The notes below the pieces were generated by a model. That model was not told the DNA's origin. It ran no database searches and saw only the letters and a list, made by a program, of their open reading frames with translations. A program made the position numbers and the translations under genes. This document shows positions 1 through 64,000 of a stretch of DNA of 64,000 nucleotides, piece by piece. Numbering within the stretch: position 1 is the first letter of the stretch; the number at the start of each line of letters is the position of its first letter. The stretch lies in NCBI GenBank assembly GCA_030018355.1, contig JASEFN010000004.1:1-64000 (forward strand), given 5' to 3'. This DNA is from Caldisericia bacterium. GTDB taxonomy: Bacteria > Caldisericota > Caldisericia > B22-G15.

Positions 1-50
1 GTTCCTACATTCACATGAGGTTTAGTTCTTTCAAATTTCTCTTTTGCCAT
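1..50 (-). CDS. tuf: Elongation factor Tu, N-terminal start only (cut by window edge)
   Basis: The minus strand starts with ATG at 50 and reads MAKEKFERTKPHVNVGT before the window ends, which is the highly conserved N-terminus of EF-Tu, the GTPase that delivers aminoacyl-tRNA to the ribosome. A Shine-Dalgarno AGGAG lies about 8 nt upstream. The gene directly follows five tRNA genes on the same strand, as in the tRNA-tufB operon of many bacteria, so it is probably expressed from the promoters near 539-607. Only 16 codons are visible, so length and integrity cannot be judged. Confidence 0.93.
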   Translation of the reverse strand, partial: MAKEKFERTKPHVNVG

Positions 51-117
51 ATTAGATCTCCTGATTATAAAAAAATTAAAACTATATATAAATCTTAAAC
101 TTCTTAACCTTATCAAC

Positions 118-193
118 TGGAGCCCATGAGCGGATTCGAACCGCTGACCTTGTCCTTACCAAGGACACGCTCTTCCTCCTGAGCTACATGGGC
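118..193 (-). tRNA. tRNA-Thr (anticodon GGT)
   Basis: The minus strand folds as a full cloverleaf with acceptor GCCCATG/CATGGGC, an anticodon loop TTGGTAA giving GGT, a TTCGAAT T-loop and an encoded CCA tail (118-120). It is the last tRNA before tuf, corresponding in position to E. coli thrT. Confidence 0.97.
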
Positions 194-194
194 A

Positions 195-269
<75 letters not shown>

Positions 270-276
270 AACCATT

Positions 277-352
277 TGGAGCGGGAGACGGGACTCGAAC
301 CCGCGACACTCAGCTTGGAAGGCTGATGCTCTACCAACTGAGCTACTCCCGC
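277..352 (-). tRNA. tRNA-Gly (TCC)
   Basis: Acceptor GCGGGAG/CTCCCGC on the minus strand, anticodon loop CTTCCAA (TCC), T-loop TTCGAGT and an encoded CCA (277-279). The position matches E. coli glyT in the tRNA-tufB operon. Confidence 0.97.
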
Positions 353-353
353 A

Positions 354-440
354 TGGTGGAGAGGGTAGGATTCGAACCTACGAAGGCGCATGGCCAACAG
401 ATTTACAGTCTGCCGCGTTTGACCACTTCGCTACCTCTCC
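354..440 (-). tRNA. tRNA-Tyr (GTA)
   Basis: A class II tRNA with a long variable arm on the minus strand. Acceptor GGAGAGG/CCTCTCC, anticodon loop CTGTAAA (GTA), encoded CCA (354-356). Tyr is also the amino acid apparently sensed by the leader at 63788-63832. Confidence 0.97.
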
Positions 441-446
441 ACATTA

Positions 447-521
447 TGGAGCCGGCGGAGGGATTCGAACCCACGACCCGCTGATTACAAATCAGCTGCT
501 CTGCCACTGAGCTACACCGGC
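447..521 (-). tRNA. tRNA-Thr (TGT)
   Basis: First gene of the tRNA cluster. Acceptor GCCGGTG/CGCCGGC, anticodon loop TTTGTAA (TGT), T-loop TTCGAAT, encoded CCA (447-449). It matches E. coli thrU in position and anticodon. Confidence 0.97.
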
Positions 522-538
522 AAATCCCTATCTTTTAA

Positions 539-566
539 ATTATATTAAAGAATAATTTTTTGTCAA
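539..566 (-). promoter_or_regulatory. Promoter P1 of the tRNA-tuf operon
   Basis: On the minus strand a perfect TTGACA (561-566) is followed after 16 nt by a perfect TATAAT (539-544). The expected start near 532 lies about 10 nt before the tRNA-Thr(TGT) 5' end at 521. This is the best sigma-70 promoter in the window, as expected for stable RNA. Confidence 0.88.
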
Positions 567-578
567 GAAGCACTTAAT

Positions 579-607
579 ATAATAAACACATTTATAATTT
601 TTGTCAA
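579..607 (-). promoter_or_regulatory. Possible tandem promoter P2 for the tRNA-tuf operon
   Basis: A second perfect TTGACA (602-607) lies upstream of P1 with a weaker TATTAT (579-584) at 17-nt spacing. Tandem promoters are common for stable RNA operons. The -10 match is only partial, in very AT-rich DNA. Confidence 0.5.
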
Positions 608-610
608 GTG

Positions 611-832
611 TTATATTTCAAAATTAAAATTAGATTCTTTAAGCAAATTTCTTGCCAACTCTAAATCTTTTTCTTCAACATATAAATCTCTTGGACCAGT
701 GCTCCCTAAATATGGATTATCAAACCATTTTGTTCTTTTAATTACAACAGGAATCCCTTCTTTTTCTAAAAATTCTTTAATAATTTCGGCTGAAAAAAGA
801 TCGTTTACTGTTATTAATTTAACTAAATTCAT
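611..832 (-). CDS. DUF2007-type small protein
   Basis: 73-residue protein resembling the DUF2007 (putative signal-transducing) family: a short ferredoxin-like fold with a pattern of sliding into an effector-like C-terminus, here the central EKEGIPVVI strand and the closing DLELARNLLKES helix. No catalytic residues are evident and the molecular role of the family is not established. Its ATG overlaps the trpS stop codon (ATGA at 829-832), so it is translationally coupled as the last gene of the coaX-to-trpS operon. No terminator is visible between it and the tRNA promoters. Confidence 0.75.
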   Translation of the reverse strand: MNLVKLITVNDLFSAEIIKEFLEKEGIPVVIKRTKWFDNPYLGSTGPRDLYVEEKDLELARNLLKESNFNFEI

Positions 833-1812
833 AAATATTCAAGACCCATCAATCTTTTTACTTCACTTAATGTTTCTTCTGCAACTCTTTTAACCTTGTT
901 TCCTCCTTCTTTTAATATATCCCAAATTGTGTCTTTATCTTTTTCAAGTTGAGCTTTTCTCTCTCTATATGGTTCTAAAAATTGATAAATTTTTTTAGCT
1001 ATCTCTTTTTTACAATCTACACAACCTCTTAAACCTTTTTCACATTCATTTTTTACTATTCTTGACTTTTCTTTATAGAAATTTCCATAATATGTAAAAA
1101 CAGAACAAATATCAGGATGTCCAGGATCACTTTTTCTTATTTTTTGAGGGTCTGTTATCATTTGCATAACCTTATTTATAATTTCCTCCTCATTATCTGA
1201 TAAATTTATTTGATTGTTAAGTGATTTGCTCATTTTTTTTCCATCTATTCCTAAAATTAAAGGAGTTTCAGTTAAAAGAGCTTGGGGTTCAGGAAAATAT
1301 TCTCCATATAAATAATTGAATCTTCTTGCTAATTCTCTACTAAATTCAAGATGGGGTAATTGATCTTTTCCTACAGGAACTAATTCTCCTTTAACAATCA
1401 AAATATCTGCTGCTTGAAGTACTGGATAACCTAAAAGTCCGTATCCAACATTTTCTTTAAGGTCAAGATCTCTTATCATCTCTTTTACAGTTGGATTTCT
1501 CTCAAGCCATGGCATTGGAACAATCATTGAAAAAATTAAGTGTAAAATTGGAATTTCAATTACTGAAGATTGAATATAAATTGTAGCTTTGTTAGGATCA
1601 AGACCCATTGAAAACCAATCTAATGCCATTTCGTAAATATTTTCTCTTATCTCTTTTGATTTTTCATATCCAGTTGTTAAAGCGTGGTAATCAACTATAA
1701 AATAATAACATTCATATTTATCTTGTAGTTCTATCCAATTTTTTAATGCTCCAAAATAATTTCCAAGATGTAATTTTCCGGTTGGTCTCATTCCAGATGC
1801 AACTCTTTTCAT
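829..1812 (-). CDS. trpS: Tryptophanyl-tRNA synthetase
   Basis: Class I synthetase that charges tRNA-Trp. The HIGH-like motif is HLGN at residues 15-18 and the KMSKS loop is intact at 193-197, with the Rossmann core between them. The length of 327 residues is normal for bacterial TrpRS. Strings such as GYPVLQAADIL are typical of the family. It follows lysS by 1 nt on the minus strand and overlaps the DUF2007 gene downstream. No Trp-responsive leader is visible immediately upstream, so expression probably follows the operon. Confidence 0.97.
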   Translation of the reverse strand: MKRVASGMRPTGKLHLGNYFGALKNWIELQDKYECYYFIVDYHALTTGYEKSKEIRENIYEMALDWFSMGLDPNKATIYIQSSVIEIPILHLIFSMIVPMPWLERNPTVKEMIRDLDLKENVGYGLLGYPVLQAADILIVKGELVPVGKDQLPHLEFSRELARRFNYLYGEYFPEPQALLTETPLILGIDGKKMSKSLNNQINLSDNEEEIINKVMQMITDPQKIRKSDPGHPDICSVFTYYGNFYKEKSRIVKNECEKGLRGCVDCKKEIAKKIYQFLEPYRERKAQLEKDKDTIWDILKEGGNKVKRVAEETLSEVKRLMGLEYL

Positions 1813-1813
1813 T

Positions 1814-3268
1814 TTACTCCTCCTTACGCTTTAGTTGAGGAAATAAAATTACCTCTCTTATAGAGTCTTTATTTGTAATTATCATTGTTAATCTATCAAT
1901 TCCAATACCTAAACCACCAGTTGGCGGCATACCATATTCTAGTGCTTCAATATAATCTGCGTCAAAATAGTGAGATTCTTCATCACCCTTATCTTTTTCT
2001 TTTATCTCCTCTAAGAATCTCTCTTTTTGGTCAATAGGGTCATTCAATTCTGAAAAAGCATTTGCAATTTCCATTCCTCTTACGAATACTTCGAATCTTT
2101 CAACCCATCCATTATTATCTCTTTTCTTTTTTGCGAGAGGAGACATCTCTATTGGGAAATCATAAATAATTGTAGGATTAATTAAATCCTTCTCAACCTT
2201 TTCTTTAAAAATTTCATCTACAATATTTTTAAAATTTGGTTTCTTTGTTAACTCAATATTTTCTTTCTTTAAATATTCTAATCCAAAATTTATATCTTTA
2301 AATTTTTCAATTGGAACATTTGTCTTTTCTTCAAATATCTCTTTATAAGAAAATCTTTTCCAGGGTGGCTCAAAATTTATTTTAATTCCATTGTAATCAA
2401 TTATATGACTACCATTAACATGTAAAACTACTTCACTAATCAAATTTTCTGTTAAAACCATTATATCTTGATAATCAGAGTATGCTTCATATAACTCAAG
2501 CATAGTAAATTCAGGGTTGTGAATAGTTGAAATTCCTTCATTTCTAAAATTTCTGTTAATCTCATATACTTTTTCAAAACCACCAACAATTAATCTTTTT
2601 AAATATAATTCTGGTGCTATTCTCAAATAAAAATTTTCTTGTAGAGCGTTATGAAAAGTAACAAAAGGTTTTGCTGTAGCACCACCTGGAATTGGCTGAA
2701 GCATAGGAGTTTCAACTTCTATAAAACCGAGGTTATTTAAATAATCTCTTATTTTTTTTATAATTTCACTTCTTTTTATAAAAATATCTATATTTTGTGG
2801 ATTTGCAATAAGATCAAGATATCTCTTTCTATATCTTACCTCTACATCTTTAATTCCATGATATTTTTCTGGTAAAGGAAGTAAAGATTTTGTAAGAAGA
2901 GTAAAATTATTTGCGTTTATAGTGATTTCACCAGTATGAGTCTTAAAAACAGTTCCAGATACTCCTATAAAATCACCAGGATCAATATATTTTTTAAAAA
3001 AATTATAATTAGATTCTCCTAAATTATTTATATTTAGATAAATTTGTATTGTTCCACTAAAATCTCTAATTGTAATAAAACTTGCTTTTCCATGTAATCT
3101 TTCAGAAATAACCCTTCCTGAAACTTTAACAAGTTTATTTTGAAGTTCATCAAAATTTTTTTTAACTTCGTTAGCAGTATGTGTTCTATCAAATCTATAC
3201 TCGAAAGGGTTAATTCCTTTTTCTTTTAACTCTTTTAATTTTTGAAGTCTAATATCTCTTTCTTCCAT
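1814..3268 (-). CDS. lysS: Lysyl-tRNA synthetase, class II
   Basis: Class IIb synthetase of 484 residues. An N-terminal OB-fold anticodon-binding domain (roughly residues 45-135, with VSGRVISERLHGKASF) precedes the catalytic domain with motif 2 (RNEGISTIHNPEFTMLE, about 243-259) and motif 3 (GLGIGIDRLTM near the C-terminus). The ATG at 3268 follows the greA stop after a single nucleotide, so the genes are coupled. The greA-lysS pair is a common neighbourhood in Clostridia. Confidence 0.97.
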   Translation of the reverse strand: MEERDIRLQKLKELKEKGINPFEYRFDRTHTANEVKKNFDELQNKLVKVSGRVISERLHGKASFITIRDFSGTIQIYLNINNLGESNYNFFKKYIDPGDFIGVSGTVFKTHTGEITINANNFTLLTKSLLPLPEKYHGIKDVEVRYRKRYLDLIANPQNIDIFIKRSEIIKKIRDYLNNLGFIEVETPMLQPIPGGATAKPFVTFHNALQENFYLRIAPELYLKRLIVGGFEKVYEINRNFRNEGISTIHNPEFTMLELYEAYSDYQDIMVLTENLISEVVLHVNGSHIIDYNGIKINFEPPWKRFSYKEIFEEKTNVPIEKFKDINFGLEYLKKENIELTKKPNFKNIVDEIFKEKVEKDLINPTIIYDFPIEMSPLAKKKRDNNGWVERFEVFVRGMEIANAFSELNDPIDQKERFLEEIKEKDKGDEESHYFDADYIEALEYGMPPTGGLGIGIDRLTMIITNKDSIREVILFPQLKRKEE

Positions 3269-3269
3269 T

Positions 3270-3797
3270 TTACTTTTCTATGGAGACAATCTTTATCAAA
3301 ACTTCACCTTTTGGAATTTTTACTTTAACAACATCTCCCTTTTTTTTACCAAGAATTGCTTCACCAATTGGCGATTCTATAGATATTTTATTCTCTTCAG
3401 GCTCTCCTTCAACCGAACTTACTAACATAAACTCCATTATTTCCTCACTTTTATCCTTTAAATTTTTTACAAGAATTTTAACTCTACTACCTATTCCCAC
3501 AGCAACTTTAGAAATTTTTTCAGTATCAATAATTATTGCTTTTGATAAAAGTTCTTCTAACTCTGAAATTCTTCCCTCAATTAATGCTTGTTCTCTTTTT
3601 GTTTCCTCATATTCTGCATTTTCAGTTAATTCGCCAAAGGCTTGAACAGCATCTTCTAGTTTTCTTGCGATTTCTGGTCTTTTAACATTTCTTAAATATT
3701 CAAGTTCATTTTCAAGTCTTTTTAACCCTTCTTTTGTCATATAAACTTTATCACCTTTTGGTGTAATAATCTCTTCCTTTTTTTCTTTAGAAGTCAT
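3270..3797 (-). CDS. greA: Transcription elongation factor GreA
   Basis: Rescues backtracked RNA polymerase by stimulating transcript cleavage. An N-terminal coiled coil (residues about 20-95) carries the loop tip GELTENAEY and is followed by the FKBP-like C-terminal domain ending in GKKKGDVVKVKIPKGEVLIKIV. The usual tip is GDLSENAEY, so the first of its two acidic residues is Glu instead of Asp here. The length of 175 is slightly above the usual 158 because of a polar N-terminal extension. SD AAGGAGGA sits just upstream of ATG 3797. Confidence 0.95.
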   Translation of the reverse strand: MTSKEKKEEIITPKGDKVYMTKEGLKRLENELEYLRNVKRPEIARKLEDAVQAFGELTENAEYEETKREQALIEGRISELEELLSKAIIIDTEKISKVAVGIGSRVKILVKNLKDKSEEIMEFMLVSSVEGEPEENKISIESPIGEAILGKKKGDVVKVKIPKGEVLIKIVSIEK

Positions 3798-3814
3798 ATT
3801 ATCCTCCTTATAGA

Positions 3815-4711
3815 TTATAATTCTATTATATTAGGTTTAATGTTTAGTTTATCAAATAATTCATAATATTCACTTTCGCTTATTTCATTTGGTTTTTTTC
3901 CAGTATAAGCACAAATAAGAGCCTCAATTACATTTGTTCCAAAGGTTCTACCATCAAATTCAGGTGTAGTTGTTATTAAATATTTTACACCTCTTTTCTT
4001 TAAAAGTTCTCTATCTTCAGGAGTAGTTGTATTTGTAAAGATTATTTTATCTTTAAGATCTTCTGGCATATGCTTTTTTATGTAAAGAAAATCTCCTGCA
4101 ATAACATCTGCCCATTTATAATATTTTTCATATTTTGGAATAATTTCTTCTTGAGATTTTCCAGTAGGGTATAACCATTCATAAGGTAAATTTCTTGCAA
4201 TTGGTACAATGAGTGATGCAAGAAATAAAAAAGTTTTATAGTTATAAATAGGAAATGGAAGGTTTAATGAAAACATAAGATCTCCATATAAAATTTTACA
4301 ACCAACTTCAAGAAAACCTTCAACCTGTCCATATCTACTAACACCTGAAATTACCATAACTTTGGTATTTTTATCTATTAAGCCTTTATCTCTTATAAAC
4401 AAAACTGCTTTTTTTTCAAGTGTATCTTTAACATATTGCCCATCACAGATGGGTGTAAATACAACATTTTTAACTAATTTTTCTATAGATTTTAATGTTG
4501 TTCTTCTTTTACCAACACTTATATAAAGATCTGCTCCTCCTAAACCAAACGCATCAACTTTTCCATCTAGTTCTTTAAACATATTTATCATCTTTTCTTT
4601 ACTTCCATCGGTTCCTATTCTTTCAATAATAAACCTCTCGCCCAAAATCTCCACTTCTACCTTTTTGTCTCTTTTTGAAGAGCCTAAACTAATACTTACA
4701 ACTCTTTTCAT
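3815..4711 (-). CDS. Conserved protein of the family often annotated quinate 5-dehydrogenase
   Basis: 298 residues starting MKRVVSISLGSSKRD. From memory, similar proteins in thermophilic Clostridia carry the label quinate 5-dehydrogenase, but I see no convincing NAD-binding Gly-rich motif and know of no experimental basis for that name. Conserved-looking elements are DAFGLGGADLYI (about residues 53-64), TPICDGQYVKDTLE and the C-terminal TTTPEFDGRTFGTNVIEALI. It is soluble with no signal peptide. It lies between dusB and greA with 11-17 nt gaps, inside a housekeeping operon, which suggests a general rather than a catabolic role. Function unknown. Confidence 0.6.
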   Translation of the reverse strand: MKRVVSISLGSSKRDKKVEVEILGERFIIERIGTDGSKEKMINMFKELDGKVDAFGLGGADLYISVGKRRTTLKSIEKLVKNVVFTPICDGQYVKDTLEKKAVLFIRDKGLIDKNTKVMVISGVSRYGQVEGFLEVGCKILYGDLMFSLNLPFPIYNYKTFLFLASLIVPIARNLPYEWLYPTGKSQEEIIPKYEKYYKWADVIAGDFLYIKKHMPEDLKDKIIFTNTTTPEDRELLKKRGVKYLITTTPEFDGRTFGTNVIEALICAYTGKKPNEISESEYYELFDKLNIKPNIIEL

Positions 4712-4722
4712 GAAACACCTCT

Positions 4723-5661
4723 TTATAATTTCCTAAAATTAAAAAGGAGATTTTTTAACTCATTTATTGATTTTACTCCATTTAACAATTTATTCAATCT
4801 TGAAATTCCTGGATATCCCTTTAAATATTTGGGAATATGAATTTTCATTTGTTTTATTGCATAATTTTCAGAATAAATTTTTTTTAATATCTCCATATGT
4901 TCAACAATAATTTCAATTTTCTCTTCTAATGATCTTTTCTGAGGATATTTTTTATTAAATAAATAATCTTTAAAATCAGAAAATATCCATGGATTTCCAA
5001 TAGCAGACCTTCCTATCATAACACCATTACAATTTGTCTCATTAAAAACTTTTTCTAAATCATTAATACTAAATATATCTCCACTATGGATAATTGGTAT
5101 CTTTAAAGAATTTTTTAACTCCTTTGTTATATTTAAATCTGCTTTTCCAGAATATTTCATTGATACAGTTCTTGGATGAATTGTTAAAAAGAAGACACCC
5201 TCTTCCTCACAAATTCTACCAACATCTAAATAATTCATGCTATTTTTATCAAAACCACTTCTAATTTTAACTGAAACAGGCACTTTAGAATTATATATTG
5301 CGCTTTTGATTAAATCTCTTATTTTTCTTAGATCGAGCAAAAGATAGCCACCATTGCCACTCATTATAAGATTTTTAGATGGACAACCAAAGTTTAAATC
5401 AATAATATCAGGAGTAGTACCTAAAATTTTAACAGCAGTTTCAATTATATGTGGGTCATTTCCAAATATTTGAACTGCTATTGGTCTTTCCTCAGCAAAA
5501 ATTTGAAATGGAATGGCTTTTTTATTTACAATTTCATATGAAGAAATCATTCCAGTATATGTTAAATCTGCACCAAATCTTTTTGAAAGAATTCTCATTC
5601 CTGTATCTGAAAAATTTGACAAGGGTGCTAAAAAAATAAGTTTTTTATTAAACTCTATCAT
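4723..5661 (-). CDS. dusB: tRNA-dihydrouridine synthase
   Basis: FMN-dependent enzyme that reduces uridine to dihydrouridine in the tRNA D-loop. A TIM-barrel start (LAPLSNFSDTGMRILSKRFGADLTYTGM), the NFGCPSKN signature with the family cysteine (around residue 93), VSVKIRSG and the HPRTVSMKYSGKADL stretch are all family marks. 312 residues is a normal length. Its start overlaps the coaX stop (5658-5661), as in many Clostridia where coaX-dusB-greA-lysS are consecutive. The DusB subclass is inferred from that context. Confidence 0.93.
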   Translation of the reverse strand: MIEFNKKLIFLAPLSNFSDTGMRILSKRFGADLTYTGMISSYEIVNKKAIPFQIFAEERPIAVQIFGNDPHIIETAVKILGTTPDIIDLNFGCPSKNLIMSGNGGYLLLDLRKIRDLIKSAIYNSKVPVSVKIRSGFDKNSMNYLDVGRICEEEGVFFLTIHPRTVSMKYSGKADLNITKELKNSLKIPIIHSGDIFSINDLEKVFNETNCNGVMIGRSAIGNPWIFSDFKDYLFNKKYPQKRSLEEKIEIIVEHMEILKKIYSENYAIKQMKIHIPKYLKGYPGISRLNKLLNGVKSINELKNLLFNFRKL

Positions 5662-6425
5662 TTTCTATTCAATTCATAAATTAATTTTAGACCTTTTAAT
5701 ATCAAATCTTTTTCATAAATATAATCAATTTTTATAAAAGGTATAATAAAATGAGATGCACCACCAGTAATTATAATTTTTATTTTTTCATTAAGGAATG
5801 ATTCTACCTCAGAAACTATTCTTTCAACAATCCCACTCCATCCATATAACATGCCCGATTTTATTGCATTAACTGTATTTTTTCCTATTGGTGACGGAGG
5901 TGCACTTAATTCAACTTTTGGAAGTTTTGCTGTTCTTGTTATTAATGATTCAAGAGAAATTAAAATTCCCGGCGCAATTGCACCTCCTATAAAAATTCCA
6001 TCTTTTCTTACAACATCAAAAGTTGTTGCTGTTCCAAAATCAACAACAACAGTGTTTTCTTTTGTAATATAGTATCCCATTGAACTTCCAACAACTCTAT
6101 CCATACCTATTTCGCTTAAATTCTCTATTTCAAATTTAATTGGTAACTTCATAGAAAGATTTATAAATATCGGTTTTTTATTAAATAGTTTTTCACAGGT
6201 CTTTTCAATAATTGGATCAAGTGGAGGAACAACAGATGATATTATTATATCTTCTATATCTTTTATTGGTAATTTATCAAGATAAAAAAGAGAGAATATC
6301 TCAAGTGCGTACTCATCTGAGGTTCTCAAAACTCTTGATGATAACCTATATGTTTTTATTAGAATATCCCTTTTAAATACCCCAAAAACAATGTTTGTGT
6401 TTCCAATATCAATTGTTAAAAGCAT
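5658..6425 (-). CDS. coaX: Type III pantothenate kinase
   Basis: Phosphorylates pantothenate, the first step of coenzyme A synthesis. The ASKHA-fold landmarks are complete: DIGNTNIVFGVF phosphate loop (residues 5-16), GMDRVVGSSMGYY in the middle, VDFGTATTFDVV and the C-terminal IITGGASHFI. 255 residues is typical. ATG 6425 lies inside the end of the SLH gene, preceded by GGAAGGTGG. Confidence 0.96.
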   Translation of the reverse strand: MLLTIDIGNTNIVFGVFKRDILIKTYRLSSRVLRTSDEYALEIFSLFYLDKLPIKDIEDIIISSVVPPLDPIIEKTCEKLFNKKPIFINLSMKLPIKFEIENLSEIGMDRVVGSSMGYYITKENTVVVDFGTATTFDVVRKDGIFIGGAIAPGILISLESLITRTAKLPKVELSAPPSPIGKNTVNAIKSGMLYGWSGIVERIVSEVESFLNEKIKIIITGGASHFIIPFIKIDYIYEKDLILKGLKLIYELNRK

Positions 6426-7047
6426 ATTCCACCTTCCTTAAATAGTTCTCAATAATAATAAAAGCATCTCCTCTTGATAATCTATTTTTAAAAGATAAAC
6501 CATCAATATAAAATTTATGTGATACTGCGCTAATTAAAACTTCTCTACATTCTTTTTCATCCAAAGGTAGATTAATATTTTTAATCTCACCATTATATTT
6601 TGATGCTTTTAATAATAAATAAAGAGCATCATAAATATTTATGTAAGAAAGTGGATCTATTTCATCTTCAGAAACATCTGAAAAATTAAGATATTCAATT
6701 AAATATGGATGAAACCACTCATTTTGAAAATTTTTAAATTTTTCTTTTTGCTCTCTTTTAAAGATTGATTTATAAAAATTTAAAAGTGTCAACCTTAAAT
6801 TATCAAAAATATTTTTTTTGTTTTCTATTTTTTCATATTTTAACTTACACCTAACAATAAGTGTTATAAATTCACTCTGAGTTATTGCCCAATTAACTTT
6901 AAAAGTTCCATCTGGAAAACCTTTAATTATGTCTTTTTCAATTAAATAATTAATTGTATTAATATATTTTTGATCTATTTTTTCATTGAATTTTATACCA
7001 ACAAGGAAAATTGAAATTAAAATCACTATAAATAAAATTTTTTTCAT
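6409..7047 (-). CDS. Exported protein with S-layer homology (SLH) modules
   Basis: 212 residues. An N-terminal hydrophobic segment (residues 3-18) acts as signal peptide or anchor. It is followed by a recognisable SLH module (INYLIEKDIIKGFPDGTFKVNWAITQSEFITLIV, described here in two parts: residues 33-50 and 51-66) and by degenerate SLH-like repeats near 105-150 and 165-205. SLH modules attach proteins to secondary cell-wall polymer or peptidoglycan, so a cell-envelope role is inferred. It is the first gene of the coaX-trpS operon and overlaps coaX by 17 nt. A TGTTAAAAT box ends 7 nt before the ATG with no Shine-Dalgarno, suggesting a leaderless mRNA. Confidence 0.7.
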   Translation of the reverse strand: MKKILFIVILISIFLVGIKFNEKIDQKYINTINYLIEKDIIKGFPDGTFKVNWAITQSEFITLIVRCKLKYEKIENKKNIFDNLRLTLLNFYKSIFKREQKEKFKNFQNEWFHPYLIEYLNFSDVSEDEIDPLSYINIYDALYLLLKASKYNGEIKNINLPLDEKECREVLISAVSHKFYIDGLSFKNRLSRGDAFIIIENYLRKVEYAFNN

Positions 7048-7054
7048 CTTTTAA

Positions 7055-7063
7055 ATTTTAACA
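7055..7063 (-). promoter_or_regulatory. Extended -10 element, near-leaderless start for the SLH-coaX-trpS operon
   Basis: The minus strand reads TGTTAAAAT (TGn plus TAAAAT at 7055-7060) with only 7 nt to ATG 7047. The expected start site therefore falls at the ATG itself. No Shine-Dalgarno is present. Transcription diverges from the gene at 7128. Confidence 0.55.
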
Positions 7064-7095
7064 CATTTGCTTGGAAATCTTATTTATTAAAATAG

Positions 7096-7104
7096 TGTTA
7101 AAAT
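7096..7104 (+). promoter_or_regulatory. Extended -10 element for the molybdopterin oxidoreductase gene
   Basis: TGTTAAAAT on the plus strand (TAAAAT 7099-7104), about 23 nt before ATG 7128. Unlike the divergent SLH gene, this one has a leader with a Shine-Dalgarno (AAGGAGG near 7116-7122). No good -35 is visible. Confidence 0.45.
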
Positions 7105-7127
7105 TAAAATAATTATAAGGAGGATTC

Positions 7128-7811
7128 ATGAAAAAGAAAAACATTATAATATTTATATTTTTAGTTGTTTCAATTACATCAATTTTCATAATAAACAACT
7201 ATCTAATAAATAAAAAAGAAGAAATAACACTTACAGGTGTAGAAATATTAAATTATAAGAGTGAAAATCTTTCTTCAATTAATGATTTTAGAGAAAATTC
7301 TATTAAAGGACCACAATATGTTGATATAAAAAACTATAAATTAAAAGTTTGGGGATTGGTTGAAAAAGAGTTAAATTATACATATGAAGAAATTATAAAT
7401 AAGTTTCAAAAATATGAAAAAGTGACAACTCTTAATTGTGTAGAAGGTTGGAGTGCTAAAGTTTTATGGGAAGGTTTTCTTGTTAGAGATTTAATAAGTG
7501 AAGCAATAGTAAAAGATAACGCTAAAGTTTTAATTTTTTATGCATATGATGGATACACAACTTCTTTTCCAATTGAATATTTTTATGATAAAGATATTAT
7601 AATTGCATACAAGATAAATGGTTTGATACTTCCACCCGAAAGAGGATTTCCATTTCAACTTGTTGCTGAAGAAAAATGGGGTTATAAATGGATAAAGTGG
7701 ATAACACAAATTGAAATTAGTGATAATGAGGAATATAGAGGTTATTGGGAAGAAAGAGGATTCTCTAATGACGGAGACATTGATAAATCTTTTATAGAGA
7801 ATCCAAAATAG
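7128..7811 (+). CDS. Exported molybdopterin-dependent oxidoreductase (sulfite oxidase/MsrP fold)
   Basis: 227 residues with an N-terminal membrane segment (residues 5-27) that is a signal anchor without a twin-arginine motif. The single domain follows the oxidoreductase molybdopterin-binding pattern: YKLKVWGLVE, then TTLNCVEGWSAKVLWEGF, in which Cys104 is the expected molybdenum ligand, then LPPERGFPFQLVAEEKWGYKWIKWI. It is shorter than MsrP (YedY) and no heme partner (MsrQ/YedZ) is nearby. The substrate cannot be told. Its stop codon abuts the stop of the convergent EamA gene with no spacer. Translocation without Tat would be odd for a cofactor-loaded enzyme. Confidence 0.8.
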   Translation: MKKKNIIIFIFLVVSITSIFIINNYLINKKEEITLTGVEILNYKSENLSSINDFRENSIKGPQYVDIKNYKLKVWGLVEKELNYTYEEIINKFQKYEKVTTLNCVEGWSAKVLWEGFLVRDLISEAIVKDNAKVLIFYAYDGYTTSFPIEYFYDKDIIIAYKINGLILPPERGFPFQLVAEEKWGYKWIKWITQIEISDNEEYRGYWEERGFSNDGDIDKSFIENPK

Positions 7812-8672
7812 TTAAATTTTTAAAAATAGAAGATATGCACCAATTATCATAATTATTGTTCCAATAAATCTATATTTTATATTTTCTTTAAAAAGAAATT
7901 TGGAAAGCCAAAGAGTAACTATTGTCCCCAACATGGTTGATGGTTCTGCAATACTAATATCAATTTTTTTAAAAGCAATCAAAAGAAACAAATATGAATA
8001 TGCATTTGTAATTCCTGCTAAAGAAGATAACAAAAATTTATTTTTTAATAAAAGTTTAACTTCGTAAAATTTTTTTGAAAATAACAAAATCAAGAAAAGA
8101 AATATTGTTATTGTTAAATATAAAAAGAAAGAATAAAAAATTGGAGATACACCAGTTTTTGCCGAAAACCCATCAATTGTTCTACCAATTGCAATTAAAA
8201 AGGATGACAAAATCATATATTTTGATCCCTTATTTTTAAAAAGTGCACTAAATGATTTGAAAATACTCTCCTTCTTCATAAGGAAAGACGATCCATATAC
8301 AAGTAAAGAAAGTCCAAAAATTTTAATGAGTGTAATTTTTTCATCTAAAAATATAGATGTTAATAAAATAAGAAAGAAAACATTAAAATTATAGAGCGGG
8401 GCAACAAGTGATACATCTTCAATAGAAATGGATTTAACATAAAGAATAAATGAATTTGTATAAATTAGACTAGATATAATGACATTTTTTAAAAAGATAA
8501 AATTTGTTGGTTTTTCTATAATAAATACGAAAGGTAAAAGAAATGGTAGAGATAAAAAGAAAAAAATAAATGTTACACTTAAATTGTTTTGTTTGTCTGT
8601 TAATTGTTTTATAACTATTCTTTCAAGGCCAATTAAAAAAATTCTACCTAAAAGAGACAAATATGATAACAT
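7812..8672 (-). CDS. EamA/DMT-family transporter
   Basis: 286-residue integral membrane protein with about ten hydrophobic helices arranged as two EamA halves (the second begins near residue 150 at SKYMILSSFLIAIGRTIDGFSA). Strings such as SLVAPLYNFNVFFLILLTSIFLDEKIT and SIAEPSTMLGTIVTLWLSKFLFKENI are characteristic of the drug/metabolite transporter superfamily. The substrate is unknown. It is monocistronic and convergent with the gene at 7128-7811, and has a near-leaderless start. Confidence 0.85.
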   Translation of the reverse strand: MLSYLSLLGRIFLIGLERIVIKQLTDKQNNLSVTFIFFFLSLPFLLPFVFIIEKPTNFIFLKNVIISSLIYTNSFILYVKSISIEDVSLVAPLYNFNVFFLILLTSIFLDEKITLIKIFGLSLLVYGSSFLMKKESIFKSFSALFKNKGSKYMILSSFLIAIGRTIDGFSAKTGVSPIFYSFFLYLTITIFLFLILLFSKKFYEVKLLLKNKFLLSSLAGITNAYSYLFLLIAFKKIDISIAEPSTMLGTIVTLWLSKFLFKENIKYRFIGTIIMIIGAYLLFLKI

Positions 8673-8679
8673 AAATTAT

Positions 8680-8688
8680 ATTTTAACA
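8680..8688 (-). promoter_or_regulatory. Extended -10 element, near-leaderless start for the EamA gene
   Basis: The minus strand reads TGTTAAAAT (TAAAAT at 8680-8685) with 7 nt to ATG 8672 and no Shine-Dalgarno, the same layout as at 7055-7063. Confidence 0.5.
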
Positions 8689-8709
8689 AAATTTATTTAG
8701 TAAATTATT

Positions 8710-9159
8710 TTAAATTTCTTTTATCATATAATATGCGTCTTCCTTATTATCAGGATAATATTCCTTTTTGATCTTCTCAATTTTAAAACCAAGTTTTTCA
8801 TATAGTTTTTGTGCAATTATATTAGATACTCTAACTTCTAAAACTACTTTTTTTGCTTTTTCGCTTTTACCCATATCTATAATATAATTCATTAACATCT
8901 CCCCAATTCCCCTTCTTCTGTATTGAGGATCCACTGCAATAGTTGTTATATGAATAAGATCTCCTAAAAACCAACTTCCAATGTATCCAACAACTTTTCT
9001 ATCTATTTCAGCAACAAAATATCTTCCAAATCTATTATAATTTATCTCCCTAAAAAATTCATTTACTCCCCATGGTTGTGAATATGATTTTCTATCTATT
9101 TCTACAACTGATAAAATATCTCTATTTAACATTGGTCTAATTTTTAAATTTTCGACCAT
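8710..9159 (-). CDS. rimI: Ribosomal-protein S18-alanine N-acetyltransferase-like GNAT enzyme
   Basis: 149-residue GNAT acetyltransferase. The acetyl-CoA binding motif is RRRGIGEMLMNYII (about residues 81-94), preceded by the typical HITTIAVDPQY strand and followed by EVRVSNIIAQKLYEKLGF. These features match RimI, which acetylates the N-terminus of ribosomal protein S18, though other GNAT substrates cannot be excluded. It is the last gene of the glyQ-rpoD operon, 8 nt after rpoD. In many bacteria rimI neighbours tsaB/tsaE, but here those lie 31 kb away. Confidence 0.85.
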   Translation of the reverse strand: MVENLKIRPMLNRDILSVVEIDRKSYSQPWGVNEFFREINYNRFGRYFVAEIDRKVVGYIGSWFLGDLIHITTIAVDPQYRRRGIGEMLMNYIIDMGKSEKAKKVVLEVRVSNIIAQKLYEKLGFKIEKIKKEYYPDNKEDAYYMIKEI

Positions 9160-9167
9160 TCAATATT

Positions 9168-10262
9168 TTAAACTCGTTTCTCTTTTTTCATTAATTGTCT
9201 CAATCTTCTTATAGCTTTTGATTCTATTTGTCTAATTCTTTCTCTTGTTACATTGAATTTTGCGCCAACCTCCTCTAATGTATGTGGAACTTCTCCACCA
9301 AGACCAAAACGAAGTTTTACAATTTCTCTTTCTCTTTCAGGTAAAAATTTTAAAAGTTCAAGAAGTTCTTCATTTGAGCAATTTTTAATTGTTTCCTCCT
9401 CTGGTGATAAAATAGATTTATCTTCTACAAAATCTGCAAGAGTTGTATCTTCATCATCACCAACTGGAGTTTCAAGGGAAATAGGAACTTGAGCAACTCT
9501 TTTGAAATCTTGAACTTTTTTAACTGAGATACCCATCTCTTTTGCAACCTCTTCATCTGTTGGTTCCCTACCTAACCTTTGCATAAGTTGTCTTGTTATT
9601 TTCTTTAATCTATTTATATTTTCAACCATATGAACAGGAACTCTTATTGTTCTTGATTGATCTGCAAGGGCCCTTGTAATAGCCTGTCTTATCCACCATG
9701 TTGCGTATGTGGAAAATCTCCAACCCTTTTTATAGTCAAATTTTTCAGCCGCTTTAATTAAACCAAGATTTCCTTCTTGAATTAAATCTAAAAAGAGAAG
9801 TCCTTGTCCAATATATTTTTTTGCTATACTTACAACAAGTCTTAAATTACTCTCTATTAACTTTTTTCTTGCTTCTGCTCTCTCTTCGGGTGTGCCTTCT
9901 TTCATTTTTTTAGCAAGTTCATATTCCTCTTCTTTTGTTAAAAGAGGAATTTTACTTATTTCAACAAGATATGAATTTACAGGATCAAGTGGTTCTCCTA
10001 ATTCTTCTTTTGTTAAATCTATTCCTTCTTTTAGTTTTTCTAATTCTTCTCTTCTTCTTTCCTCCTCAAGTTCTATTTCTTTTTCATCTCCAAAAATAAT
10101 TCCATTATCAATTAAAGATTCATACATTTCATCAATTTCTTCTGGAGATAAATCTTCAATAGAAGAGAGAGTTTCAAATATCTCATTATATGATAAATTT
10201 CCACGTTCTTTTGCTTTTTCTATTAATCTTGATATCTCATCATGTTTAAACTTATTGCTCAA
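9168..10262 (-). CDS. rpoD: RNA polymerase primary sigma factor
   Basis: 364 residues with an acidic region 1.1 (residues 1-60), region 1.2 ([21 protein letters not shown]), region 2 with the -10 recognition helix ([23 protein letters not shown]), region 3 and a C-terminal region 4 HTH ([20 protein letters not shown]). This is the housekeeping sigma70/SigA, so the TTGACA/TATAAT boxes cited elsewhere are presumably its targets. Start is TTG at 10262 after a strong GGAGGTG, 6 nt upstream. dnaG lies 3 nt upstream, as in the macromolecular synthesis operon. Confidence 0.97.
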
Positions 10263-10265
10263 ACT

Positions 10266-11909
10266 TCACACCTCCTTATATCTTAAATTCTTGATCTCTT
10301 TTTCTAACTCAATTAATTTTAACTTAAAATAATCAATAAGTTCGTCCTTTTTCTCTTTTTCTGCTTTCTCTAAATTAATTAATAACTCTTTTTTCTGATT
10401 CTGTAAATAGATAAATTTCAATCTTTTAATTATATCAAAAAAATGCTCCTTAGGTCCAATTTCAATATCTGAAAAAAGCAGTTCTCTATATAAAGCATCT
10501 TCCATTAAAATAAACTCACTTGAATTTTTGATTTTTATGTACAGATCTTTATATTTTTTAGTCATTATATAATTTTCATTTATTTCATCTTTTATTAAAT
10601 CTAAAAATTCTCTATTTTTAATAATATATGTTAAAAATTCTCTCTCTAAAATATTATCCTGTATCTCTATAATTTGAGATTTTTTTACTTTTTTCTCTTT
10701 AATCTCTTCAAGTAAAATTGTCTCAGGAAAGCCGGTTCTCTCTGAGATTCTTTTTAAAATATCAAATCTTTTTGTTGGATCTTTTATTCTTTTAGCAATT
10801 TCAATTAAATCTTTAACAAGAGGAACAAGAGTTTCACTTCCTTTGTTCTTTTTTTCTGCTTCATTCCATAAAAAGTTTATAGCATCCAAAGAATTTTTAA
10901 TTAAATTAAGGAATTCATCTCTTCCATATTTCAAAACAAATTCATCTGGATCAAGTTTATCTGGAATTTCAATTACTTTAACTTCAAAGTTATATTTCTC
11001 ACCAATTTCAAGTGCTCTTTTTGTACCTTCAACTCCACCAATATCTGGATCAAAAGAAATGTATAATCTATCAGCAAATCTTTTTAAAATTTTCCCTTGA
11101 TCTTCTGTAAAAGATGTACCCATTGAAGATACAACATTTCTAATTCCTTTAATATTTAAAATAATTACATCCATATATCCTTCCACAAGAATTGCTTCTT
11201 TTGTTTTAAGAATTTCATCTTTATTTTCATATAAACCATATAAAATTTCTCCTTTTTTAAAAATAGTTTCTTGAGAGTTTATATATTTTGGCTCTTCTCC
11301 TTCTAATGCCCTACCTGAGAATCCAACAATTTTCCCTGAAACACTTTTTATTGGAAAAATTAATCTTTTTGAAAAATTCCTATAAGGATAAATTCCGGTT
11401 TCTCTTAGTTTAGCATCGGAAACATTTTCTTTTTTCAAGAAATCATCGATTTCAATAGGTGCATAACCTAAACAAAATTTCTCAATTCCATTTAAATCAA
11501 GTCCTCTTTTAAATAAATAATCAACTATGTTTTCATTTTTAAGTAAATTTTCTTTAAAATAATTTGCTAATTTTTCATGAAATGAATATACCCAATCATT
11601 CTTCTTTGAATATTCAAAACTTGGAATTTCTACATTTGCCCAATTTGCGACAATTTCAACTGCTCTTTCAAAACTAACATTTTCCATTTTCATTACAAAA
11701 TGATAAATTGTTCCACCCACACCACATCCAAAACAGTGAAATAGTCCTTTTTCTCTCGAAATATTTAAGGAAGGATTTTTATCAGGATGAAAAGGACACA
11801 ACGCAACATAATTTTTACCTCTCTTTTTTATATTTAAATATTGAGATAAAAATTCAACTATATCAACTTTTTCTCTTAAATCTTCTGCAAATTCAAAAAT
11901 ATTTTTCAT
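10266..11909 (-). CDS. dnaG: DNA primase
   Basis: Makes RNA primers for replication. An N-terminal CHC2 zinc finger (CPFHPDKNPSLN then HCFGCG, residues about 38-63), the primase core with YPYRNFSKRLIFPI, and a Toprim domain (ILVEGYMDVIIL, followed by the acidic SFDPDIGG) are all present. The C-terminal helicase-binding region is lysine-rich and predicted helical. 547 residues is a little short of E. coli's 581. It sits between dgt (4-nt overlap) and rpoD. Confidence 0.97.
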   Translation of the reverse strand: MKNIFEFAEDLREKVDIVEFLSQYLNIKKRGKNYVALCPFHPDKNPSLNISREKGLFHCFGCGVGGTIYHFVMKMENVSFERAVEIVANWANVEIPSFEYSKKNDWVYSFHEKLANYFKENLLKNENIVDYLFKRGLDLNGIEKFCLGYAPIEIDDFLKKENVSDAKLRETGIYPYRNFSKRLIFPIKSVSGKIVGFSGRALEGEEPKYINSQETIFKKGEILYGLYENKDEILKTKEAILVEGYMDVIILNIKGIRNVVSSMGTSFTEDQGKILKRFADRLYISFDPDIGGVEGTKRALEIGEKYNFEVKVIEIPDKLDPDEFVLKYGRDEFLNLIKNSLDAINFLWNEAEKKNKGSETLVPLVKDLIEIAKRIKDPTKRFDILKRISERTGFPETILLEEIKEKKVKKSQIIEIQDNILEREFLTYIIKNREFLDLIKDEINENYIMTKKYKDLYIKIKNSSEFILMEDALYRELLFSDIEIGPKEHFFDIIKRLKFIYLQNQKKELLINLEKAEKEKKDELIDYFKLKLIELEKEIKNLRYKEV

Positions 11910-13018
11910 GCTTTCCAGGGCTTTGGAAGAAAAGTTTCATTATAAATTAAAAGAAGATATTCATCACTCATACCTGAAATATAATCACATACAAATCTTG
12001 CTCTAATTTCTATTTTTTCTAAAGCATCCTCCCATGTTTTAAAACTTATTGGAACTTCATATTTTTTAACAAAATTTAATATTTTACTTGGATTTTCCAT
12101 AAAAAAATCAAAAAGATCACTTATAATTTTTTCAATTCTTAAAATTTCTTCTCCTCTGATCTCCGTGTTATAATACAATCTTTCTTTTAAAAAATTTAAA
12201 AATAAATCAACAATCTCTTTTATTTCGTCACTAAATTTTAATTTAAAGGTTTTCAAAAAGTTATAAATTAAATCTTTAACCATTTTATCAATTCTTTCTC
12301 CACTATCTTTGCCAAGAATCTTTTTTATTTCCTTTGGAATTTCTCTCTCTTTAATAATTCCACCTCTTATTGCATCATCAAGATCATGATTTAAATACGC
12401 AATTCTATCTGAATAAGCAACTACCTCTCCTTCAAGAGTAGTTATATTTTGGATATTACTTTCATCTAGAATTTTTAAACCTTTTGAGTGCATCAAAATT
12501 CCATCTCTTGTTTCCCATGTTAGATTTAAACCAGTTATTTTTTTATTTCCATATCCTTCTTCTAAGAAATCAACAACTCTTAAAGATTGTTCATTATGTT
12601 TAAAACCACCAGTTTTAACATACTCTTTGTATTTTTTATCTAAAATCTCTTCCCCAATGTGACCAAATGGTGAATGACCTAAATCATGTCCTAAGGAAAT
12701 AGCCTCAATCAAATCTTCATTTAGTCTTAATGCTCTACCTATTACTCTTGCTATTTGAGAAACTTCAAGTACATGAGTAAGTCTTGTTCTATAATGATCA
12801 CCCAATGGAAAAAAGAAAACCTGTGTTTTATCTTTTAATCTTCTAAAGGATTTAGAATGAATTATTCTGTCTCTGTCTCTTTGAAAATCGGTTCTTATTT
12901 CACATTTTTTTTCTTTAAATATTCTTCCTTTACTTAATTTTGATAAAGTTGCAAAAGGGCTTAAGTTTTTTTCTTCTAATTTTTCAGCGAGTATCCTGAT
13001 AGGTTGTTGTCTTGGCAA
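11906..13018 (-). CDS. dgt: Deoxyguanosinetriphosphate triphosphohydrolase-like protein
   Basis: HD-domain dNTPase that cleaves dNTPs to deoxynucleosides and triphosphate. Catalytic metal ligands are visible in RTRLTHVLEVSQIAR and SLGHDLGHSPFGHIGEE. I place the start at TTG 13018 because GAGGAG lies directly upstream. The longer reading frame from TTG 13030 would begin inside that Shine-Dalgarno. The gene overlaps the end of ppdK by about 35 nt. A dgt-dnaG-rpoD order is common in Clostridia. Product length is 370 residues, usual for the type without large insertions. Confidence 0.9.
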   Translation of the reverse strand: MPRQQPIRILAEKLEEKNLSPFATLSKLSKGRIFKEKKCEIRTDFQRDRDRIIHSKSFRRLKDKTQVFFFPLGDHYRTRLTHVLEVSQIARVIGRALRLNEDLIEAISLGHDLGHSPFGHIGEEILDKKYKEYVKTGGFKHNEQSLRVVDFLEEGYGNKKITGLNLTWETRDGILMHSKGLKILDESNIQNITTLEGEVVAYSDRIAYLNHDLDDAIRGGIIKEREIPKEIKKILGKDSGERIDKMVKDLIYNFLKTFKLKFSDEIKEIVDLFLNFLKERLYYNTEIRGEEILRIEKIISDLFDFFMENPSKILNFVKKYEVPISFKTWEDALEKIEIRARFVCDYISGMSDEYLLLIYNETFLPKPWKA

Positions 13019-15656
13019 TTTTCTCCTCAATTACCGCTTGTGCAGCAGCAAGACGTGCTATTGGAATTCTAAATGGAGAACAAGATACATAATCGAGGCC
13101 TGCTTTATGGAAAAATTTAACACTTGTTGGCTCTCCTCCATGTTCACCACATATTCCAACTTCAAGTTTTGGATTAGCCTCTTTTCCAAGTTTTGTTCCA
13201 AGTTCAACTAGTTTTCCAACTCCTTCAATATCTAAAACCATAAATGGATTCTCTGGGAGTATCTTCTTGTCTATATAGAAAGGTAAAAATGTTGCTTCAA
13301 CATCATCTCTTGAAAATGCAAAAACTGTTTGTGTTAAATCATTTGTTCCAAATGAAAAGAAGTCTGCATATTTTGCTATTTTATCTGCACAGACTGCTGC
13401 TCTTGGAACTTCAATCATAGTTCCAATTAAATAGTGTATCTCAACTCCTTCTCTCTCCATAACTCTTTTAGCAATATTATCAGTTAATTCTCTTAAGATC
13501 TTCAACTCATTTTCATGCGAAACAAGTGGATGCATTATTTCAACAAACGGATTAAGACCTTTTTTCTTTAAATTTATAGCAGCCATAATAATTGCTTCTA
13601 TCATTGATTCATAAATTTCAGGATAAACTAATCCGACTCTGCAACCTCTCCAACCAATCATTGGATTATGTTCATACAGTTCTTTAACTCTCTTTAAAAT
13701 ATTTTCTCTTTTTTTTACCTCTTCAATATCACCTTTTTCTTTAAATTCCTTTATCTCTTCTTCCAATCTTTCTCTTTGAGGTAAAAATTCATGAAGAGGT
13801 GGATCAAGCAATCTTATTGTAACTGGAAGATTATCCATAACTTCAAGCATCTCTTCAAAATCTTTTTGAATCATTGGAATAATTTTTCTTAAATGTTTTT
13901 CTCTCTCTTCCTTTGTTTTTGCCATAATCATATCTTGAACAATTGGCAATCTCTCTGGATCAAGAAACATTCTTTCTATTCTTAAGAGTCCTATTCCTTC
14001 TGCTCCAAATTTTTTAGCCTTTATTGCATCTTGAGGAGTATTTGCGTTTGCTCTTACTCCAAGTTTTCTAATTTCATCAGCAAACTTTAATAATTTTTCA
14101 AGGTTTCCACCTAATTCTGGTTCAATTAATGGTGCTTTACCTAATATAACTCTTCCAGTTCCTCCATCAATTGTTATATATTCATCTTTCATTACTCTTG
14201 TTCCATCTGGAGCAATAAAATATCCCTCCTCCATGTTAATTTTTATCTCTTCGCAACCAACAACACATGGTTTACCCATTCCTCTTGCAACAACTGCAGC
14301 ATGACTTGTCATTCCACCTCTTGCTGTAAGAATTCCTTTTGCAGCAACCATACCATGAATATCTTCAGGTGTAGTTTCTGGTCTAACAAGAATAATTTCT
14401 TCTCCATTATTTCCTCTTAATGCTGCTTCATCTGTATCGAAAACAACTTTTCCATATGCAGCACCAGGAGATGCTGGTAAACCTTTAGCTATATGCTTCA
14501 CATTAGCTTTTGGATCAATCATTGGATGTAAAAGAAGTTCAACTTGATGTGGATCAACTCTCATTATTGCTTCTTCTTTTGTTATTAAACCTTCTTCAAC
14601 CATATCTACAGCAATTTTTACAGCTGCAATTGGGGTCCTTTGTCCTGTTCTTGTTTGAAGCATGTATAGTTTTCCTTTTTCAATAGTAAATTCAAAATCC
14701 TGTATATCCCTATAATGTTTCTCGAGAATATCTTTTACTCTTAACAATTCCTCATATGCAGATGGAATATCTTTTTTAAGTTCATCAATTGGTTTAGGAG
14801 TTCTAATTCCAGCAACAACATCTTCACCTTGTGCATTTAGTAAATATTCTCCATAAAGTTTATTTTCTCCAGTTGATGGATCTCTTGTAAATCCTACTCC
14901 TGTGCCTGAATCATAACCTGCATTTCCAAATACCATCATCTGGATATTAACCGCAGTTCCAAGTGTTTCGGGTATCTTATAAATTCTTCTATACTCTATT
15001 GCTCTTTTGTTATTCCAAGATTTAAAGACTGCCTCAACTGCCATCATAAGTTGTTTGTATGGATCTTGTGGAAATTCTTCTTGAGTTTCCTTTTTATATA
15101 ACTCTTTGTATCTTTCAACAACCTCAATTAAACCTTCTGCTGGTATTTCTGAATCATATTTGACATTATATTTCTTTTTTACATCATCAAGAATCTCTTC
15201 AAATTTTTCATGTTTGATTCCCATTACAACATTTCCAAACATCGATATGAATCTTCTGTAAGAATCATATGCAAATCTTTTATCTTTTGTTAACTCTTCA
15301 AGTCCTTTAACAGTTTCATCGTTTAAACCAAGATTTAAAATTGTGTCCATCATTCCTGGCATTGAAACAGGGGCGCCAGATCTTACTGATACAAGTAGGG
15401 GATTTTCTTTTGAACCAAACTTTTTATTAACTTTCTTTTCTAATTTATTTAAATATTCTAAAATCTCTTCTTTTAAACCTTCTGGGAGTTTCCCTCCAAC
15501 TCTATAATATTCATTACAAACCTCTGTTGTAATTGTGAAACCGCTTGGAACAGGTAGACCTATTCTTGTCATTTCTGCAAGACCTGCTCCCTTACCTCCT
15601 AAAAGATTTCTCATCTCTTTAGAACCTTCTTCAAACTCATAAATTCTCTTTGTCAT
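12984..15656 (-). CDS. ppdK: Pyruvate, phosphate dikinase
   Basis: Interconverts pyruvate, ATP and phosphate with PEP, AMP and PPi. Three domains are complete over 890 residues: an N-terminal ATP-binding part (LLGGKGAGLAEM; SVRSGAPVSMPGMMDTILNLG), the phosphohistidine domain with GGMTSHAAVVARGMGKPCVVG (catalytic His near 455), and the C-terminal PEP/pyruvate barrel with the catalytic Cys in EVGICGEHGGEPTS. SD AGGAG precedes ATG 15656. The PPDK regulatory protein gene that often sits beside ppdK between glyS and ppdK is absent, so regulation by phosphorylation cannot be assumed. Confidence 0.97.
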   Translation of the reverse strand: MTKRIYEFEEGSKEMRNLLGGKGAGLAEMTRIGLPVPSGFTITTEVCNEYYRVGGKLPEGLKEEILEYLNKLEKKVNKKFGSKENPLLVSVRSGAPVSMPGMMDTILNLGLNDETVKGLEELTKDKRFAYDSYRRFISMFGNVVMGIKHEKFEEILDDVKKKYNVKYDSEIPAEGLIEVVERYKELYKKETQEEFPQDPYKQLMMAVEAVFKSWNNKRAIEYRRIYKIPETLGTAVNIQMMVFGNAGYDSGTGVGFTRDPSTGENKLYGEYLLNAQGEDVVAGIRTPKPIDELKKDIPSAYEELLRVKDILEKHYRDIQDFEFTIEKGKLYMLQTRTGQRTPIAAVKIAVDMVEEGLITKEEAIMRVDPHQVELLLHPMIDPKANVKHIAKGLPASPGAAYGKVVFDTDEAALRGNNGEEIILVRPETTPEDIHGMVAAKGILTARGGMTSHAAVVARGMGKPCVVGCEEIKINMEEGYFIAPDGTRVMKDEYITIDGGTGRVILGKAPLIEPELGGNLEKLLKFADEIRKLGVRANANTPQDAIKAKKFGAEGIGLLRIERMFLDPERLPIVQDMIMAKTKEEREKHLRKIIPMIQKDFEEMLEVMDNLPVTIRLLDPPLHEFLPQRERLEEEIKEFKEKGDIEEVKKRENILKRVKELYEHNPMIGWRGCRVGLVYPEIYESMIEAIIMAAINLKKKGLNPFVEIMHPLVSHENELKILRELTDNIAKRVMEREGVEIHYLIGTMIEVPRAAVCADKIAKYADFFSFGTNDLTQTVFAFSRDDVEATFLPFYIDKKILPENPFMVLDIEGVGKLVELGTKLGKEANPKLEVGICGEHGGEPTSVKFFHKAGLDYVSCSPFRIPIARLAAAQAVIEEKIAKTTTYQDTR

Positions 15657-15669
15657 TCCCTACTCCTTT

Positions 15670-17727
15670 CTATTGTTTTAAAATCTCTTCAAAATGGCCA
15701 AATTTTCTAAAAATATTTAATAAATTCTTTAGCAAATTTAATCTATTTATTTTAATTTTTTCATCATCAACCATAACAAGAATATTGTCAAAAAATTTAT
15801 TTATAATATTAACAGATTCAATAAATTTATTGTAAACTTTTTCCAATTCGATTATGTTTCTTTTCTCAATTTCATTTTTAATGTTTAAATAAAATTCATA
15901 TAAATTTTTTTCCTCATCTTTTTCAAATAGATTCTCTTTAATTTCTCCTTGAATATTATGATTTTTGGTAATGTTATATACTCTTTTATATGCTAAAACA
16001 AAATTGTTGAATGGTTCTTCATTATATATATTTTTTATGAATTTACTATTCACATATGCTTTATAAGGTATAAATGGTTCAACATTAATAACAGCATTTA
16101 TTATGTCATAATTTAAATTTTCTTCTTCTAAAATTCCTCTAAATCTATTTTTTATAAATTTTAAAATATTTTCTAAATTAAAGTCTTTCTTGAGAGAATC
16201 TTCAAATGTCTTTAATGAATAATCAATTAAATTATTAATTGAAATTGAATTTTCAAAAGAGATTAAAAGTTTAAGAAGGGTTAAAGAAACTCTTCTTAGA
16301 CCCATAGGATCTTCACTTGAAGTTGGTTCTAACTTAACAAGAAAACTTCCAACCAGGGTATCAATTCTATCAATTATTCCAAGAATTTTTGGAAGTTTTG
16401 ACTCTGGAAGTCTGTCATCTTTCTTTCTTGGATATATAAACTCTTTTATTATTTCACAGACATCTTTTTCTTCATTTGATTCAATGCATAAAAATCCCCC
16501 AATTATTCCATGTAATTCAGGGTATTCTTGAACAGTTAAAGTTGTTAAATCAGACATTGATAACAGAGCCGCTCTATCAAGAAGTGCTTTCTCTTCTTCT
16601 GTTAATTTTAAATCATTATAAAGATTCTTTAATAATTTAATTAATCTAATTGTTTTATCATAATATGTCCCGAGATTTTTTTCAAAAATTATATTTTTTA
16701 AACCATCAATTCTGTTCTTTATTGGAATCTCTTTATCTTTTGAAAAGAAAAATAAGGCATCATCAATTTTTGCTTTAACAACACTCATAAATCCTTCTTT
16801 TATTATATTTGAATCTTTGAAAATTCCATTTTGAACACCAAATGCATAAATTATTTCATTATTTTTCTTTCCAGGAAAAACTCTTGCACCTTTTATTAAT
16901 ATTTCAACGAGTATCTCATATGGTAGATCTCTTCCTTTTGATGGTAAAGTAAAGTAAAAAACTTTTGGTGATTCAACTAAATTTGTTACTTCATTTAAAA
17001 GATCTTCATCTTTATTTATTTCAACTTGAAGTTCTTTTTCAAAATTAGACAACTCTTCAAGAATTATCTTTTTTCTTTCTTCAAAGGATAAAATAATCCC
17101 TTCTTTTTTAATAGACTCAAAATAATCATCAACTGAATTAATTTTGATATAATCCATTGAAGTTTTTAAGAATCGTCTTGTTTCTCTTTTACTTTTTATA
17201 TCTCCAATATTAATATTTATCAATTCATCATTAAACATTGATAAAATCCATCTTATTGGTCTTACAAAAGAAAGCGAGTCCCATTTCATTGGTTTTCTTA
17301 TTGGAATTGAAAAAAGAATTTTTTGAAAGTTATCTCTTATTAATTCTTTAGTATCTTTACCAAACATTTTCTTTTCTATAAAAACGTATTCTTCATCACC
17401 AACTTTTTCAATTTTAATATCATCTATGGTACTATCATTTTTTTGCAAAAAACCTTTTAAAGGGGTAAGAGGTTCTCCATTTTCGTTAAATGCTAAAGAT
17501 TTTTTTGGACCTTTTACTTTTAAAACTCTATCTTTTTGTCTCTCAGAAATTTCATCAACAAAAATGACTAACCTTCTTGGAGTAAAGAAAATTTGGAGAT
17601 TCTTATATTCTATTGCCTCAGAATTAAGAAAATCAGAAAAATTTTTCTTAATTAATTCACCAATTTCATTTAAAAATCTGGCGGGTATCTCTTCTACACC
17701 AACTTCAATTAAAAGTTTATTACCCAT
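15670..17727 (-). CDS. glyS: Glycyl-tRNA synthetase beta subunit
   Basis: 685-residue beta chain of the heterotetrameric bacterial GlyRS. It begins [15 protein letters not shown], has an HD-like middle ([37 protein letters not shown]) and ends with an anticodon-binding helical domain ([24 protein letters not shown]). Its start overlaps glyQ by 8 nt, coupling the two subunits. Confidence 0.96.
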
Positions 17728-18565
17728 TTCGTTCCTTTAAAAATAACTTAGCACAATTATTAGCAATATTTCTTATTCTTGTTATATATTGATTTCTTTC
17801 TGTTAATCCAATGGAGCCTCTCGCGTCCAAAATATTAAATATGTGAGATAATTTAAGGCAATATTCATAAGATGGAAGTATTAAATTTTTATCAAGAAGT
17901 TCATGTGCTTCTTTCTCAAAAGAGTCAAAAATCTCTCTTAGCATTTCTGTATTTGCCTCTTCAAAAGAATAAACACACATTTCTCTCTCCTCGAGTAATC
18001 TTAAATCTTTATATTTAATTGTTTGATTCCAATTTATCTCAAAAATTGATTCTTTTTTTTGAAGAAAAAGAGCTATTCTTTCTAAACCATAAGTAATCTC
18101 TGCAGAAATAGGTTCTAAATCTATTCCACCCGCTTGTTGAAAGTAAGTAAATTGAGTTATTTCCATTCCATCACACCAAACTTCCCATCCAACTCCCCAT
18201 GCTCCAAGAGTCGGAGATTCCCAATTGTCTTCAACAAATCTAATATCATGATCTTCTTCTTTTATTCCAAGACTTTTTAAACTGTTTAAATATATTTCAA
18301 TAATATTATTTGGGGGAGGTTTTAAAATAACTTGAAATTGATGATGTTTATATAATCTATTTGGATTATCTCCATATCTTCCATCTTGTGGTCTTCTTGA
18401 AGGTTGAACATATGCAACTCTATAGGGATTTTTTCCTAAAACACCAAAAAAAGTTAAAGGACTCATTGTCCCTGCTCCAACTTCAATATCAAAAGCTTCA
18501 GCAACTACACAATTTTCTTTGCTCCAAAAAATTCTTAACTCAGTTATAATATCTTGAAAGGTCAT
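17720..18565 (-). CDS. glyQ: Glycyl-tRNA synthetase alpha subunit
   Basis: Catalytic class II core of GlyRS, 281 residues, with the family signatures [13 protein letters not shown]-like (here [18 protein letters not shown], residues 27-44), [20 protein letters not shown] and [15 protein letters not shown]. First gene of the glyQ-glyS-ppdK-dgt-dnaG-rpoD-rimI operon. I looked for a glycine T-box upstream and saw none. Instead an extended -10 lies 9 nt before the ATG. Confidence 0.97.
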
Positions 18566-18574
18566 TTCTTTAAA

Positions 18575-18583
18575 ATTTTACCA
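18575..18583 (-). promoter_or_regulatory. Extended -10 element, near-leaderless start for the glyQ-rpoD operon
   Basis: The minus strand reads TGGTAAAAT (TAAAAT at 18575-18580), 9 nt before ATG 18565, with no Shine-Dalgarno. This would leave about 2-3 nt of leader in front of a major housekeeping operon. Confidence 0.5.
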
Positions 18584-18681
18584 CAAATTAATTTTATTTA
18601 AAACTTTTTCAAACAAAAATTTTAATTTTGTAGTTAATAATTAAAAATTAACAACTATATATTAAAAAAATTTTAAAATTA

Positions 18682-18709
18682 TTGAATTTTATTAAAATAA
18701 TGTTAAAAT
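18682..18709 (+). promoter_or_regulatory. Promoter of the MFS-hydrolase-activator unit
   Basis: TTGAAT (18682-18687), 16-nt spacer, TAAAAT (18704-18709) with TG at 18701-18702, an extended -10. The start codon is at 18748, so the leader carries a normal GGAGG. Confidence 0.6.
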
Positions 18710-18747
18710 ATATTTAAATTATTTTTAATTTATTTTTGGAGGTTATA

Positions 18748-20022
18748 ATGAAAAAACCTCAAGGATTTAAAGGGTTTATTTTAATGTCAATTGGTCAATT
18801 TATCTCAATGGTTGGTTCAAGTATGACTCAATTTGGTTTATCAATATGGATTTGGAAAACCACAGGAAATGCCACGCCATTTAGTATAATTACAACTTTA
18901 TTCTTTATTCCAAACTTAATTTTCTCACCTTTTGCAGGTGCACTTATTGATAGATGGCCTTTAAAAAAATCTCTAATCCTTCCAGATCTAACAGCAGGAT
19001 TAATAACATTATTAACTTTGATTTTGTATTTGATGAATAAATTAAATCTTCCTTTTTTATACATTGCATCTTTTGTTTCAGGAATATTTAACGCTTTTCA
19101 ATGGCCAGCATATTCAGTAACAATAAGTGTTATGTTAAAAAAAGAAGAATATGGAAAAGCAAATGGCCTTTTTTCAATGGTTGAAAATGGTCCAATGATA
19201 ATTGCACCAATCCTTGCGGGTATATTTTTACCTTTAATAAATTTATCTGGAGTAATGATTATTGATATATTTACTTTTTTATTTGCCATTATTGCAGTTC
19301 TATATGTCTACATTCCAAAAATTGATAGAGTTTTATCTATTGAAAAATTAAATATTTTTAGTGAAGCCCTCTTTGGATTTAAATATATTTTTAAACATAA
19401 ACATTTATTATCACTACTCACTGTTTTTCTTCTTGTTAATCTCTTTGAAGGATTTATAAACCCTTTATATTCGCCATTAATTTTGTCAAAAACAAATAAT
19501 AATAGTATTTTCTTGGGAATAATACAAATGTTTTTTGGTTTAGGTGGGCTTATCGGAGGATTTGTTATGACAATTTGGGGAGGAACAAAAAAGAAAATAT
19601 ACAGTTTATTAGGTGGAATTTTTCTTGGAGGAATCTCTTTAGTTTTCTTTGGAATATCTAAAGCAGTTTATATTTTATCAATTCTTGGATTAATAATCTC
19701 TTTCTCAGGTGTTATTTCAAATGCATCTTCTCAAGCAATTTGGCAATCTAAAATTTCTCCTGAATTACAAGGAAGAGTTTTTTCAGCAAGAAGAGTAATA
19801 GCACAACTTATTGGAACAATACCAATGATTTCAAGCGGACCAATTGTTGATAACATTCTTTCTAAATATTTTACTTATGAAAATAGATTTTTTTCTTATT
19901 TTGGAAGTGGAAAAGGAGGAGCTATGTCTTTTATGACATCTTTATCTGGAATTCTTGTTATATTTGTTGTAATTTATGCTCTTTCTAATAAACTTATAAT
20001 GAATGTTGAAACAATAGATTAA
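18748..20022 (+). CDS. Major facilitator superfamily exporter
   Basis: 424 residues, about 12 hydrophobic helices, with the MFS loop 2-3 motif GALIDRWPLKKSL (residues about 62-74). The overall pattern (QFISMVGSSMTQFGLSIWIWKTTGNA at the N-terminus) is that of the macrolide-efflux/EntS-like group. The start is ATG 18748, 6 nt after GGAGG; an in-frame TTG at 18736 would precede the Shine-Dalgarno. The substrate is unknown. The next gene on the strand is 31 nt away, so it may be co-transcribed with the hydrolase and the sigma-54 activator. Confidence 0.85.
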   Translation: MKKPQGFKGFILMSIGQFISMVGSSMTQFGLSIWIWKTTGNATPFSIITTLFFIPNLIFSPFAGALIDRWPLKKSLILPDLTAGLITLLTLILYLMNKLNLPFLYIASFVSGIFNAFQWPAYSVTISVMLKKEEYGKANGLFSMVENGPMIIAPILAGIFLPLINLSGVMIIDIFTFLFAIIAVLYVYIPKIDRVLSIEKLNIFSEALFGFKYIFKHKHLLSLLTVFLLVNLFEGFINPLYSPLILSKTNNNSIFLGIIQMFFGLGGLIGGFVMTIWGGTKKKIYSLLGGIFLGGISLVFFGISKAVYILSILGLIISFSGVISNASSQAIWQSKISPELQGRVFSARRVIAQLIGTIPMISSGPIVDNILSKYFTYENRFFSYFGSGKGGAMSFMTSLSGILVIFVVIYALSNKLIMNVETID

Positions 20023-20053
20023 ATTTTGATTTATAATAAATTATGTGGAAATT

Positions 20054-20626
20054 ATGTTTAAAAATATATGTTTATTAATTATTGATATGCAATATGATTT
20101 TATTAAGAGCCCTTCTCCAGTTTTTGTTAATGAGTGTAGAGATATTATTCCAAATATCCAAAAAATTCTTAATAGATTTAGAGAAAAAAATCTACCAAGA
20201 ATTTTTGTTAAAAGAGAACATAGAGAATCTGGTATTGATGTTGATTTACCAAGAAGAGAATTATTTATAAAAAATGGTGGGTTTTTAATAGAAAATAATT
20301 TGGGATCTGAAATTATAAATGAATTAAGACCAAATAAAGATGAGATTGTCGTTATAAAAAGAAGATTCTCAGCCTTTTTTGGCACTGAACTTGACTTTTT
20401 ATTAAGAAGAATGGAGATTAAAACTTTAATTTTAACTGGAATTCAAACTCCAAATTGTATAAGAACAACTGCGTTTGATGCTATCTCTTATGATTATGAA
20501 GTAATAGTTATTTCTGATGCAACAAAATCAAAAACAGATGAAATTCAAAATGCAAATTTATTAGATATGAAAGAAGTTGGTATAAAAATTTTATTAACCA
20601 ATGAATTATTAAATATGTTAAAATGA
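20054..20626 (+). CDS. Isochorismatase-family cysteine hydrolase
   Basis: 190 residues with the cysteine hydrolase triad in the expected order: Asp in LLIIDMQYDF, Lys in VVIKRRFSAFFGTEL and Cys in LTGIQTPNCIRTTAFDA. The family hydrolyses amides or vinyl ethers (nicotinamidase, isochorismatase, N-carbamoyl hydrolases); which applies is unclear. The start is probably ATG 20054; GTG 20045 in frame is an alternative. It precedes the activator gene by 6 nt, so the two are likely coupled. Confidence 0.85.
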   Translation: MFKNICLLIIDMQYDFIKSPSPVFVNECRDIIPNIQKILNRFREKNLPRIFVKREHRESGIDVDLPRRELFIKNGGFLIENNLGSEIINELRPNKDEIVVIKRRFSAFFGTELDFLLRRMEIKTLILTGIQTPNCIRTTAFDAISYDYEVIVISDATKSKTDEIQNANLLDMKEVGIKILLTNELLNMLK

Positions 20627-20632
20627 ATTTAA

Positions 20633-22426
20633 ATGATACATGGTATTACCAGATTAAATAGTGAAGAATTAAATAAAAAGAAAGAAGAATATGAAATATA
20701 TTTAGAAACATCAAAAAAACTTTTTGAAAATTTTATTGATAAAAGAAACCCTTTCACAATTTCATTAATTGATAAGGAGGGAGTAGTATTATTAGTTTGT
20801 AGTGCTGAAAAGAACCCTATCATTGAAGAAGGAATAATTATAGATGAAAAATTTGGAGTTACAGCAATATTGAATGTAATAAAAAGTTGCAAAGAATCAG
20901 AAATCTTAGGAAATGATCATACTTTACCTTTATTAAAATCTTGGTCATGTGCTGCATCTCCAGTTAAAGATATTTATGGAAATTTAAAATGCATTATTAG
21001 TTTATCAAGTGAAAAAGATAAATACCCACAATATGGTTTAAAATTGGTAAAATTAATTACAAGTGCTATTGAAAATGAGGTTAATTTAAAACATACATTA
21101 AAAGAAATTGAATTATCAAAGCATTACGCTGAAATAATAGCAGAAGGTAATAAAGATGGTGTCCTTGTTTTAGATAAGAATGCTAATGTATTGTATATAA
21201 ATCAAGTTGGAGCAAATATTTTAAAAATTGACAGAGAAAAAGCAATAGGAAAAAATGTTACTGAAATAGTAGATTTTACTCCAGTTATATTGAATGTTTT
21301 TAAAACACATAAAGGTTATGTAGATAAAGAATTTATTATAGAAAGTCCATCAAGAGGTTTACTTCATTTCATAAAAACAGCCGTTGTATTAAGAGATTCG
21401 AATGGGAATTTTGCAGGTGTAGTAGATTTTTTTAGAGAAATTGAAAGAGTAAGAAAATTTGTAACATCGTATATAGGAGCTGAAGCAAAATTTACTTTTG
21501 ATGATATAAAAGGAGAAAGCGAAAAAATAAAAGAGGTTGTTAGAATAGCCAAAATTGCTTCTAAATCGAATTCAACTGTTTTAATCACTGGAGAAACTGG
21601 TACTGGTAAGGAAATGTTTGCTCAAGCAATACATTTTGAAAGTGAAAGAAGATCTGGACCGTTTGTAGCATTGAATTGTGGAGCAATTCCAAGAGATTTA
21701 GCAGAAAGTGAATTATTTGGTTATGAACCAGGAGCATTTACAGATGCAGATAAAAGAGGAAGACCCGGAAAATTTGAACTTGCAGATGGTGGTACTCTTT
21801 TTTTAGATGAAATTAATGAATTGCCTCCTTCCCTCCAAATTAAACTTTTAAGGGCAATTGAGGATAAAGTAATAACAAGAATAGGTGGAACCAAATCTCT
21901 CAAAGTTAATGTAAGGATAATTTCAGCAACTAATAAAAATATTCAAGAGTTAGTAGAAAAAGGAATTTTTAGAAAAGATTTATATTTTAGATTAAATGTT
22001 ATCCATATAAATATTCCTCCATTAAGAGAAAGAAGAGAGGACATTCCTATTCTAATTAATCATTTTATTAACAAATTTAATATGACACTGAATAAAAATA
22101 TAAAAGGTTATGATAATTCATTTATTGATCCACTTTTAAATTATGATTTTCCTGGTAATGTAAGAGAATTACAAAATATTATTGAAAGAGCCATAAATAT
22201 ATGTGAGAGTGATAAATTAACTATAGATCATTTACCAGAATATTTATTTGAAAAGAAGTTCGATTTTAAAAAATATATAAATTTAGAAGATATTAAGAGA
22301 GACTATATTGAAAAAATTTTACTTGAATGTGATTTTAATATCTCTAAAGCAGCTAAAAAAATTGGTATTTCAAGACCGACTCTTTATAAAATCATTAAAA
22401 AATATAAATTAGAGAAATATATTTAA
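20633..22426 (+). CDS. Sigma-54-dependent transcriptional activator, AcoR-like
   Basis: 597-residue bacterial enhancer-binding protein. A GAF-like sensor (residues 20-150) contains DHTLPLLKSWSCAASPVKD as in AcoR. A PAS domain follows (165-275), then the AAA+ domain with Walker A GETGTGKE (320-327), the sigma-54 contact loop, Walker B GGTLFLDEI (386-394), and a Fis-type HTH at the C-terminus (NISKAAKKIGISRPTLYKIIKK). The contact loop reads GAFTDA (367-372) instead of GAFTGA. A perfect -24/-12 promoter lies 94 nt after its stop, ahead of dehydrogenase and TRAP genes, so those are its probable targets. It starts 6 nt after the hydrolase stop, without a clear Shine-Dalgarno. Confidence 0.92.
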   Translation: MIHGITRLNSEELNKKKEEYEIYLETSKKLFENFIDKRNPFTISLIDKEGVVLLVCSAEKNPIIEEGIIIDEKFGVTAILNVIKSCKESEILGNDHTLPLLKSWSCAASPVKDIYGNLKCIISLSSEKDKYPQYGLKLVKLITSAIENEVNLKHTLKEIELSKHYAEIIAEGNKDGVLVLDKNANVLYINQVGANILKIDREKAIGKNVTEIVDFTPVILNVFKTHKGYVDKEFIIESPSRGLLHFIKTAVVLRDSNGNFAGVVDFFREIERVRKFVTSYIGAEAKFTFDDIKGESEKIKEVVRIAKIASKSNSTVLITGETGTGKEMFAQAIHFESERRSGPFVALNCGAIPRDLAESELFGYEPGAFTDADKRGRPGKFELADGGTLFLDEINELPPSLQIKLLRAIEDKVITRIGGTKSLKVNVRIISATNKNIQELVEKGIFRKDLYFRLNVIHINIPPLRERREDIPILINHFINKFNMTLNKNIKGYDNSFIDPLLNYDFPGNVRELQNIIERAINICESDKLTIDHLPEYLFEKKFDFKKYINLEDIKRDYIEKILLECDFNISKAAKKIGISRPTLYKIIKKYKLEKYI

Positions 22427-22439
22427 TATGTAAAATTTT

Positions 22440-22480
22440 TTTACAAAAATTTACAAATCTTTGTTAAAATTTTTTACAAA
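22440..22480 (+). promoter_or_regulatory. Candidate enhancer (UAS) sites for the sigma-54 activator
   Basis: TTTACAAA occurs at 22440-22447, 22450-22457 and 22473-22480, with an inverted near-copy TTTGTTAAA at 22460-22468. The first three start 10 nt apart, one helical turn, and the pair at 22450/22460 forms an imperfect palindrome. They lie 40-80 bp upstream of the -24 element. The DNA is AT-rich, so chance is not excluded. Confidence 0.5.
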
Positions 22481-22519
22481 ATCATAAAAGAATTAATATA
22501 AAATCATTATTTTATTATT

Positions 22520-22535
22520 TGGCACAAATTTTGCA
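22520..22535 (+). promoter_or_regulatory. Sigma-54 (RpoN) promoter, -24/-12
   Basis: TGGCAC-N5-TTGCA with the invariant GG (22521-22522) and GC (22533-22534) exactly 10 nt apart. This is an essentially consensus RpoN promoter. Transcription should start near 22546, about 30 nt before the E1alpha ATG. rpoN itself is not in the window. Confidence 0.9.
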
Positions 22536-22576
22536 TATATTTTTTGAAACTTAATTATGAAAGAAAGGAGGGATTA

Positions 22577-23563
22577 ATGTCAGATTACTCAAAGGAATTT
22601 TTGCAATCACTTTACAGAACTATGGTAAGAATAAGAGTTTTTGAGTTAAAAGCAGAAGAACTTTTCCTTCAAGGCAAATTACCGGGTTTTATACATCTTT
22701 ATATTGGTGAAGAGGCTATTGCAACAGGGGCAATGGCTAATTTAAGAAAAGATGATTATATCACCTCAACTCATAGAGGACACGGTCATATGATTGCTAA
22801 AGGTGCTTCAATGGATAGAATGATGGCGGAGTTATATGGAAAGAAAACAGGTTATTGCAAAGGAAAAGGAGGTTCAATGCATATTGCAGATGTTTCAATT
22901 GGCGTATTAGGAGCCAATGGAGAAGTTGGTGGTGGTTTACCGATTGCAGTTGGAGCAGCAATGGGTTTGAAAATGCAAAAAAAAGATTCTGTTGTAATAT
23001 CATTTTTTGGAGATGGAGCATCTAATAGAGGTTCATTTCATGAATCATTAAATTGGGCTTCTGTTTATAATTTACCTGTTATATTCATATGTGAAAACAA
23101 TCAATTCGCATCAACAGCAAGATTTAAAGAAACAACATCAGTGGAAAATATTTCAGATAGAGCAGTTGCTTATAGTATGAAAGGAATAACCATTGATGGT
23201 AACAATGTTCTTGAAGTTTATGAAACAGTAAAAGAGGCTGTTTATAGAGCAAGAAATGGAGGAGGACCTACATTAATTGAAGCAAAAACTTATAGAATAA
23301 AAGGCCACTTTGTTGGTGATCCAATGTTATATAGAGATCAAAAAGAAGTTGAAGAATTTTGGAAAAAGGAACCAATAGGAAGATTTGAAAATTATCTTTT
23401 TGAAAATGGTTTTATGAATAATCAAGAAAAAGAAAGTATTTGGCAAGAAGCGAATAAAGAGGTTGAGACTGCTGTTAAATTTGCTGAAGAAAGTGAATAT
23501 CCAGAACCAAAAGAGGCATTAGAAGATTTGTTTGAAAATGATACTGGATATGACTATTTTTAA
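22577..23563 (+). CDS. acoA: 2-oxoacid/acetoin dehydrogenase E1 component, alpha subunit
   Basis: Thiamine-diphosphate subunit of 328 residues. The TPP motif starts with GDGASNRGSFHESLNWASVY and ends with the Asn pair of ICENNQ. Typical flanks are STHRGHGHMIAKG and GYCKGKGGSMH. ATG 22577 is preceded by AAGGAGG; the open frame extends to TTG 22544 but that lies at the sigma-54 start site. First gene of an E1alpha-E1beta-E2-TRAP operon. The AcoR-like activator favours acetoin dehydrogenase, but a pyruvate or branched-chain oxoacid substrate is possible. Confidence 0.88.
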   Translation: MSDYSKEFLQSLYRTMVRIRVFELKAEELFLQGKLPGFIHLYIGEEAIATGAMANLRKDDYITSTHRGHGHMIAKGASMDRMMAELYGKKTGYCKGKGGSMHIADVSIGVLGANGEVGGGLPIAVGAAMGLKMQKKDSVVISFFGDGASNRGSFHESLNWASVYNLPVIFICENNQFASTARFKETTSVENISDRAVAYSMKGITIDGNNVLEVYETVKEAVYRARNGGGPTLIEAKTYRIKGHFVGDPMLYRDQKEVEEFWKKEPIGRFENYLFENGFMNNQEKESIWQEANKEVETAVKFAEESEYPEPKEALEDLFENDTGYDYF

Positions 23564-23575
23564 AGGAGGAGATAA

Positions 23576-24550
23576 ATGAGAGAAATAACCTTTGCTGAAG
23601 CGTTAGGCGAGGCAATGTTAGAAGAGATGGAAAGAGACCCAACTATATTTACTTATGGAGAAGATATAGCTAAACAGGGTGGAATTTTTGGTCAATATAA
23701 ATCTTTGTTAGGAAAATTCAAAGATAGAGTAATTGATACGCCTATTTCTGAAGAAGTTATATATGGATCTGCTTTAGGTGCAGCATTAGTGGGAATGAGA
23801 CCAGTTGTTGAGTTTCATTTTGCAGATTTTATTTTTACCGGTATCACATCAATTGTAAATCAAATAATGAAATTCAAACATATGACAGGCGGACAAGGAA
23901 AAATAAGGGTTGTTTTAAGAGGACCAGATGGTGTTGCAAAATCTGCTGCAGCACAACATTCTGAGTCTATAGAAACAATCTTTATGCATATTCCAGGAAT
24001 TTTTGTAGTTATTCCATCTACTCCATATGATATGAAAGGTTTGCTAAAAACTGCATTAAGATGTGATGATCCAGTAATTATATTTGAACATAAAATGCTT
24101 TATAAAATTAAAGGTCCCGTTCCAGAAGAAGAATATTTTATTCCTTTTGGTAAAGCGGATATTAAAAGAGAGGGTAAAGATGTAACAGTTGTTGCAACAT
24201 CAAGAATGGTGCATGAATCATTAAAAGCAGCAGAAGAATTAGAAAAAGAAGGTATAGATGTTGAGGTTATCGATTTAAGAACACTTGTTCCATGGGATAA
24301 AGAATGCGTAATTAATTCTGTCAAAAAAACTCATCATCTTGTAATTGCCCATGAAACATGGAAAAGAGCTGGTTGGGGGGCAGAGGTTGCAGCAACTGTT
24401 CAAGAAATGGCTTTTGATTATCTTGATGCACCAATAATACGAGTTGGAGCAAAAAATGTTCATATAGCATTCAGTCCTCCTCTTCAAGACTATATAGTGC
24501 CAGATTATAAAAGCGTCATTGATGCAGTTAGGAGAGTATTAAATGTATGA
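23576..24550 (+). CDS. acoB: 2-oxoacid/acetoin dehydrogenase E1 component, beta subunit
   Basis: 324-residue transketolase-like beta subunit: REITFAEALGEAMLEEMERDPTI at the start, FGQYKSLLGKFKDRVIDTPISE, then the C-terminal transketolase domain (IDVEVIDLRTLVPWDKE). It pairs with the preceding E1alpha to decarboxylate the substrate and reductively acylate the E2 lipoyl group. It follows 12 nt after E1alpha with GGAGGAG, and overlaps E2 by 8 nt. Confidence 0.92.
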   Translation: MREITFAEALGEAMLEEMERDPTIFTYGEDIAKQGGIFGQYKSLLGKFKDRVIDTPISEEVIYGSALGAALVGMRPVVEFHFADFIFTGITSIVNQIMKFKHMTGGQGKIRVVLRGPDGVAKSAAAQHSESIETIFMHIPGIFVVIPSTPYDMKGLLKTALRCDDPVIIFEHKMLYKIKGPVPEEEYFIPFGKADIKREGKDVTVVATSRMVHESLKAAEELEKEGIDVEVIDLRTLVPWDKECVINSVKKTHHLVIAHETWKRAGWGAEVAATVQEMAFDYLDAPIIRVGAKNVHIAFSPPLQDYIVPDYKSVIDAVRRVLNV

Positions 24551-25640
24551 GTTAAAGATGCCTAAATTTGGTTTAACAATGGAGGAGGGGGTTATAACAA
24601 AATGGTATAAAAAAGAAGGCGATTTTGTTAATAAGGGAGAGGCTATATGTGAGATTGAATCAGAAAAAATAGTGAATGATTTAGAATCTCCTGTGTCAGG
24701 TTATATAAAACAAATATTAGTTAAAGAGGGTGAGTCAAAAAAAGTTGGAGAAGTTATTGCATTAATATCAGAAAGTAAAGAAGAATTAAGAAAGGAGGTG
24801 ATAAAAGAAGAGAGTGAAAAAGAGATTTTAGCATCTCCAAGAGCAAAAAGATTGGCAAAGGAGAAGGGTGTTGATTTAACAAAAATTAAAGGAAGTGGAC
24901 CAGGAGGTAGAATAGTAGAAAAAGATATTTTAGATTATTTAGAAAGCGTAAAAGAGTCAAAAGAGATTATAGAAGAGTTATCTCAAATAAGAAAAGAAAT
25001 TATAAAAAATCTTAAAAAAGGATATGAAAATTCTATCTTAGTAACAAATGTAACGAAAGTTGATTTTAGTCATTTAATGAATATAAAAAGAAATTTTCTT
25101 AAAGAGATCTCTGTAACTTCTATTTTAGTAAAAGTTGTATCTCAAGTTTTAAAAAAACATCCAAAGTTTAACTCAAATTTTGATGGAGAAAAATTGATTA
25201 AATTTAGAGACATTAATATTGGAATTGCAACAGATACAGAAAAAGGTCTCATAGTGCCTGTATTAAAGAATGTTGAAAATATGTCAATTGAAGAGATAGA
25301 TAAAAAATTAAAAGATTTAATTAAAAAAGCAAAAGATGGAAAACTTTCTATAGATGAGACAAAGGGCTCACATTTTACAATTACAAATTTAGGTATGATG
25401 AGAACTGATTTCTTTACACCAATTTTAAATGCTAATGAAGTAGGAATTTTAGGTATTGGAAGGATTGATAAAGAAATTAAAATGGATGAAAATGGGAGAA
25501 TCTATCCTATAGAAATTTCACATCTTTCTTTATCTTATGATCATAGGGTTATTGATGGTGCTGATGCTGCAAGATTTTTAGATGATCTCTGCAGCATCAT
25601 TGAAAATGAAAGTAATTTAAAAAAATTATTAAATTTGTAA
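24543..25640 (+). CDS. acoC: Dihydrolipoamide acyltransferase (E2) of the dehydrogenase complex
   Basis: 365 residues. One lipoyl domain (1-77) carries the lipoylated Lys at residue 42 in EIESEKIVNDLESP. A linker and a peripheral-subunit-binding domain (about 97-131, SPRAKRLAKEKGVDL) follow, then the catalytic acyltransferase domain with the active-site HRVIDGADAARF near residue 337. No E3 (dihydrolipoamide dehydrogenase) or lipoate ligase gene follows; the operon instead continues into a TRAP transporter after 15 nt. The complex must therefore borrow an E3 encoded elsewhere. Confidence 0.93.
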   Translation: MYELKMPKFGLTMEEGVITKWYKKEGDFVNKGEAICEIESEKIVNDLESPVSGYIKQILVKEGESKKVGEVIALISESKEELRKEVIKEESEKEILASPRAKRLAKEKGVDLTKIKGSGPGGRIVEKDILDYLESVKESKEIIEELSQIRKEIIKNLKKGYENSILVTNVTKVDFSHLMNIKRNFLKEISVTSILVKVVSQVLKKHPKFNSNFDGEKLIKFRDINIGIATDTEKGLIVPVLKNVENMSIEEIDKKLKDLIKKAKDGKLSIDETKGSHFTITNLGMMRTDFFTPILNANEVGILGIGRIDKEIKMDENGRIYPIEISHLSLSYDHRVIDGADAARFLDDLCSIIENESNLKKLLNL

Positions 25641-25655
25641 AAAGGAGGTAAGGTT

Positions 25656-26735
25656 ATGAAAAAATTTTTAACAATTTTTTTAATTGTAACTTTAACATTA
25701 TCTATTTTTTCATTAACAGGATGTAAAAAGGAAGAAAAAGTTGAATTTGTACCAAAAGCAGAGTATACTATGCAACTAAATGTTGGACCTGCTTTTGGAT
25801 GGGGAATGGGAGCACAAAAATGGGCTGACTTGATTAAAATTAAAACTGGAGGAAAAATTAATGTTAAACCATATTTCTCGAGTGCTTTACTTCAAGGAAA
25901 ACAAACAAACTGGTTCCAAGCAGTTGCAGAAGGAAGTATAGATTTTGCAGTAGAATCAACAATTAATTCTTCACCAGTTGTTAAATCACATAATTTATTT
26001 TCTTTACCATTTTTCATTAATACTTATGAAAATTTAGACAAAATTGAAAATGGTGAAACAGGTAAAAAACTTTTTGAAGAAATGGAAAAATTAGGAGTAG
26101 TTCCTCTTGCATGGGGTGAAAATGGATTTAGACAAATCACCAATAGTAAAAAACCAATTAGAACTCCAGAAGATATGAAAGGATTAAAATTCAGAGTTGT
26201 TGGATCTCCTATATTTATTGATATTTTTAAGGCACTTGGTGCTGATGCTGTTAGCATGAACTGGGCAGACGCTGTTACAGCATTTCAACAAGGAGCAGTT
26301 GATGGTCAAGAAAATCCATATGGTGTCTTACTTCCAGTTCAAATTTGGCAATACCATAAATATGTAACGAATTGGAACTATGTTGTAGATCCTCTTATCT
26401 TTTGTGTAAGTAAAAAAACTTGGGATACATTTCCAGATGATATAAAACAAGCAATAAAAGAAGCAGCAATTGAGGCTGCAGAATGGGAAAAAGCATATGT
26501 TAGAAGAGGGCTTGATGATGGAACAGCGCTTAAAATATTGAAAGAAAAATTTAATTATATTCCTGAAATTTCAGATCAAATTGCCTATGTAAAGTTAAAT
26601 GGGATGACAGTAATAGATATTACTGAAGAAGAGAGACAAAAGTTTATTGAAGCCACAAAGCCAGTTTTTGATAAATGGGTAGAAGTTGTCGGTAAGGATT
26701 TAGTTGAACTTGCAAAAAAAGATATGGGAAAATAA
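25656..26735 (+). CDS. dctP: TRAP transporter substrate-binding protein (DctP family), lipoprotein
   Basis: 359 residues with a lipoprotein signal peptide (lipobox LTGC, acylated Cys23). The DctP fold has the family helix-strand GLKFRVVGSPIFIDIFKALGADAVSMNW; the Arg in KFRV is the residue that usually clamps the ligand carboxylate. The ligand is therefore probably an organic acid such as a 2-oxo- or hydroxyacid, which would suit the co-transcribed dehydrogenase. Strong SD AAAAGGAGG. A hairpin terminator follows the gene. Confidence 0.92.
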   Translation: MKKFLTIFLIVTLTLSIFSLTGCKKEEKVEFVPKAEYTMQLNVGPAFGWGMGAQKWADLIKIKTGGKINVKPYFSSALLQGKQTNWFQAVAEGSIDFAVESTINSSPVVKSHNLFSLPFFINTYENLDKIENGETGKKLFEEMEKLGVVPLAWGENGFRQITNSKKPIRTPEDMKGLKFRVVGSPIFIDIFKALGADAVSMNWADAVTAFQQGAVDGQENPYGVLLPVQIWQYHKYVTNWNYVVDPLIFCVSKKTWDTFPDDIKQAIKEAAIEAAEWEKAYVRRGLDDGTALKILKEKFNYIPEISDQIAYVKLNGMTVIDITEEERQKFIEATKPVFDKWVEVVGKDLVELAKKDMGK

Positions 26736-26751
26736 AAGAAATTTTTTTATT

Positions 26752-26780
26752 AAAGGGGGTGATTAACTCACCCCCTTTTT
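26752..26780 (+). terminator. Intercistronic hairpin terminator/processing site after dctP
   Basis: AAAGGGGGTGA pairs perfectly with TCACCCCCTTT around a 5-nt loop (TTAAC), followed by a short T run (11-bp stem). dctQ starts at 26796 with its own GGAGG and no visible promoter, so this probably lets only part of the polymerases through, or protects the dctP mRNA 3' end, giving binding protein in excess over membrane subunits. Confidence 0.85.
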
Positions 26781-26795
26781 CTTAAAGGAGGAATT

Positions 26796-27257
26796 ATGAA
26801 AAAATATACAATTGAAGAAATTTTATCATCAATTATTCTTGGAATAATGGCAATTATTGCTTTTATTAATGTTTTAAGTAGATATATATTTAAATTATCA
26901 ATAGCAGCGATAGAAGAACTTGAAATTAATTTTTTTGTTTGGTTAACAATATTAGGAATAGCATTAGCATTTGAAAAAGGCTCCCATCTTAACATGACAA
27001 TTATTTATAATAAATTTCCAAAATGGATGAAAAAAATTTCTATTATTATCTCCTCAATTTTAGCAATAATCTTATTTGCTATTGTTAACTATTTTGCAAT
27101 TAGAGAAATTTACATGGATTTAACACTTTTTCACATGAGAAGCGAAGCACTTAATATTCCTAATTGGATATATGTTATAGGAATCCCAATTTTTTCAATT
27201 TTTGTTTTTAAAAAAATAATTACATCTACTGTTAAAAATATTAAAAATTTAAAATAG
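26796..27257 (+). CDS. dctQ: TRAP transporter small membrane subunit (DctQ)
   Basis: 153 residues, four hydrophobic helices, with the family pattern LSRYIFKLSIAAIEELEINFFVWLTILGIALAFEKGSHLNM (residues about 27-67). It forms the membrane complex with DctM. It is directly followed by dctM with an 11-nt gap containing AGGAGG. Confidence 0.9.
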   Translation: MKKYTIEEILSSIILGIMAIIAFINVLSRYIFKLSIAAIEELEINFFVWLTILGIALAFEKGSHLNMTIIYNKFPKWMKKISIIISSILAIILFAIVNYFAIREIYMDLTLFHMRSEALNIPNWIYVIGIPIFSIFVFKKIITSTVKNIKNLK

Positions 27258-27268
27258 GAGGTTATTAA

Positions 27269-28561
27269 ATGTTTCCAGCATTATTATTGTTTGGCATATT
27301 CATTATTTTAATTATATTAGGTACTCCAATTGGCACCTCTATTGGTATTGCCGGAGTACTTGGCACAGTTTTTTATAAACTTGGTATAACAATGATTTCA
27401 AGAAATTTCGCTTCAGGTATAGCAAAATTTCCATTAATTGCAATTCCATTTTTTGTACTTGCTGGTGCATTAATGGCAAAAGGCGGACTTGCTAAAAAAA
27501 TTTCCGATTTTATTATTCTTTTAGTAGGTAAATCTGTTGGTGGTCTTGCAATTGCAGCCGTTATTACTGCAACTTTTTGGGGAGCAATTTCAGGATCTGG
27601 ACCTGCAACTGCGGCTGCAATTGGTTTAATCTTTCTTCCAGCAATGATAAAACAAGGATATTCTGATCTTTTTTCAGCAGCAGTTATTGCTGCTGCTAGT
27701 GGACTTGCAATTATTATTCCACCATCTATTGCTTTTATAGTCTATGGAAATATAACAGGAGTTTCTGTCGCAGCACTTTTTTTAGGTGGAATAATACCTG
27801 GTTTGGTTGTTTCAGGTTTTTTAATTTTAATCACTTATATTATTTCTAAAAAAAGGGATTATAAAGGAACTGAAAAAAGAGGAACAGTTAAAGAAATTTT
27901 ATTTGCATTAAAAGAGGCTGTATGGGCACTTATTGCTCCAGTTATAATTCTTGGATCAATTTATGCAGGAGTTGCTACACCAACAGAAGCAGCTGTAATT
28001 GCGGTATTTTATTCTCTTTTTGTTGGAATTTTTATATATAAATTACTTGATTTGAGAACAATTATTGATGCTTTAATTGAAACAGCAATAACTTCTGCAG
28101 TTGTTATGTTTGTAGTTACATTTGCTGGTATTTTTTCTATTGCTGAAGCAAGATTGGGAATTTTAGATTTAGCAGCTAATGGTGTAATAAATATTTCAAA
28201 AAATCCAATAATCTTCTTATTACTTGTCGATATAGTTTTCTTAATTGCTGGTTTCTTTTTAGACGCAATTTCAATAATGTATGTAATTATGCCAATCTTT
28301 TTACCAGTTCTAAAATCATTTGGTGTTGACCCTCTCTTTTTTGGAGTTGCAGTAACAGTTGCATGTGCAATCGGACAAATAACTCCACCAGTTGCAGTTA
28401 ATTTATATGTAACAGCTAATTTAATCAAAAAACCATTAGATCAGGTATCTAAAGAAGTTTGGCCTTTTGTTATATTTACAATAATTGCTCTTTTGATAAT
28501 AACTTATGCACCAAAACTATCTCTTATAATTCCAATTGCTTCAAAACTTTATATTCCATAA
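27269..28561 (+). CDS. dctM: TRAP transporter large membrane subunit (DctM)
   Basis: 430-residue ion-coupled permease with about 12 transmembrane helices. Typical sequences are GTPIGTSIGIAG, TATFWGAISGSGPATAAAIG and ATPTEAAVIAVFYSLFVG. The 3' end overlaps the convergent transaldolase gene by 13 nt, so no room exists for a terminator of this operon between them. Confidence 0.94.
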   Translation: MFPALLLFGIFIILIILGTPIGTSIGIAGVLGTVFYKLGITMISRNFASGIAKFPLIAIPFFVLAGALMAKGGLAKKISDFIILLVGKSVGGLAIAAVITATFWGAISGSGPATAAAIGLIFLPAMIKQGYSDLFSAAVIAAASGLAIIIPPSIAFIVYGNITGVSVAALFLGGIIPGLVVSGFLILITYIISKKRDYKGTEKRGTVKEILFALKEAVWALIAPVIILGSIYAGVATPTEAAVIAVFYSLFVGIFIYKLLDLRTIIDALIETAITSAVVMFVVTFAGIFSIAEARLGILDLAANGVINISKNPIIFLLLVDIVFLIAGFFLDAISIMYVIMPIFLPVLKSFGVDPLFFGVAVTVACAIGQITPPVAVNLYVTANLIKKPLDQVSKEVWPFVIFTIIALLIITYAPKLSLIIPIASKLYIP

Positions 28562-29184
28562 GATTTTTTGAATTCCTCAATTGCTTTAAAAGTTAGAGGA
28601 TTTTGTAAAATTTCATCAAAAATATTTTTTGGAATTGTTATCGCATCGCTTCCATTTTTTACAACTTCTTCTATTTCTTTAGAACTTCTAAAACTTGCTG
28701 AAAGTATTTTTGTGTTTATTTTATTTTCTTTAATTATAAATTTAGCATCTCTTACAATAGATAATGGTTCTCCACCATATCTTCCAATTCTATTTATGTA
28801 GGGAATTACATAAACTGGTTCATATTTTAAAGATAAAATTATCTGTGAAAGTGAAAATATTGATGTTATTGAAAATGGAATATTTTCTTTTTTAAAAAGA
28901 GATAAACTTCTTAAACCTTCTTTTAAAAATGGTATTTTTAAAATTAAACCCTCAGGATAAAGTGAAAAATAATTTTTTCCTTCTTCAAAAATTTTTATGT
29001 AATCATCTTCTAAAGTTTGGACAAAAATTTTTAAATTTAATTTTTTACAAAAATTTATAACTTCTTTTGGTAATACTTTTTCTTTTGAAAGAAGAGTTGG
29101 ATTTGTTGTAACTCCATCTATTATTCCAATTGAATTTAACTCTTCAATCTCTTTTAAATTAGCACTGTCTAAAAATATTTCCAT
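28549..29184 (-). CDS. Transaldolase-like / fructose-6-phosphate aldolase family protein
   Basis: 211-residue TIM barrel of the small TalC/MipB group: FLDSANLKEIEELNSIGIIDGVTTNPTLL at the N-terminus, LILKIPF with the Schiff-base Lys, and SASFRSSKEIEEVVKNGSDAITIP near the end. Small members act either as transaldolase or as fructose-6-phosphate aldolase, and sequence by eye does not decide. It is monocistronic and convergent with dctM, overlapping its stop region. Confidence 0.85.
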   Translation of the reverse strand: MEIFLDSANLKEIEELNSIGIIDGVTTNPTLLSKEKVLPKEVINFCKKLNLKIFVQTLEDDYIKIFEEGKNYFSLYPEGLILKIPFLKEGLRSLSLFKKENIPFSITSIFSLSQIILSLKYEPVYVIPYINRIGRYGGEPLSIVRDAKFIIKENKINTKILSASFRSSKEIEEVVKNGSDAITIPKNIFDEILQNPLTFKAIEEFKKSYGI

Positions 29185-29226
29185 ATTTGATAAAATTATA
29201 ATACATTGTCTTAAGGAGGTAAAGAG

Positions 29227-30165
29227 ATGAAGTTAAGAGAGATTTACAATTTGTTTATAAAGTTAGGAATAGAATATGATCCAAGAGGGAAAGATGAAGT
29301 TTTGAAACTTCTTGATGAAAGAAAAAAAGAATATGAAAAACTTGATGATAGAGAGAAGGAATTTTTTGATTTAGATTCTCTTTTTAATCCATATGGAGAC
29401 ACAAGGATCCTTTATGGAACTGGAGATGAAGAGATAAATAGTTTAATTGCAGGAATTGATATTGATAGTGCAGAAGTTATTCTTGCAAAAAATTTAAATT
29501 TTGATCTTGTTTTATCTCATCACCCGAGAGGAAATGCTCTTTTAAATCTTCCAGATGTAATGAAACTTCAAGAAGACGCAATTGTTCATTATGGAGTTCC
29601 AATTAATGTTGGCCAAAAATTAATGGCAAAAAGAATTTCTGAAGTTGATAGAGCAATAACACCTCAAAATGCTTACAGAGCAGTTGATACCGCCAAAATA
29701 TTGAAAATACCTTTTATATGTGTTCACACTCCTTCAGACAATGCTGTACATTCCTATTTAACTAATTTATTTGAAAAAGAAAAACCAAAATATTTAAAAG
29801 ATGTAATTGATATTCTATTAACAATTCCTGAATATAAAGAAGCAAAAAAACTTGGTTTCGGGCCAAAAATATTTAATGGTGATCCTAAAAGTAAAGCAGG
29901 AAAAATAATTGTTGATATGACTGGTGGAACAGAAGGAGCAAAGGAACTTATGAAAAAATTCTCTGAGGCAGGAGTTGGAACTATTGTTGGAATGCATTTC
30001 TCTGAAGAACATAGAAAAGAGGCAGAAGAGGCATTAATTAACCTTGTTGTTGCTGGTCATATGTCATCTGATTCACTTGGTTTAAATCTCATTCTTGATG
30101 AATTAGAGAAAAAAGGTGTTAAAATAGAATCTTTTTCAGGATTTATAAGAATAAAGAGGATATGA
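29227..30165 (+). CDS. NIF3-like metal-binding protein
   Basis: 312 residues. Metal-site motifs of the NIF3/YbgI family are visible: LVLSHHPRGNALLNLPDVM (about 97-115), CVHTPSDNAVHSYL and the C-terminal GHMSSDSLGLNLIL. The family binds two metals; its physiological reaction is unsettled and the GTP cyclohydrolase label is doubtful. A 60-residue charged N-terminal extension precedes the core. SD AAGGAGG at about 29214-29220. A bidirectional terminator follows. Confidence 0.8.
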   Translation: MKLREIYNLFIKLGIEYDPRGKDEVLKLLDERKKEYEKLDDREKEFFDLDSLFNPYGDTRILYGTGDEEINSLIAGIDIDSAEVILAKNLNFDLVLSHHPRGNALLNLPDVMKLQEDAIVHYGVPINVGQKLMAKRISEVDRAITPQNAYRAVDTAKILKIPFICVHTPSDNAVHSYLTNLFEKEKPKYLKDVIDILLTIPEYKEAKKLGFGPKIFNGDPKSKAGKIIVDMTGGTEGAKELMKKFSEAGVGTIVGMHFSEEHRKEAEEALINLVVAGHMSSDSLGLNLILDELEKKGVKIESFSGFIRIKRI

Positions 30166-30170
30166 AAATC

Positions 30171-30200
30171 AAAGGGGAGTGAAGTTCACTCCCCTTTTTT
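30171..30200. terminator. Bidirectional intrinsic terminator
   Basis: AAAGGGGAGTG pairs with CACTCCCCTTT around AAGTT. T runs follow on the plus side (TTTTTT) and A runs precede, so it can end the NIF3 transcript on plus and the TldD-TldE transcript on minus. Confidence 0.88.
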
Positions 30201-30208
30201 ATTTCTAA

Positions 30209-31546
30209 TTAAAATTCAGTTTTTCCTGTAAAATTAAATTCTTTAACCCTAATGTATGGAACAACACTTACATGGGCATTGCCTTTTTGAACTTTTCTCT
30301 CTTTTGAAATTTCTAAAACATTGTTCATAAGTTCAACCATATTTTGTGTAAACCTTAAATTTTTTAATGGAGTTGTTATTTTTCCATTCTCAATTAAAAA
30401 CGTACCGTCTCTTGTCATACCAGTTATAATAACTCTTTTTGGATCAAGTGGATTTGTATAATGAAATCTTGAAACAAAAATTCCCTTCTCAACATTTTTT
30501 ATCATATCCTCTAAATTACTTTCACCCTCTTTCATAAACAGATTCAAAGCAAATGGACCTATTGAATTTGGTTGAGGAAGAGCATGACCTGTATTTTCTT
30601 TTCCATATTTATAAGCATGATATGAATCATACACAACTCCTTTAGCGATTCCATTTTCAATTAAATTTACTCTCCTTTTTGGAACACCTTCAAAATCAAA
30701 AACAATTGGAGCACCAATTGGATCTAATCCATCATCCCAAATTGTTATATTTTCACCAAAAACTTTTTCACCTAATTTACCACTCATAAAACTTGTATCT
30801 TGATGAAACGATTTCGCTCCAAATGATAGATATGCGAAGAAGAAAAGTATATCTTCAACTGCATAGGGTGTTAAAATTACTTCATATTTTTGAGGTTCAA
30901 TATCTTTAGGATTTTTACCCATTAAAACTCTATTAATTACTTCTTCAGCGAGATCAATTTCATTTAATTCTGAGAATTTTAATGCAAATCTATCACCATA
31001 CCCAGATGAATTATCACTCATAATAACAGTTGAAAAAGTCAATGAAGAATACGGTGAGTAAGCCTCAATTCCTCTTGAATTTAATACTAAATACTCTTCA
31101 AGATCTAGTGATAAAGCACCTGAAGCAATTAAATTATTTTTTTCAGCAAGTTTAACTAGATTTAGAACTTTATATGCGAGATCTTGTGGAGTAACAGAAA
31201 GATTTTCCTCATATAAAGTTTTCACATCTTTTATACTCTCTCTTTCTGGTAGTTTAACAAAATCTGGGTCTTCTTTTGAATATTCAGCAATTTCCTCAGC
31301 ATCTTTTACTGCTTTAATTATTCCTTCCTCTGTGAGATTGTTTGTTTCAACAAATCCAATTTTTTTGTTTTTAATAACCCTTACTCTTATCTGAGAATTC
31401 GTCTCTTTTACATTTTGATGAATAGTATTATTTGCAAATCTTGTTAAAGTAGATTCTTTTCCAAGATATAAAATTTCAATTTCATCAGATTTTGATGAAT
31501 TAATCCCTTTCTTTAAAATTTTTACAATCTCTTCTTTTCCTCTCAT
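30209..31546 (-). CDS. pmbA: TldE/PmbA-family protein (partner of TldD)
   Basis: 445 residues of the TldD/PmbA family, whose TldD-TldE heterodimer is a metallopeptidase in which TldD provides the zinc site. This copy has the TldE pattern (IRVRVIKNKKIGFVETN; GMTRDGTFLIENGKITTPLKNLRFTQN) and lacks the HExxxH-like site. ATG 31546 overlaps the TldD stop by 4 nt (ATGA), so translation depends on ribosomes reaching the TldD end, which matters because tldD carries a frameshift. Confidence 0.88.
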   Translation of the reverse strand: MRGKEEIVKILKKGINSSKSDEIEILYLGKESTLTRFANNTIHQNVKETNSQIRVRVIKNKKIGFVETNNLTEEGIIKAVKDAEEIAEYSKEDPDFVKLPERESIKDVKTLYEENLSVTPQDLAYKVLNLVKLAEKNNLIASGALSLDLEEYLVLNSRGIEAYSPYSSLTFSTVIMSDNSSGYGDRFALKFSELNEIDLAEEVINRVLMGKNPKDIEPQKYEVILTPYAVEDILFFFAYLSFGAKSFHQDTSFMSGKLGEKVFGENITIWDDGLDPIGAPIVFDFEGVPKRRVNLIENGIAKGVVYDSYHAYKYGKENTGHALPQPNSIGPFALNLFMKEGESNLEDMIKNVEKGIFVSRFHYTNPLDPKRVIITGMTRDGTFLIENGKITTPLKNLRFTQNMVELMNNVLEISKERKVQKGNAHVSVVPYIRVKEFNFTGKTEF

Positions 31547-32987
31547 CTTATCACCCCTACTCTAACATTTCTAAATCTTGCAGGTGCTGTTCCATGAGAT
31601 ACCTGCATAATTTGAGTTGGTTCACCTTTTCCACAATTTGGTAAACCCCAAACATGCCATAAATCTTTGTTGCCGATTCCATCACAAGATCTCCAAAATT
31701 CATAAGTAATTCCAGTATATGTTGGATTTTTAATCATTTCCCCTAATTTTCCATTTTTAATTTCCCATCCAATCTCACATCCAAATTGAAAATTGAGTTT
31801 TTATCATCTATAGACCAACTTTTGTTTGTTTCAACATAAATTCCTTCTTTTACACCACCAATTAAGTCTTCAAAAGTAAGATTTCCAGGTTCAAGATTTA
31901 TAGAGGTCATTCTTATTAAAGGGATCCTATTCCATCCATCTGCTCTCATAGCACCCATTGGTTTTAATCCTACTTTATGCGCTGTTTCTCTTGATGTTAA
32001 ATAACCCACAAAAATCCCATCTTTCACAAGATAGACTCTTTGTGCAGGAACTCCTTCATCATCATATTTAAAACCTCCAAGAGCATAGGGTATTGTTGCA
32101 TCCGCTGTTATATTTACAATTTTCGAACCATATTCAAAATTTCCTAATTTCTCTGGTGTAAGAAATGAAGTTCCAGCATAAGATGCTTCCATTCCAAAAA
32201 CTCTATCAAGTTCTGATGGATGTCCTAAAGACTCATGAACTTGAAGAGCCATTTGATAACCACTTATAACAATATCCATATACCCTTGCGGACAAGGTTT
32301 CGCAGAAAGAAGTTCAACGCTTTGTCTTGCTACTCTTTCGCTATTTTCAATAAGTTTTAACTCTTCAATAAACTCATAACCTTTTCTTGAAAAATCACCA
32401 CCTAAAGATGCAGGATAACTCCTTCTTTGTACCTCTCCTGTATCACCAATTGCATATGCTTCTATACCACCACCTGATACGATCCTTTCTTGAAAAATGT
32501 ATGAACCTTCAGTTGAAGCAAAATATTTATTTTGTTTTAAAAAGTATAAACTTCCCTTTCTTATTTTAACCATTTTATATTGAGACATTATTCTATCGCA
32601 CTCTAAAAGAAGTGAGAGTTTTTTATTTAGCGGAACAGAAAATGGATCAATTTTATAACTTTCATAATATTCATCTTCAACAATCTCAATTGGAGATAAA
32701 AATACATCTTCTTTTTTTACAAGTTGTGATGCCTTTGCAATGTTTATTGCTTCATCCAAAACTTTAAGCATCTCATATTTATCTATTTTTGAAGATGAAG
32801 AAAAACCCCATGAACCATTGACAAGCACTCTAATTCCAAAACCTTTTGATATTGATCTTCCAATTCCTTGAACTATACCATTCTCTGTGTCTAGAGTTTC
32901 AATTTCATCCTCAACCACCCTTACATCTCCATAATAAACTCCTCTTTTTTTAGCCTCATCCATAATCCATCTTACTTCATCTTTCAT
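31543..32987 (-). pseudogene. tldD: TldD-family metallopeptidase, interrupted by a 1-nt frameshift
   Basis: The N-terminal frame (ATG 32987 to TAG 31743, 414 residues) contains the zinc motif in ALQVHESLGHPSELDR (HExxxH) and runs to SWSIDDK, then changes to unrelated sequence. In the next frame the protein continues as NFQFGCEIGWEIKNGKLGE, then MIKNPTYTGITYEFW to the stop at 31543, ending CGKGEPTQIMQVSHGTAPARF, a normal TldD C-terminus. One missing A in the run at 31798-31802 (AAAAA on the coding strand) explains it. The corrected protein would be about 481 residues, normal for TldD. A sequencing error, a recent mutation or transcriptional slippage are all possible. SD AGGAGG precedes the ATG. 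Confidence 0.88.
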
Positions 32988-33002
32988 AAATCCTCCTAAA
33001 TT

Positions 33003-33890
33003 TTAAAATGTTAAACTTAAAAGTCTTCTAATTCTTTCTTCAATTGGAGGGTGAGTTGCAAAAATTTTTTCACCAGAAAAAGGACTTCTAATAAATAAGT
33101 GAGCAGTTGCATCAGATGCTACTTTCATATCTTTTTTATATTCACTTAATTTTTTTAATGCATTTGCAAGTCCATAAGGATTTCTTACTATATATGCACC
33201 ATCTGCATCTGCGAGATATTCTCTTTGTCTTGATATTGCTGCTCTAATTAAAGCGACAAGAATTGGAGAAATTATTGCTAAAATAAGTGCAATTAAAATA
33301 AGAACTGCATTTCCACCCTCTCTGTCTCTTTTTCTGCCGCCTCCATAGAAAAACATGCTTCTTAAAAAGATATCTCTTAATAAAACTATCAACCCAACAA
33401 CTATTCCAATAACAGTCATAAGAAGAATATCATAATTTCTTATATGAGCTATTTCATGTGCTATTACACCCTGAAGTTCTTCTCTATTCATCATTTCAAG
33501 AAGTCCTGTTGTAACACAAACTGATGCATTTTGTGGGTTTCTCCCTGTCGCAAAAGCATTTGGTTGAGGTTCATTCATAATATACACTTTTGGTTTTGGA
33601 ACACCAGCAGCAATTGAAACTTCTTCAACAACATTGTGTAATACGTAAAACCTTTCTTTATCAGCAGGAATTGCTCCAACAGAGAGAAGGGCAATTTTAT
33701 CAGAATTGTAATAAACAATTAAGTTGTAAATAATTATGAATATCGTAATTAAAATTAAACCACTAACTCCCCATTCTAATACATATATAAAAAAATATCC
33801 AATAAGAAAGAGAATTATAGAAAATAAAATAAGAAAGAAAAATGTTTTTCTTTTATTTTCTGAAATTAATTCATAAAGAGTTTTCTTCAT
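33003..33890 (-). CDS. htpX: HtpX-type M48 membrane zinc metalloprotease
   Basis: 295 residues with two N-terminal membrane helices (17-60), the catalytic HEIAH at 145-149, further membrane segments (about 155-172 and 192-215) and the third metal ligand in [15 protein letters not shown]. HtpX degrades misfolded membrane proteins from the cytoplasmic side. It follows lemA by 7 nt. The lemA-htpX pair is common. Confidence 0.95.
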
Positions 33891-33897
33891 TTTCTAT

Positions 33898-34446
33898 TTA
33901 AAAACTTACTGTAATTCTTCCCCTTTCTTCTTCAGGTACTGGATAATATTCAGCAGGTGTTAATCCCATTATTCTTGCAACAAGTGCTGCAGGAATTCTT
34001 TCTTGGGCAGCATTATAATTCATAACGATATCATTATAGAATTGTCTTGCAAAAGCAATTTTATTCTCTGTATTTGTTAACTCTTCTTGAAGTTTTAAGA
34101 AATTTTCATTTGCTTTAAGTTCTGGGTATGCTTCTGCAACAGCAAATAAAGTTTTCAAAGCACCAGTTAATTGATTGTTTGCCTCTCCAATATCTTTTAT
34201 AGAACCAGAAGTCATTGCTCTAGTTCTTAGATCTGTAATCTTTTCAAAAACCTCTCTTTCATGCTTTACATAACCTTTTACAGTTTCAACCAAATTTGGA
34301 ATTAAGTCATATCTTCTCTTGAGTTGTACATCAACTTGTGCCCATGCATTTTTAACTCTATTTTTTAGAGTTATAAACATATTGTAAGTGCCTATGAACC
34401 AAAAGAGCACAATCAGCACTATTCCTAAAATGATCCATCCAATCAT
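33898..34446 (-). CDS. lemA: LemA family protein
   Basis: 182 residues: an N-terminal membrane anchor (residues 3-22, in-out orientation) followed by an antiparallel helical domain with the conserved VKNAWAQVDVQLKRRYDLIPNLVETVKGY. The function is unproven; the gene usually accompanies an M48 protease or TPM-domain protein. Strong SD TTGGAGGTG. Confidence 0.95.
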   Translation of the reverse strand: MIGWIILGIVLIVLFWFIGTYNMFITLKNRVKNAWAQVDVQLKRRYDLIPNLVETVKGYVKHEREVFEKITDLRTRAMTSGSIKDIGEANNQLTGALKTLFAVAEAYPELKANENFLKLQEELTNTENKIAFARQFYNDIVMNYNAAQERIPAALVARIMGLTPAEYYPVPEEERGRITVSF

Positions 34447-34481
34447 TATTCACCTCCAATTTTCTTTAATTATACTTTATT

Positions 34482-34676
34482 TTAAATATTTTTGTTATAT
34501 AGATAAAGTAAATATAAGGAAAAAAATATCCCAAAAATTGAGAAAATCAATAAGAAAAGAGGGGAAGAGTTTAATTTTTTATCTATGAAAATTCCAACTG
34601 CCCCAAAACTTAAGGTTGTAGTCAAAAAAATAAAAATAATCTCAAAAACTATTTGAATAAAACTTTTATTTTTCAT
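34482..34676 (-). CDS. Small AtpZ/AtpI-like membrane protein
   Basis: 64 residues, two transmembrane helices (about 9-30 and 38-60) joined by FIDKKLNSSPLF. The pattern of a Gly near the end of helix 1, a D-x3-L loop, a P before helix 2 and a Gly in helix 2 matches AtpZ/AtpI-type proteins encoded in front of F-ATPase operons, but no ATPase genes are nearby. Its promoter faces away from the Asp23 gene. The assignment rests on pattern only. Confidence 0.5.
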   Translation of the reverse strand: MKNKSFIQIVFEIIFIFLTTTLSFGAVGIFIDKKLNSSPLFLLIFSIFGIFFSLYLLYLYNKNI

Positions 34677-34686
34677 CTACAAGTTA

Positions 34687-34711
34687 ATTATATATAAATT
34701 AATGATATAAT
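34687..34711. promoter_or_regulatory. Divergent overlapping -10 elements (AtpZ-like / Asp23 operon)
   Basis: Minus strand TATAAT at 34687-34692, 10 nt before ATG 34676. Plus strand TGATATAAT (TATAAT 34706-34711), 9 nt before ATG 34721. Neither gene has a Shine-Dalgarno, so both transcripts would be near-leaderless and the two polymerases would compete for the same 25 bp. Confidence 0.5.
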
Positions 34712-34720
34712 AGTTTAAAG

Positions 34721-35050
34721 ATGAAAGGAAAAAGTTTTATACATAAAAATGCAATTAGAGATATAGCAATTCTATCTGCTTTAAGATGTTATGGTATAAT
34801 TGGAATGGCACCAGTAAATATATTACAAAAAATAGAAAAGGCTCTTGGCTCCAGTGAAGCAACAAGAGGTGTCGAAGTTGAATTTTTTAATGGAAAATTT
34901 ATCATTAAATATCACATTATTGTTTCAAAAGGAATTAATATAAAAGAAGTGATTAACAATTTGATTGAACAAGCAGAATTTTCTTTTAAAAAAATGATTC
35001 ATATAAAACCTGAAATAAAAGTTTTCGTTGAAGAAGTTAAGGAGGAGTAA
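34721..35050 (+). CDS. Asp23/Gls24-family protein
   Basis: 109 residues of the Asp23/Gls24 (YloU-like) fold: VNILQKIEKALGSSEATRGVEVEF and IKYHIIVSKGINIKEVINNLIEQAEFSFKKM. In Firmicutes a member (yloU) lies directly before the fatty-acid-kinase gene (yloV), exactly as here, 3 nt before fakA. The role is envelope-associated but not defined. Confidence 0.82.
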   Translation: MKGKSFIHKNAIRDIAILSALRCYGIIGMAPVNILQKIEKALGSSEATRGVEVEFFNGKFIIKYHIIVSKGINIKEVINNLIEQAEFSFKKMIHIKPEIKVFVEEVKEE

Positions 35051-35053
35051 GTT

Positions 35054-36616
35054 TTGGAATATCTCGATAAAGATTTCTTTCTCAATTTTTTTTATCAAGG
35101 ATATAAAGAAGTTGAAAAAAGAAAAGAAGATATTAACAAATTAAATGTATTTCCAGTACCAGATGGAGATACGGGCACAAATATGTTTATGACACTTCAA
35201 TCAAGTTATGAAGAAATACAAAAAAATAACCCAAAAAGTGTAGGCGAGATTTCACAATGTATTGCGAGAGGAAGTTTAATGGGAGCAAGAGGAAATTCTG
35301 GTGTTATTATGTCTCAAATTTTTAAAGGGATGAATATAGTTTTAAAAGAAAAAGAAAAAATTACTCCTAAAGATTTTGCACTTTCATTTGTTGAAGGTGT
35401 TTCAAAAGCATATAAAGCAGTAATAAAACCAGTTGAAGGAACAATTTTAACTGTGGCAAAAAGTTTTGCAAAAACTTTTTATGAAAAGATCAAAGAAGGA
35501 AAAAATTTAGAAGATGCTTTTCTTGATGCAATTATAAAAGGAAGAGAAACTCTTAAAAAAACTCCTGAAATGTTAAGTATTCTAAAAGAGGCTCAAGTTG
35601 TTGATGCTGGTGGTCTTGGGTTTTTGTGTTTTGTTGAGGGTGGTTATAAAGCAATCAAAGGGAAAGAGGTTGAACTTGAAAAAATAGAACTAAAAGAACC
35701 AAAAAAATTTAAAAAATTGCTTTATCCTTATGATGTTGTGATCTTGCTTTCTACAAATTTAAAAGAAGAAACAATAATTAAAGATTTTAATATAGATGGT
35801 GATTCATTAATAGTTGGTAAAGAGGAGGATTTCTTTAAAATTCACTATCACACAAATAATTTATTTGATTTAATAAATTATTTCAGCAAGAAAGGAACGA
35901 TTATAAAAATTAATATAGAAAATATGCAATATGAAATAGATAAATTAAGTCAAATAAAAAAAGAGGTTGGATTTGTTGCAGTATCTCGTGGAAAAGGATT
36001 TGAAAAAATTTTGAAAGAAGCAGGGGTTGATTATATAGTTGAAGGAGGACAATCTTTTAATCCATCAACAAAAGATATACTTGAAGGAATTGAAAGTGTT
36101 AATGCAGATAAAATTATTATATTTCCAAATAACTCAAATGTTTATTTTTCAGCACTCCAAACAAAGGAACTAACAAATAAAAAGATAGAAGTTATTCCTA
36201 CGAAATCTATACCAGAATGTATTACATCTCTTACTATGGTTGACAAAAATAAAAGTTTTGATGAGATTGTAGAAGATTTAAAAGAGTATATTAAAAATAT
36301 TAGAGTTATTGAAGTTACTAAATCTATTAGAGATACCGTTTTTAATGGAACAAAAATCAAAGAGGGTGATTATATTTCAATTTTTGAAGAAAAAATTGTT
36401 AGTAATAAAGATTCACCTGAAAAATCACTTATTGAAATGTTAAAAACAATAGAAATTGAAGATGGAACACTCATCTCAATTTATTATGGAGAAGATATAG
36501 ATGAAAATAGAGCAGAGGAGTTGAAAGAAGAACTTCAAAAATCATTTCCCAATTGTGATATAGAAATTTATTATGGTGGTCAACCTCTTTATTATTATAT
36601 TGTAGCTTTGGAGTAA
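35054..36616 (+). CDS. fakA: Fatty acid kinase FakA (DAK2-domain, YloV family)
   Basis: 520 residues. The N-terminal DAK2/DhaL nucleotide domain has NVFPVPDGDTGTNMFMTL (Asp cluster binding Mg-ATP, about residues 30-47) and GARGNSGVIMSQIFKG. The middle and C-terminal FakB-binding domains follow. FakA phosphorylates fatty acids presented by FakB, feeding exogenous acyl chains to phospholipid synthesis. Start TTG 35054 with GGAGG 8 nt upstream. It is followed after 2 nt by a DegV/FakB gene. Confidence 0.93.
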   Translation: MEYLDKDFFLNFFYQGYKEVEKRKEDINKLNVFPVPDGDTGTNMFMTLQSSYEEIQKNNPKSVGEISQCIARGSLMGARGNSGVIMSQIFKGMNIVLKEKEKITPKDFALSFVEGVSKAYKAVIKPVEGTILTVAKSFAKTFYEKIKEGKNLEDAFLDAIIKGRETLKKTPEMLSILKEAQVVDAGGLGFLCFVEGGYKAIKGKEVELEKIELKEPKKFKKLLYPYDVVILLSTNLKEETIIKDFNIDGDSLIVGKEEDFFKIHYHTNNLFDLINYFSKKGTIIKINIENMQYEIDKLSQIKKEVGFVAVSRGKGFEKILKEAGVDYIVEGGQSFNPSTKDILEGIESVNADKIIIFPNNSNVYFSALQTKELTNKKIEVIPTKSIPECITSLTMVDKNKSFDEIVEDLKEYIKNIRVIEVTKSIRDTVFNGTKIKEGDYISIFEEKIVSNKDSPEKSLIEMLKTIEIEDGTLISIYYGEDIDENRAEELKEELQKSFPNCDIEIYYGGQPLYYYIVALE

Positions 36617-36618
36617 TT

Positions 36619-37467
36619 ATGATAAAAGTTGTTATTGATTCTGGATGTGATTTACCAGAAGAATATTTGAAGGAGAAAGATATAAGGGTTATCCCTTTAT
36701 ATCTAAAATTAGATGATAAATTTTTAAGAGATGGAATTGATATTAAACCTCAAGAGTTTTTTGAATTATTAAAGAAAAATAAAAATATTAATACCTCTCA
36801 GCCTCCAATTGAAGATTTTATAAAAGTTTACAAAGATATAATCAATGAGGGAAATGAAGTAATATCAATACATATAACTGGAAAAGGTTCTGGAACAGTA
36901 AGTAGTGCTAAGATTGCAAGAGAAGAAGTAGATAGAGATAAAATTGATGTTCTTGACTCAAATCACATCTCTGCATCATACGGTTTTATTGTAAAAAGAA
37001 TCCAGGAGTTAATAGACAAAGGATTTTCAAGGAATGAAATTTTAAAAAGATTTACTGAAATTATAAACAAAGTTCAACTTTTTTTTACATTAAACACGCT
37101 TGAATATGTTTATAAAGGAGGAAGAGTTAATGAGATAAAAGCAATTTTTTCAAATATACTTGATGTTAAACCAATCCTTATAATGAAAGATGGATTACCT
37201 AAAATTTATAAACTCATTAGGGGAAGAAGAAATTCATTAAAAGAGTTAATAAAAATAGTAATTGAATACTTAAAAAATGTTAAAAATTTTGAAATTGCCT
37301 TTGTGCATGGAGACGCTTCCTTAGAAATAAATTTAGTAAAAGAGGAGATATTAAAAGTCTTAAAACCAAAATACTTTTTTACTAAATTAATTAACAGCGC
37401 CCTTGGTGTTCATGCTGGTCCTGGATCACTTGGAGTTGCTATTAATTTAATTGAGGAGGAGTTATGA
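36619..37467 (+). CDS. fakB: DegV family fatty-acid-binding protein (FakB-like)
   Basis: 282 residues with VVIDSGCDLPEEYLKEKDIRVIPLYLKL at the N-terminus (split here at residue 20 of the motif), the fatty-acid head-group loop ITGKGSGTVSSAKIA and the C-terminal INSALGVHAGPGSLGVAI. FakB presents bound fatty acid to FakA. Direct adjacency to fakA makes this the cognate binding subunit. Confidence 0.92.
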   Translation: MIKVVIDSGCDLPEEYLKEKDIRVIPLYLKLDDKFLRDGIDIKPQEFFELLKKNKNINTSQPPIEDFIKVYKDIINEGNEVISIHITGKGSGTVSSAKIAREEVDRDKIDVLDSNHISASYGFIVKRIQELIDKGFSRNEILKRFTEIINKVQLFFTLNTLEYVYKGGRVNEIKAIFSNILDVKPILIMKDGLPKIYKLIRGRRNSLKELIKIVIEYLKNVKNFEIAFVHGDASLEINLVKEEILKVLKPKYFFTKLINSALGVHAGPGSLGVAINLIEEEL

Positions 37468-39818
37468 GTGAAAAATTTAAATTAAAACCAAATCAATTAA
37501 AAAAAGAGTGTGATTTATCTATTTTTAATTTCAAAACAACTGAAGAGATTCAACCAATTGAATATTTAATAGGACAAGACAGGGCTCTATCAAGTATAAA
37601 TTTTGCTCTAGACATAAAAGTTGACGGATATAATTTATATGTTTCAGGATTGCCTGGTTCAGGAAGAACATCTGCTATAAAAAGAATTGTAAGCGAAAAA
37701 GCAAAAGATGAAAAAACACCTGATGATCTTTGTTATGTTTACAATTTCAAAGATCCTGATAGACCTAATTTAATAAAATTTCCTGCTGGAAGAGGTAATA
37801 GTTTCTCAAAAGATATAGATGACTTTATATCAACAATAAGAAAAACAATCCCTAAAGCATTTGAAACAGAAGATTATGAAAGAAGAAGGAATGAAATAAT
37901 AAAAAGATTTCAAGTAGAAAAAGAAAACATAATTCAAGAAATAGAAAATATTGCAAAAGAAAAGGGGTTTTTAATTCAATTAACACCAACTGGAGTTTTA
38001 ACAATTCCACTTAAAGATGGAGTTCCAATAAAACCTGAAGATTTTCAAAAACTTACACCTGAAGAACAAAAAAGAATTCAAGAAGAAGGTCAAAAACTCT
38101 TAGAAGAGTTAAATGAAGTAGTTATAAAAATTAAAAAAATAGACAAAAAATTGATTGAAAATTTAAATGAACTTGATATTGAAATTGCTGTATTCGCCAT
38201 TGGACATCTTCTTAAAGATTTAAAAGAAAAATATAATGATGTGCCCGAGGTTAGTGACTACCTTGATGAATTAAAAGACGATATTATAAATAATTTAGGT
38301 TTCTTTAAATCTCCAAAAGAGGATGCAGAAGAATTTTTGAGAAGATACAAAATCAATGTAATTGTTGATAATTCCAAAACAAAAGGAGCGCCAGTAGTAT
38401 TTGAAACAAATCCAACCTACTTTAATCTCTTTGGTGGAATTGAATATGAAACAAAAATGGGTGTTACTTTTACTGATTTTAATTTAATTAAATCTGGTTC
38501 AATTCATAAAGCCAATGGTGGATATTTAATCATAAATGCTCTTGACCTCCTTTTAAATCAATTTTCTTGGGATGCCTTAAAAAGAACTCTTAAAACAAAA
38601 GAGTCAATCATCGAAAATCCTCTTGAACAATTTAAAATAATTCCAACAGTTTCAATTAAACCAGAACCTATTCCTATAGATGTAAAGGTTATTTTAATTG
38701 GAACACCGTATATTTACTACTTACTTTATTATTATGATGAAGACTTCAAAAAACTATTCAGAATAAAGGCAGATTTTGATACAGAAATGGACAGAAACGA
38801 AGAGAATATGAATAAATATGTAAATTTTATAAGTAGTTTTGTAAGAAAAGAAAATTTAAAGCACCTTACAAAAGAAGCAGTTAAAGAAATAATTGAATAT
38901 GGTTCAAGAGTTGTGGAAGATCAAGAAAAAATTACAACAAGATTTCAATTAATAGGAGATCTAATTACCGAAGCAAATTATTGGGCTCAAAAAGAAAATT
39001 CAAATTATATTGATGCAAAACATATTATAAAAGCGTTAGATGAAAAATATTATAGGTCAAATTTAATTGAAGAAAAAATTCATGAGTTAATTAAAGATGG
39101 AACCCTTCTCATCGATGTTGATGGTGAAAAAATTGGCCAAATAAATGGTCTAGCAATAATTTCAATTGGAGATTTTGATTTTGCAAAACCTACAAAAATA
39201 ACTGCAGATGTTGCGATGGGAGCAAAAGGAATAATAAATATTGAAAGAGAAGTAAAACTTTCTGGAAGAATTCATGATAAGGGTGTTATGATACTTTCAG
39301 GATTTCTTGGAGAAAGATACGCAAAAGATAAACCTTTATCTCTTTCTGCAACAATAACCTTTGAACAATCTTATGAAGAAATTGAAGGAGATTCTGCATC
39401 AAGTGCAGAATTATATGCTTTAATTTCAAGTATTGGTAAAATACCGATAAAGCAATATCTTGCAGTTACAGGTTCAGTAAATCAAAAGGGAGAAATACAA
39501 CCAATTGGAGGTGTCAATAGAAAAATAGAAGGTTTTTTTGATGTCTGTAAAATTAAGGGATTAAATGGAAAACAAGGTGTTATAATACCTAAAAGTAATC
39601 TCAAGCATCTAATGCTTAAAAAAGATGTGATAGATGCTGTAAAGAATGGAATGTTCCATATCTATGCAATATCAACAATTGATGAGGGTTTAGAAATTTT
39701 AACTGGAATGAGTATACAAGATATTGATAAAAAAGTAAATGATGAGTTATATAAATTAGCAATATCGTATAAAAAATTTGGTGAAGAAAAAAGAAGTAAA
39801 AGTAAAAACAGAAAATAG
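37464..39818 (+). CDS. ATP-dependent Lon-family protease (LonB-like)
   Basis: 784 residues. A Lon-type AAA+ domain with Walker A GLPGSGRT (62-69) is interrupted by a long coiled-coil-like insertion (about 130-270), followed by the Lon proteolytic domain with the catalytic Ser in EGDSASSAELYALIS (about 640) and the Lys-bearing GGVNRKIEGFFDVC near 690. There is no N-terminal LON substrate domain and no clear membrane segment, as in the AAA_32/LonB-like group. It overlaps fakB by 4 nt, and tsaE begins inside its 3' end. Confidence 0.93.
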   Translation: MSEKFKLKPNQLKKECDLSIFNFKTTEEIQPIEYLIGQDRALSSINFALDIKVDGYNLYVSGLPGSGRTSAIKRIVSEKAKDEKTPDDLCYVYNFKDPDRPNLIKFPAGRGNSFSKDIDDFISTIRKTIPKAFETEDYERRRNEIIKRFQVEKENIIQEIENIAKEKGFLIQLTPTGVLTIPLKDGVPIKPEDFQKLTPEEQKRIQEEGQKLLEELNEVVIKIKKIDKKLIENLNELDIEIAVFAIGHLLKDLKEKYNDVPEVSDYLDELKDDIINNLGFFKSPKEDAEEFLRRYKINVIVDNSKTKGAPVVFETNPTYFNLFGGIEYETKMGVTFTDFNLIKSGSIHKANGGYLIINALDLLLNQFSWDALKRTLKTKESIIENPLEQFKIIPTVSIKPEPIPIDVKVILIGTPYIYYLLYYYDEDFKKLFRIKADFDTEMDRNEENMNKYVNFISSFVRKENLKHLTKEAVKEIIEYGSRVVEDQEKITTRFQLIGDLITEANYWAQKENSNYIDAKHIIKALDEKYYRSNLIEEKIHELIKDGTLLIDVDGEKIGQINGLAIISIGDFDFAKPTKITADVAMGAKGIINIEREVKLSGRIHDKGVMILSGFLGERYAKDKPLSLSATITFEQSYEEIEGDSASSAELYALISSIGKIPIKQYLAVTGSVNQKGEIQPIGGVNRKIEGFFDVCKIKGLNGKQGVIIPKSNLKHLMLKKDVIDAVKNGMFHIYAISTIDEGLEILTGMSIQDIDKKVNDELYKLAISYKKFGEEKRSKSKNRK

Positions 39819-40245
39819 TTTAGAAACAATAGAGTTAGGCGAAAGGCTTTCTTATTGTTTAAAGAAAGGCGATTTAATTCTTGTAAAAGGAGAACTTGGA
39901 GCAGGAAAATCTACTTTTATTAAAGGTATAGGAAAAGGTTTTAAAATATTAAATGAAATAAAATCTCCTTCTTTTATTATTGTTAATGAATACAAAGGAA
40001 AAGAGTTATCACTCTATCATATAGATCTATATAGAATAAATGGAGTTGAAATTTTTGAACTTGGTTTAAAAGAATTTTTAAATAAAGGAGTTGTTGCTAT
40101 TGAGTGGGCAGATAAAGTTGAAGAATTTTTTTCTGATTTTGATTTAATTGAAGTGAAGATTGAGATTTTAAGTGAAAATGAAAGATTGATTAATATAATA
40201 ATCAAAGGAGAGGATTTAATAAAAAGATGTTACAAATTTCATTAA
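39781..40245 (+). CDS. tsaE: tRNA threonylcarbamoyladenosine biosynthesis ATPase TsaE
   Basis: About 154 residues. P-loop GELGAGKSTFIKGIG (about 39-53) and SPSFIIVNEYKG are typical of TsaE, the ATPase that cycles the TsaB-TsaD complex making t6A37 in ANN-decoding tRNAs. The start is GTG 39781 or TTG 39778; both lie within the end of the Lon gene and neither has a clear Shine-Dalgarno, so translational coupling is likely. tsaB overlaps downstream. Confidence 0.92.
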   Translation: MKKKEVKVKTENSLETIELGERLSYCLKKGDLILVKGELGAGKSTFIKGIGKGFKILNEIKSPSFIIVNEYKGKELSLYHIDLYRINGVEIFELGLKEFLNKGVVAIEWADKVEEFFSDFDLIEVKIEILSENERLINIIIKGEDLIKRCYKFH

Positions 40246-40841
40246 ATACAGCGATTGAACCATATGGAATTTCACTTTTAGAAGACGAGAAACTTTTATC
40301 AGAATATACTTGGTCATTTTCTGATACAGGGAAAAATGATCATATTACTGGCCTTGACTTTCTTTTAAAAAATTTAAATAAAAAAATTAATGATATAAAT
40401 TTTTTAACTATTCTTTCTGGACCAGGTTCATTTACAGGTTTGAGAATAGGTTTTACCTTTGCAAAAACAATTAATTATCTCTTTAAAATTCCAATAGTTA
40501 CTGTTGATGCTTTTGAAGTTTTACAAGAAAAAATTAAAGTCGAAAACTATTTAATTGTCATAAATGCAGGACTAAAGGAGTTATTTTTATTTAAGGAGAA
40601 TGACATAAAAATAGTTAAACAAAGTGAATTAATTGAAATTTCAAAGGAAAGTTTAATTATTTTTCCTGAATATTATTTGTTCAAGGAATTTGGAATTGGA
40701 ATTTATTTAAATATTGATACATATACTCTGGGTAAAGTTGGATTTAAAAAATTTAAAAAAGGAGAAGTGATTGATTATAAAAACTTAGTACCTCTTTATT
40801 TAAGAGAAATTGAATCAATATTTAAAAAATATAAAACATAG
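40227..40841 (+). CDS. tsaB: tRNA threonylcarbamoyladenosine biosynthesis protein TsaB
   Basis: 204 residues, ASKHA-like fold without a working ATP site. FLTILSGPGSFTGLRIGFTFAKTI is the TsaB hallmark (about 63-86). It scaffolds TsaD in t6A synthesis. It overlaps tsaE by 19 nt. tsaD and tsaC are not in the window. Confidence 0.93.
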   Translation: MLQISLNTAIEPYGISLLEDEKLLSEYTWSFSDTGKNDHITGLDFLLKNLNKKINDINFLTILSGPGSFTGLRIGFTFAKTINYLFKIPIVTVDAFEVLQEKIKVENYLIVINAGLKELFLFKENDIKIVKQSELIEISKESLIIFPEYYLFKEFGIGIYLNIDTYTLGKVGFKKFKKGEVIDYKNLVPLYLREIESIFKKYKT

Positions 40842-40852
40842 GAGGAAATTTT

Positions 40853-41776
40853 ATGGATAGGAAATCTTTAATAAAAGATATAGAAAGAATTAGAAATTCA
40901 AAAGTACTCGTTTATTTTCTTGGTCCAAAATCAAATATTGCTCAAGATGCAGTTGAGGTTCTTTTTAATCATTTGAGAATTATAGGTAAGGTTGAAAAAC
41001 TGGATCTTTTTTTACATACATTTGGTGGAATACTTGAGATACCCCCTAAAATTGTTTCAATTATGAGGGAATTTTCAAATCACTTTTCTGTTTTAATTCC
41101 ATATAGAGCACACTCTGCAGGAACTTTAATAGCGATAGGAGCAGATGAAATTGTTATGGGAAAAATGGCTGAACTAACACCTGTTGATCCACAAACAAGA
41201 TCTCCTTTAAATCCTAAAGATCCAAAAGGAGAAATAACTTTTGTTGCAGTTCAAGATCTTATTTCTTTTTTTAAATTTGTTGATACAGTTGGAGTAGAAA
41301 AGAAAGAAGAAATATTAAAAAGTTTATTAGAAAACCTTCATCCTCTTGTTATTGGAACTGTAAACAGATCTTGGTCATTAATAAAACATATTATGAATAG
41401 ATTACTAACTCATAGTAATTATACTAACGAAGAAAAAGAAAAAATCATAGAACTTTTGTCTGGGGGATTACCTTCGCATAATTATTTAATAACAAGAGAT
41501 GAGGCGAAGGAGATACTTAAAGAAAAGGTTGTCTTCGCATCGGAAGAACTTGATAGATTAATGTGGGATTTATATATTCAATATATGATTCTTTTTAATC
41601 CTAATGTGCCATTTATTTTTGATTCACAATTTAATAGAGAAGTCAAAAAAGTGAATATTGCATCAATAGAAACATTGAACTCTTTATCACTATTTATTCA
41701 AATTTTTGATAAAAAGGTTGAAGATGGAAAAATTATTGAAGTTCCTATCGCAGGTGGGTGGTTTGATTTTAAGTAA
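40853..41776 (+). CDS. Serine dehydrogenase proteinase-type ClpP/crotonase-fold protease
   Basis: 307 residues resembling the SDH proteinase family, relatives of SppA and ClpP. FLHTFGGILEIPPKIVSIMREF binds the substrate strand, and AHSAGTLIAIGADEIVMGKMAELTPVDPQ contains the nucleophilic Ser (near residue 89). No signal peptide or strong membrane segment is seen, so it is cytosolic or peripheral. SD TAGGAGGA. The physiological substrate is unknown. It overlaps the convergent ECF gene by 8 nt. Confidence 0.8.
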   Translation: MDRKSLIKDIERIRNSKVLVYFLGPKSNIAQDAVEVLFNHLRIIGKVEKLDLFLHTFGGILEIPPKIVSIMREFSNHFSVLIPYRAHSAGTLIAIGADEIVMGKMAELTPVDPQTRSPLNPKDPKGEITFVAVQDLISFFKFVDTVGVEKKEEILKSLLENLHPLVIGTVNRSWSLIKHIMNRLLTHSNYTNEEKEKIIELLSGGLPSHNYLITRDEAKEILKEKVVFASEELDRLMWDLYIQYMILFNPNVPFIFDSQFNREVKKVNIASIETLNSLSLFIQIFDKKVEDGKIIEVPIAGGWFDFK

Positions 41777-42461
41777 TATCCTTTTTTAGAAATTTAAAAA
41801 GGTAAATAGAAATTGGAACGCACACAACAATAGCCAGAATTGCTTCTGGAATTCCATGAATAATTCCAACACTAATTGCTTGTTGAATATTTATTACTTT
41901 AAATATAACACCCAAACCAAGTGTTATAACTGTATTTGTCATACTACCAACAAAGGATGCAAGGGTTAATGAAACAACCAAGGGCTTACCCTTAGAAATA
42001 TATAAATAGAATAAAAGTGAAATAATAAAGATAATTATAAGAGAAATATAATAAAATTTTATATATTTCTGAATCACATAAAATAGAATTAGAAATAGAA
42101 TAATTGATGCTGCCATATGTGTTATTATTAGATTAATTTTTTTCTCTTGTTTTAAAACTTTATATAATGAATAAAATACTAATGCTGCAAAAACTCCAAT
42201 TAGAGGCCTTGCTGGGAATAAAACCCAAATAGGGAACATTGAACCAAATGCATAAATAACAGAAATTCCAAAAATAACTCCAACAAGTGCACCATATTTT
42301 GCGCCTAATACAATACCAGTAATTATAACTGGGATATGCATTATTGTTGCAGCACCTGCAGGTGTTGGAAGAGGAATATAGCCCCATGTGGTAAAACCCA
42401 AAAGAATAGTTATAGCACCTAAAATTCCAATTAAAGTAATTTCTCTTGTCTTTTGATTCAT
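41769..42461 (-). CDS. ECF-type transporter S component
   Basis: 230 residues, six to seven membrane helices. The N-terminal part IPLPTPAGAATIMHIPVIITGIVLG and GALVGVIFGISVIYAFG is typical of vitamin-binding S components that share an ECF energising module. The vitamin cannot be read from sequence, and no vitamin riboswitch is evident in the roughly 30 nt upstream. The ECF ATPases are not in the window. SD AGGAGGAG precedes ATG 42461. Confidence 0.8.
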   Translation of the reverse strand: MNQKTREITLIGILGAITILLGFTTWGYIPLPTPAGAATIMHIPVIITGIVLGAKYGALVGVIFGISVIYAFGSMFPIWVLFPARPLIGVFAALVFYSLYKVLKQEKKINLIITHMAASIILFLILFYVIQKYIKFYYISLIIIFIISLLFYLYISKGKPLVVSLTLASFVGSMTNTVITLGLGVIFKVINIQQAISVGIIHGIPEAILAIVVCVPISIYLFKFLKKDIT

Positions 42462-42490
42462 GCTCTCCTCCTATAACTCCCCTAAAAGTG

Positions 42491-42496
42491 TAAAAT
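42491..42496 (+). promoter_or_regulatory. Possible -10 element of the GIY-YIG gene
   Basis: TAAAAT on the plus strand, 11 nt before ATG 42508, with no Shine-Dalgarno between. No convincing -35. Another near-leaderless candidate. Confidence 0.35.
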
Positions 42497-42507
42497 ATAA
42501 ATTAATA

Positions 42508-42909
42508 ATGCTTAAAACATACATTTTAATTTTAATACTAAAAAAAGATTTATCAATAAAAGTTGGGGTTTTAAAAAATGTTTATTTTAAAAAAGGATAT
42601 TATATTTACATAGGAAGCGGTAAAAGAAATATAAAGAAAAGAATTTTAAGACATATAAGAAATTATAAAAAAATTAGATGGCATATAGATTATCTAACAA
42701 CAAATGAAAATTTTGAAATAAAAAATATCTTTTTATTTAGCAATATCTCAGAATGTTATCTGTCTAATAAATTCTATTTAAATAACTTTTCATATATTAG
42801 TAAATTTGGTTCTTCAGATTGCTCTTGTAAATCTCATCTTTATTACTCAGAAAGTTTTAAAAAAATAAAAAATTTGTTAAAATCCTTTAAAAAGAGGAGG
42901 TTTTTATGA
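42508..42909 (+). CDS. GIY-YIG nuclease-fold protein (DUF123/Uri-like)
   Basis: 133 residues from ATG 42508. YILILILKKDLSIKVG then FKKGYYIYIGSGKRNIKKRILRHIRNYKKIRWHIDYL follow the DUF123 GIY-YIG pattern (YYIYIGSG as the GIY-YIG element; Arg in RILRH). Cys/His residues near the C-terminus (SSDCSCKSHLYY) are also typical. The open frame reaches back to 42460 but that would overlap the divergent ECF start. Its stop overlaps the OYE start (ATGA). Biological role unknown. Confidence 0.78.
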   Translation: MLKTYILILILKKDLSIKVGVLKNVYFKKGYYIYIGSGKRNIKKRILRHIRNYKKIRWHIDYLTTNENFEIKNIFLFSNISECYLSNKFYLNNFSYISKFGSSDCSCKSHLYYSESFKKIKNLLKSFKKRRFL

Positions 42910-43943
42910 GTAAATTATTTGAAGAGATTCAAATAGGGGATATGGTTCTTAAAAATAGAATCGTTATGCCACCACTTGCAGTAAAAAATCCAGAAAAAGG
43001 TGGATTTGTAAATGACATAGTTTTAAAATACTATACAAATATGTCAAAACTTGGAATGGGTTTAATTATCACTGAAAATGCTTTTCCTTCAAAAGAATCA
43101 AGAGTTATGCCAAATCAACTTTTATTATCTGATGATATCTTTATTGAAGGTCATAAAAAATTAGTAAATGAGGTTCATAAAAATGGAGTAAAAATTGCTA
43201 TTGAAATTAATCATGCAGGTGCAAATTTATTTGAAATTCCAGAACTTAAAAATATGCTAAAAAATAAAGATGAAAGAGATTTTATTCTTGAAGATGAAGA
43301 AGATACTAGAAAACCCTTAAAATCAATAAATGAAGAAGATTTACCAAAAGAAAAAATTAGAGAAATCGTTTTGTCATTTGGAGAAGCAGCAAGAAGAGCA
43401 AAGGAATCAGGATATGATATGATTGAAATTCATGCAGGACATGGATTTTTAATTAATCAATTTCTCTCACCAATGATTAACAAAAGAAAAGATGAATATG
43501 GAGGCACTTTTTTAAATAGAGCAAGGATTCTCTTTGAAATAATTGAGGAAGTAAAATTAAAAACTCAGGGTTCTTTAATTTCTGTAAGATTACCTTTATC
43601 TGATAATCCTCCTCAATATAAATTTTTTGATGACGGTCTTTCGTTAGAAGAGGGTCTATTAATTGGAAAAGAGGTGTCCTATAAAGTAAATATGATTGAT
43701 GTTACAGGAGGATACTCTGGTAGTCGACCAAAAGAAATATCTCAATTTGATGGATATTTTAAAGATTATAGTAAAAGATTAAAAGAAATAGTAAGCATTC
43801 CAATTAATTTGACTGGAGGAATAAAAACACCTCAATTTGCAAATTTTTTAATTGAAAACGAATATTGTGATACTGTTGGAATTGGAAGAGCGCTTTTATC
43901 TAATAAAGATTGGATTGAAGAAGCGAGAAAAGAGTTAGGTTAA
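42906..43943 (+). CDS. NADH:flavin oxidoreductase, Old Yellow Enzyme family
   Basis: 345-residue FMN TIM barrel. LKNRIVMPPLAVK at the start, IEINHAGANLFE in place of the usual active-site region, and the OYE signature HAGHGFLINQFLSPMINKRKDEYGGTFLNRARILFEII (about residues 177-215). The length fits a single-domain ene-reductase without the Fe-S/FAD extension of 2,4-dienoyl-CoA reductase. SD AGGAGG. It converges with, and overlaps by 9 nt, the GDPD gene. Confidence 0.88.
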   Translation: MSKLFEEIQIGDMVLKNRIVMPPLAVKNPEKGGFVNDIVLKYYTNMSKLGMGLIITENAFPSKESRVMPNQLLLSDDIFIEGHKKLVNEVHKNGVKIAIEINHAGANLFEIPELKNMLKNKDERDFILEDEEDTRKPLKSINEEDLPKEKIREIVLSFGEAARRAKESGYDMIEIHAGHGFLINQFLSPMINKRKDEYGGTFLNRARILFEIIEEVKLKTQGSLISVRLPLSDNPPQYKFFDDGLSLEEGLLIGKEVSYKVNMIDVTGGYSGSRPKEISQFDGYFKDYSKRLKEIVSIPINLTGGIKTPQFANFLIENEYCDTVGIGRALLSNKDWIEEARKELG

Positions 43944-44879
43944 AAGTTTAATTAATTCATCTAATCCAAATTCAATAATACCAAATTCCTTTATTTTGAT
44001 TTTAATTTTACTTTTTTTTGAATAGTTTTTAACTTTTATAGTTATTTTTTCTCCCAAATTCCATTTGAATGGATATTCTTTTTCAATTTTAATTAAAGAA
44101 CCATCCGTTTCAATTTTTTCAATGTGTAAATCAATAAATGAATTAACTAATTTTAACTCTAAATAATCTTCATTTATTTTACTTTCTTCCTTTAAGATTG
44201 TTTTCAATAGATAAGAGAGATTTGTATTTTTTGAACTTTTAATTAAAAATCTATCTGGAAAATCTGTTATAACTCCAAATGGATTTAAGTTTTTAATTAG
44301 TTCTATCTCTTCATATTCATTTACAACCCAAGGAATAATCCTTAACGAAAAATTTTTATAGTAATCAACTATATAATTTATGTTAGGCTTTATAAATTGA
44401 ACATCTTTCAAATATTCATCTATATTTTTGGGAACATGTACAAACAAATATGCAAAATTAATTTCTGGATAAATTTTTTTAAATTCAAAAATTTTGTTAT
44501 GGTAAAAAGAAGAAACAATAACCTCTTTATAATCAAATTTCTTGATTATATCTAAAGTAAATTTAAAATCATCTGGATTTTTTATTTCAACATCAATAAA
44601 TTTATTTTTATCTCTAACAAACTCTAAAACTTCTTCTAGAGAAGGAATATTTTCTTTTAAATTTAAATTCTTAAGGGAGTTGTAATTGTTTTTTCTTATA
44701 TCAAAATCAACTTCAAAGACTCTTCTTAAGTTTGAATCATGAGAAAGGACAATTTTATCATCAAGGGTCTTTTGAACATCAACTTCTATTCCATCTGCTC
44801 CTATCTCAAATGCTTTTAAGAAACTTTTTATTGTATTTTCTGTTTCATAAAAACATCCTCTATGTCCTATAATTATCAT
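43935..44879 (-). CDS. Glycerophosphodiester phosphodiesterase family protein
   Basis: 314 residues. The GDPD barrel (1-215) has the catalytic set IGHRGCFYETENTIKSFLKAF, GIEVDVQKTLDDKIVLSHD and later FIDVEIKNP. A further 95 residues at the C-terminus (from about 220) form a beta-rich domain unlike GDPD, perhaps substrate- or partner-binding. There is no signal peptide, so it is cytosolic. It overlaps the Fe-S subunit gene of the molybdenum hydroxylase by 4 nt and so appears to be the fourth gene of that operon. Confidence 0.85.
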   Translation of the reverse strand: MIIIGHRGCFYETENTIKSFLKAFEIGADGIEVDVQKTLDDKIVLSHDSNLRRVFEVDFDIRKNNYNSLKNLNLKENIPSLEEVLEFVRDKNKFIDVEIKNPDDFKFTLDIIKKFDYKEVIVSSFYHNKIFEFKKIYPEINFAYLFVHVPKNIDEYLKDVQFIKPNINYIVDYYKNFSLRIIPWVVNEYEEIELIKNLNPFGVITDFPDRFLIKSSKNTNLSYLLKTILKEESKINEDYLELKLVNSFIDLHIEKIETDGSLIKIEKEYPFKWNLGEKITIKVKNYSKKSKIKIKIKEFGIIEFGLDELIKLLT

Positions 44880-45343
44880 TTCTTAATTAATTTTTTAAGA
44901 GCATTTTCAATTCCAGCATAACCTGTGCATCTACATAAATTACTCTCAAGATATTCTCTAATCATTTCATCATCTGGATTACTATTCTTTTTTAAAAGAG
45001 CATAAACATTTACAATAAAGCCTGATGTACAAAAACCGCATTGAAAAGCATCTTCTTCAATAAATGCCTTTTTTATGTTTTCATCATCTATTCCTTCAAT
45101 TGTAGTTATTTTATCATCTTCATTAATTTCAATAGCAAGAGTCATGCAAGATTTTTGGGGTATATCATTAATTAAAATAGTGCATGCACCACAATCTCCA
45201 TTTTCACAACCTATTTTGGTACCTGTTAAACCAATCTTTTCTCTTATAACTCTTAAAAGAGTTTCATTTGGTTTAATCAATACTTTTCTTTTTTCGCCAT
45301 TAATATTTAATATTTTTTCAATGTAACCTTCGTATATTTTCAT
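44876..45343 (-). CDS. Molybdenum hydroxylase iron-sulfur subunit (xanthine dehydrogenase family)
   Basis: 155 residues with both [2Fe-2S] sites: plant-type cluster CENGDCGACTILI with a following Cys, and C-terminal cluster FQCGFCTSGFIVN with LCRCTGY. ATG 45343 is preceded by AAGGAG; the open frame to TTG 45361 would include that site. It transfers electrons from the molybdenum site to the FAD subunit. Confidence 0.95.
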   Translation of the reverse strand: MKIYEGYIEKILNINGEKRKVLIKPNETLLRVIREKIGLTGTKIGCENGDCGACTILINDIPQKSCMTLAIEINEDDKITTIEGIDDENIKKAFIEEDAFQCGFCTSGFIVNVYALLKKNSNPDDEMIREYLESNLCRCTGYAGIENALKKLIKK

Positions 45344-45347
45344 AACT

Positions 45348-46178
45348 TTAACTCCTTCCAAAATATCTTAATGCGTCATTTAAAATAATTTTAAACAACT
45401 CTATTCTATACTCTTTTGATGCTCTAAAATCTGATTTAAAAAGTGGTGAAAGTCTCTCAACTATTTTTTTAACTATTTCACTCAAATTCAAATCTTTTTG
45501 ATTTAAAATATCCTCGCTCTCTTTATCTCTTAAAGGAAAGTTAAATGCGCCAGTAATTGCCATTTTTATACTTGTATTTTTAACAAAAAGAGTTGAAACA
45601 ATGGGATAATCAACTCTTGAAAAGAAAACTTTTCTATCATAATAAAAATCTAAATTTAGAAATTCTTTTTTTAGAATAAATTGTACTACTATATCTCCTT
45701 TTGTTATTTTTAAATTTTTGTCAAAAATTTCATTTATATTAAATTCTTTAAAACCTTCAGAAGTATAAATTCTCACTTTTGAATCAAGCAAAAGTAGTGG
45801 AAGAACAACTTCTCTAAATGGCAGTTGCCCTACAACATTGCCACCAACTGTTATTTTGTTTCTTGTAGTTCTATCAGCAATAAATCTTATTGATTTTGAA
45901 ATAATTTTTGAATAGTTAGAATCAACTAACATATTTAGAGAGACTGTTGAACCAATTATTAAATTGTCATTATCAAAATATAAATCTTTACATTCCTTTA
46001 TGTTCTTTAAATCAATTAAAATATCTGGTGAAATAAGGCCTTTTCTTGAAAAAGTCACTATTTCAGTTCCCCCACTGTAATAAAAAGGGGTCAGTCCCTT
46101 TTTTTCATAATCTTTATAAATTTCATATGCTTCTTTTAAATTTTCTGGTTTTACATAAACAAAATCTTTTGATATCAT
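45348..46178 (-). CDS. Molybdenum hydroxylase FAD-binding subunit
   Basis: 276 residues of the CoxM/XdhB type. FAD contacts are YYSGGTEIVTFSRKG (diphosphate loop), LIIGSTVSLNMLVD and the conserved RNKITVGGNVVGQLPFREVVLPLLLLDSKVRIY (residues about 105-138). The gene overlaps the large subunit by 4 nt. Confidence 0.93.
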   Translation of the reverse strand: MISKDFVYVKPENLKEAYEIYKDYEKKGLTPFYYSGGTEIVTFSRKGLISPDILIDLKNIKECKDLYFDNDNLIIGSTVSLNMLVDSNYSKIISKSIRFIADRTTRNKITVGGNVVGQLPFREVVLPLLLLDSKVRIYTSEGFKEFNINEIFDKNLKITKGDIVVQFILKKEFLNLDFYYDRKVFFSRVDYPIVSTLFVKNTSIKMAITGAFNFPLRDKESEDILNQKDLNLSEIVKKIVERLSPLFKSDFRASKEYRIELFKIILNDALRYFGRS

Positions 46179-48502
46179 TTCTCCTCCCTTATTTTATTAA
46201 AAACTCTTTCAAAAGTTATAGGTAATCTATTAATTTCTTTACCAATTGCTCTTGATATTGCATTTGAAAGAGCACCTGGAATACCTAAAATTGCTTCTTC
46301 CCCAATACCTCTTGCACCATATGGACCATCAAGTTGTGGAGTTTCAACAAAATCAATAATATATTCTGGGTGTTCTCCAAATCTTGGAATCTTGAAATCT
46401 CTTAAAGTATAATTTAAAACTCTTCCTCTTGAATCGAAAATAAATCCCTCTGTTGTTGAAAAACCTATCGCCATCTCAATCCCGCCAATAAATTGATTTT
46501 TAACAAGTTTTCTGTTTATTACATGACCTGCATCTATTACACAAACTGCCTTAAGTATTTTATAGTTTCCATCTCTTAAGTCAACTTCTACCTCAACCGC
46601 TTCTGCACCCATAGTATATTCAAGAGAGGGTTCACCCTTGCCTGTTTCTTTGTCAATATCAGTCAAAAATCTTGATATATATTTTCCTCTACCAATAATT
46701 GGTCCACCTATTGCATTACCATTTGGATAAACATATCCTAAAACAATATCTTTGAGTTCTAAAAATTTATTTTGATCTCCTAAGACATAAACTTTACCAT
46801 CTTTTAATTCTAAGTCTTCCTTAGGGCATCTTAGTACTTGTGCTGCTATTTCTTTTATTTGATTTATCGCATCATCACATGCCTCTAACACTGCTCTTCC
46901 AGCCATAACCAATGATCTACTTGCAGCAGTTGTCCAATCATGTGGAGATCTATCTGTTATAACTTCAGAAACCACATTTACTTTTGAAATGTCAATTTTA
47001 AATTTTGATGCAACAATTTGAGCAATTCCAGTTTGAGTTCCTGAACCTATCTCAACAACACCAACATTCACATTTATTGATCCATTCTCATTAAAAGTTA
47101 TTATTGCGCCTGCATCTGTATTTGGAGGAATCATAGGTGGTTTCCAAAAACATGCGAAACCTTTTGCTCTAACTTTATTTTCATCTATCTTTATATAATC
47201 ACCTTCATCCCATTTAATGAGTTCTTTAGCCCTTGTAATACATTTTCTTAAATCTCCAGTTGAATCATCCATTAGTTGTTGTGTTGGGGTTGTATCTCCT
47301 TTTTTGATTGCATTTATGTATCTTAATTCAACAGGATCTATATTCAATTTTTTACTTAGAATATCAATTGCTCTTTCAATTGCAAAACCAAGTTCAATAT
47401 GTCCGAAACCTCTATAAGCAGTTGCAAAAGGATGATTTGTATAAACACATAATGAATCGCATTTAACATTGGGAACATTATATGGTCCTGTACAAGATAT
47501 AGCCGCACCTCTTGATATGTTTACTGCATAATCTGCATAAGCACCTGAATCAAAAACATATAAAATATCCATTGCAGTTATCACTCCATCTTTTCTTGCA
47601 CCAATTTTTACTTTTCCATACATACCAATTCTGCCCGGTGATGAAATTAAATCTTCTTCTCTTTTATTAACAAGTTTAACTTTTCTTCCATTCACGCTTT
47701 TTGAAAGAATTAATGCTAAACCTTCAAGTTGTATTCCTGCTTTTCCACCAAATCCTCCACCAACTTTAGGGGCAATTATTTTTATTTTTTCATGTGGAAT
47801 ACCAAAAAATTTACTCAATAGATTTCTTACAACAAAAGGTGCTTGTGTAGAAGAATAAATAACTACCATACCATCAGGTAAAATTTCTGCAATTACTGCT
47901 CTTGGTTCAAGCGCTACATGATCACCTGGTGGAAGACAAAACTCCTCTTCTATAATTACATCAGCCTCTTTAAATCCTTTTTCAATATCTCCTTTCCTAA
48001 TTTTTGTTCTATTTGCGACATTGGTTCCCGGTTCTGGATGAATACTTGGAATATGTGAATATTTTTCCATTTCCTCATGAATAATTGGTGCATTTTCTTT
48101 TAAGGCATCAAGTGGATTTCCAACAAAAGGAAGCGGTTCATATTCAACTTTTATAAGTTTAACTGCTCTCTCTGCGATCTCTTCATTATCAGCAACAACT
48201 GCTGCAACTGGTTCTCCAAAATATCTTACTTTATCTATTGCAAGAGGTGGTTTATCACCAAGATAAATTCCAAAAAGAATTGGATAATCTTTCCCTAAAA
48301 CTATTGCCCTAACTCCTTCAATCTTTTTAGCCTCTTCAATGTTTATTGATTTTATTTTTGCATGTGAAAGTGGACTTGTTAATAATCTTGCATGTAAAAG
48401 ATCAGGAAAATTTAAATCATTTGTATAAATTGCTTTTCCAGACACTTTTAAAAATCCATCTATTCTACTAATTTCCTCTCCAATATAATTAAATTCACTC
48501 AT
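46175..48502 (-). CDS. Molybdenum hydroxylase large (molybdopterin-binding) subunit
   Basis: 775 residues of the xanthine dehydrogenase/aldehyde oxidase family. Molybdopterin contacts are visible in KVGGGFGGKAGIQLEG, TAYRGFGHIELGFAIE and SGTQTGIAQIVA, and the catalytic Glu in GARGIGEEAILG near residue 730. The AYRGFGH loop lacks the Cys of Mo/Cu CO dehydrogenase (AYRCSFR), so this is not CODH. Substrate (purine, nicotinate, aldehyde, other heterocycle) is undetermined. First gene of the large-medium-small-GDPD operon. Confidence 0.94.
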   Translation of the reverse strand: MSEFNYIGEEISRIDGFLKVSGKAIYTNDLNFPDLLHARLLTSPLSHAKIKSINIEEAKKIEGVRAIVLGKDYPILFGIYLGDKPPLAIDKVRYFGEPVAAVVADNEEIAERAVKLIKVEYEPLPFVGNPLDALKENAPIIHEEMEKYSHIPSIHPEPGTNVANRTKIRKGDIEKGFKEADVIIEEEFCLPPGDHVALEPRAVIAEILPDGMVVIYSSTQAPFVVRNLLSKFFGIPHEKIKIIAPKVGGGFGGKAGIQLEGLALILSKSVNGRKVKLVNKREEDLISSPGRIGMYGKVKIGARKDGVITAMDILYVFDSGAYADYAVNISRGAAISCTGPYNVPNVKCDSLCVYTNHPFATAYRGFGHIELGFAIERAIDILSKKLNIDPVELRYINAIKKGDTTPTQQLMDDSTGDLRKCITRAKELIKWDEGDYIKIDENKVRAKGFACFWKPPMIPPNTDAGAIITFNENGSINVNVGVVEIGSGTQTGIAQIVASKFKIDISKVNVVSEVITDRSPHDWTTAASRSLVMAGRAVLEACDDAINQIKEIAAQVLRCPKEDLELKDGKVYVLGDQNKFLELKDIVLGYVYPNGNAIGGPIIGRGKYISRFLTDIDKETGKGEPSLEYTMGAEAVEVEVDLRDGNYKILKAVCVIDAGHVINRKLVKNQFIGGIEMAIGFSTTEGFIFDSRGRVLNYTLRDFKIPRFGEHPEYIIDFVETPQLDGPYGARGIGEEAILGIPGALSNAISRAIGKEINRLPITFERVFNKIREEK

Positions 48503-48522
48503 AAAACCACCCTCATAATTTT

Positions 48523-48551
48523 ATTATAAAATTATAATTGTTTTAATTCAA
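48523..48551 (-). promoter_or_regulatory. Promoter of the molybdenum hydroxylase operon
   Basis: TTGAAT (48546-48551), 17-nt spacer, TATAAT (48523-48528) on the minus strand, about 20 nt before the ATG at 48502, with GAGGGTGG as Shine-Dalgarno. No operator palindrome seen. Confidence 0.72.
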
Positions 48552-48554
48552 AAT

Positions 48555-49604
48555 TTAGGGAAAAATTTTCATTGATTTTAGATGTATTGGTGGTAATGAC
48601 ACGCCCTTTTGTGGAAAAGATGATGCTTCTGGTTTATCTGAAAGTCCTAATACCTTCGCATCTCTATCTTTTGCTTTACATATTATTTCATAAACTTCTC
48701 TTGTTATCATTATCTCTTCTTCCAACAAAATATCTTGAGGTGTTTCATCATTTAAAAAATCCATTCTTTTTATTGTTTTTTCAAATTCTTTATATCTAAA
48801 TTCAATAAAGGGTGTCTGATCATAATTTTCGATTCTTAAAATGCAATTTTTGAGTAATTCAATAAATTTAGAGCTTTTTCTAGTTTTTTTTAAGATAGTT
48901 TTTAAAAAAGTCAATTTATCAATATGTATTCCTTTTTCAAATTCATCAAGAAATTTACTAAATGGGTATAAATCTAAATAAAAAAGAATTGTTAAAAGAG
49001 TCACTATATCTTGATTGTCTTCTGTAAATGAATGATATTTTTTTTCATTTAACTTTTGGTAAATTTCAAAAAACTTTTTTTCATCATAATTACCTATAAT
49101 TTCATTTGCTATTTCCTTTATAGCATCAAATCTTGCTTTTGTAATAGATAAATCATTTCTTCCTTTTGCACCAATTATAGTTTTATCAATATCTACAATA
49201 AAAATTGTATATTTATCCACTTTTATTTCTAACTCATCAAAAATATCCTTAAGATTTTCCCATCTATTATTAATTATTATATTATTATGTCTCACCCTTT
49301 CACCCTTTCCCTCTGTTATTATTCCAAAAACTTCATATTTATTTAGAGCAGTCAAGTTTTCAACAACTGATTTATCATTTAAAAATGTATCACCTATATA
49401 AATCACCCTTTTAAATTCTCCAATTAATTCAATTAAATATGATAAAACCTTTACATATTCTTTATCTTTTTTTCTTGGAAGAAAATTCAGTGAAAGAGTG
49501 TCTTTTATTTTTAAAAAATTAGGCAAATTTTTTTTAACAATATTTAACTCTCTATAAATAATATAATCTTCAAATATATTATTTAAAACATCTCTTTTAT
49601 ACAT
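48555..49604 (-). CDS. HAD-like protein with motifs in permuted order
   Basis: 349 residues. A HAD motif I-like DIDKT (138-142, after the hydrophobic strand TIFIVDI) is followed by a helical cap-sized region, and a motif II-like GLSDKPEAS sits at 320-328 with Lys 343/346 beyond it. A motif IV-like YIGDTFLND (69-77) with its usual trailing strand lies before motif I rather than at the C-terminus. This is the order expected from a circular permutation. It is not a family I recognise. It follows asd by 2 nt in the thrC-lysC-asd operon, so a link to amino-acid metabolism is possible. Confidence 0.6.
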   Translation of the reverse strand: MYKRDVLNNIFEDYIIYRELNIVKKNLPNFLKIKDTLSLNFLPRKKDKEYVKVLSYLIELIGEFKRVIYIGDTFLNDKSVVENLTALNKYEVFGIITEGKGERVRHNNIIINNRWENLKDIFDELEIKVDKYTIFIVDIDKTIIGAKGRNDLSITKARFDAIKEIANEIIGNYDEKKFFEIYQKLNEKKYHSFTEDNQDIVTLLTILFYLDLYPFSKFLDEFEKGIHIDKLTFLKTILKKTRKSSKFIELLKNCILRIENYDQTPFIEFRYKEFEKTIKRMDFLNDETPQDILLEEEIMITREVYEIICKAKDRDAKVLGLSDKPEASSFPQKGVSLPPIHLKSMKIFP

Positions 49605-49606
49605 TA

Positions 49607-50641
49607 CTATACCTTAATATAATTTAATTTATATAAAATTTCAGCATTTAACACACTTCCACCAGCTGCACCTCTTATTGTATTGTGAACTAAGGATGTA
49701 AAAGTAAATGTGAAAAAAGAACTCTTTTTAATCCTACCAATGGAAATTGACATACCTTTATCAATATTCGAATCAAGAATAGGTTGAGGTCTAGTTTGTT
49801 CATCAAATATTCTTAACACTTTTTTTGGAGAAGTTGGTAAATTTAACTTTTGGGGTTCACCTTTAAAATCTTCTAAAATTTCTTTTATCTTTTCTACATC
49901 CACTTCTTTATCTGTTTCTACAAAATTTATTATCATATGACCATCTCTTATTGGAACTCTATTACACCTTGCCTCAACATCAAAATTTGCTGATAGAAAA
50001 CCATCTTTTGTAAACTTACCTAATATTTTTCTTAATTCAATTTCAATCTTTTCTTCTTCATTTTCAATATACGGTATTATATTATTAATAATTTTCATTG
50101 ATGGAAGCCCTGAGACTCCTGCGCCAGAAATTGCTTGCATTGATACAGATAAAACTCTTTTAATTCCCAATTTTTCTTTTATTGGTTTAAGAGGAATTGC
50201 GATACCTGTTGTTGTACAATTTGGATTTGTTACTATAAAACCGGCTCTTTTTTGAAATTTAATTGATTCAATATGTTCTAAATTTACTTCAGGAATAAGT
50301 ATAGGAACAAATTTATCGTATCTATGTGAACTTGAGTTACTAAATACATAATAACCCTTTTTTGAAAGTTCATCTTCTATTTCAAAAGAGATCTCTTTTG
50401 GTAATGCAGAAAAGATAATTTTACTTTCCAATTTATCATTAATTGATTTTAATTTTATCTCTTTTATCTCATCATTTAACTCTTCCTCAATAAGCCAATC
50501 AACTGAATCTAAAAATCTTCTCCCTTTTTTATTTTCACTTGCACACAACTCCTTTATTTTAAAAAATGGATGATTTTGCAAAATTGAAATAAATCTTTGC
50601 CCTACAATTCCTGTTGCGCCTAAAATAGCTACCTCAACCAT
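49607..50641 (-). CDS. asd: Aspartate-semialdehyde dehydrogenase
   Basis: 344 residues. Rossmann start VAILGATGIVGQRFISIL, catalytic Cys in NPNCTTTGIAIPLKPI (around residue 149) and the downstream SMQAISGAGVSG. NCTTTG rather than NCSTIQ places it with the archaeal/fungal-like ASADH group. I chose ATG 50641 because AGGTGATG lies at proper spacing; GTG 50653 and ATG 50650 are in-frame alternatives. It begins 1 nt after the lysC stop. Produces the branch-point metabolite for threonine, methionine and lysine. Confidence 0.94.
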   Translation of the reverse strand: MVEVAILGATGIVGQRFISILQNHPFFKIKELCASENKKGRRFLDSVDWLIEEELNDEIKEIKLKSINDKLESKIIFSALPKEISFEIEDELSKKGYYVFSNSSSHRYDKFVPILIPEVNLEHIESIKFQKRAGFIVTNPNCTTTGIAIPLKPIKEKLGIKRVLSVSMQAISGAGVSGLPSMKIINNIIPYIENEEEKIEIELRKILGKFTKDGFLSANFDVEARCNRVPIRDGHMIINFVETDKEVDVEKIKEILEDFKGEPQKLNLPTSPKKVLRIFDEQTRPQPILDSNIDKGMSISIGRIKKSSFFTFTFTSLVHNTIRGAAGGSVLNAEILYKLNYIKV

Positions 50642-50642
50642 G

Positions 50643-52016
50643 TTACTCATCACCTAATTTTAACTCATCATGTAATATATTAACAGCATTAATAACATCG
50701 CTATCTTTTACAATGAATGAGATATTATATTCTGATGAACCTTGTGCTATCGCTATTATATTAATTTTGTTATTACCAAGAATCGAAAAAATTTTCCCTG
50801 CAATACCATATCTTCCTTTCATTTTTGCACCAATTATTGATATTATTGAAACATCGTTATCAACAACTATACTATCAATTTCTTTTCTTTTTAATTCTTC
50901 TTTAAACTCAGAATATAATCTTTCAACCAATTTTTCACTCTCGTTTCTTTTTACAACAAAACAGATATTTTGTTCAGAAGAAGATTGGGATATCATTAAA
51001 ACATTTGTTTTTAATTCAAAAGCATTTTTGAAAACTCTAAAAGAAATTCCAGGAACTCCAAGCATTCCCTTTCCATTAACACTAATAAGAGAAATATCTT
51101 GAATAAAAGTTATTGCTTTAATAAACTTTTCATCATCAATTAAATCACATATTAAAGTTCCTTCACTCTTTGGATTAAATGTATTCAGAATTCTTACAGG
51201 AATTTTTCTATCAATTACTGGAAGTAAAGAACGTGGATGTAAAACCTTGGCACCATAATAAGAAAGTTCTGCTGCTTCAATATAAGATAGATATTTTATT
51301 GTTTTAGCATTTTTAACATATTTAGGATCTGAAGTTAAGACACCGTCTACATCAGTATAAATTCTTACTTCATCTGCATTTAAAAGTCTTCCCAAAATTG
51401 TTGCTGAAAAATCAGAACCACCTCTACCAAGAGTAGTTATAAAACCACTCTTTGTTTTTCCAATAAAACCAGTAATAACTGGTACTATTCCATCAATAAT
51501 TAGAGGAACAATTATTTTATCAACAAGAGGTTGTGATTCTTCATAAATTGGATTTGCATTTCCAAAATTATCATCTGTAATTAAAAAGAGATTTGAATCA
51601 ACTGGAATAGATTTCAATTTATTTCTTTTGAAATATTCAGAAACAACTCTTACATTCATTCTTTCACCAAAAGAAAGTATAGTATCAAAAGCCCTTGGAG
51701 TTACTTCTCCTAAAATTTTTATACTGTTTAATATTGAGTGTAGTTCCTCAAGTAGTTCTTCAACTTCTTTTAAATTTTCACCAAATAACTCGTTCATAAT
51801 ATTTCTGTGTTTTGTTTTTATCCTTTCAAACTCTAAGAGATACTCTTGAGAACCATCTTTTGCAAAATTTGTTGCTCTTATTAGTGCATCAGTTATGCCG
51901 CTCATTGCTGAAACAACAATGGCCTTATCATCCTTAACTCCCTCAACTATCTCTTTCACCTTTTTTATAATTTCACTATCACCAACAGATGTTCCACCAA
52001 ACTTTAAAACTTTCAT
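50643..52016 (-). CDS. lysC: Aspartate kinase
   Basis: 457 residues. Kinase domain with KFGGTSVGD at the N-terminus, SFGERMNVRVVSEY and GFITTLGRGGSDFSATILG, then two C-terminal ACT domains (about 300-457) that usually bind lysine or threonine for feedback control. It overlaps thrC by 4 nt. No homoserine dehydrogenase domain is fused. No lysine riboswitch lies in front of the gene, which is internal to the operon. Confidence 0.96.
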   Translation of the reverse strand: MKVLKFGGTSVGDSEIIKKVKEIVEGVKDDKAIVVSAMSGITDALIRATNFAKDGSQEYLLEFERIKTKHRNIMNELFGENLKEVEELLEELHSILNSIKILGEVTPRAFDTILSFGERMNVRVVSEYFKRNKLKSIPVDSNLFLITDDNFGNANPIYEESQPLVDKIIVPLIIDGIVPVITGFIGKTKSGFITTLGRGGSDFSATILGRLLNADEVRIYTDVDGVLTSDPKYVKNAKTIKYLSYIEAAELSYYGAKVLHPRSLLPVIDRKIPVRILNTFNPKSEGTLICDLIDDEKFIKAITFIQDISLISVNGKGMLGVPGISFRVFKNAFELKTNVLMISQSSSEQNICFVVKRNESEKLVERLYSEFKEELKRKEIDSIVVDNDVSIISIIGAKMKGRYGIAGKIFSILGNNKINIIAIAQGSSEYNISFIVKDSDVINAVNILHDELKLGDE

Positions 52017-53275
52017 ACCACTTCCAAAACATTTAATATTTTTCTCTCTATCTCTTTTTTCTCATTTTTAACAGTAACAATTCTTTCTTTTATCTCTTCA
52101 AATCTCTCACTCATTTCAATAACAATATTTGGATCTTTTAACATATTTCCAGTTAAAATTAAAAGAGGTATTTCTCCTTTTTTAATAATCCCATTTTGAA
52201 TTAGTTTTTTTAAACCCGCAACTGTTGCAGCAGATGATGGTTCACATCCAAAACCTAAAGAGTCTAATTCAATTTTGGCTTTTAAAATTTCTTCATCTGA
52301 CACAACTTCTACAACTCCTTTTGTAAATTCAATTGCAAATCTTGCCTTCTCTATATTTACTGGATTACCAATTCTTATAGCGGTTGCAACTGTTTCTGCT
52401 CTTTGAGGAATAAATTCTTTAAAGCCACTCTTAAAATAGTTATAAAATGGACTTGCTTTTAGTGCTTGTATAACAGCAATTTTGGGTATTTTATCAATTA
52501 TTTTAAATTTAAAGAGTTCAAAAAGGACCTTTCCAAAACTTGAACTATTTCCTAAATTTCCTCCTGGAACAATAATCCAATCTGGTATTTCCCAATTTAA
52601 AAAGAAGAATGAATCTATAATAATTGTTTTTTGTCCTTCTAATCTTATAGGATTCAAAGAATTTAGTAAATAAATTTTATATTTTGAAGAGATATCTTTC
52701 ACAATTCTCATTGCATCATCAAAATCACCTTCTATTTCAAAAATATTTGCACCAAAGGATAAAACTTGAGATAGTTTTCCAAGTGCAACTTTTCCTTTTG
52801 GTATAAGAACAATACATTTACTTTTAGAAAGCGATGAATATGCAGCGAGAGAACTTGAGGTATTACCAGTAGAGGCACAAATGAAGGTGTTAAAGCCCAA
52901 TTTTTTACCAATAGAAACTCCGACTGTCATTCCTCTATCTTTAAATGAACCAGTGGGATTTTCTCCTTCATGTTTTATATAAATTTTATTTAAGCCATAA
53001 AAGTTATTTATTTCATATAAATTTGTTTTCCCTTCTGGATATGTGATAATTTCTTTTTCTTCTAAATCAAAAACCAATTCTCTATATCTCCAAACCCCGC
53101 TCTGATCAATTTTTTTCTTGCTACTTAATCTTTTTTCCCAAATATCTTTGAGAGACGATAAATTTTCTTCCTCTTTTATAAATATTTCAAGAGGTCCACC
53201 ACAATCACATTTAATTCTTAAATCAAATAAATCATATTCCTTTTTACATATAAAACATCTTAGAACTCTTTTCAT
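52013..53275 (-). CDS. thrC: Threonine synthase
   Basis: 420 residues from ATG 53275. It starts with a zinc-ribbon (CFICKKEY then KCDCGG) typical of the long threonine synthases. The PLP Lys lies in GENPTGSFKDRGMTVGV, the phosphate-binding loop is STGNTSSSLAAYS. The upstream in-frame extension to 53347 is Lys/Asn-rich, overlaps the MBL gene and has no family similarity, so I left it out. Homoserine kinase and homoserine dehydrogenase genes are not adjacent. Confidence 0.94.
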   Translation of the reverse strand: MKRVLRCFICKKEYDLFDLRIKCDCGGPLEIFIKEEENLSSLKDIWEKRLSSKKKIDQSGVWRYRELVFDLEEKEIITYPEGKTNLYEINNFYGLNKIYIKHEGENPTGSFKDRGMTVGVSIGKKLGFNTFICASTGNTSSSLAAYSSLSKSKCIVLIPKGKVALGKLSQVLSFGANIFEIEGDFDDAMRIVKDISSKYKIYLLNSLNPIRLEGQKTIIIDSFFFLNWEIPDWIIVPGGNLGNSSSFGKVLFELFKFKIIDKIPKIAVIQALKASPFYNYFKSGFKEFIPQRAETVATAIRIGNPVNIEKARFAIEFTKGVVEVVSDEEILKAKIELDSLGFGCEPSSAATVAGLKKLIQNGIIKKGEIPLLILTGNMLKDPNIVIEMSERFEEIKERIVTVKNEKKEIERKILNVLEVV

Positions 53276-53309
53276 AGTGATCTTTTTAAATTTGTTTTTA
53301 AAAATTAAA

Positions 53310-54188
53310 TTATATTTTATTAAATTTTTTATAAAATACAACACCATTTTTAATTTTTATTTGAACCTCACCCCTATCTTTTAATTCATTTAATAACGAA
53401 AGAATTGAACTTTTAATTAAAGTTGCTACAATGTAAGAATCTATATTTAAATTTAATATATAAATTATATTTTCGATATTTTCATAATTTTTAATTATTT
53501 TTAAGATATCATCTTTAATTTTTCTTAAAACTTCTATATTTTCATCTATTATTTTTATTCCCTCATTTTTCTTATAAACTTCTCCATGTGATGGAAGAAT
53601 AAAGTCAAAATCAAAGTTTTTAATAATTTCCATTTTTTCTAAAAATTTATAATAAGAGTGGAAATATGGAATAATGTATTTTTGAAGAATCTGTGTAGAA
53701 AAAAAAGAATCAGAAGAAAATAAAACCTTATTGAATAAAATTCCAATCATTCCAATAGAATGGCCTGAAAGATCAATTATTTTTAAATCTTCATTATCTA
53801 TAGAAAAAACATTTTCATCAATTAAAACTTTTTCTGACATTACCCATTTGTTTAAAAAATCTTTGGGAGGATTTCCACCTAAAGATAGATATATTGGTTC
53901 TAAATTAGGATTTTCAATAAATGTTTTTTCCAAAGGAGATGAATAGATTTTTAAATTTAGAGTTTCTTTTATGTACTTTGCTCCACCAGTATGATCTGCA
54001 TGGTGATGAGTTAATATTAAATTTTCCACATTTATTTTTTTATCTTCTAAAATTTTCTTAACTTTTCTACTTTTATCTTTATCAATTGGAGAATCAACCA
54101 AATAAAAAGAAGAACCTGCCTCAAAAAGAGGCAGGTTTGTTGTATCTTTAATAAAATAAATCCCTTCTTTAATCCTTACTAATTCCAA
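53310..54188 (-). CDS. MBL-fold metallohydrolase
   Basis: 292 residues. Zinc-site motif HHHADH (61-66) in LILTHHHADHTGGAKYI, further ligands in DLSGHSIGMIGI, FSSDSFF and LPSHGEVY. The C-terminal 80 residues resemble the helical/winged-helix tail of glyoxalase-II-like or LACTB2-like MBL proteins. Start is TTG 54188 with GAGGA upstream. The substrate is unknown. It lies between the radical SAM gene (14 nt) and thrC (34 nt). Confidence 0.82.
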   Translation of the reverse strand: MELVRIKEGIYFIKDTTNLPLFEAGSSFYLVDSPIDKDKSRKVKKILEDKKINVENLILTHHHADHTGGAKYIKETLNLKIYSSPLEKTFIENPNLEPIYLSLGGNPPKDFLNKWVMSEKVLIDENVFSIDNEDLKIIDLSGHSIGMIGILFNKVLFSSDSFFSTQILQKYIIPYFHSYYKFLEKMEIIKNFDFDFILPSHGEVYKKNEGIKIIDENIEVLRKIKDDILKIIKNYENIENIIYILNLNIDSYIVATLIKSSILSLLNELKDRGEVQIKIKNGVVFYKKFNKI

Positions 54189-54202
54189 ATTTATTCCTCA
54201 GT

Positions 54203-55687
54203 TTATTTTGCTTCTTTTATTAACTTTTCTTCTCTCTCTTTTTTTCTTTTTAAAATTTCTTCATATCTTTTTCTTTTTTCAAGAGCCTCTTTATTTAATC
54301 TCTCCTTTTTTGCTTCTATTGCCTTTTTTGCTGCCTCTTTAAACTTTTCAAAGATGGGCTCCTTTTGCCATACTTCATTCATAACTTTTGCAACTTCTTT
54401 TGAATAATTATCAAGATCACTCATAAGTTTTTCATCTGTTGCAATTAAGTCTGCATCAAGATCAGTTGCTTTGGGTTTTGTTTTTCTATAAATATATCTA
54501 AAAACTTTTGGTTCATCTATTATCTCACATGGCATAAGTAAATTTTTATTGAATGGTTGAAACTTTCTAATATAAGTAAACAGTGGTGATTTTAAAATTT
54601 CAATCAAACTTTTTTCTTTGATGTTTCCACCTGAAAAATGTAAGAAAATACAAGGTTCTACTTCTCCTTTGTGATTAATATGAATATATCTTCTTCCACC
54701 CGCAATACATCCAGTTACAAATGGTGCGTCATTCCAGAAATCCATTGGCCAAATTGGTTTATTTTCTCTTGCCCATCTAATAAAATCGCCAAGTTTTTTT
54801 CTCTGTTCAGGAGTTGCCATAAGTTCTTGAGATGGTTCTCTTCCAACTGGCATATAAAGGAAATACCAACCCCAGAATGCACCTTTTTCTATTAACATAT
54901 CAAGAAACTCTTCGCTTGTTACAGTATCTGCATTAAGTTTTGTATAAGTTGTGGAATAACCAAACAAAATTCCATTTTCTCTTAGGAGATCCATTGCATT
55001 CATTAATTTTTTAAAAACACCTTTTCCTCTTCTAAAATCTGTTTCTTCTTCAAAACCTTCGATACTTAAAACTGGCATTACATTTCCAACCTCTTTTATC
55101 TTTTTAACCATTTCTTCATCAAGAAGAGTTCCATTTGTAAATACCTGAAATGCGCAATCTGAATGTTTCTTGTAAATTTCAAACATATCTTCTCTTATAA
55201 ATGGTTCTCCACCAAGAATAGTGTAAAGATATGTGCCAAGTTGTTTACCCTCTGTGATTATTTTGTCAACAATTTCAAGAGGAAGATCATCCTTTTTAGT
55301 GTATTCACCAGCATAACAACCAATGCATCTTAAATTGCATCTCATTGTTGGACTTATAAGAATTGTAAAAAGACCTGGAACACCAAATTTTTTCTCTGCT
55401 TCATTATTTTTTTGAACACCAATAAGAAGAGTATTAACAAAGAAGTTATAACCAAGTCGTGTAAGCATATTTTCATCAACTCTTTTAATAACACCAGTGA
55501 TTAATTTCCAGTAGTTATCTTTATGTATATTCTTTTTTGCAGCTTCTATTTGATCTTTATACATTTTAATCGGAGTTATGGCTTTCATAAAATCTAAAAT
55601 CTTGTCAAGATTTTTATCTGGATCCTTTTTAGCATATAAAAGAGTCTTTTTAACAAGAAAACCTGCTATGGCTTGTTTAATACCCAT
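54203..55687 (-). CDS. Radical SAM protein
   Basis: 494 residues. The 4Fe-4S triad is Cys117-x3-Cys121-x2-Cys124 in TMRCNLRCIGCYAGEY, followed by the SAM-binding TILGGEPFIREDMFEI. Later cysteines (VTGCIAGGRRYIHINHKGEVEPCIFLHF, and LLMPCEI) form a SPASM-like auxiliary-cluster region. A 75-residue Lys/Glu-rich helical tail ends the protein. Such proteins often modify peptides or act in heme/menaquinone-like pathways; the substrate here is unknown. ATG 55687 follows GGAGGTGA. The regulator gene upstream overlaps it slightly. Confidence 0.88.
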   Translation of the reverse strand: MGIKQAIAGFLVKKTLLYAKKDPDKNLDKILDFMKAITPIKMYKDQIEAAKKNIHKDNYWKLITGVIKRVDENMLTRLGYNFFVNTLLIGVQKNNEAEKKFGVPGLFTILISPTMRCNLRCIGCYAGEYTKKDDLPLEIVDKIITEGKQLGTYLYTILGGEPFIREDMFEIYKKHSDCAFQVFTNGTLLDEEMVKKIKEVGNVMPVLSIEGFEEETDFRRGKGVFKKLMNAMDLLRENGILFGYSTTYTKLNADTVTSEEFLDMLIEKGAFWGWYFLYMPVGREPSQELMATPEQRKKLGDFIRWARENKPIWPMDFWNDAPFVTGCIAGGRRYIHINHKGEVEPCIFLHFSGGNIKEKSLIEILKSPLFTYIRKFQPFNKNLLMPCEIIDEPKVFRYIYRKTKPKATDLDADLIATDEKLMSDLDNYSKEVAKVMNEVWQKEPIFEKFKEAAKKAIEAKKERLNKEALEKRKRYEEILKRKKEREEKLIKEAK

Positions 55688-56351
55688 TTTTATCACCTCC
55701 ATTTAAATAACTAATTAATAAATTTACTATCTCCTCTCTCTCTTCATCTTTTAAATTTATAAAATTAAATTTAATATCTTCCCAATAAGATTCAAAGCCT
55801 TTAAAATCATCGAAAAATTTAGTGAGTAAGAAAAATAGATAAGTAATAAAACCTAAAAAAACTATTTTTGAAGTTGAAGATAAAATAAGAAATTCTTTTA
55901 ATGTTTCAAACTCTTTAGTATTTGAAAATAGAGTTGAAATTAATAAAAAACCTAATACAACATAAAGCAGTGGTTTTATTGTTTTTGATGTTAAAATTTT
56001 TAATTTTTCCTTAATAAACTCATTTACCTTGCCTTCACTTTTTGCTTTTTCAAACTCATTTAAAAATTTTTTATATTCATCTATTTTTCTCGATCCATAG
56101 AGAAAAACTCTACCTTGAAGTGTTAAAGTGTAAAAATATTTTGGTCTTCCTTTACCTACTTTTTCAAATTCAATTTTTAATATTCCTTTTTCCTTTAAAT
56201 TTCTTAAATGTTCATATGCAGTTATAAAATTTATATCTAATTTTTTTGCAAGAATACAAGGTGTAATTCTTTTATTTTCTTTAAAATATTCACTTAAAAA
56301 GTTAATTAAATCTTTTTGTCTTTCAGTTAGTTTGATATCAAAATTTTCCAT
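55677..56351 (-). CDS. Membrane-anchored winged-helix regulator
   Basis: 224 residues. The N-terminal 90 residues form a winged helix (LAKKLDINFITAYEHLRNLKEKGILKIEF, then a wing with GKGRPKYFYTLT, then a helix starting LTLQGRVFLYG) similar to PadR/ArsR-type repressors. A charged helical linker follows, then two transmembrane helices (about 127-143 and 161-179) and a short acidic tail. Membrane attachment of a small regulator is unusual. It is coupled to the radical SAM gene, so sensing of that enzyme's membrane-linked product is a possibility, unproven. Confidence 0.75.
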   Translation of the reverse strand: MENFDIKLTERQKDLINFLSEYFKENKRITPCILAKKLDINFITAYEHLRNLKEKGILKIEFEKVGKGRPKYFYTLTLQGRVFLYGSRKIDEYKKFLNEFEKAKSEGKVNEFIKEKLKILTSKTIKPLLYVVLGFLLISTLFSNTKEFETLKEFLILSSTSKIVFLGFITYLFFLLTKFFDDFKGFESYWEDIKFNFINLKDEEREEIVNLLISYLNGGDKNGY

Positions 56352-56360
56352 GTTAAATCT

Positions 56361-56389
56361 ATTTTATTAGTTTTTTTTATTTTTGTCAA
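56361..56389 (-). promoter_or_regulatory. Promoter of the regulator-radical SAM (-thrC) operon
   Basis: Perfect TTGACA (56384-56389), 17-nt spacer, TAAAAT (56361-56366) on the minus strand. The -10 ends 9 nt before ATG 56351, so the expected start is about 3 nt before the ATG, and there is no Shine-Dalgarno. The -35 overlaps the stop region of aroQ. Confidence 0.8.
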
Positions 56390-56826
56390 TCCCCTTCATT
56401 TAAAATTAAATTTAAAGAATATAGTGCTGCTAAGTAAACAATATAGCCTAAACCTGAGATAACTCCTTTTGCTCCTTTTGCTGTTAATAATTTTTGTCTA
56501 AAATCTTCTCTTGAAAAAATGTTTGATAAATGAACTTCAATAACAGGGGTATTAATGCTTTTTATTGCATCAAGAATTGCTATGCTTGTATGAGAATAAC
56601 CCCCTGGATTAATTATTATCCCATCAAAATTTTCACCTTCTTGAATTTTATCAATTATCTCTCCTTCTGAGTTTGATTGAAAAAAAGTTAATGAAAAATT
56701 AAATTTTTTTGCCTCTTCTTCCATTTTCCTATTTATAAATTCAAGTGTCATCTCACCATAAATCCCTTTTTCTCTTTTTCCTAACAAATTTAAATTAGGG
56801 CCATTAATCACAAGAATTTTTTTCAT
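56386..56826 (-). CDS. aroQ: 3-dehydroquinate dehydratase, type II
   Basis: 146 residues. ILVINGPNLNLLGKREKGIYG carries the catalytic Tyr region, and NPGGYSHTSIAILDAIKSI and EVHLSNIFSREDFR are type II hallmarks. Dodecameric cytosolic enzyme, third step of the shikimate pathway. Last gene of the aromatic operon, overlapping aroKB by 4 nt. No terminator is seen before the next promoter. Confidence 0.96.
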   Translation of the reverse strand: MKKILVINGPNLNLLGKREKGIYGEMTLEFINRKMEEEAKKFNFSLTFFQSNSEGEIIDKIQEGENFDGIIINPGGYSHTSIAILDAIKSINTPVIEVHLSNIFSREDFRQKLLTAKGAKGVISGLGYIVYLAALYSLNLILNEGD

Positions 56827-58355
56827 TTTTCCTCCTTTAAAAAATTAACAAATTCAAATAATTTTTTTATATATTCATCAACATTAAAACAATTAAAAAT
56901 TCTCACATCACCAATATTTACTGGCAAAACTAAATTTAATCTATTTTCTCTCGATTTTTTATCAAGAAGAAGAGTGTGTTCTAATTTTTCTTTTTTTAAC
57001 AAATTTAAATCAAGAAATTTCTCATAATTAAAACCAATTTTTTTATAAACATTAAAAATTCTTTCAAATGTTTTTTCTTCCATTAATTTTAATCTTAAAG
57101 AGAGATATGAAGAAAATAAAATTCCAAATGCAACAGCTTCTCCGTGTGATATTTTTCCATAGTTGGTTATATTTTCTAAAGCATGCCCCAATGTATGACC
57201 TAAATTTAAAAACACTCTTTTATTTTTGTTATCAAACAAATCTTCTTTTATAAAATTTATTTTTTCCTCAATAGAGAGTTTTATTAATTGTATAATCTCA
57301 TAAAAATCTATTTTCTCTTTTTCTTCAAGAAAATCAAAAATACCATTTTCTCTTAAAATTCCATATTTAAAAACTTCACCTAAACCTGACAAAATTTCAT
57401 TTTTATTTAAAGTAAATAGAAATGAAGGATCAATAATAGTTTCTTTAGGTAGATAAATTGTACCTACAAGATTTTTGCCTCTTTTTAAATTTAATCCATT
57501 CTTTCCACCAATTGAACTATCAACTTGAGAGAGAAGAGTTGTTGGTATAAGATAAAATTGAACTCCTCTCATATATGTGGAAGAAACAAATCCAGATATA
57601 TCACCCACTACTCCACCACCTATTCCATATAGTAAATCACTCTTTTCAAATTTAATTGAGGATAAAAAATCTAAAATTTTAAAATATTCATATAAATTTT
57701 TAGATTTTTCCCCATTTTTAATTATGTATAAATTTATAATTTTAAATCTATCTTTAAAAATTTCAAAAACTTTATTATCAATTATTGAAAAGAAAATATC
57801 TTTTTTAAAATTTAATGTAATCCCTAATTCATAAATTATTTTTTGTGGTTCTTCATATTGAATCCTTTTTAATAAATTAACTATTTCATTTACTATTTCA
57901 TTTTTATCTTTATCACTCTTTATTTTTATTGGGATTTTCTTATAAAATTTTTCTCTTTTTCTATATAATTTTAAAAAAGATTGAAAATCATTTACTAATG
58001 GTCTTTTGTCACTATCCTTAACTCTTTTATAAAAAATTTTAATATCACCATAAAGTAAAATTGGAATTGACCTTTTAATTATTAAATCAATTGATTCTTC
58101 ATTTGTTATTGTTCCTCCCCCAAGAGATAAAACAAAATCTTCTTCAAGATTCAAAAGTTCAAAAAGAACCTCTTTTTCTATTTTTCTAAAATAGGACTCT
58201 CCGCTTTCTTTAAAAATCTCTTTTATATCTCTTTTTTCTCTTTTTTCAATTTCATTATCAAGGTCATAAAAAGGAATATTCAATTTCTCAGAAAGAAGAT
58301 TGCCAATTAATGTTTTACCTGAGCCCATAAAACCAGATATTGTTATTTTTGCCAA
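56823..58355 (-). CDS. aroKB: Bifunctional shikimate kinase / 3-dehydroquinate synthase
   Basis: 510-residue fusion. Residues 1-165 are shikimate kinase with P-loop GFMGSGKTLIGNLL and FYDLDNEIEKREKRDIKEIF, SLGGGT. Residues about 170-510 are dehydroquinate synthase with GGGVVGDISGFVSSTYMRG, PTTLLSQVDSSIGGKNG and NLGHTLGHALENI (metal ligands). The two catalyse steps 5 and 2 of the pathway. Start TTG 58355 after AAGGAGGAG. Thermotoga has, as far as I recall, the same fusion at the same operon position. Confidence 0.95.
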   Translation of the reverse strand: MAKITISGFMGSGKTLIGNLLSEKLNIPFYDLDNEIEKREKRDIKEIFKESGESYFRKIEKEVLFELLNLEEDFVLSLGGGTITNEESIDLIIKRSIPILLYGDIKIFYKRVKDSDKRPLVNDFQSFLKLYRKREKFYKKIPIKIKSDKDKNEIVNEIVNLLKRIQYEEPQKIIYELGITLNFKKDIFFSIIDNKVFEIFKDRFKIINLYIIKNGEKSKNLYEYFKILDFLSSIKFEKSDLLYGIGGGVVGDISGFVSSTYMRGVQFYLIPTTLLSQVDSSIGGKNGLNLKRGKNLVGTIYLPKETIIDPSFLFTLNKNEILSGLGEVFKYGILRENGIFDFLEEKEKIDFYEIIQLIKLSIEEKINFIKEDLFDNKNKRVFLNLGHTLGHALENITNYGKISHGEAVAFGILFSSYLSLRLKLMEEKTFERIFNVYKKIGFNYEKFLDLNLLKKEKLEHTLLLDKKSRENRLNLVLPVNIGDVRIFNCFNVDEYIKKLFEFVNFLKEEK

Positions 58356-59482
58356 AATCTCCTCCTTGAATTAAGATAGTTATTGAAACTATTCTTTAAA
58401 TCAAAAATTGTATCTCCACCAAATTTTTTCTTTATTTCATTTGCTAAAACGATTGAAATTCTACTTGCTGCAACTAATGTTACTGCTGGAATGGCTAAAA
58501 TATCTGATCTTACATATTTTGATTCAATTTCAACAAAATTTTCAAAATCAACTGTCTTTAATCCTTTCATAAGCGTTGGAATTGGTTTTGAATAAATTTT
58601 AATAACAATATCCTCACCATTTGAAACTCCACCCTCAATTCCTCCACATCTATTTGTCTTTCTTTTTATTTTATTATCTGAAATAAAAAATTCATCATGA
58701 AATTCACTTCCAAAAAGAATAGAACTCAAAACACCATCTCCTATCTCAACTGCTTTTACAGATGGAACAGAAATTACCGCTTGAGACAATAACCCATCTA
58801 AATTTTCTAAGTAATTATTATAATCTCCAATTCCTGGTGGGATATTTTTTACAACAATCACACTACTTCCTCCAAGTGTATCTCCTCTTGATTTTGCTTT
58901 ATCAATCTCTTTTTTCATTTTTTCTTCAATTTCTTTAATTGGAATAAAAAGATCTGATGAAAGTATCTCTTCAAAAAGATTTTCAATTTTATCAATAATA
59001 TTTTCTTCTATCTTTATCTTACCAATTGAAATGACAGAAAAATAAACTTTTATACCTAATTCATTCAACAAAGTTTCGCATATTGCACCTGCAATTGTAT
59101 CAAGAACTGTCAATCTTCCACTTCTTCTTTCAGAAGAAAGATAAAAGTTTTCAAAATCAAATTTTACGCTTCCTGAATAATCAACATGTCCTGGTCTCGG
59201 AGATGTTGAATATCTTTTTGTTTTATTAATTAAAAAATCAATGTTTAATACTCTAAAACCAATTGGAGCCCCTGTTGTAACAAAATTTTCATCAATTCCG
59301 CTAAATATTTCAAATTTATCTTCTTCAAATTTCATTCTTTCGCTTCTTCCATATCCTTTTTTTCTTAAATATAGTTTTTTATTTATAAAATCAATGTTTA
59401 TTTTTAAGTGAGAAGGAATTCCTTCAAGAATTCCAACTATATATTCACCATGAGATTCTCCCGCTGTTGTTAATCTAATCAA
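58343..59482 (-). CDS. aroC: Chorismate synthase
   Basis: 379 residues. FMN-dependent last step. Motifs: TTAGESHGEYIVGILEGIP at the N-terminus, KKGYGRSERMKFEEDKFEIFSG, RPGHVDYSG, ERRSGRLTVLDTIAGAI and GGIEGGVSNGEDIV. It overlaps aroE and aroKB (4 and 13 nt), in the same frame-coupled arrangement as its neighbours. Confidence 0.97.
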   Translation of the reverse strand: MIRLTTAGESHGEYIVGILEGIPSHLKINIDFINKKLYLRKKGYGRSERMKFEEDKFEIFSGIDENFVTTGAPIGFRVLNIDFLINKTKRYSTSPRPGHVDYSGSVKFDFENFYLSSERRSGRLTVLDTIAGAICETLLNELGIKVYFSVISIGKIKIEENIIDKIENLFEEILSSDLFIPIKEIEEKMKKEIDKAKSRGDTLGGSSVIVVKNIPPGIGDYNNYLENLDGLLSQAVISVPSVKAVEIGDGVLSSILFGSEFHDEFFISDNKIKRKTNRCGGIEGGVSNGEDIVIKIYSKPIPTLMKGLKTVDFENFVEIESKYVRSDILAIPAVTLVAASRISIVLANEIKKKFGGDTIFDLKNSFNNYLNSRRRFWQK

Positions 59483-60255
59483 ATTTCACCTCCAAACCAA
59501 ATTTTAATATTATGTAAACACTGAAAATAAAGCATTGTAAAACCATTTTTTGTTTTTGCCCCATTTTTTTTAGCCAATTTTAACAATTGAGTTTCAGATG
59601 GATTATATATAAGATCATACACAATCATATTCTTATGAATTAATCTCTCTTCAATTAGAGATTTATCATTCTCTTTTAAACCAACAGTTGTTGCATTTAC
59701 GATTAATTTTATTTTCTCTTTAACATTTTTTAGTTCATTTAATTCTATTGGAATTATAAAATCTTTAAATATCTCTTTTAACTTTTTTATTTTCTCGAAT
59801 GTCCTATTCCAAACAAAACTTTTCTTTACTTTTAACTCTTTAAGAGCAAGAATTACTGCCTTTGATGCGCCACCTGCTCCTAAAACAAGAGAAAAAGTAT
59901 CAATTAATTCATTTTTATATGGATATAAACTTTTTAAAAAACCGTAATAATCGGTATTAAATCCAAATAATTTGTAATCTTGAATTTTCACACAATTTAC
60001 AGATCCTATTTTTTCTGAAATTTCATCGAGTTTTAAATTGAATTTTAAAATCTCTTCTTTCAATGGTTGTGTTAAGTTAAAACCCAAAATGCTTTTTTCT
60101 TTCATTAATTCTTCTATTCTCTCTTTAAGATCTTCTTTTTGAGTTTCATAAAGAGTATATGTCGCATCTTTTTTTAAAATTTTAAATAATCTTGAATAAA
60201 TTTTTGGAGAATATGAGTGAGACAAAGGATAACCTAAAAGATAAAGTTTATACAT
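59479..60255 (-). CDS. aroE: Shikimate dehydrogenase
   Basis: 258 residues. Substrate lobe LLGYPLSHSYSPKIYSRLF and GFNLTQPLKE with the catalytic Lys, NADP lobe with LVLGAGGASKAVILAL and VWNRTFEK. It reduces 3-dehydroshikimate. It overlaps aroA by 8 nt. Confidence 0.96.
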   Translation of the reverse strand: MYKLYLLGYPLSHSYSPKIYSRLFKILKKDATYTLYETQKEDLKERIEELMKEKSILGFNLTQPLKEEILKFNLKLDEISEKIGSVNCVKIQDYKLFGFNTDYYGFLKSLYPYKNELIDTFSLVLGAGGASKAVILALKELKVKKSFVWNRTFEKIKKLKEIFKDFIIPIELNELKNVKEKIKLIVNATTVGLKENDKSLIEERLIHKNMIVYDLIYNPSETQLLKLAKKNGAKTKNGFTMLYFQCLHNIKIWFGGEI

Positions 60256-61534
60256 ACGAAACCTCTTTTAATAGATTAAAAAAGTCTGGAAATGATATTT
60301 TAATAGACTCAATTTCTTCTAAAATAACGCCCTCTTTTGACAAAAGTCCAAAAACACTAAAAGATAAAACAATTCTATGATCATTTGCAGTTTTTATAAC
60401 TCCCTTTTTAATAAACTTACTCTTTTCAACTCTAAACCCATCAGGAAGTTCTTCTGCTTTTACTCCAAGATTTTTTAAATTATCAACTAAAACTTTTATT
60501 CTATCACTCTCTTTAACTCTTAACTCCTCTGCTCCATGTACTTCAACACCCTCATCTAAAAATGCACCAATTGCACCAATTAAAGGTAGTTCATCAATTA
60601 AAAGTGGTGCTTCCTCTCTTTTAATCTCAATTTTTTTTATTAAACTTGTTTTTACAAGTAAATCTCCAAACTTTTCTCCATTTAAAATTTTTTCATTTAA
60701 GATTTTAATATCTCCTCCATTTTCAATTAATTTATTAAGAAGGTAAACTCTAGTTGGATTTAAAGAAATATCTTTTATTAAAATTTCACTATCAGGTAAA
60801 AGAAGTGATAAAAGAATAAAATAAGATGCAGATGAAAAATCTCCTGGAACAAAAATTTCTCTTCCTATTAAATTTTCTATAGGATAAACAATAATTTTAT
60901 CTTCACATACTTCTATCTTTCCCCCAAACTCTTTAAGCATAATTTCAGTATGATCTCTTGTTTTTATTTTTTCAATTATTATTGATTTTTCTCTGGCATT
61001 TAAAGTTGCAAGTATAATAGCACTTTTTACTTGAGCAGATGGTTTTTTTAATTCATACTCTATTCCAGAAAGCCTCTTTCCAAAAATTGCAAGAGGGGGA
61101 TAATTTCCACTTTCTCTTCCTAAAATTAACCCACCCATTTTTGAAATTGGCTCTATAACTCTTCTCATTGGTCTATTTCTTAAAGATTCATCACCAGTTA
61201 TGATAAAAAGTTTATTTTCAATTGATGAAAAAAGTCCTGCAAGAAGTCTAATTGTTGTTCCAGAGTTTCCAGCAAAAAGTATATCTTCAGGTTCTTTTAT
61301 TCCATTAAATCCAATTCCTTTAATCCTAACCCCCTTCTCCTCAATAAAAATTTCAGCTCCTACTTTTCTCATTATTTCTAATGTTCTTTGTGTATCTTCT
61401 CCTTTATTTGGATTTTTGATAAAACTCTCTCCTTTTGATATTGAAGAAAAAATATATGCTCTATGTGTTATTGATTTATCACCACTTATTTTAATTTCAC
61501 CTTTTACTCTTTTTATTGGCTTTATCTCTACCAT
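60248..61534 (-). CDS. aroA: 3-phosphoshikimate 1-carboxyvinyltransferase (EPSP synthase)
   Basis: 428 residues. Signatures ISGDKSITHRAYIFSSI, FAGNSGTTIRLLAGLF, then KPSAQVKSAIILATL, and RVKESDRIKVLVDNLKNLG near the C-terminus are the canonical EPSP synthase motifs. FAGNSGTTIR replaces the usual GNAGT (Ala to Ser), placing the enzyme outside the common class I pattern. Confidence 0.97.
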   Translation of the reverse strand: MVEIKPIKRVKGEIKISGDKSITHRAYIFSSISKGESFIKNPNKGEDTQRTLEIMRKVGAEIFIEEKGVRIKGIGFNGIKEPEDILFAGNSGTTIRLLAGLFSSIENKLFIITGDESLRNRPMRRVIEPISKMGGLILGRESGNYPPLAIFGKRLSGIEYELKKPSAQVKSAIILATLNAREKSIIIEKIKTRDHTEIMLKEFGGKIEVCEDKIIVYPIENLIGREIFVPGDFSSASYFILLSLLLPDSEILIKDISLNPTRVYLLNKLIENGGDIKILNEKILNGEKFGDLLVKTSLIKKIEIKREEAPLLIDELPLIGAIGAFLDEGVEVHGAEELRVKESDRIKVLVDNLKNLGVKAEELPDGFRVEKSKFIKKGVIKTANDHRIVLSFSVFGLLSKEGVILEEIESIKISFPDFFNLLKEVSYV

Positions 61535-62343
61535 ATTTTATCTCTCACCTCTTTTACATTCTTAATCTTTTCAAAAAAATCTTCTTTATCTAATTTATCA
61601 GAAATAGTAATAAATTCTTCAATTATCTCTCTTAAAAAAAGTTTCAAATTATCACAATTTGTTTTAACAAAACCAAAAGACATATATGGATCTCCACTTG
61701 CAATTCTTGTTGTATCTTTCAGTCCTGGTCCGGCATATTTAAAAATCTCAAATCCACCCTTTTTAAATATATAATCAAATAAAATTATTGATAAAACATA
61801 AGGTAAGTGACTTACAAGACCAAAAATATAATCATGTTTTTTAGAGTCTAAGAAAAGTGGGATACTTTCAATATCAAATATAAATTTCTTTACTAAATCC
61901 ATTTTCTCTTCGTTCAAATTATTTTCTTCAGTAAGAATAAAAATTCTATTTTTAAAAAGATCTTTATCAACATTATCTATTCCTCCTTTCTCTTTTCCTG
62001 CAATAGGATGACCTCCAATGTAAAATGAATTTAACTTTTTCATCTCATCTAAAATAGATCTTTTAGTGCTTCCAGTATCAATAACTATTGAATTTTTATT
62101 AAACTTTTCTCTATTATCTTTTATAAAATTTGGTATGTCTTGAACAGGAATCGAAATTAGAATGATATCTTTTTTAAAACCATCATCTAATTCAACTATT
62201 TCATCAACTACACCATATTTAATTGCTTTTGTATTAGTCTCTTCATTAATATCAAAACCAAATCTTTTCCACTTTCCGTTAAGTTTTAATCCAATTGAAC
62301 CACCAATTAAACCCAAACCTATAATAAAAATGCTATTCAACAT
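61528..62343 (-). CDS. tyrA: Prephenate dehydrogenase
   Basis: 271 residues. NAD-binding IIGLGLIGGSIGLKLNGKW, then IDTGSTKRSILDEM, GGHPIAGKEKGGID and VSHLPYVLS. It converts prephenate to 4-hydroxyphenylpyruvate, the tyrosine branch. No ACT domain. I prefer ATG 62343; TTG 62352 is in frame. It overlaps aroF by about 11 nt. Its presence, with no prephenate dehydratase in the operon, fits tyrosine as the sensed end product. Confidence 0.94.
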   Translation of the reverse strand: MLNSIFIIGLGLIGGSIGLKLNGKWKRFGFDINEETNTKAIKYGVVDEIVELDDGFKKDIILISIPVQDIPNFIKDNREKFNKNSIVIDTGSTKRSILDEMKKLNSFYIGGHPIAGKEKGGIDNVDKDLFKNRIFILTEENNLNEEKMDLVKKFIFDIESIPLFLDSKKHDYIFGLVSHLPYVLSIILFDYIFKKGGFEIFKYAGPGLKDTTRIASGDPYMSFGFVKTNCDNLKLFLREIIEEFITISDKLDKEDFFEKIKNVKEVRDKIW

Positions 62344-63349
62344 ATCTTCCAATTGAATTACTTACAAGTTTACTTTTTTCAACTAATTCTTTAAATTGTT
62401 CTGGATATAGAGATTGATAACCATCTGAAAGTGCTTTTTCAGGTTCAATATGTACCTCAACTAAAATTCCATCTGCACCTGCTGCAATTGATGCAAGAGA
62501 TACTGGAATTACAAGATTTCTATCACCAGTTGCATGGGATGGATCAACCACAATTGGAAGATGTGTTATTGATTTTAAAACTGGAATTGCAGATATATCA
62601 AGTGTATTTCTTGTATAAGTTTCAAATGTTCTTATTCCTCTTTCGCATAAAATTACATTATGATTCCCATTTGAAAGTATATATTCTGCTGCAAGTAGAA
62701 ACTCTTCAATTGTTGCAGACATTCCTCTTTTTAAAAGAATTGGCTTATTCAGTTTTCCAACCTCCTCAAGAAGCGAAAAGTTTTGCATATTCCGTGCTCC
62801 AATCTGAATTATGTCAACTGTATCATTTAAAAGTTCAATTTGGCTCTCTGACATAACTTCTGTTATAATGGGAAGATTAAAGGTTTCTTTTACCTCTCTT
62901 AAATATTTAATCCCTTCTTTTCCTAAGCCTCTAAAACTATATGGAGATGTTCTTGGTTTAAAAACACCCCCTCTTAAAATTTTTGCTCCATAATTTTTGA
63001 CTATTTCAGCAATTTTAAAAACCATTTCTCTTCCTTCAACAGCACATGGACCAGCCATAAAAACAATTCCTTTATCACCAATTTTTACTGAATTAACATT
63101 AATTATTGTATTTTCTTTTTTAAATTCTCTACTTGCAAGCTTAAAAGGTTTTAAAATTCTAATTGCATCTTCAACTTGAGGAAAATTAAGCCAATAGTTT
63201 CTATCTTTTGCTCTTGCATCACCAATTAAACCAATTATAACCTTTTCTTCACCTTTAGAGATATGTGGAATTAATCCAACTTCTTTAATTTTTTCAATTA
63301 GTGCCTCAATTTCTTCATCTTTTACACCCTTCTTTAAAATTAAAATCAT
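62333..63349 (-). CDS. aroF: 3-deoxy-7-phosphoheptulonate (DAHP) synthase, type I-beta
   Basis: 338 residues. An N-terminal ferredoxin-like regulatory domain (1-65) precedes the barrel with FMAGPCAVEGREMVFKIA, GGVFKPRTSPYSFRGLG, the GARNMQNFSLLEEVGK stretch and VDPSHATGDRNLV. In Thermotoga maritima the equivalent domain mediates feedback inhibition by tyrosine. First committed step of the pathway. ATG 63349 after GGAGGTG. Confidence 0.97.
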   Translation of the reverse strand: MILILKKGVKDEEIEALIEKIKEVGLIPHISKGEEKVIIGLIGDARAKDRNYWLNFPQVEDAIRILKPFKLASREFKKENTIINVNSVKIGDKGIVFMAGPCAVEGREMVFKIAEIVKNYGAKILRGGVFKPRTSPYSFRGLGKEGIKYLREVKETFNLPIITEVMSESQIELLNDTVDIIQIGARNMQNFSLLEEVGKLNKPILLKRGMSATIEEFLLAAEYILSNGNHNVILCERGIRTFETYTRNTLDISAIPVLKSITHLPIVVDPSHATGDRNLVIPVSLASIAAGADGILVEVHIEPEKALSDGYQSLYPEQFKELVEKSKLVSNSIGRYVE

Positions 63350-63705
63350 GTTGCACCTCCAAATAGATCCTCCCTTAAAGATTTTGCTTTTCCAAGATAA
63401 ACTGGAATTAACTTTTTTTCTCCATCAACAAAAATCATCACTCTGATACATTTCTCAAGTGCTCCATCTATTTTTTTATGTTCAAGATCAAGAAATGGTG
63501 TTTCTTTTAAATTAAATTTCTCTCTTACAATTTTAGATGGAAAAATTTTTGTAAGATCATCTGTCATCGTAAAAATGACACCTAAAATCTCCTCTTTTCT
63601 TAAGTTATTAACCTTAATTATCTCTTCAAAAAGATTAATTACTCCATTCTTAATTGAATCTTCACTATTTTCATCCACTGTTATTGCACCTCTTAAAATC
63701 CTCAC
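63346..63705 (-). CDS. aroH: Chorismate mutase, AroH type
   Basis: 119 residues from GTG 63705 with AGGAGGTGG directly upstream. LRGAITVDENSEDSI, SATPDL-like TMTDDLTKIFPSKIVRE and KCIRVMIFVD (active-site Arg) match the trimeric Bacillus-type mutase. The open frame continues to 63735, but that start lies inside the terminator hairpin and before the Shine-Dalgarno. First structural gene, committing chorismate to Tyr/Phe. Confidence 0.95.
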   Translation of the reverse strand: MRILRGAITVDENSEDSIKNGVINLFEEIIKVNNLRKEEILGVIFTMTDDLTKIFPSKIVREKFNLKETPFLDLEHKKIDGALEKCIRVMIFVDGEKKLIPVYLGKAKSLREDLFGGAT

Positions 63706-63721
63706 AAACCACCTCCTAAAA

Positions 63722-63746
63722 ATAAAAAAGCCCACTTTCGTGGGCT
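63722..63746 (-). terminator. Attenuator terminator in the aro operon leader
   Basis: On the minus strand AGCCCAC-GAAA-GTGGGCT followed by TTTTTTA: a 7-bp GC-rich stem with a GAAA tetraloop and a U tract. It lies 17 nt before the aroH start codon, downstream of the leader peptide, so read-through must be regulated for the operon to be expressed. Confidence 0.92.
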
Positions 63747-63794
63747 CTGGTGAAATTCAGAAGAAGGAGAAAACCTTCTCCTGAACTTCACCAG
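63747..63794 (-). promoter_or_regulatory. Leader RNA hairpin overlapping the end of the leader peptide
   Basis: Two 21-nt arms (63774-63794 and 63747-63767) pair fully, allowing two G-U pairs, around a 6-nt loop. The 5' arm contains the TGG and TGA codons of the leader peptide (63788-63793). The 3' arm touches the terminator stem with no spacer. A ribosome finishing the leader peptide would block this hairpin; one stalled on the Tyr codons would not. Confidence 0.85.
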
Positions 63795-63832
63795 TCAATA
63801 TAATAATAGTAATAATATCTAAAATTTCTCAT
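63788..63832 (-). CDS. Leader peptide of the aro operon (Tyr-rich)
   Basis: ATG 63832 to TGA 63788 on the minus strand, 14 codons: MRNFRYYYYYYIDW. Six Tyr codons in a row (five TAT, one TAC), one Phe and one Trp. No Shine-Dalgarno is visible, but a TAAAAT box (63844-63849) lies 11 nt before the ATG, giving a near-leaderless start like other operons here. Followed by a hairpin and an intrinsic terminator before aroH. This fits ribosome-mediated attenuation responding to tyrosyl-tRNA. The caveat is that TAT repeats are low-complexity DNA in an AT-rich genome. Confidence 0.78.
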   Translation of the reverse strand: MRNFRYYYYYYIDW

Positions 63833-63843
63833 AAATTTTAAAT

Positions 63844-63849
63844 ATTTTA
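63844..63849 (-). promoter_or_regulatory. Candidate -10 for the aro leader transcript
   Basis: TAAAAT on the minus strand, 11 nt before the leader ATG. A weak TTAATA at 18-nt spacing (63868-63873) could be the -35 and overlaps the perfect palindrome ATAGAATTCTAT (63859-63870). The alternative is TATAAT at 63926-63931, which would give a leader about 90 nt longer. Confidence 0.4.
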
Positions 63850-63905
63850 ACTCAACTTATAGAATTCTATTAATTTTTTCTAATTGATATAACCTTTCTT
63901 ACCTC

Positions 63906-63933
63906 TTGACAAAATTTAAAAGTATATTATACT
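63906..63933 (+). promoter_or_regulatory. Promoter of the right-edge gene
   Basis: Perfect TTGACA (63906-63911), 16-nt spacer, TATACT (63928-63933) on the plus strand. Predicted start near 63940, inside the palindrome at 63930-63948 and about 11 nt before ATG 63951. Confidence 0.75.
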
Positions 63934-63948
63934 TTGTAATACAAAGTA
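63930..63948. promoter_or_regulatory. Palindromic operator candidate
   Basis: TACTTTGT-AAT-ACAAAGTA is a perfect 8-bp inverted repeat with a 3-nt centre. It overlaps the plus-strand -10 and start site, and also the spacer of the alternative minus-strand TATAAT (63926-63931), so a bound dimer could repress in both directions. Confidence 0.65.
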
Positions 63949-63950
63949 AT

Positions 63951-64000
63951 ATGAAAAACAAAGTTTTTGAGTTTGATGAAATTCTACATGAAAAAACTAG
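63951..64000 (+). CDS. Unidentified protein, N-terminus only (cut by window edge)
   Basis: ATG 63951 opens a frame reading MKNKVFEFDEILHEKT to the window end. There is no Shine-Dalgarno, but a consensus promoter and an operator-like palindrome sit just upstream, so it is probably real. An autoregulated regulator would fit the palindrome, but 16 residues do not allow identification. Confidence 0.5.
   Translation, partial: MKNKVFEFDEILHEKT

Follow-up and report, generated by a model that had tools for sequence, protein, structure and literature searches.

A winged-helix regulator bearing two hydrophobic segments is coupled to a radical SAM/SPASM gene in several bacterial phyla and may control a membrane-lipid enzyme

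What does a short DNA-binding protein with two hydrophobic segments control, and what might it sense, when its gene runs directly into that of a radical SAM protein? This question is raised by a locus in a 64,000-nucleotide stretch (the window) of contig JASEFN010000004.1 from a Caldisericia bacterium, for which a first-pass annotation had proposed a sensing and modification unit. The two genes, here called REG and rSAM, are arranged as follows.

55677..56351, minus strand: REG (224 aa), a winged-helix regulator whose C-terminal part has two hydrophobic segments
54203..55702, minus strand: rSAM, radical SAM/SPASM protein, ORF of 499 aa; likely start at 55687, giving 494 aa
55694..55700, minus strand: GGAGGTG, Shine-Dalgarno of rSAM, located within the 3' end of REG, read from the sequence

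As the first-pass annotation had noted, the Shine-Dalgarno (55700-55694) falls in the last codons of REG. Because of this position, the likely rSAM start was placed at the sixth codon, an ATG at 55687, where aligned relatives start too (14-sequence alignment), and counted from there the genes overlap by 11 nt. In the window gene calls, gaps of 34 and 14 bp flank the pair, and next to it lie amino-acid genes and a gene of the metallo-beta-lactamase fold, with lipid genes not among them.

The pairing proved to be conserved in the neighbourhood analysis of homologues that the annotation had suggested. The regulator is present in 28 of 54 Caldisericota genomes and rSAM adjoins it in 24 of the 28; in the others the rSAM start is cut by the contig end (two genomes), rSAM is reduced to remnants (one) or there is no room for it (one). 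Among 91 Bacillota regulator copies, 75 have rSAM within 2.5 kb, all 75 on the same strand, and 16 are without rSAM in the stretch examined, which covered about 1.5 to 5 kb or more on each side of the regulator. Atribacterota showed the pairing in 7/7 cases, and the pair was also found in Chloroflexota and Dictyoglomota, the clade names of loci being those of centre genomes or near relatives. Seen from the enzyme, the regulator is present in 12 of the 80 kept rSAM loci. The distance matrices of REG and rSAM are alike (r 0.85 for 51 of the 54 pairs given), a likeness not counted as evidence because species history is still in it. Regulator-carrying genomes include some that we take to be those of the cultivated thermophiles Carboxydothermus hydrogenoformans, Syntrophothermus lipocalidus and Thermacetogenium phaeum; the species names of G018, G143, G243, G265, G295 and G491 are our assumption.

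The N-terminal part of REG is a predicted winged-helix DNA-binding domain.

56100..56333, minus strand: winged helix-turn-helix domain, residues 7-84, from Pfam matches and the AF2 model

A LexA_DNA_bind match over residues 7-61 scores 24.1 bits, barely above the Pfam cut-off of 23.7, and a PadR match over residues 44-84 scores 23.6 bits, under the PF03551 gathering score of 27. The AF2 model places helices at 10-25, 31-38 and 42-54 and strands at 58-63 and 71-76. Structural matches are to generic MntR/MarR/PadR folds at Z 8-10, mostly across 70-120 residues, and a Foldseek search with REG gave no match at E < 0.001. Hence the head described earlier as PadR/ArsR-like stands as a winged helix, and PadR/ArsR membership was dropped, the similarity being of the general winged-helix kind. 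No REG relatives were found on plasmids.

The following DNA elements were recorded upstream of the genes.

56361..56377, minus strand: candidate conserved promoter/operator element AAAAAAACTAATAAAAT, 17 bp, exact in G000, G001, G003 and G004
56361..56389, minus strand: core promoter predicted for the REG-rSAM operon, TTGACA-N17-TAAAAT, by consensus match only
Upstream of the regulator or rSAM at other loci: direct-repeat motif TTTTKGKYYTTTTGG, candidate operator
Bacillota: candidate operator sequence TTTTGGGTCTTTTGG

The 17-bp element precedes REG, or its cut-off start, in those four genomes and is the sole copy in G000 at no more than one mismatch (the backwards pattern gives 2); it overlaps the core promoter, and the comparison covers close relatives only. 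The direct-repeat motif is absent in the window's own lineage. It was drawn up by eye from sequences upstream of REG, so matches in its source genomes are no test; among 42 loci not used for writing it, it precedes the regulator or rSAM in 26, against 2 for the reversed control, and neither gene in 16. Counted within 150 nt and at no more than one mismatch, it lies upstream of REG in 15/42 new loci (reversed 1/42, opposite strand 0) and upstream of rSAM in 13/29 (reversed 1/29, opposite strand 0). Several of the 42 genomes are closely related; duplicates L268-L272, L274 and L285 and the broken-regulator locus L311 were left out, rSAM upstream stretches shorter than 100 nt were uncounted, and the total of 26 includes L283 (rSAM upstream stretch of 91 nt), being 25 without it. 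In the 3.4-Mb genome G083, the only two matches at this stringency stand before REG and before rSAM at the locus, and the motif precedes rSAM in several operons with the order rSAM-REG (L295-L298, L304, L308). Locus L058 (G061) has no match at no more than one mismatch.

In 5 of 12 genomes scanned as a whole, the motif occurs no more often than its reversed control, so the evidence it offers is its position. A wider regulon was considered and set aside: of six off-locus matches examined (four exact, two with a single mismatch), four lie inside coding ORFs, an exact match in L206 precedes genes that by eye resemble a V-type ATPase operon, and a single-mismatch match in L205 precedes a gene; G078 holds 13 exact matches, most of them outside the six. 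A direct repeat is an unusual operator for a symmetric dimer.

The enzyme carries the cysteines of a radical SAM cluster and further ones.

55316..55339, minus strand: CxxxCxxC of the radical-SAM 4Fe-4S cluster (C122, C126, C129), invariant in 14- and 30-sequence alignments

The extra cysteines pointed out by the first-pass annotation held up well, C332, C351 and C392 being invariant in the same two alignments and Pfam giving a SPASM match. The long charged tail is present and carries little weight; it is confined to the window's own family in the 14-sequence alignment and was set aside as a functional feature. No rSAM relatives were found on viral contigs. Of 101 Thermotogota genomes, 96 carry the family, 95 of them at E 1e-140 or better. 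A two-sequence BLASTP with the copy in a 1,860,725-bp Thermotogota genome, which we take to be T. maritima, gave 36% identity over 472 aa (E 3e-101); that genome has one rSAM copy at E 1e-60 and 35 radical SAM matches in all, and its copy is a candidate for the published membrane-spanning lipid synthase (Mss), an enzyme reportedly first described in a Sci Adv paper of 2022. In the available parts of the Mss papers (PMC13274423, PMC11868695, PMC11604127), Mss is present in T. maritima and shares with rSAM a modelled active site in which SAM is predicted, and the criterion used for Mss is BLASTP E 1e-30 or better with more than 30% identity to the published protein (PMC13274423). Both families occur in Bacillota, Chloroflexota, Actinomycetota, Omnitrophota, Patescibacteria and Woesearchaeota. 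The two archaeal records among 80 kept of 573 rSAM loci are Woesearchaeota, to which Mss matches in archaea are limited in the text available (PMC11868695); Mss matches also occur in Planctomycetota, Bacteroidota and Spirochaetota (PMC11868695), phyla with no record among the 80 kept of 573 rSAM loci. Thermotogales produce membrane-spanning diabolic-acid lipids (PMC8788747), and the spread of rSAM in Thermotogota is consistent with an Mss, without proving it.

The annotation had also called for a search for a co-occurring peptide or lipid substrate gene; in the window no lipid genes adjoin the pair, and in Bacillota they recur. A PlsC-type acyltransferase and a patatin adjoin the pair in 5 of 20 Bacillota stretches, and the genes near 91 Bacillota regulator loci include UbiB (19), phasin (16), patatin (11) and PlsC (7), with phasin counted by an HMM of two sequences and the others by sequence motif. 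UbiB occurs in the orders regulator-UbiB-rSAM and rSAM-regulator-UbiB. For 137 operonic rSAM neighbours in the 80-locus set, the 25 of 155 families listed include few that are lipid-related (ABC1 3, patatin 3), and NAD synthase (9) and UDG (7) are commoner. The Bacillota neighbours point to a membrane lipid rather than a peptide.

Peptide maturation has nevertheless to be weighed, since the highest-scoring structural hits of rSAM, SkfB (Z 25.6), SuiB (24.3) and anSME (24.0), all belong to the peptide maturases. With the SPASM domain and weak matches to NCBIfam peptide-maturase models, they would fit a RiPP or protein maturase, and REG would then control a signalling-peptide or natural-product system. 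Ahead of the barrel, however, residues 2-106 are modelled as all-helical without strands, which argues against an N-terminal RRE, and the gaps beside the pair leave no room for a precursor gene; the RRE-dependent form was set aside on these points. The recurring lipid genes and the occurrence in nearly all Thermotogota, unlike accessory RiPP systems, make a maturase of any kind quite unlikely in our judgement. A role in tetrapyrrole (AhbD/NirJ2-like) or cofactor biosynthesis we regard as very improbable. The top NCBIfam scores of the window rSAM are to AhbD, the heme b synthase (108 bits), and to NirJ2 (104 bits), and a NirJ2 match at E 1e-20 or better is seen in 24 of 30 relatives, but both scores are far under the curated cut-offs of 500 bits, for which the heme-type assignment was dropped; the rSAM family has a helical domain of its own at the N-terminus, and tetrapyrrole families are absent from the 25 of 155 Pfam families listed for the operonic neighbours. 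The UbiB and phasin-like genes, and the two gene orders with UbiB, could instead mean that rSAM has UbiB/ABC1 and phasin as partners and acts, in place of glycerophospholipid tails, on a quinone, polyprenyl or storage lipid sensed by REG. Patatin and the PlsC-type acyltransferase recur as well, however, and rSAM is carried by Thermotogota, which are not known to have respiratory quinones, so this substrate seems unlikely.

The hydrophobic segments of REG bear on a further alternative.

55926..55982, minus strand: hydrophobic segment 1, residues 124-142, putative membrane helix, Kyte-Doolittle (KD) 1.92 over 19 residues
55809..55865, minus strand: hydrophobic segment 2, residues 163-181, putative membrane helix, KD 1.83 over 19 residues

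REG might be a cytosolic ligand-binding repressor in which these helices form a dimerisation and acyl-chain-binding domain, still controlling a lipid rSAM; by analogy with TetR-type fatty-acid regulators, the ligand could be acyl-CoA, acyl-ACP or a free fatty acid. The segments are indeed borderline for insertion. Of 51 relatives, 16 have KD 1.6 or higher in both (54 pairs given, with L029, L036 and L053 dropped for short coverage), and four loci of one family have weaker segments, with a best KD of 1.1-1.6. The AF2 helices there are 16 residues long (pLDDT 55-78), and segment 2 bears acidic residues in many relatives. Moreover, the rSAM copy of the presumed T. maritima genome adjoins a TetR gene, whose closest solved relatives include the TetR/AcrR proteins 5gp9 and 5gpa, presumably FadR structures. 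On the other side, at least one segment reaches KD 1.6 in 42 of 51 relatives, contrary to the possibility raised beforehand that homologues might always lack membrane segments. Likewise, 7 of 61 window gene calls have at least two stretches of KD 1.6 or more, and the six besides REG each have at least four. We consider a cytosolic REG possible though somewhat doubtful. The two transmembrane helices first annotated stand as two hydrophobic stretches whose membrane insertion is likely but borderline; the acidic tail, to which relatives have corresponding C-terminal stretches, carries little weight.

The explanation we prefer, with confidence about evenly balanced, is that REG is a one-component, probably membrane-embedded repressor of its own promoter and of a lipid-tail radical SAM gene of the Mss group, under membrane feedback. 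Computational support comes from the conserved pairing, the recurring motif, the Bacillota lipid-gene neighbours and the rSAM/SPASM fold. The sensing and modification unit first proposed keeps its tight and wide coupling and is refined to a regulator with its regulated enzyme, because one gene or both are repeatedly preceded by the DNA motif; signal and substrate enter conditionally. We infer that REG binds the motif and represses, rather than activates, its own promoter and the coupled rSAM gene. The enzyme would act on membrane phospholipids at their hydrocarbon tails and, as a most likely member of the Mss group, would couple two fatty-acyl tails. The C-terminal hydrophobic hairpin would read a membrane property, such as order, thickness or product-lipid content, and this reading would alter DNA binding and close a feedback loop. 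Joint occurrence in several phyla, often with a shared DNA element, suggests such a membrane-tuning circuit. More specifically, and quite tentatively, the pair could be a dedicated homeostatic switch of bacterial membrane-spanning lipids, with the hairpin sensing bilayer order or thickness and the direct-repeat operator setting the rSAM level.

Bacterial membrane-spanning lipids include the brGDGTs, which serve as palaeotemperature proxies, and the share of membrane-spanning lipids shifts with growth temperature in two cultured Bacillota (PMC13274423). In the main text of that paper, as far as available, the word 'regulator' is absent, and our literature search, with subscription journals outside its scope, met no described regulator of their synthesis. 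A regulator conserved in genomes taken for those of cultivated thermophiles, together with its predicted DNA element, would make lipid regulation directly testable, and UbiB/ABC1 and phasin genes become linked to a probable lipid radical SAM enzyme.

Among known systems, the PadR, MarR and MntR/IdeR winged-helix repressors have the DNA-binding fold of REG and are not known to have membrane segments. Transmembrane regulators of the ToxR/CadC kind are one-component proteins with a DNA-binding domain joined to one or more membrane segments, as REG would be, and the membrane environment is proposed to influence them in the part of PMC10269533 available. Unlike them, REG has two adjacent hydrophobic segments, no large outer domain and a LexA/PadR/TrmB-like winged helix. 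ArnR/ArnR1, membrane-bound one-component regulators of Sulfolobus acidocaldarius, have an N-terminal HTH and two C-terminal transmembrane segments, a domain layout that REG would share if its segments insert, and ArnR binds a repeated promoter element, as REG would with its own repeated motif (PMC6396743, available text). ArnR is an activator of archaellum genes with inverted-repeat boxes, whereas the motif here is a direct repeat and REG is tied to one enzyme gene; the HAMP region of ArnR is itself putative, and REG gave no Pfam HAMP match at E up to 1. On the enzyme side, the archaeal tetraether synthase GDGT-MAS/Tes (PDB 7tol, 7tom) shares with rSAM a radical SAM barrel and an extra Fe-S part, and ranks as a structural match (Z 18.0, 3.5 A rmsd, 250 aligned residues) below the peptide SPASM enzymes (Z about 24-26). 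DesK/DesR controls membrane fluidity, and REG would be, by analogy, a one-protein counterpart of this type of control, acting on tail-to-tail coupling.

The REG-rSAM pair of the window (GC content 27.8%; host genome 1.4 Mb) is flanked upstream by aromatic-amino-acid genes, and downstream by a metallo-beta-lactamase-fold gene and by a PLP enzyme and a kinase of the threonine/lysine kind. The minus strand also carries a five-tRNA cluster (Thr, Met, Gly, Tyr, Thr) at 118-521.

Features of the REG-rSAM locus
55677-56351, minus strand: winged-helix regulator gene (REG), 224 aa
54203-55702, minus strand: radical SAM open reading frame (rSAM), 499 aa, downstream of REG
55700-55694, minus strand: Shine-Dalgarno sequence GGAGGTG within the last codons of REG, preceding the rSAM ATG at 55687
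56389-56361, minus strand: promoter-like site TTGACA-N17-TAAAAT, read from the sequence

The ATG at 55687 is the likely start of rSAM, as its position is shared with relatives in the alignment, and the two genes thus overlap by 11 nt. The Shine-Dalgarno sequence lies inside the 3' end of REG, as the first-pass annotation had proposed, and from the position of the promoter-like site the REG-rSAM transcript would be almost leaderless. A close rSAM relative (80-81% over the available part) was found in two Caldisericota records.

Neighbourhood analysis of homologues bore out the suggested coupling of the two genes. REG was detected in 28 of the 54 Caldisericota genomes (E 1e-6 or better), and rSAM adjoined it in 24, including G034, in which REG lies downstream; in the other four, the rSAM start was cut by a contig end (G022, G042), only the rSAM ends were left (G014), or there was no room (G043). 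Among 398 Bacillota genomes, 79 carried a total of 91 REG copies, 75 of which had rSAM within 2.5 kb and always on the same strand; rSAM was absent from the stretch fetched around the remaining 16, one of them (locus L342) at a contig edge. REG was also present in 7 of 50 Atribacterota genomes, adjoined by rSAM in all 7. The rSAM family itself is broad, with 573 relatives in the genome collection, and the best 80 of these loci span many phyla. REG fell within the fetched stretch of 12 of these 80, with a broken REG left in L125, and a whole-genome search of 50 genomes from this set matched REG in 14 at 1e-6, 13 of them below 1e-30.

The head of REG is a winged helix, consistent with the DNA-binding role first assigned to it, but the PadR/ArsR-like label did not hold at the family level: PadR scored under the Pfam cut-off, LexA_DNA_bind just above it, and no single family fitted. 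Among 26 relatives, Pfam matches at E 0.001 were spread over TrmB (13), LexA (10), Fe_dep_repress (10) and HrcA (6), while R11, T44, Y46, G56 and G68 were invariant. After the winged helix, hydrophobic stretches occur at residues 124-142 and 163-181; at least two stretches of this strength were found in 7 of the 61 gene calls of the window, and the six besides REG have at least four each. Of 54 relatives submitted to hydropathy analysis, 51 were kept after three were dropped for coverage. The two stretches of the window protein are putative transmembrane helices. Both reached a Kyte-Doolittle value of 1.6 in 16 relatives (1.2 in 40); homologues do not uniformly lack such stretches, with at least one at 1.6 in 42. 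On these counts, and with weaker stretches in four REG loci of one family, membrane insertion is judged no more than likely. The AF2 model of REG was of middling quality (pLDDT 71).

Direct repeats of the TTTTGG type precede REG genes across different phyla. Of 12 genomes, 9 have an exact copy of the motif TTTTKGKYYTTTTGG just upstream of REG, and a tenth (G057) has a copy there with a single mismatch. A separate rSAM gene likewise has the motif ahead of it in G057 and G091, as it does in G083 with one mismatch, and in G090 the motif lies at an uncertain rSAM start. In G083 (3.4 Mb), the copies before REG and rSAM are the sole two matches. Genome-wide counts were no higher than those of a reversed-pattern control in 5 of the 12 genomes (G057, G061, G067, G077, G096), so only the position of the motif is telling; moreover, most of the 12 supplied the pattern and thus provide no test of it. 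The motif was evaluated at 42 loci independent of its writing, allowing at most one mismatch within 150 nt upstream. It preceded REG in 15 of 42 and rSAM in 13 of 29, compared with 1 of 42 and 1 of 29 for the reversed pattern and none for either gene on the opposite strand; it stood before either gene in 26 loci and before neither in 16. Several rSAM-first operons (L295-L298, L304, L308) have it ahead of rSAM. The window family differs in carrying AAAAAAACTAATAAAAT, which overlaps the core promoter and is exact before REG in G000, G003 and G004 and before a cut-off REG start in G001; it is the sole copy in G000 at up to one mismatch, where the backwards pattern occurs twice. The recognition-helix region of the window REG likewise differs from the commoner SKWTAYD form. 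The simplest reading of these sequences is that REG may bind its element, regulating itself and rSAM, with a lineage-specific change of element.

Some loci depart from the usual layout. In an Atribacteria genome, a REG pseudogene (L125:845-1072) separates an intact motif from an intact rSAM gene, and in G014 an intact REG is followed by a collapsed rSAM with only N- and C-terminal pieces (L127:747-1903). Second rSAM copies, with no adjacent REG found, occur in G018 (L130:5320-6789), near genes resembling the threonine/lysine pair of the window, and in G010 (L021; G010:C19), with a one-mismatch motif upstream. In G399, REG is broken by stops (L311:4558-5312); genes for UbiB and a phasin are close by, as are two exact copies of the motif on the opposite strand. 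Another exact copy (L206:1501; G057:C136:25694) precedes, by about 230 nt, genes resembling by eye a V-type ATPase operon.

The rSAM protein combines radical SAM and SPASM domains (Pfam). C122/C126/C129 and C332/C351/C392 were invariant in a 30-sequence alignment, the latter three accounting for the extra cysteines noted earlier. The confident predicted model (pLDDT 92) has an all-helical N-terminal domain (residues 2-106), and its fold matched SkfB (Z 25.6), SuiB (24.3), anSME (24.0) and the archaeal tetraether synthase 7tol (18.0).

Of the 20 Bacillota stretches fetched, five (L292, L302, L306, L307, L309) have genes for both a patatin-like phospholipase and a PlsC-type acyltransferase close to the pair, and Pfam confirmed the seven scanned proteins of these kinds and the patatin in L293. 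Of the 91 Bacillota REG loci, 19 had UbiB/ABC1 nearby, 16 had phasin, 11 patatin and 7 PlsC. Among 137 neighbours in the 80-locus set, ABC1 and patatin were counted 3 times each versus 9 for NAD synthase and 7 for UDG (25 of 155 families listed); lipid genes being a minority there, the lipid link rests mainly on REG-bearing Bacillota. UbiB/ABC1 cassettes, often with a phasin-like gene, were seen beside rSAM at the REG-bearing loci L052, L064, L275, L295, L300, L305, L312 and L313 and, with no REG found, at L080 and L104. A literature search found no paper joining UbiB, phasin and radical SAM.

The rSAM family occurs in 96 of 101 Thermotogota genomes, in 95 at E 1e-140 or better. Aligned over 472 aa, the copy in a 1,860,725-bp genome, which we take to be T. 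maritima, is 36% identical to the window protein. In that genome, tandem radical SAM genes are followed by a TetR gene (L184:3797-6883). By eye, the enzyme also has a TetR-like neighbour in L178, L101 and L124. It seems that regulators of different families have become attached to the same enzyme. According to the accessible part of PMC8788747, Thermotogales make membrane-spanning diabolic-acid lipids, and the accessible part of PMC11868695 limits archaeal hits of the bacterial membrane-spanning lipid synthase (Mss) to Woesearchaeia. The two archaeal records among the best 80 of 573 rSAM loci are both Woesearchaeota; some bacterial phyla that this part of PMC11868695 lists with Mss are missing among the titles of these 80. 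With its distribution over Thermotogota and Woesearchaeota, and the lipids made by Thermotogales, the family fits Mss and is a candidate for it.

The gene pair, the recurring element and the fold were found computationally; we infer binding, repression, membrane sensing, lipid coupling and feedback. In the most likely mechanism, REG would occupy its element, across the promoter or immediately downstream of it, and keep both REG and rSAM low; a membrane change felt by its hydrophobic hairpin would release it, and the additional rSAM enzyme would couple or alter lipid tails, restoring the membrane state.

In a literature search of the texts accessible outside subscription papers, no dedicated regulator with a DNA element was found for this rSAM family. 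Mss itself is already known, and so are membrane-bound one-component regulators, as the accessible parts of the sources describe for ArnR (PMC6396743) and for the ToxR/CadC kind (PMC10269533).
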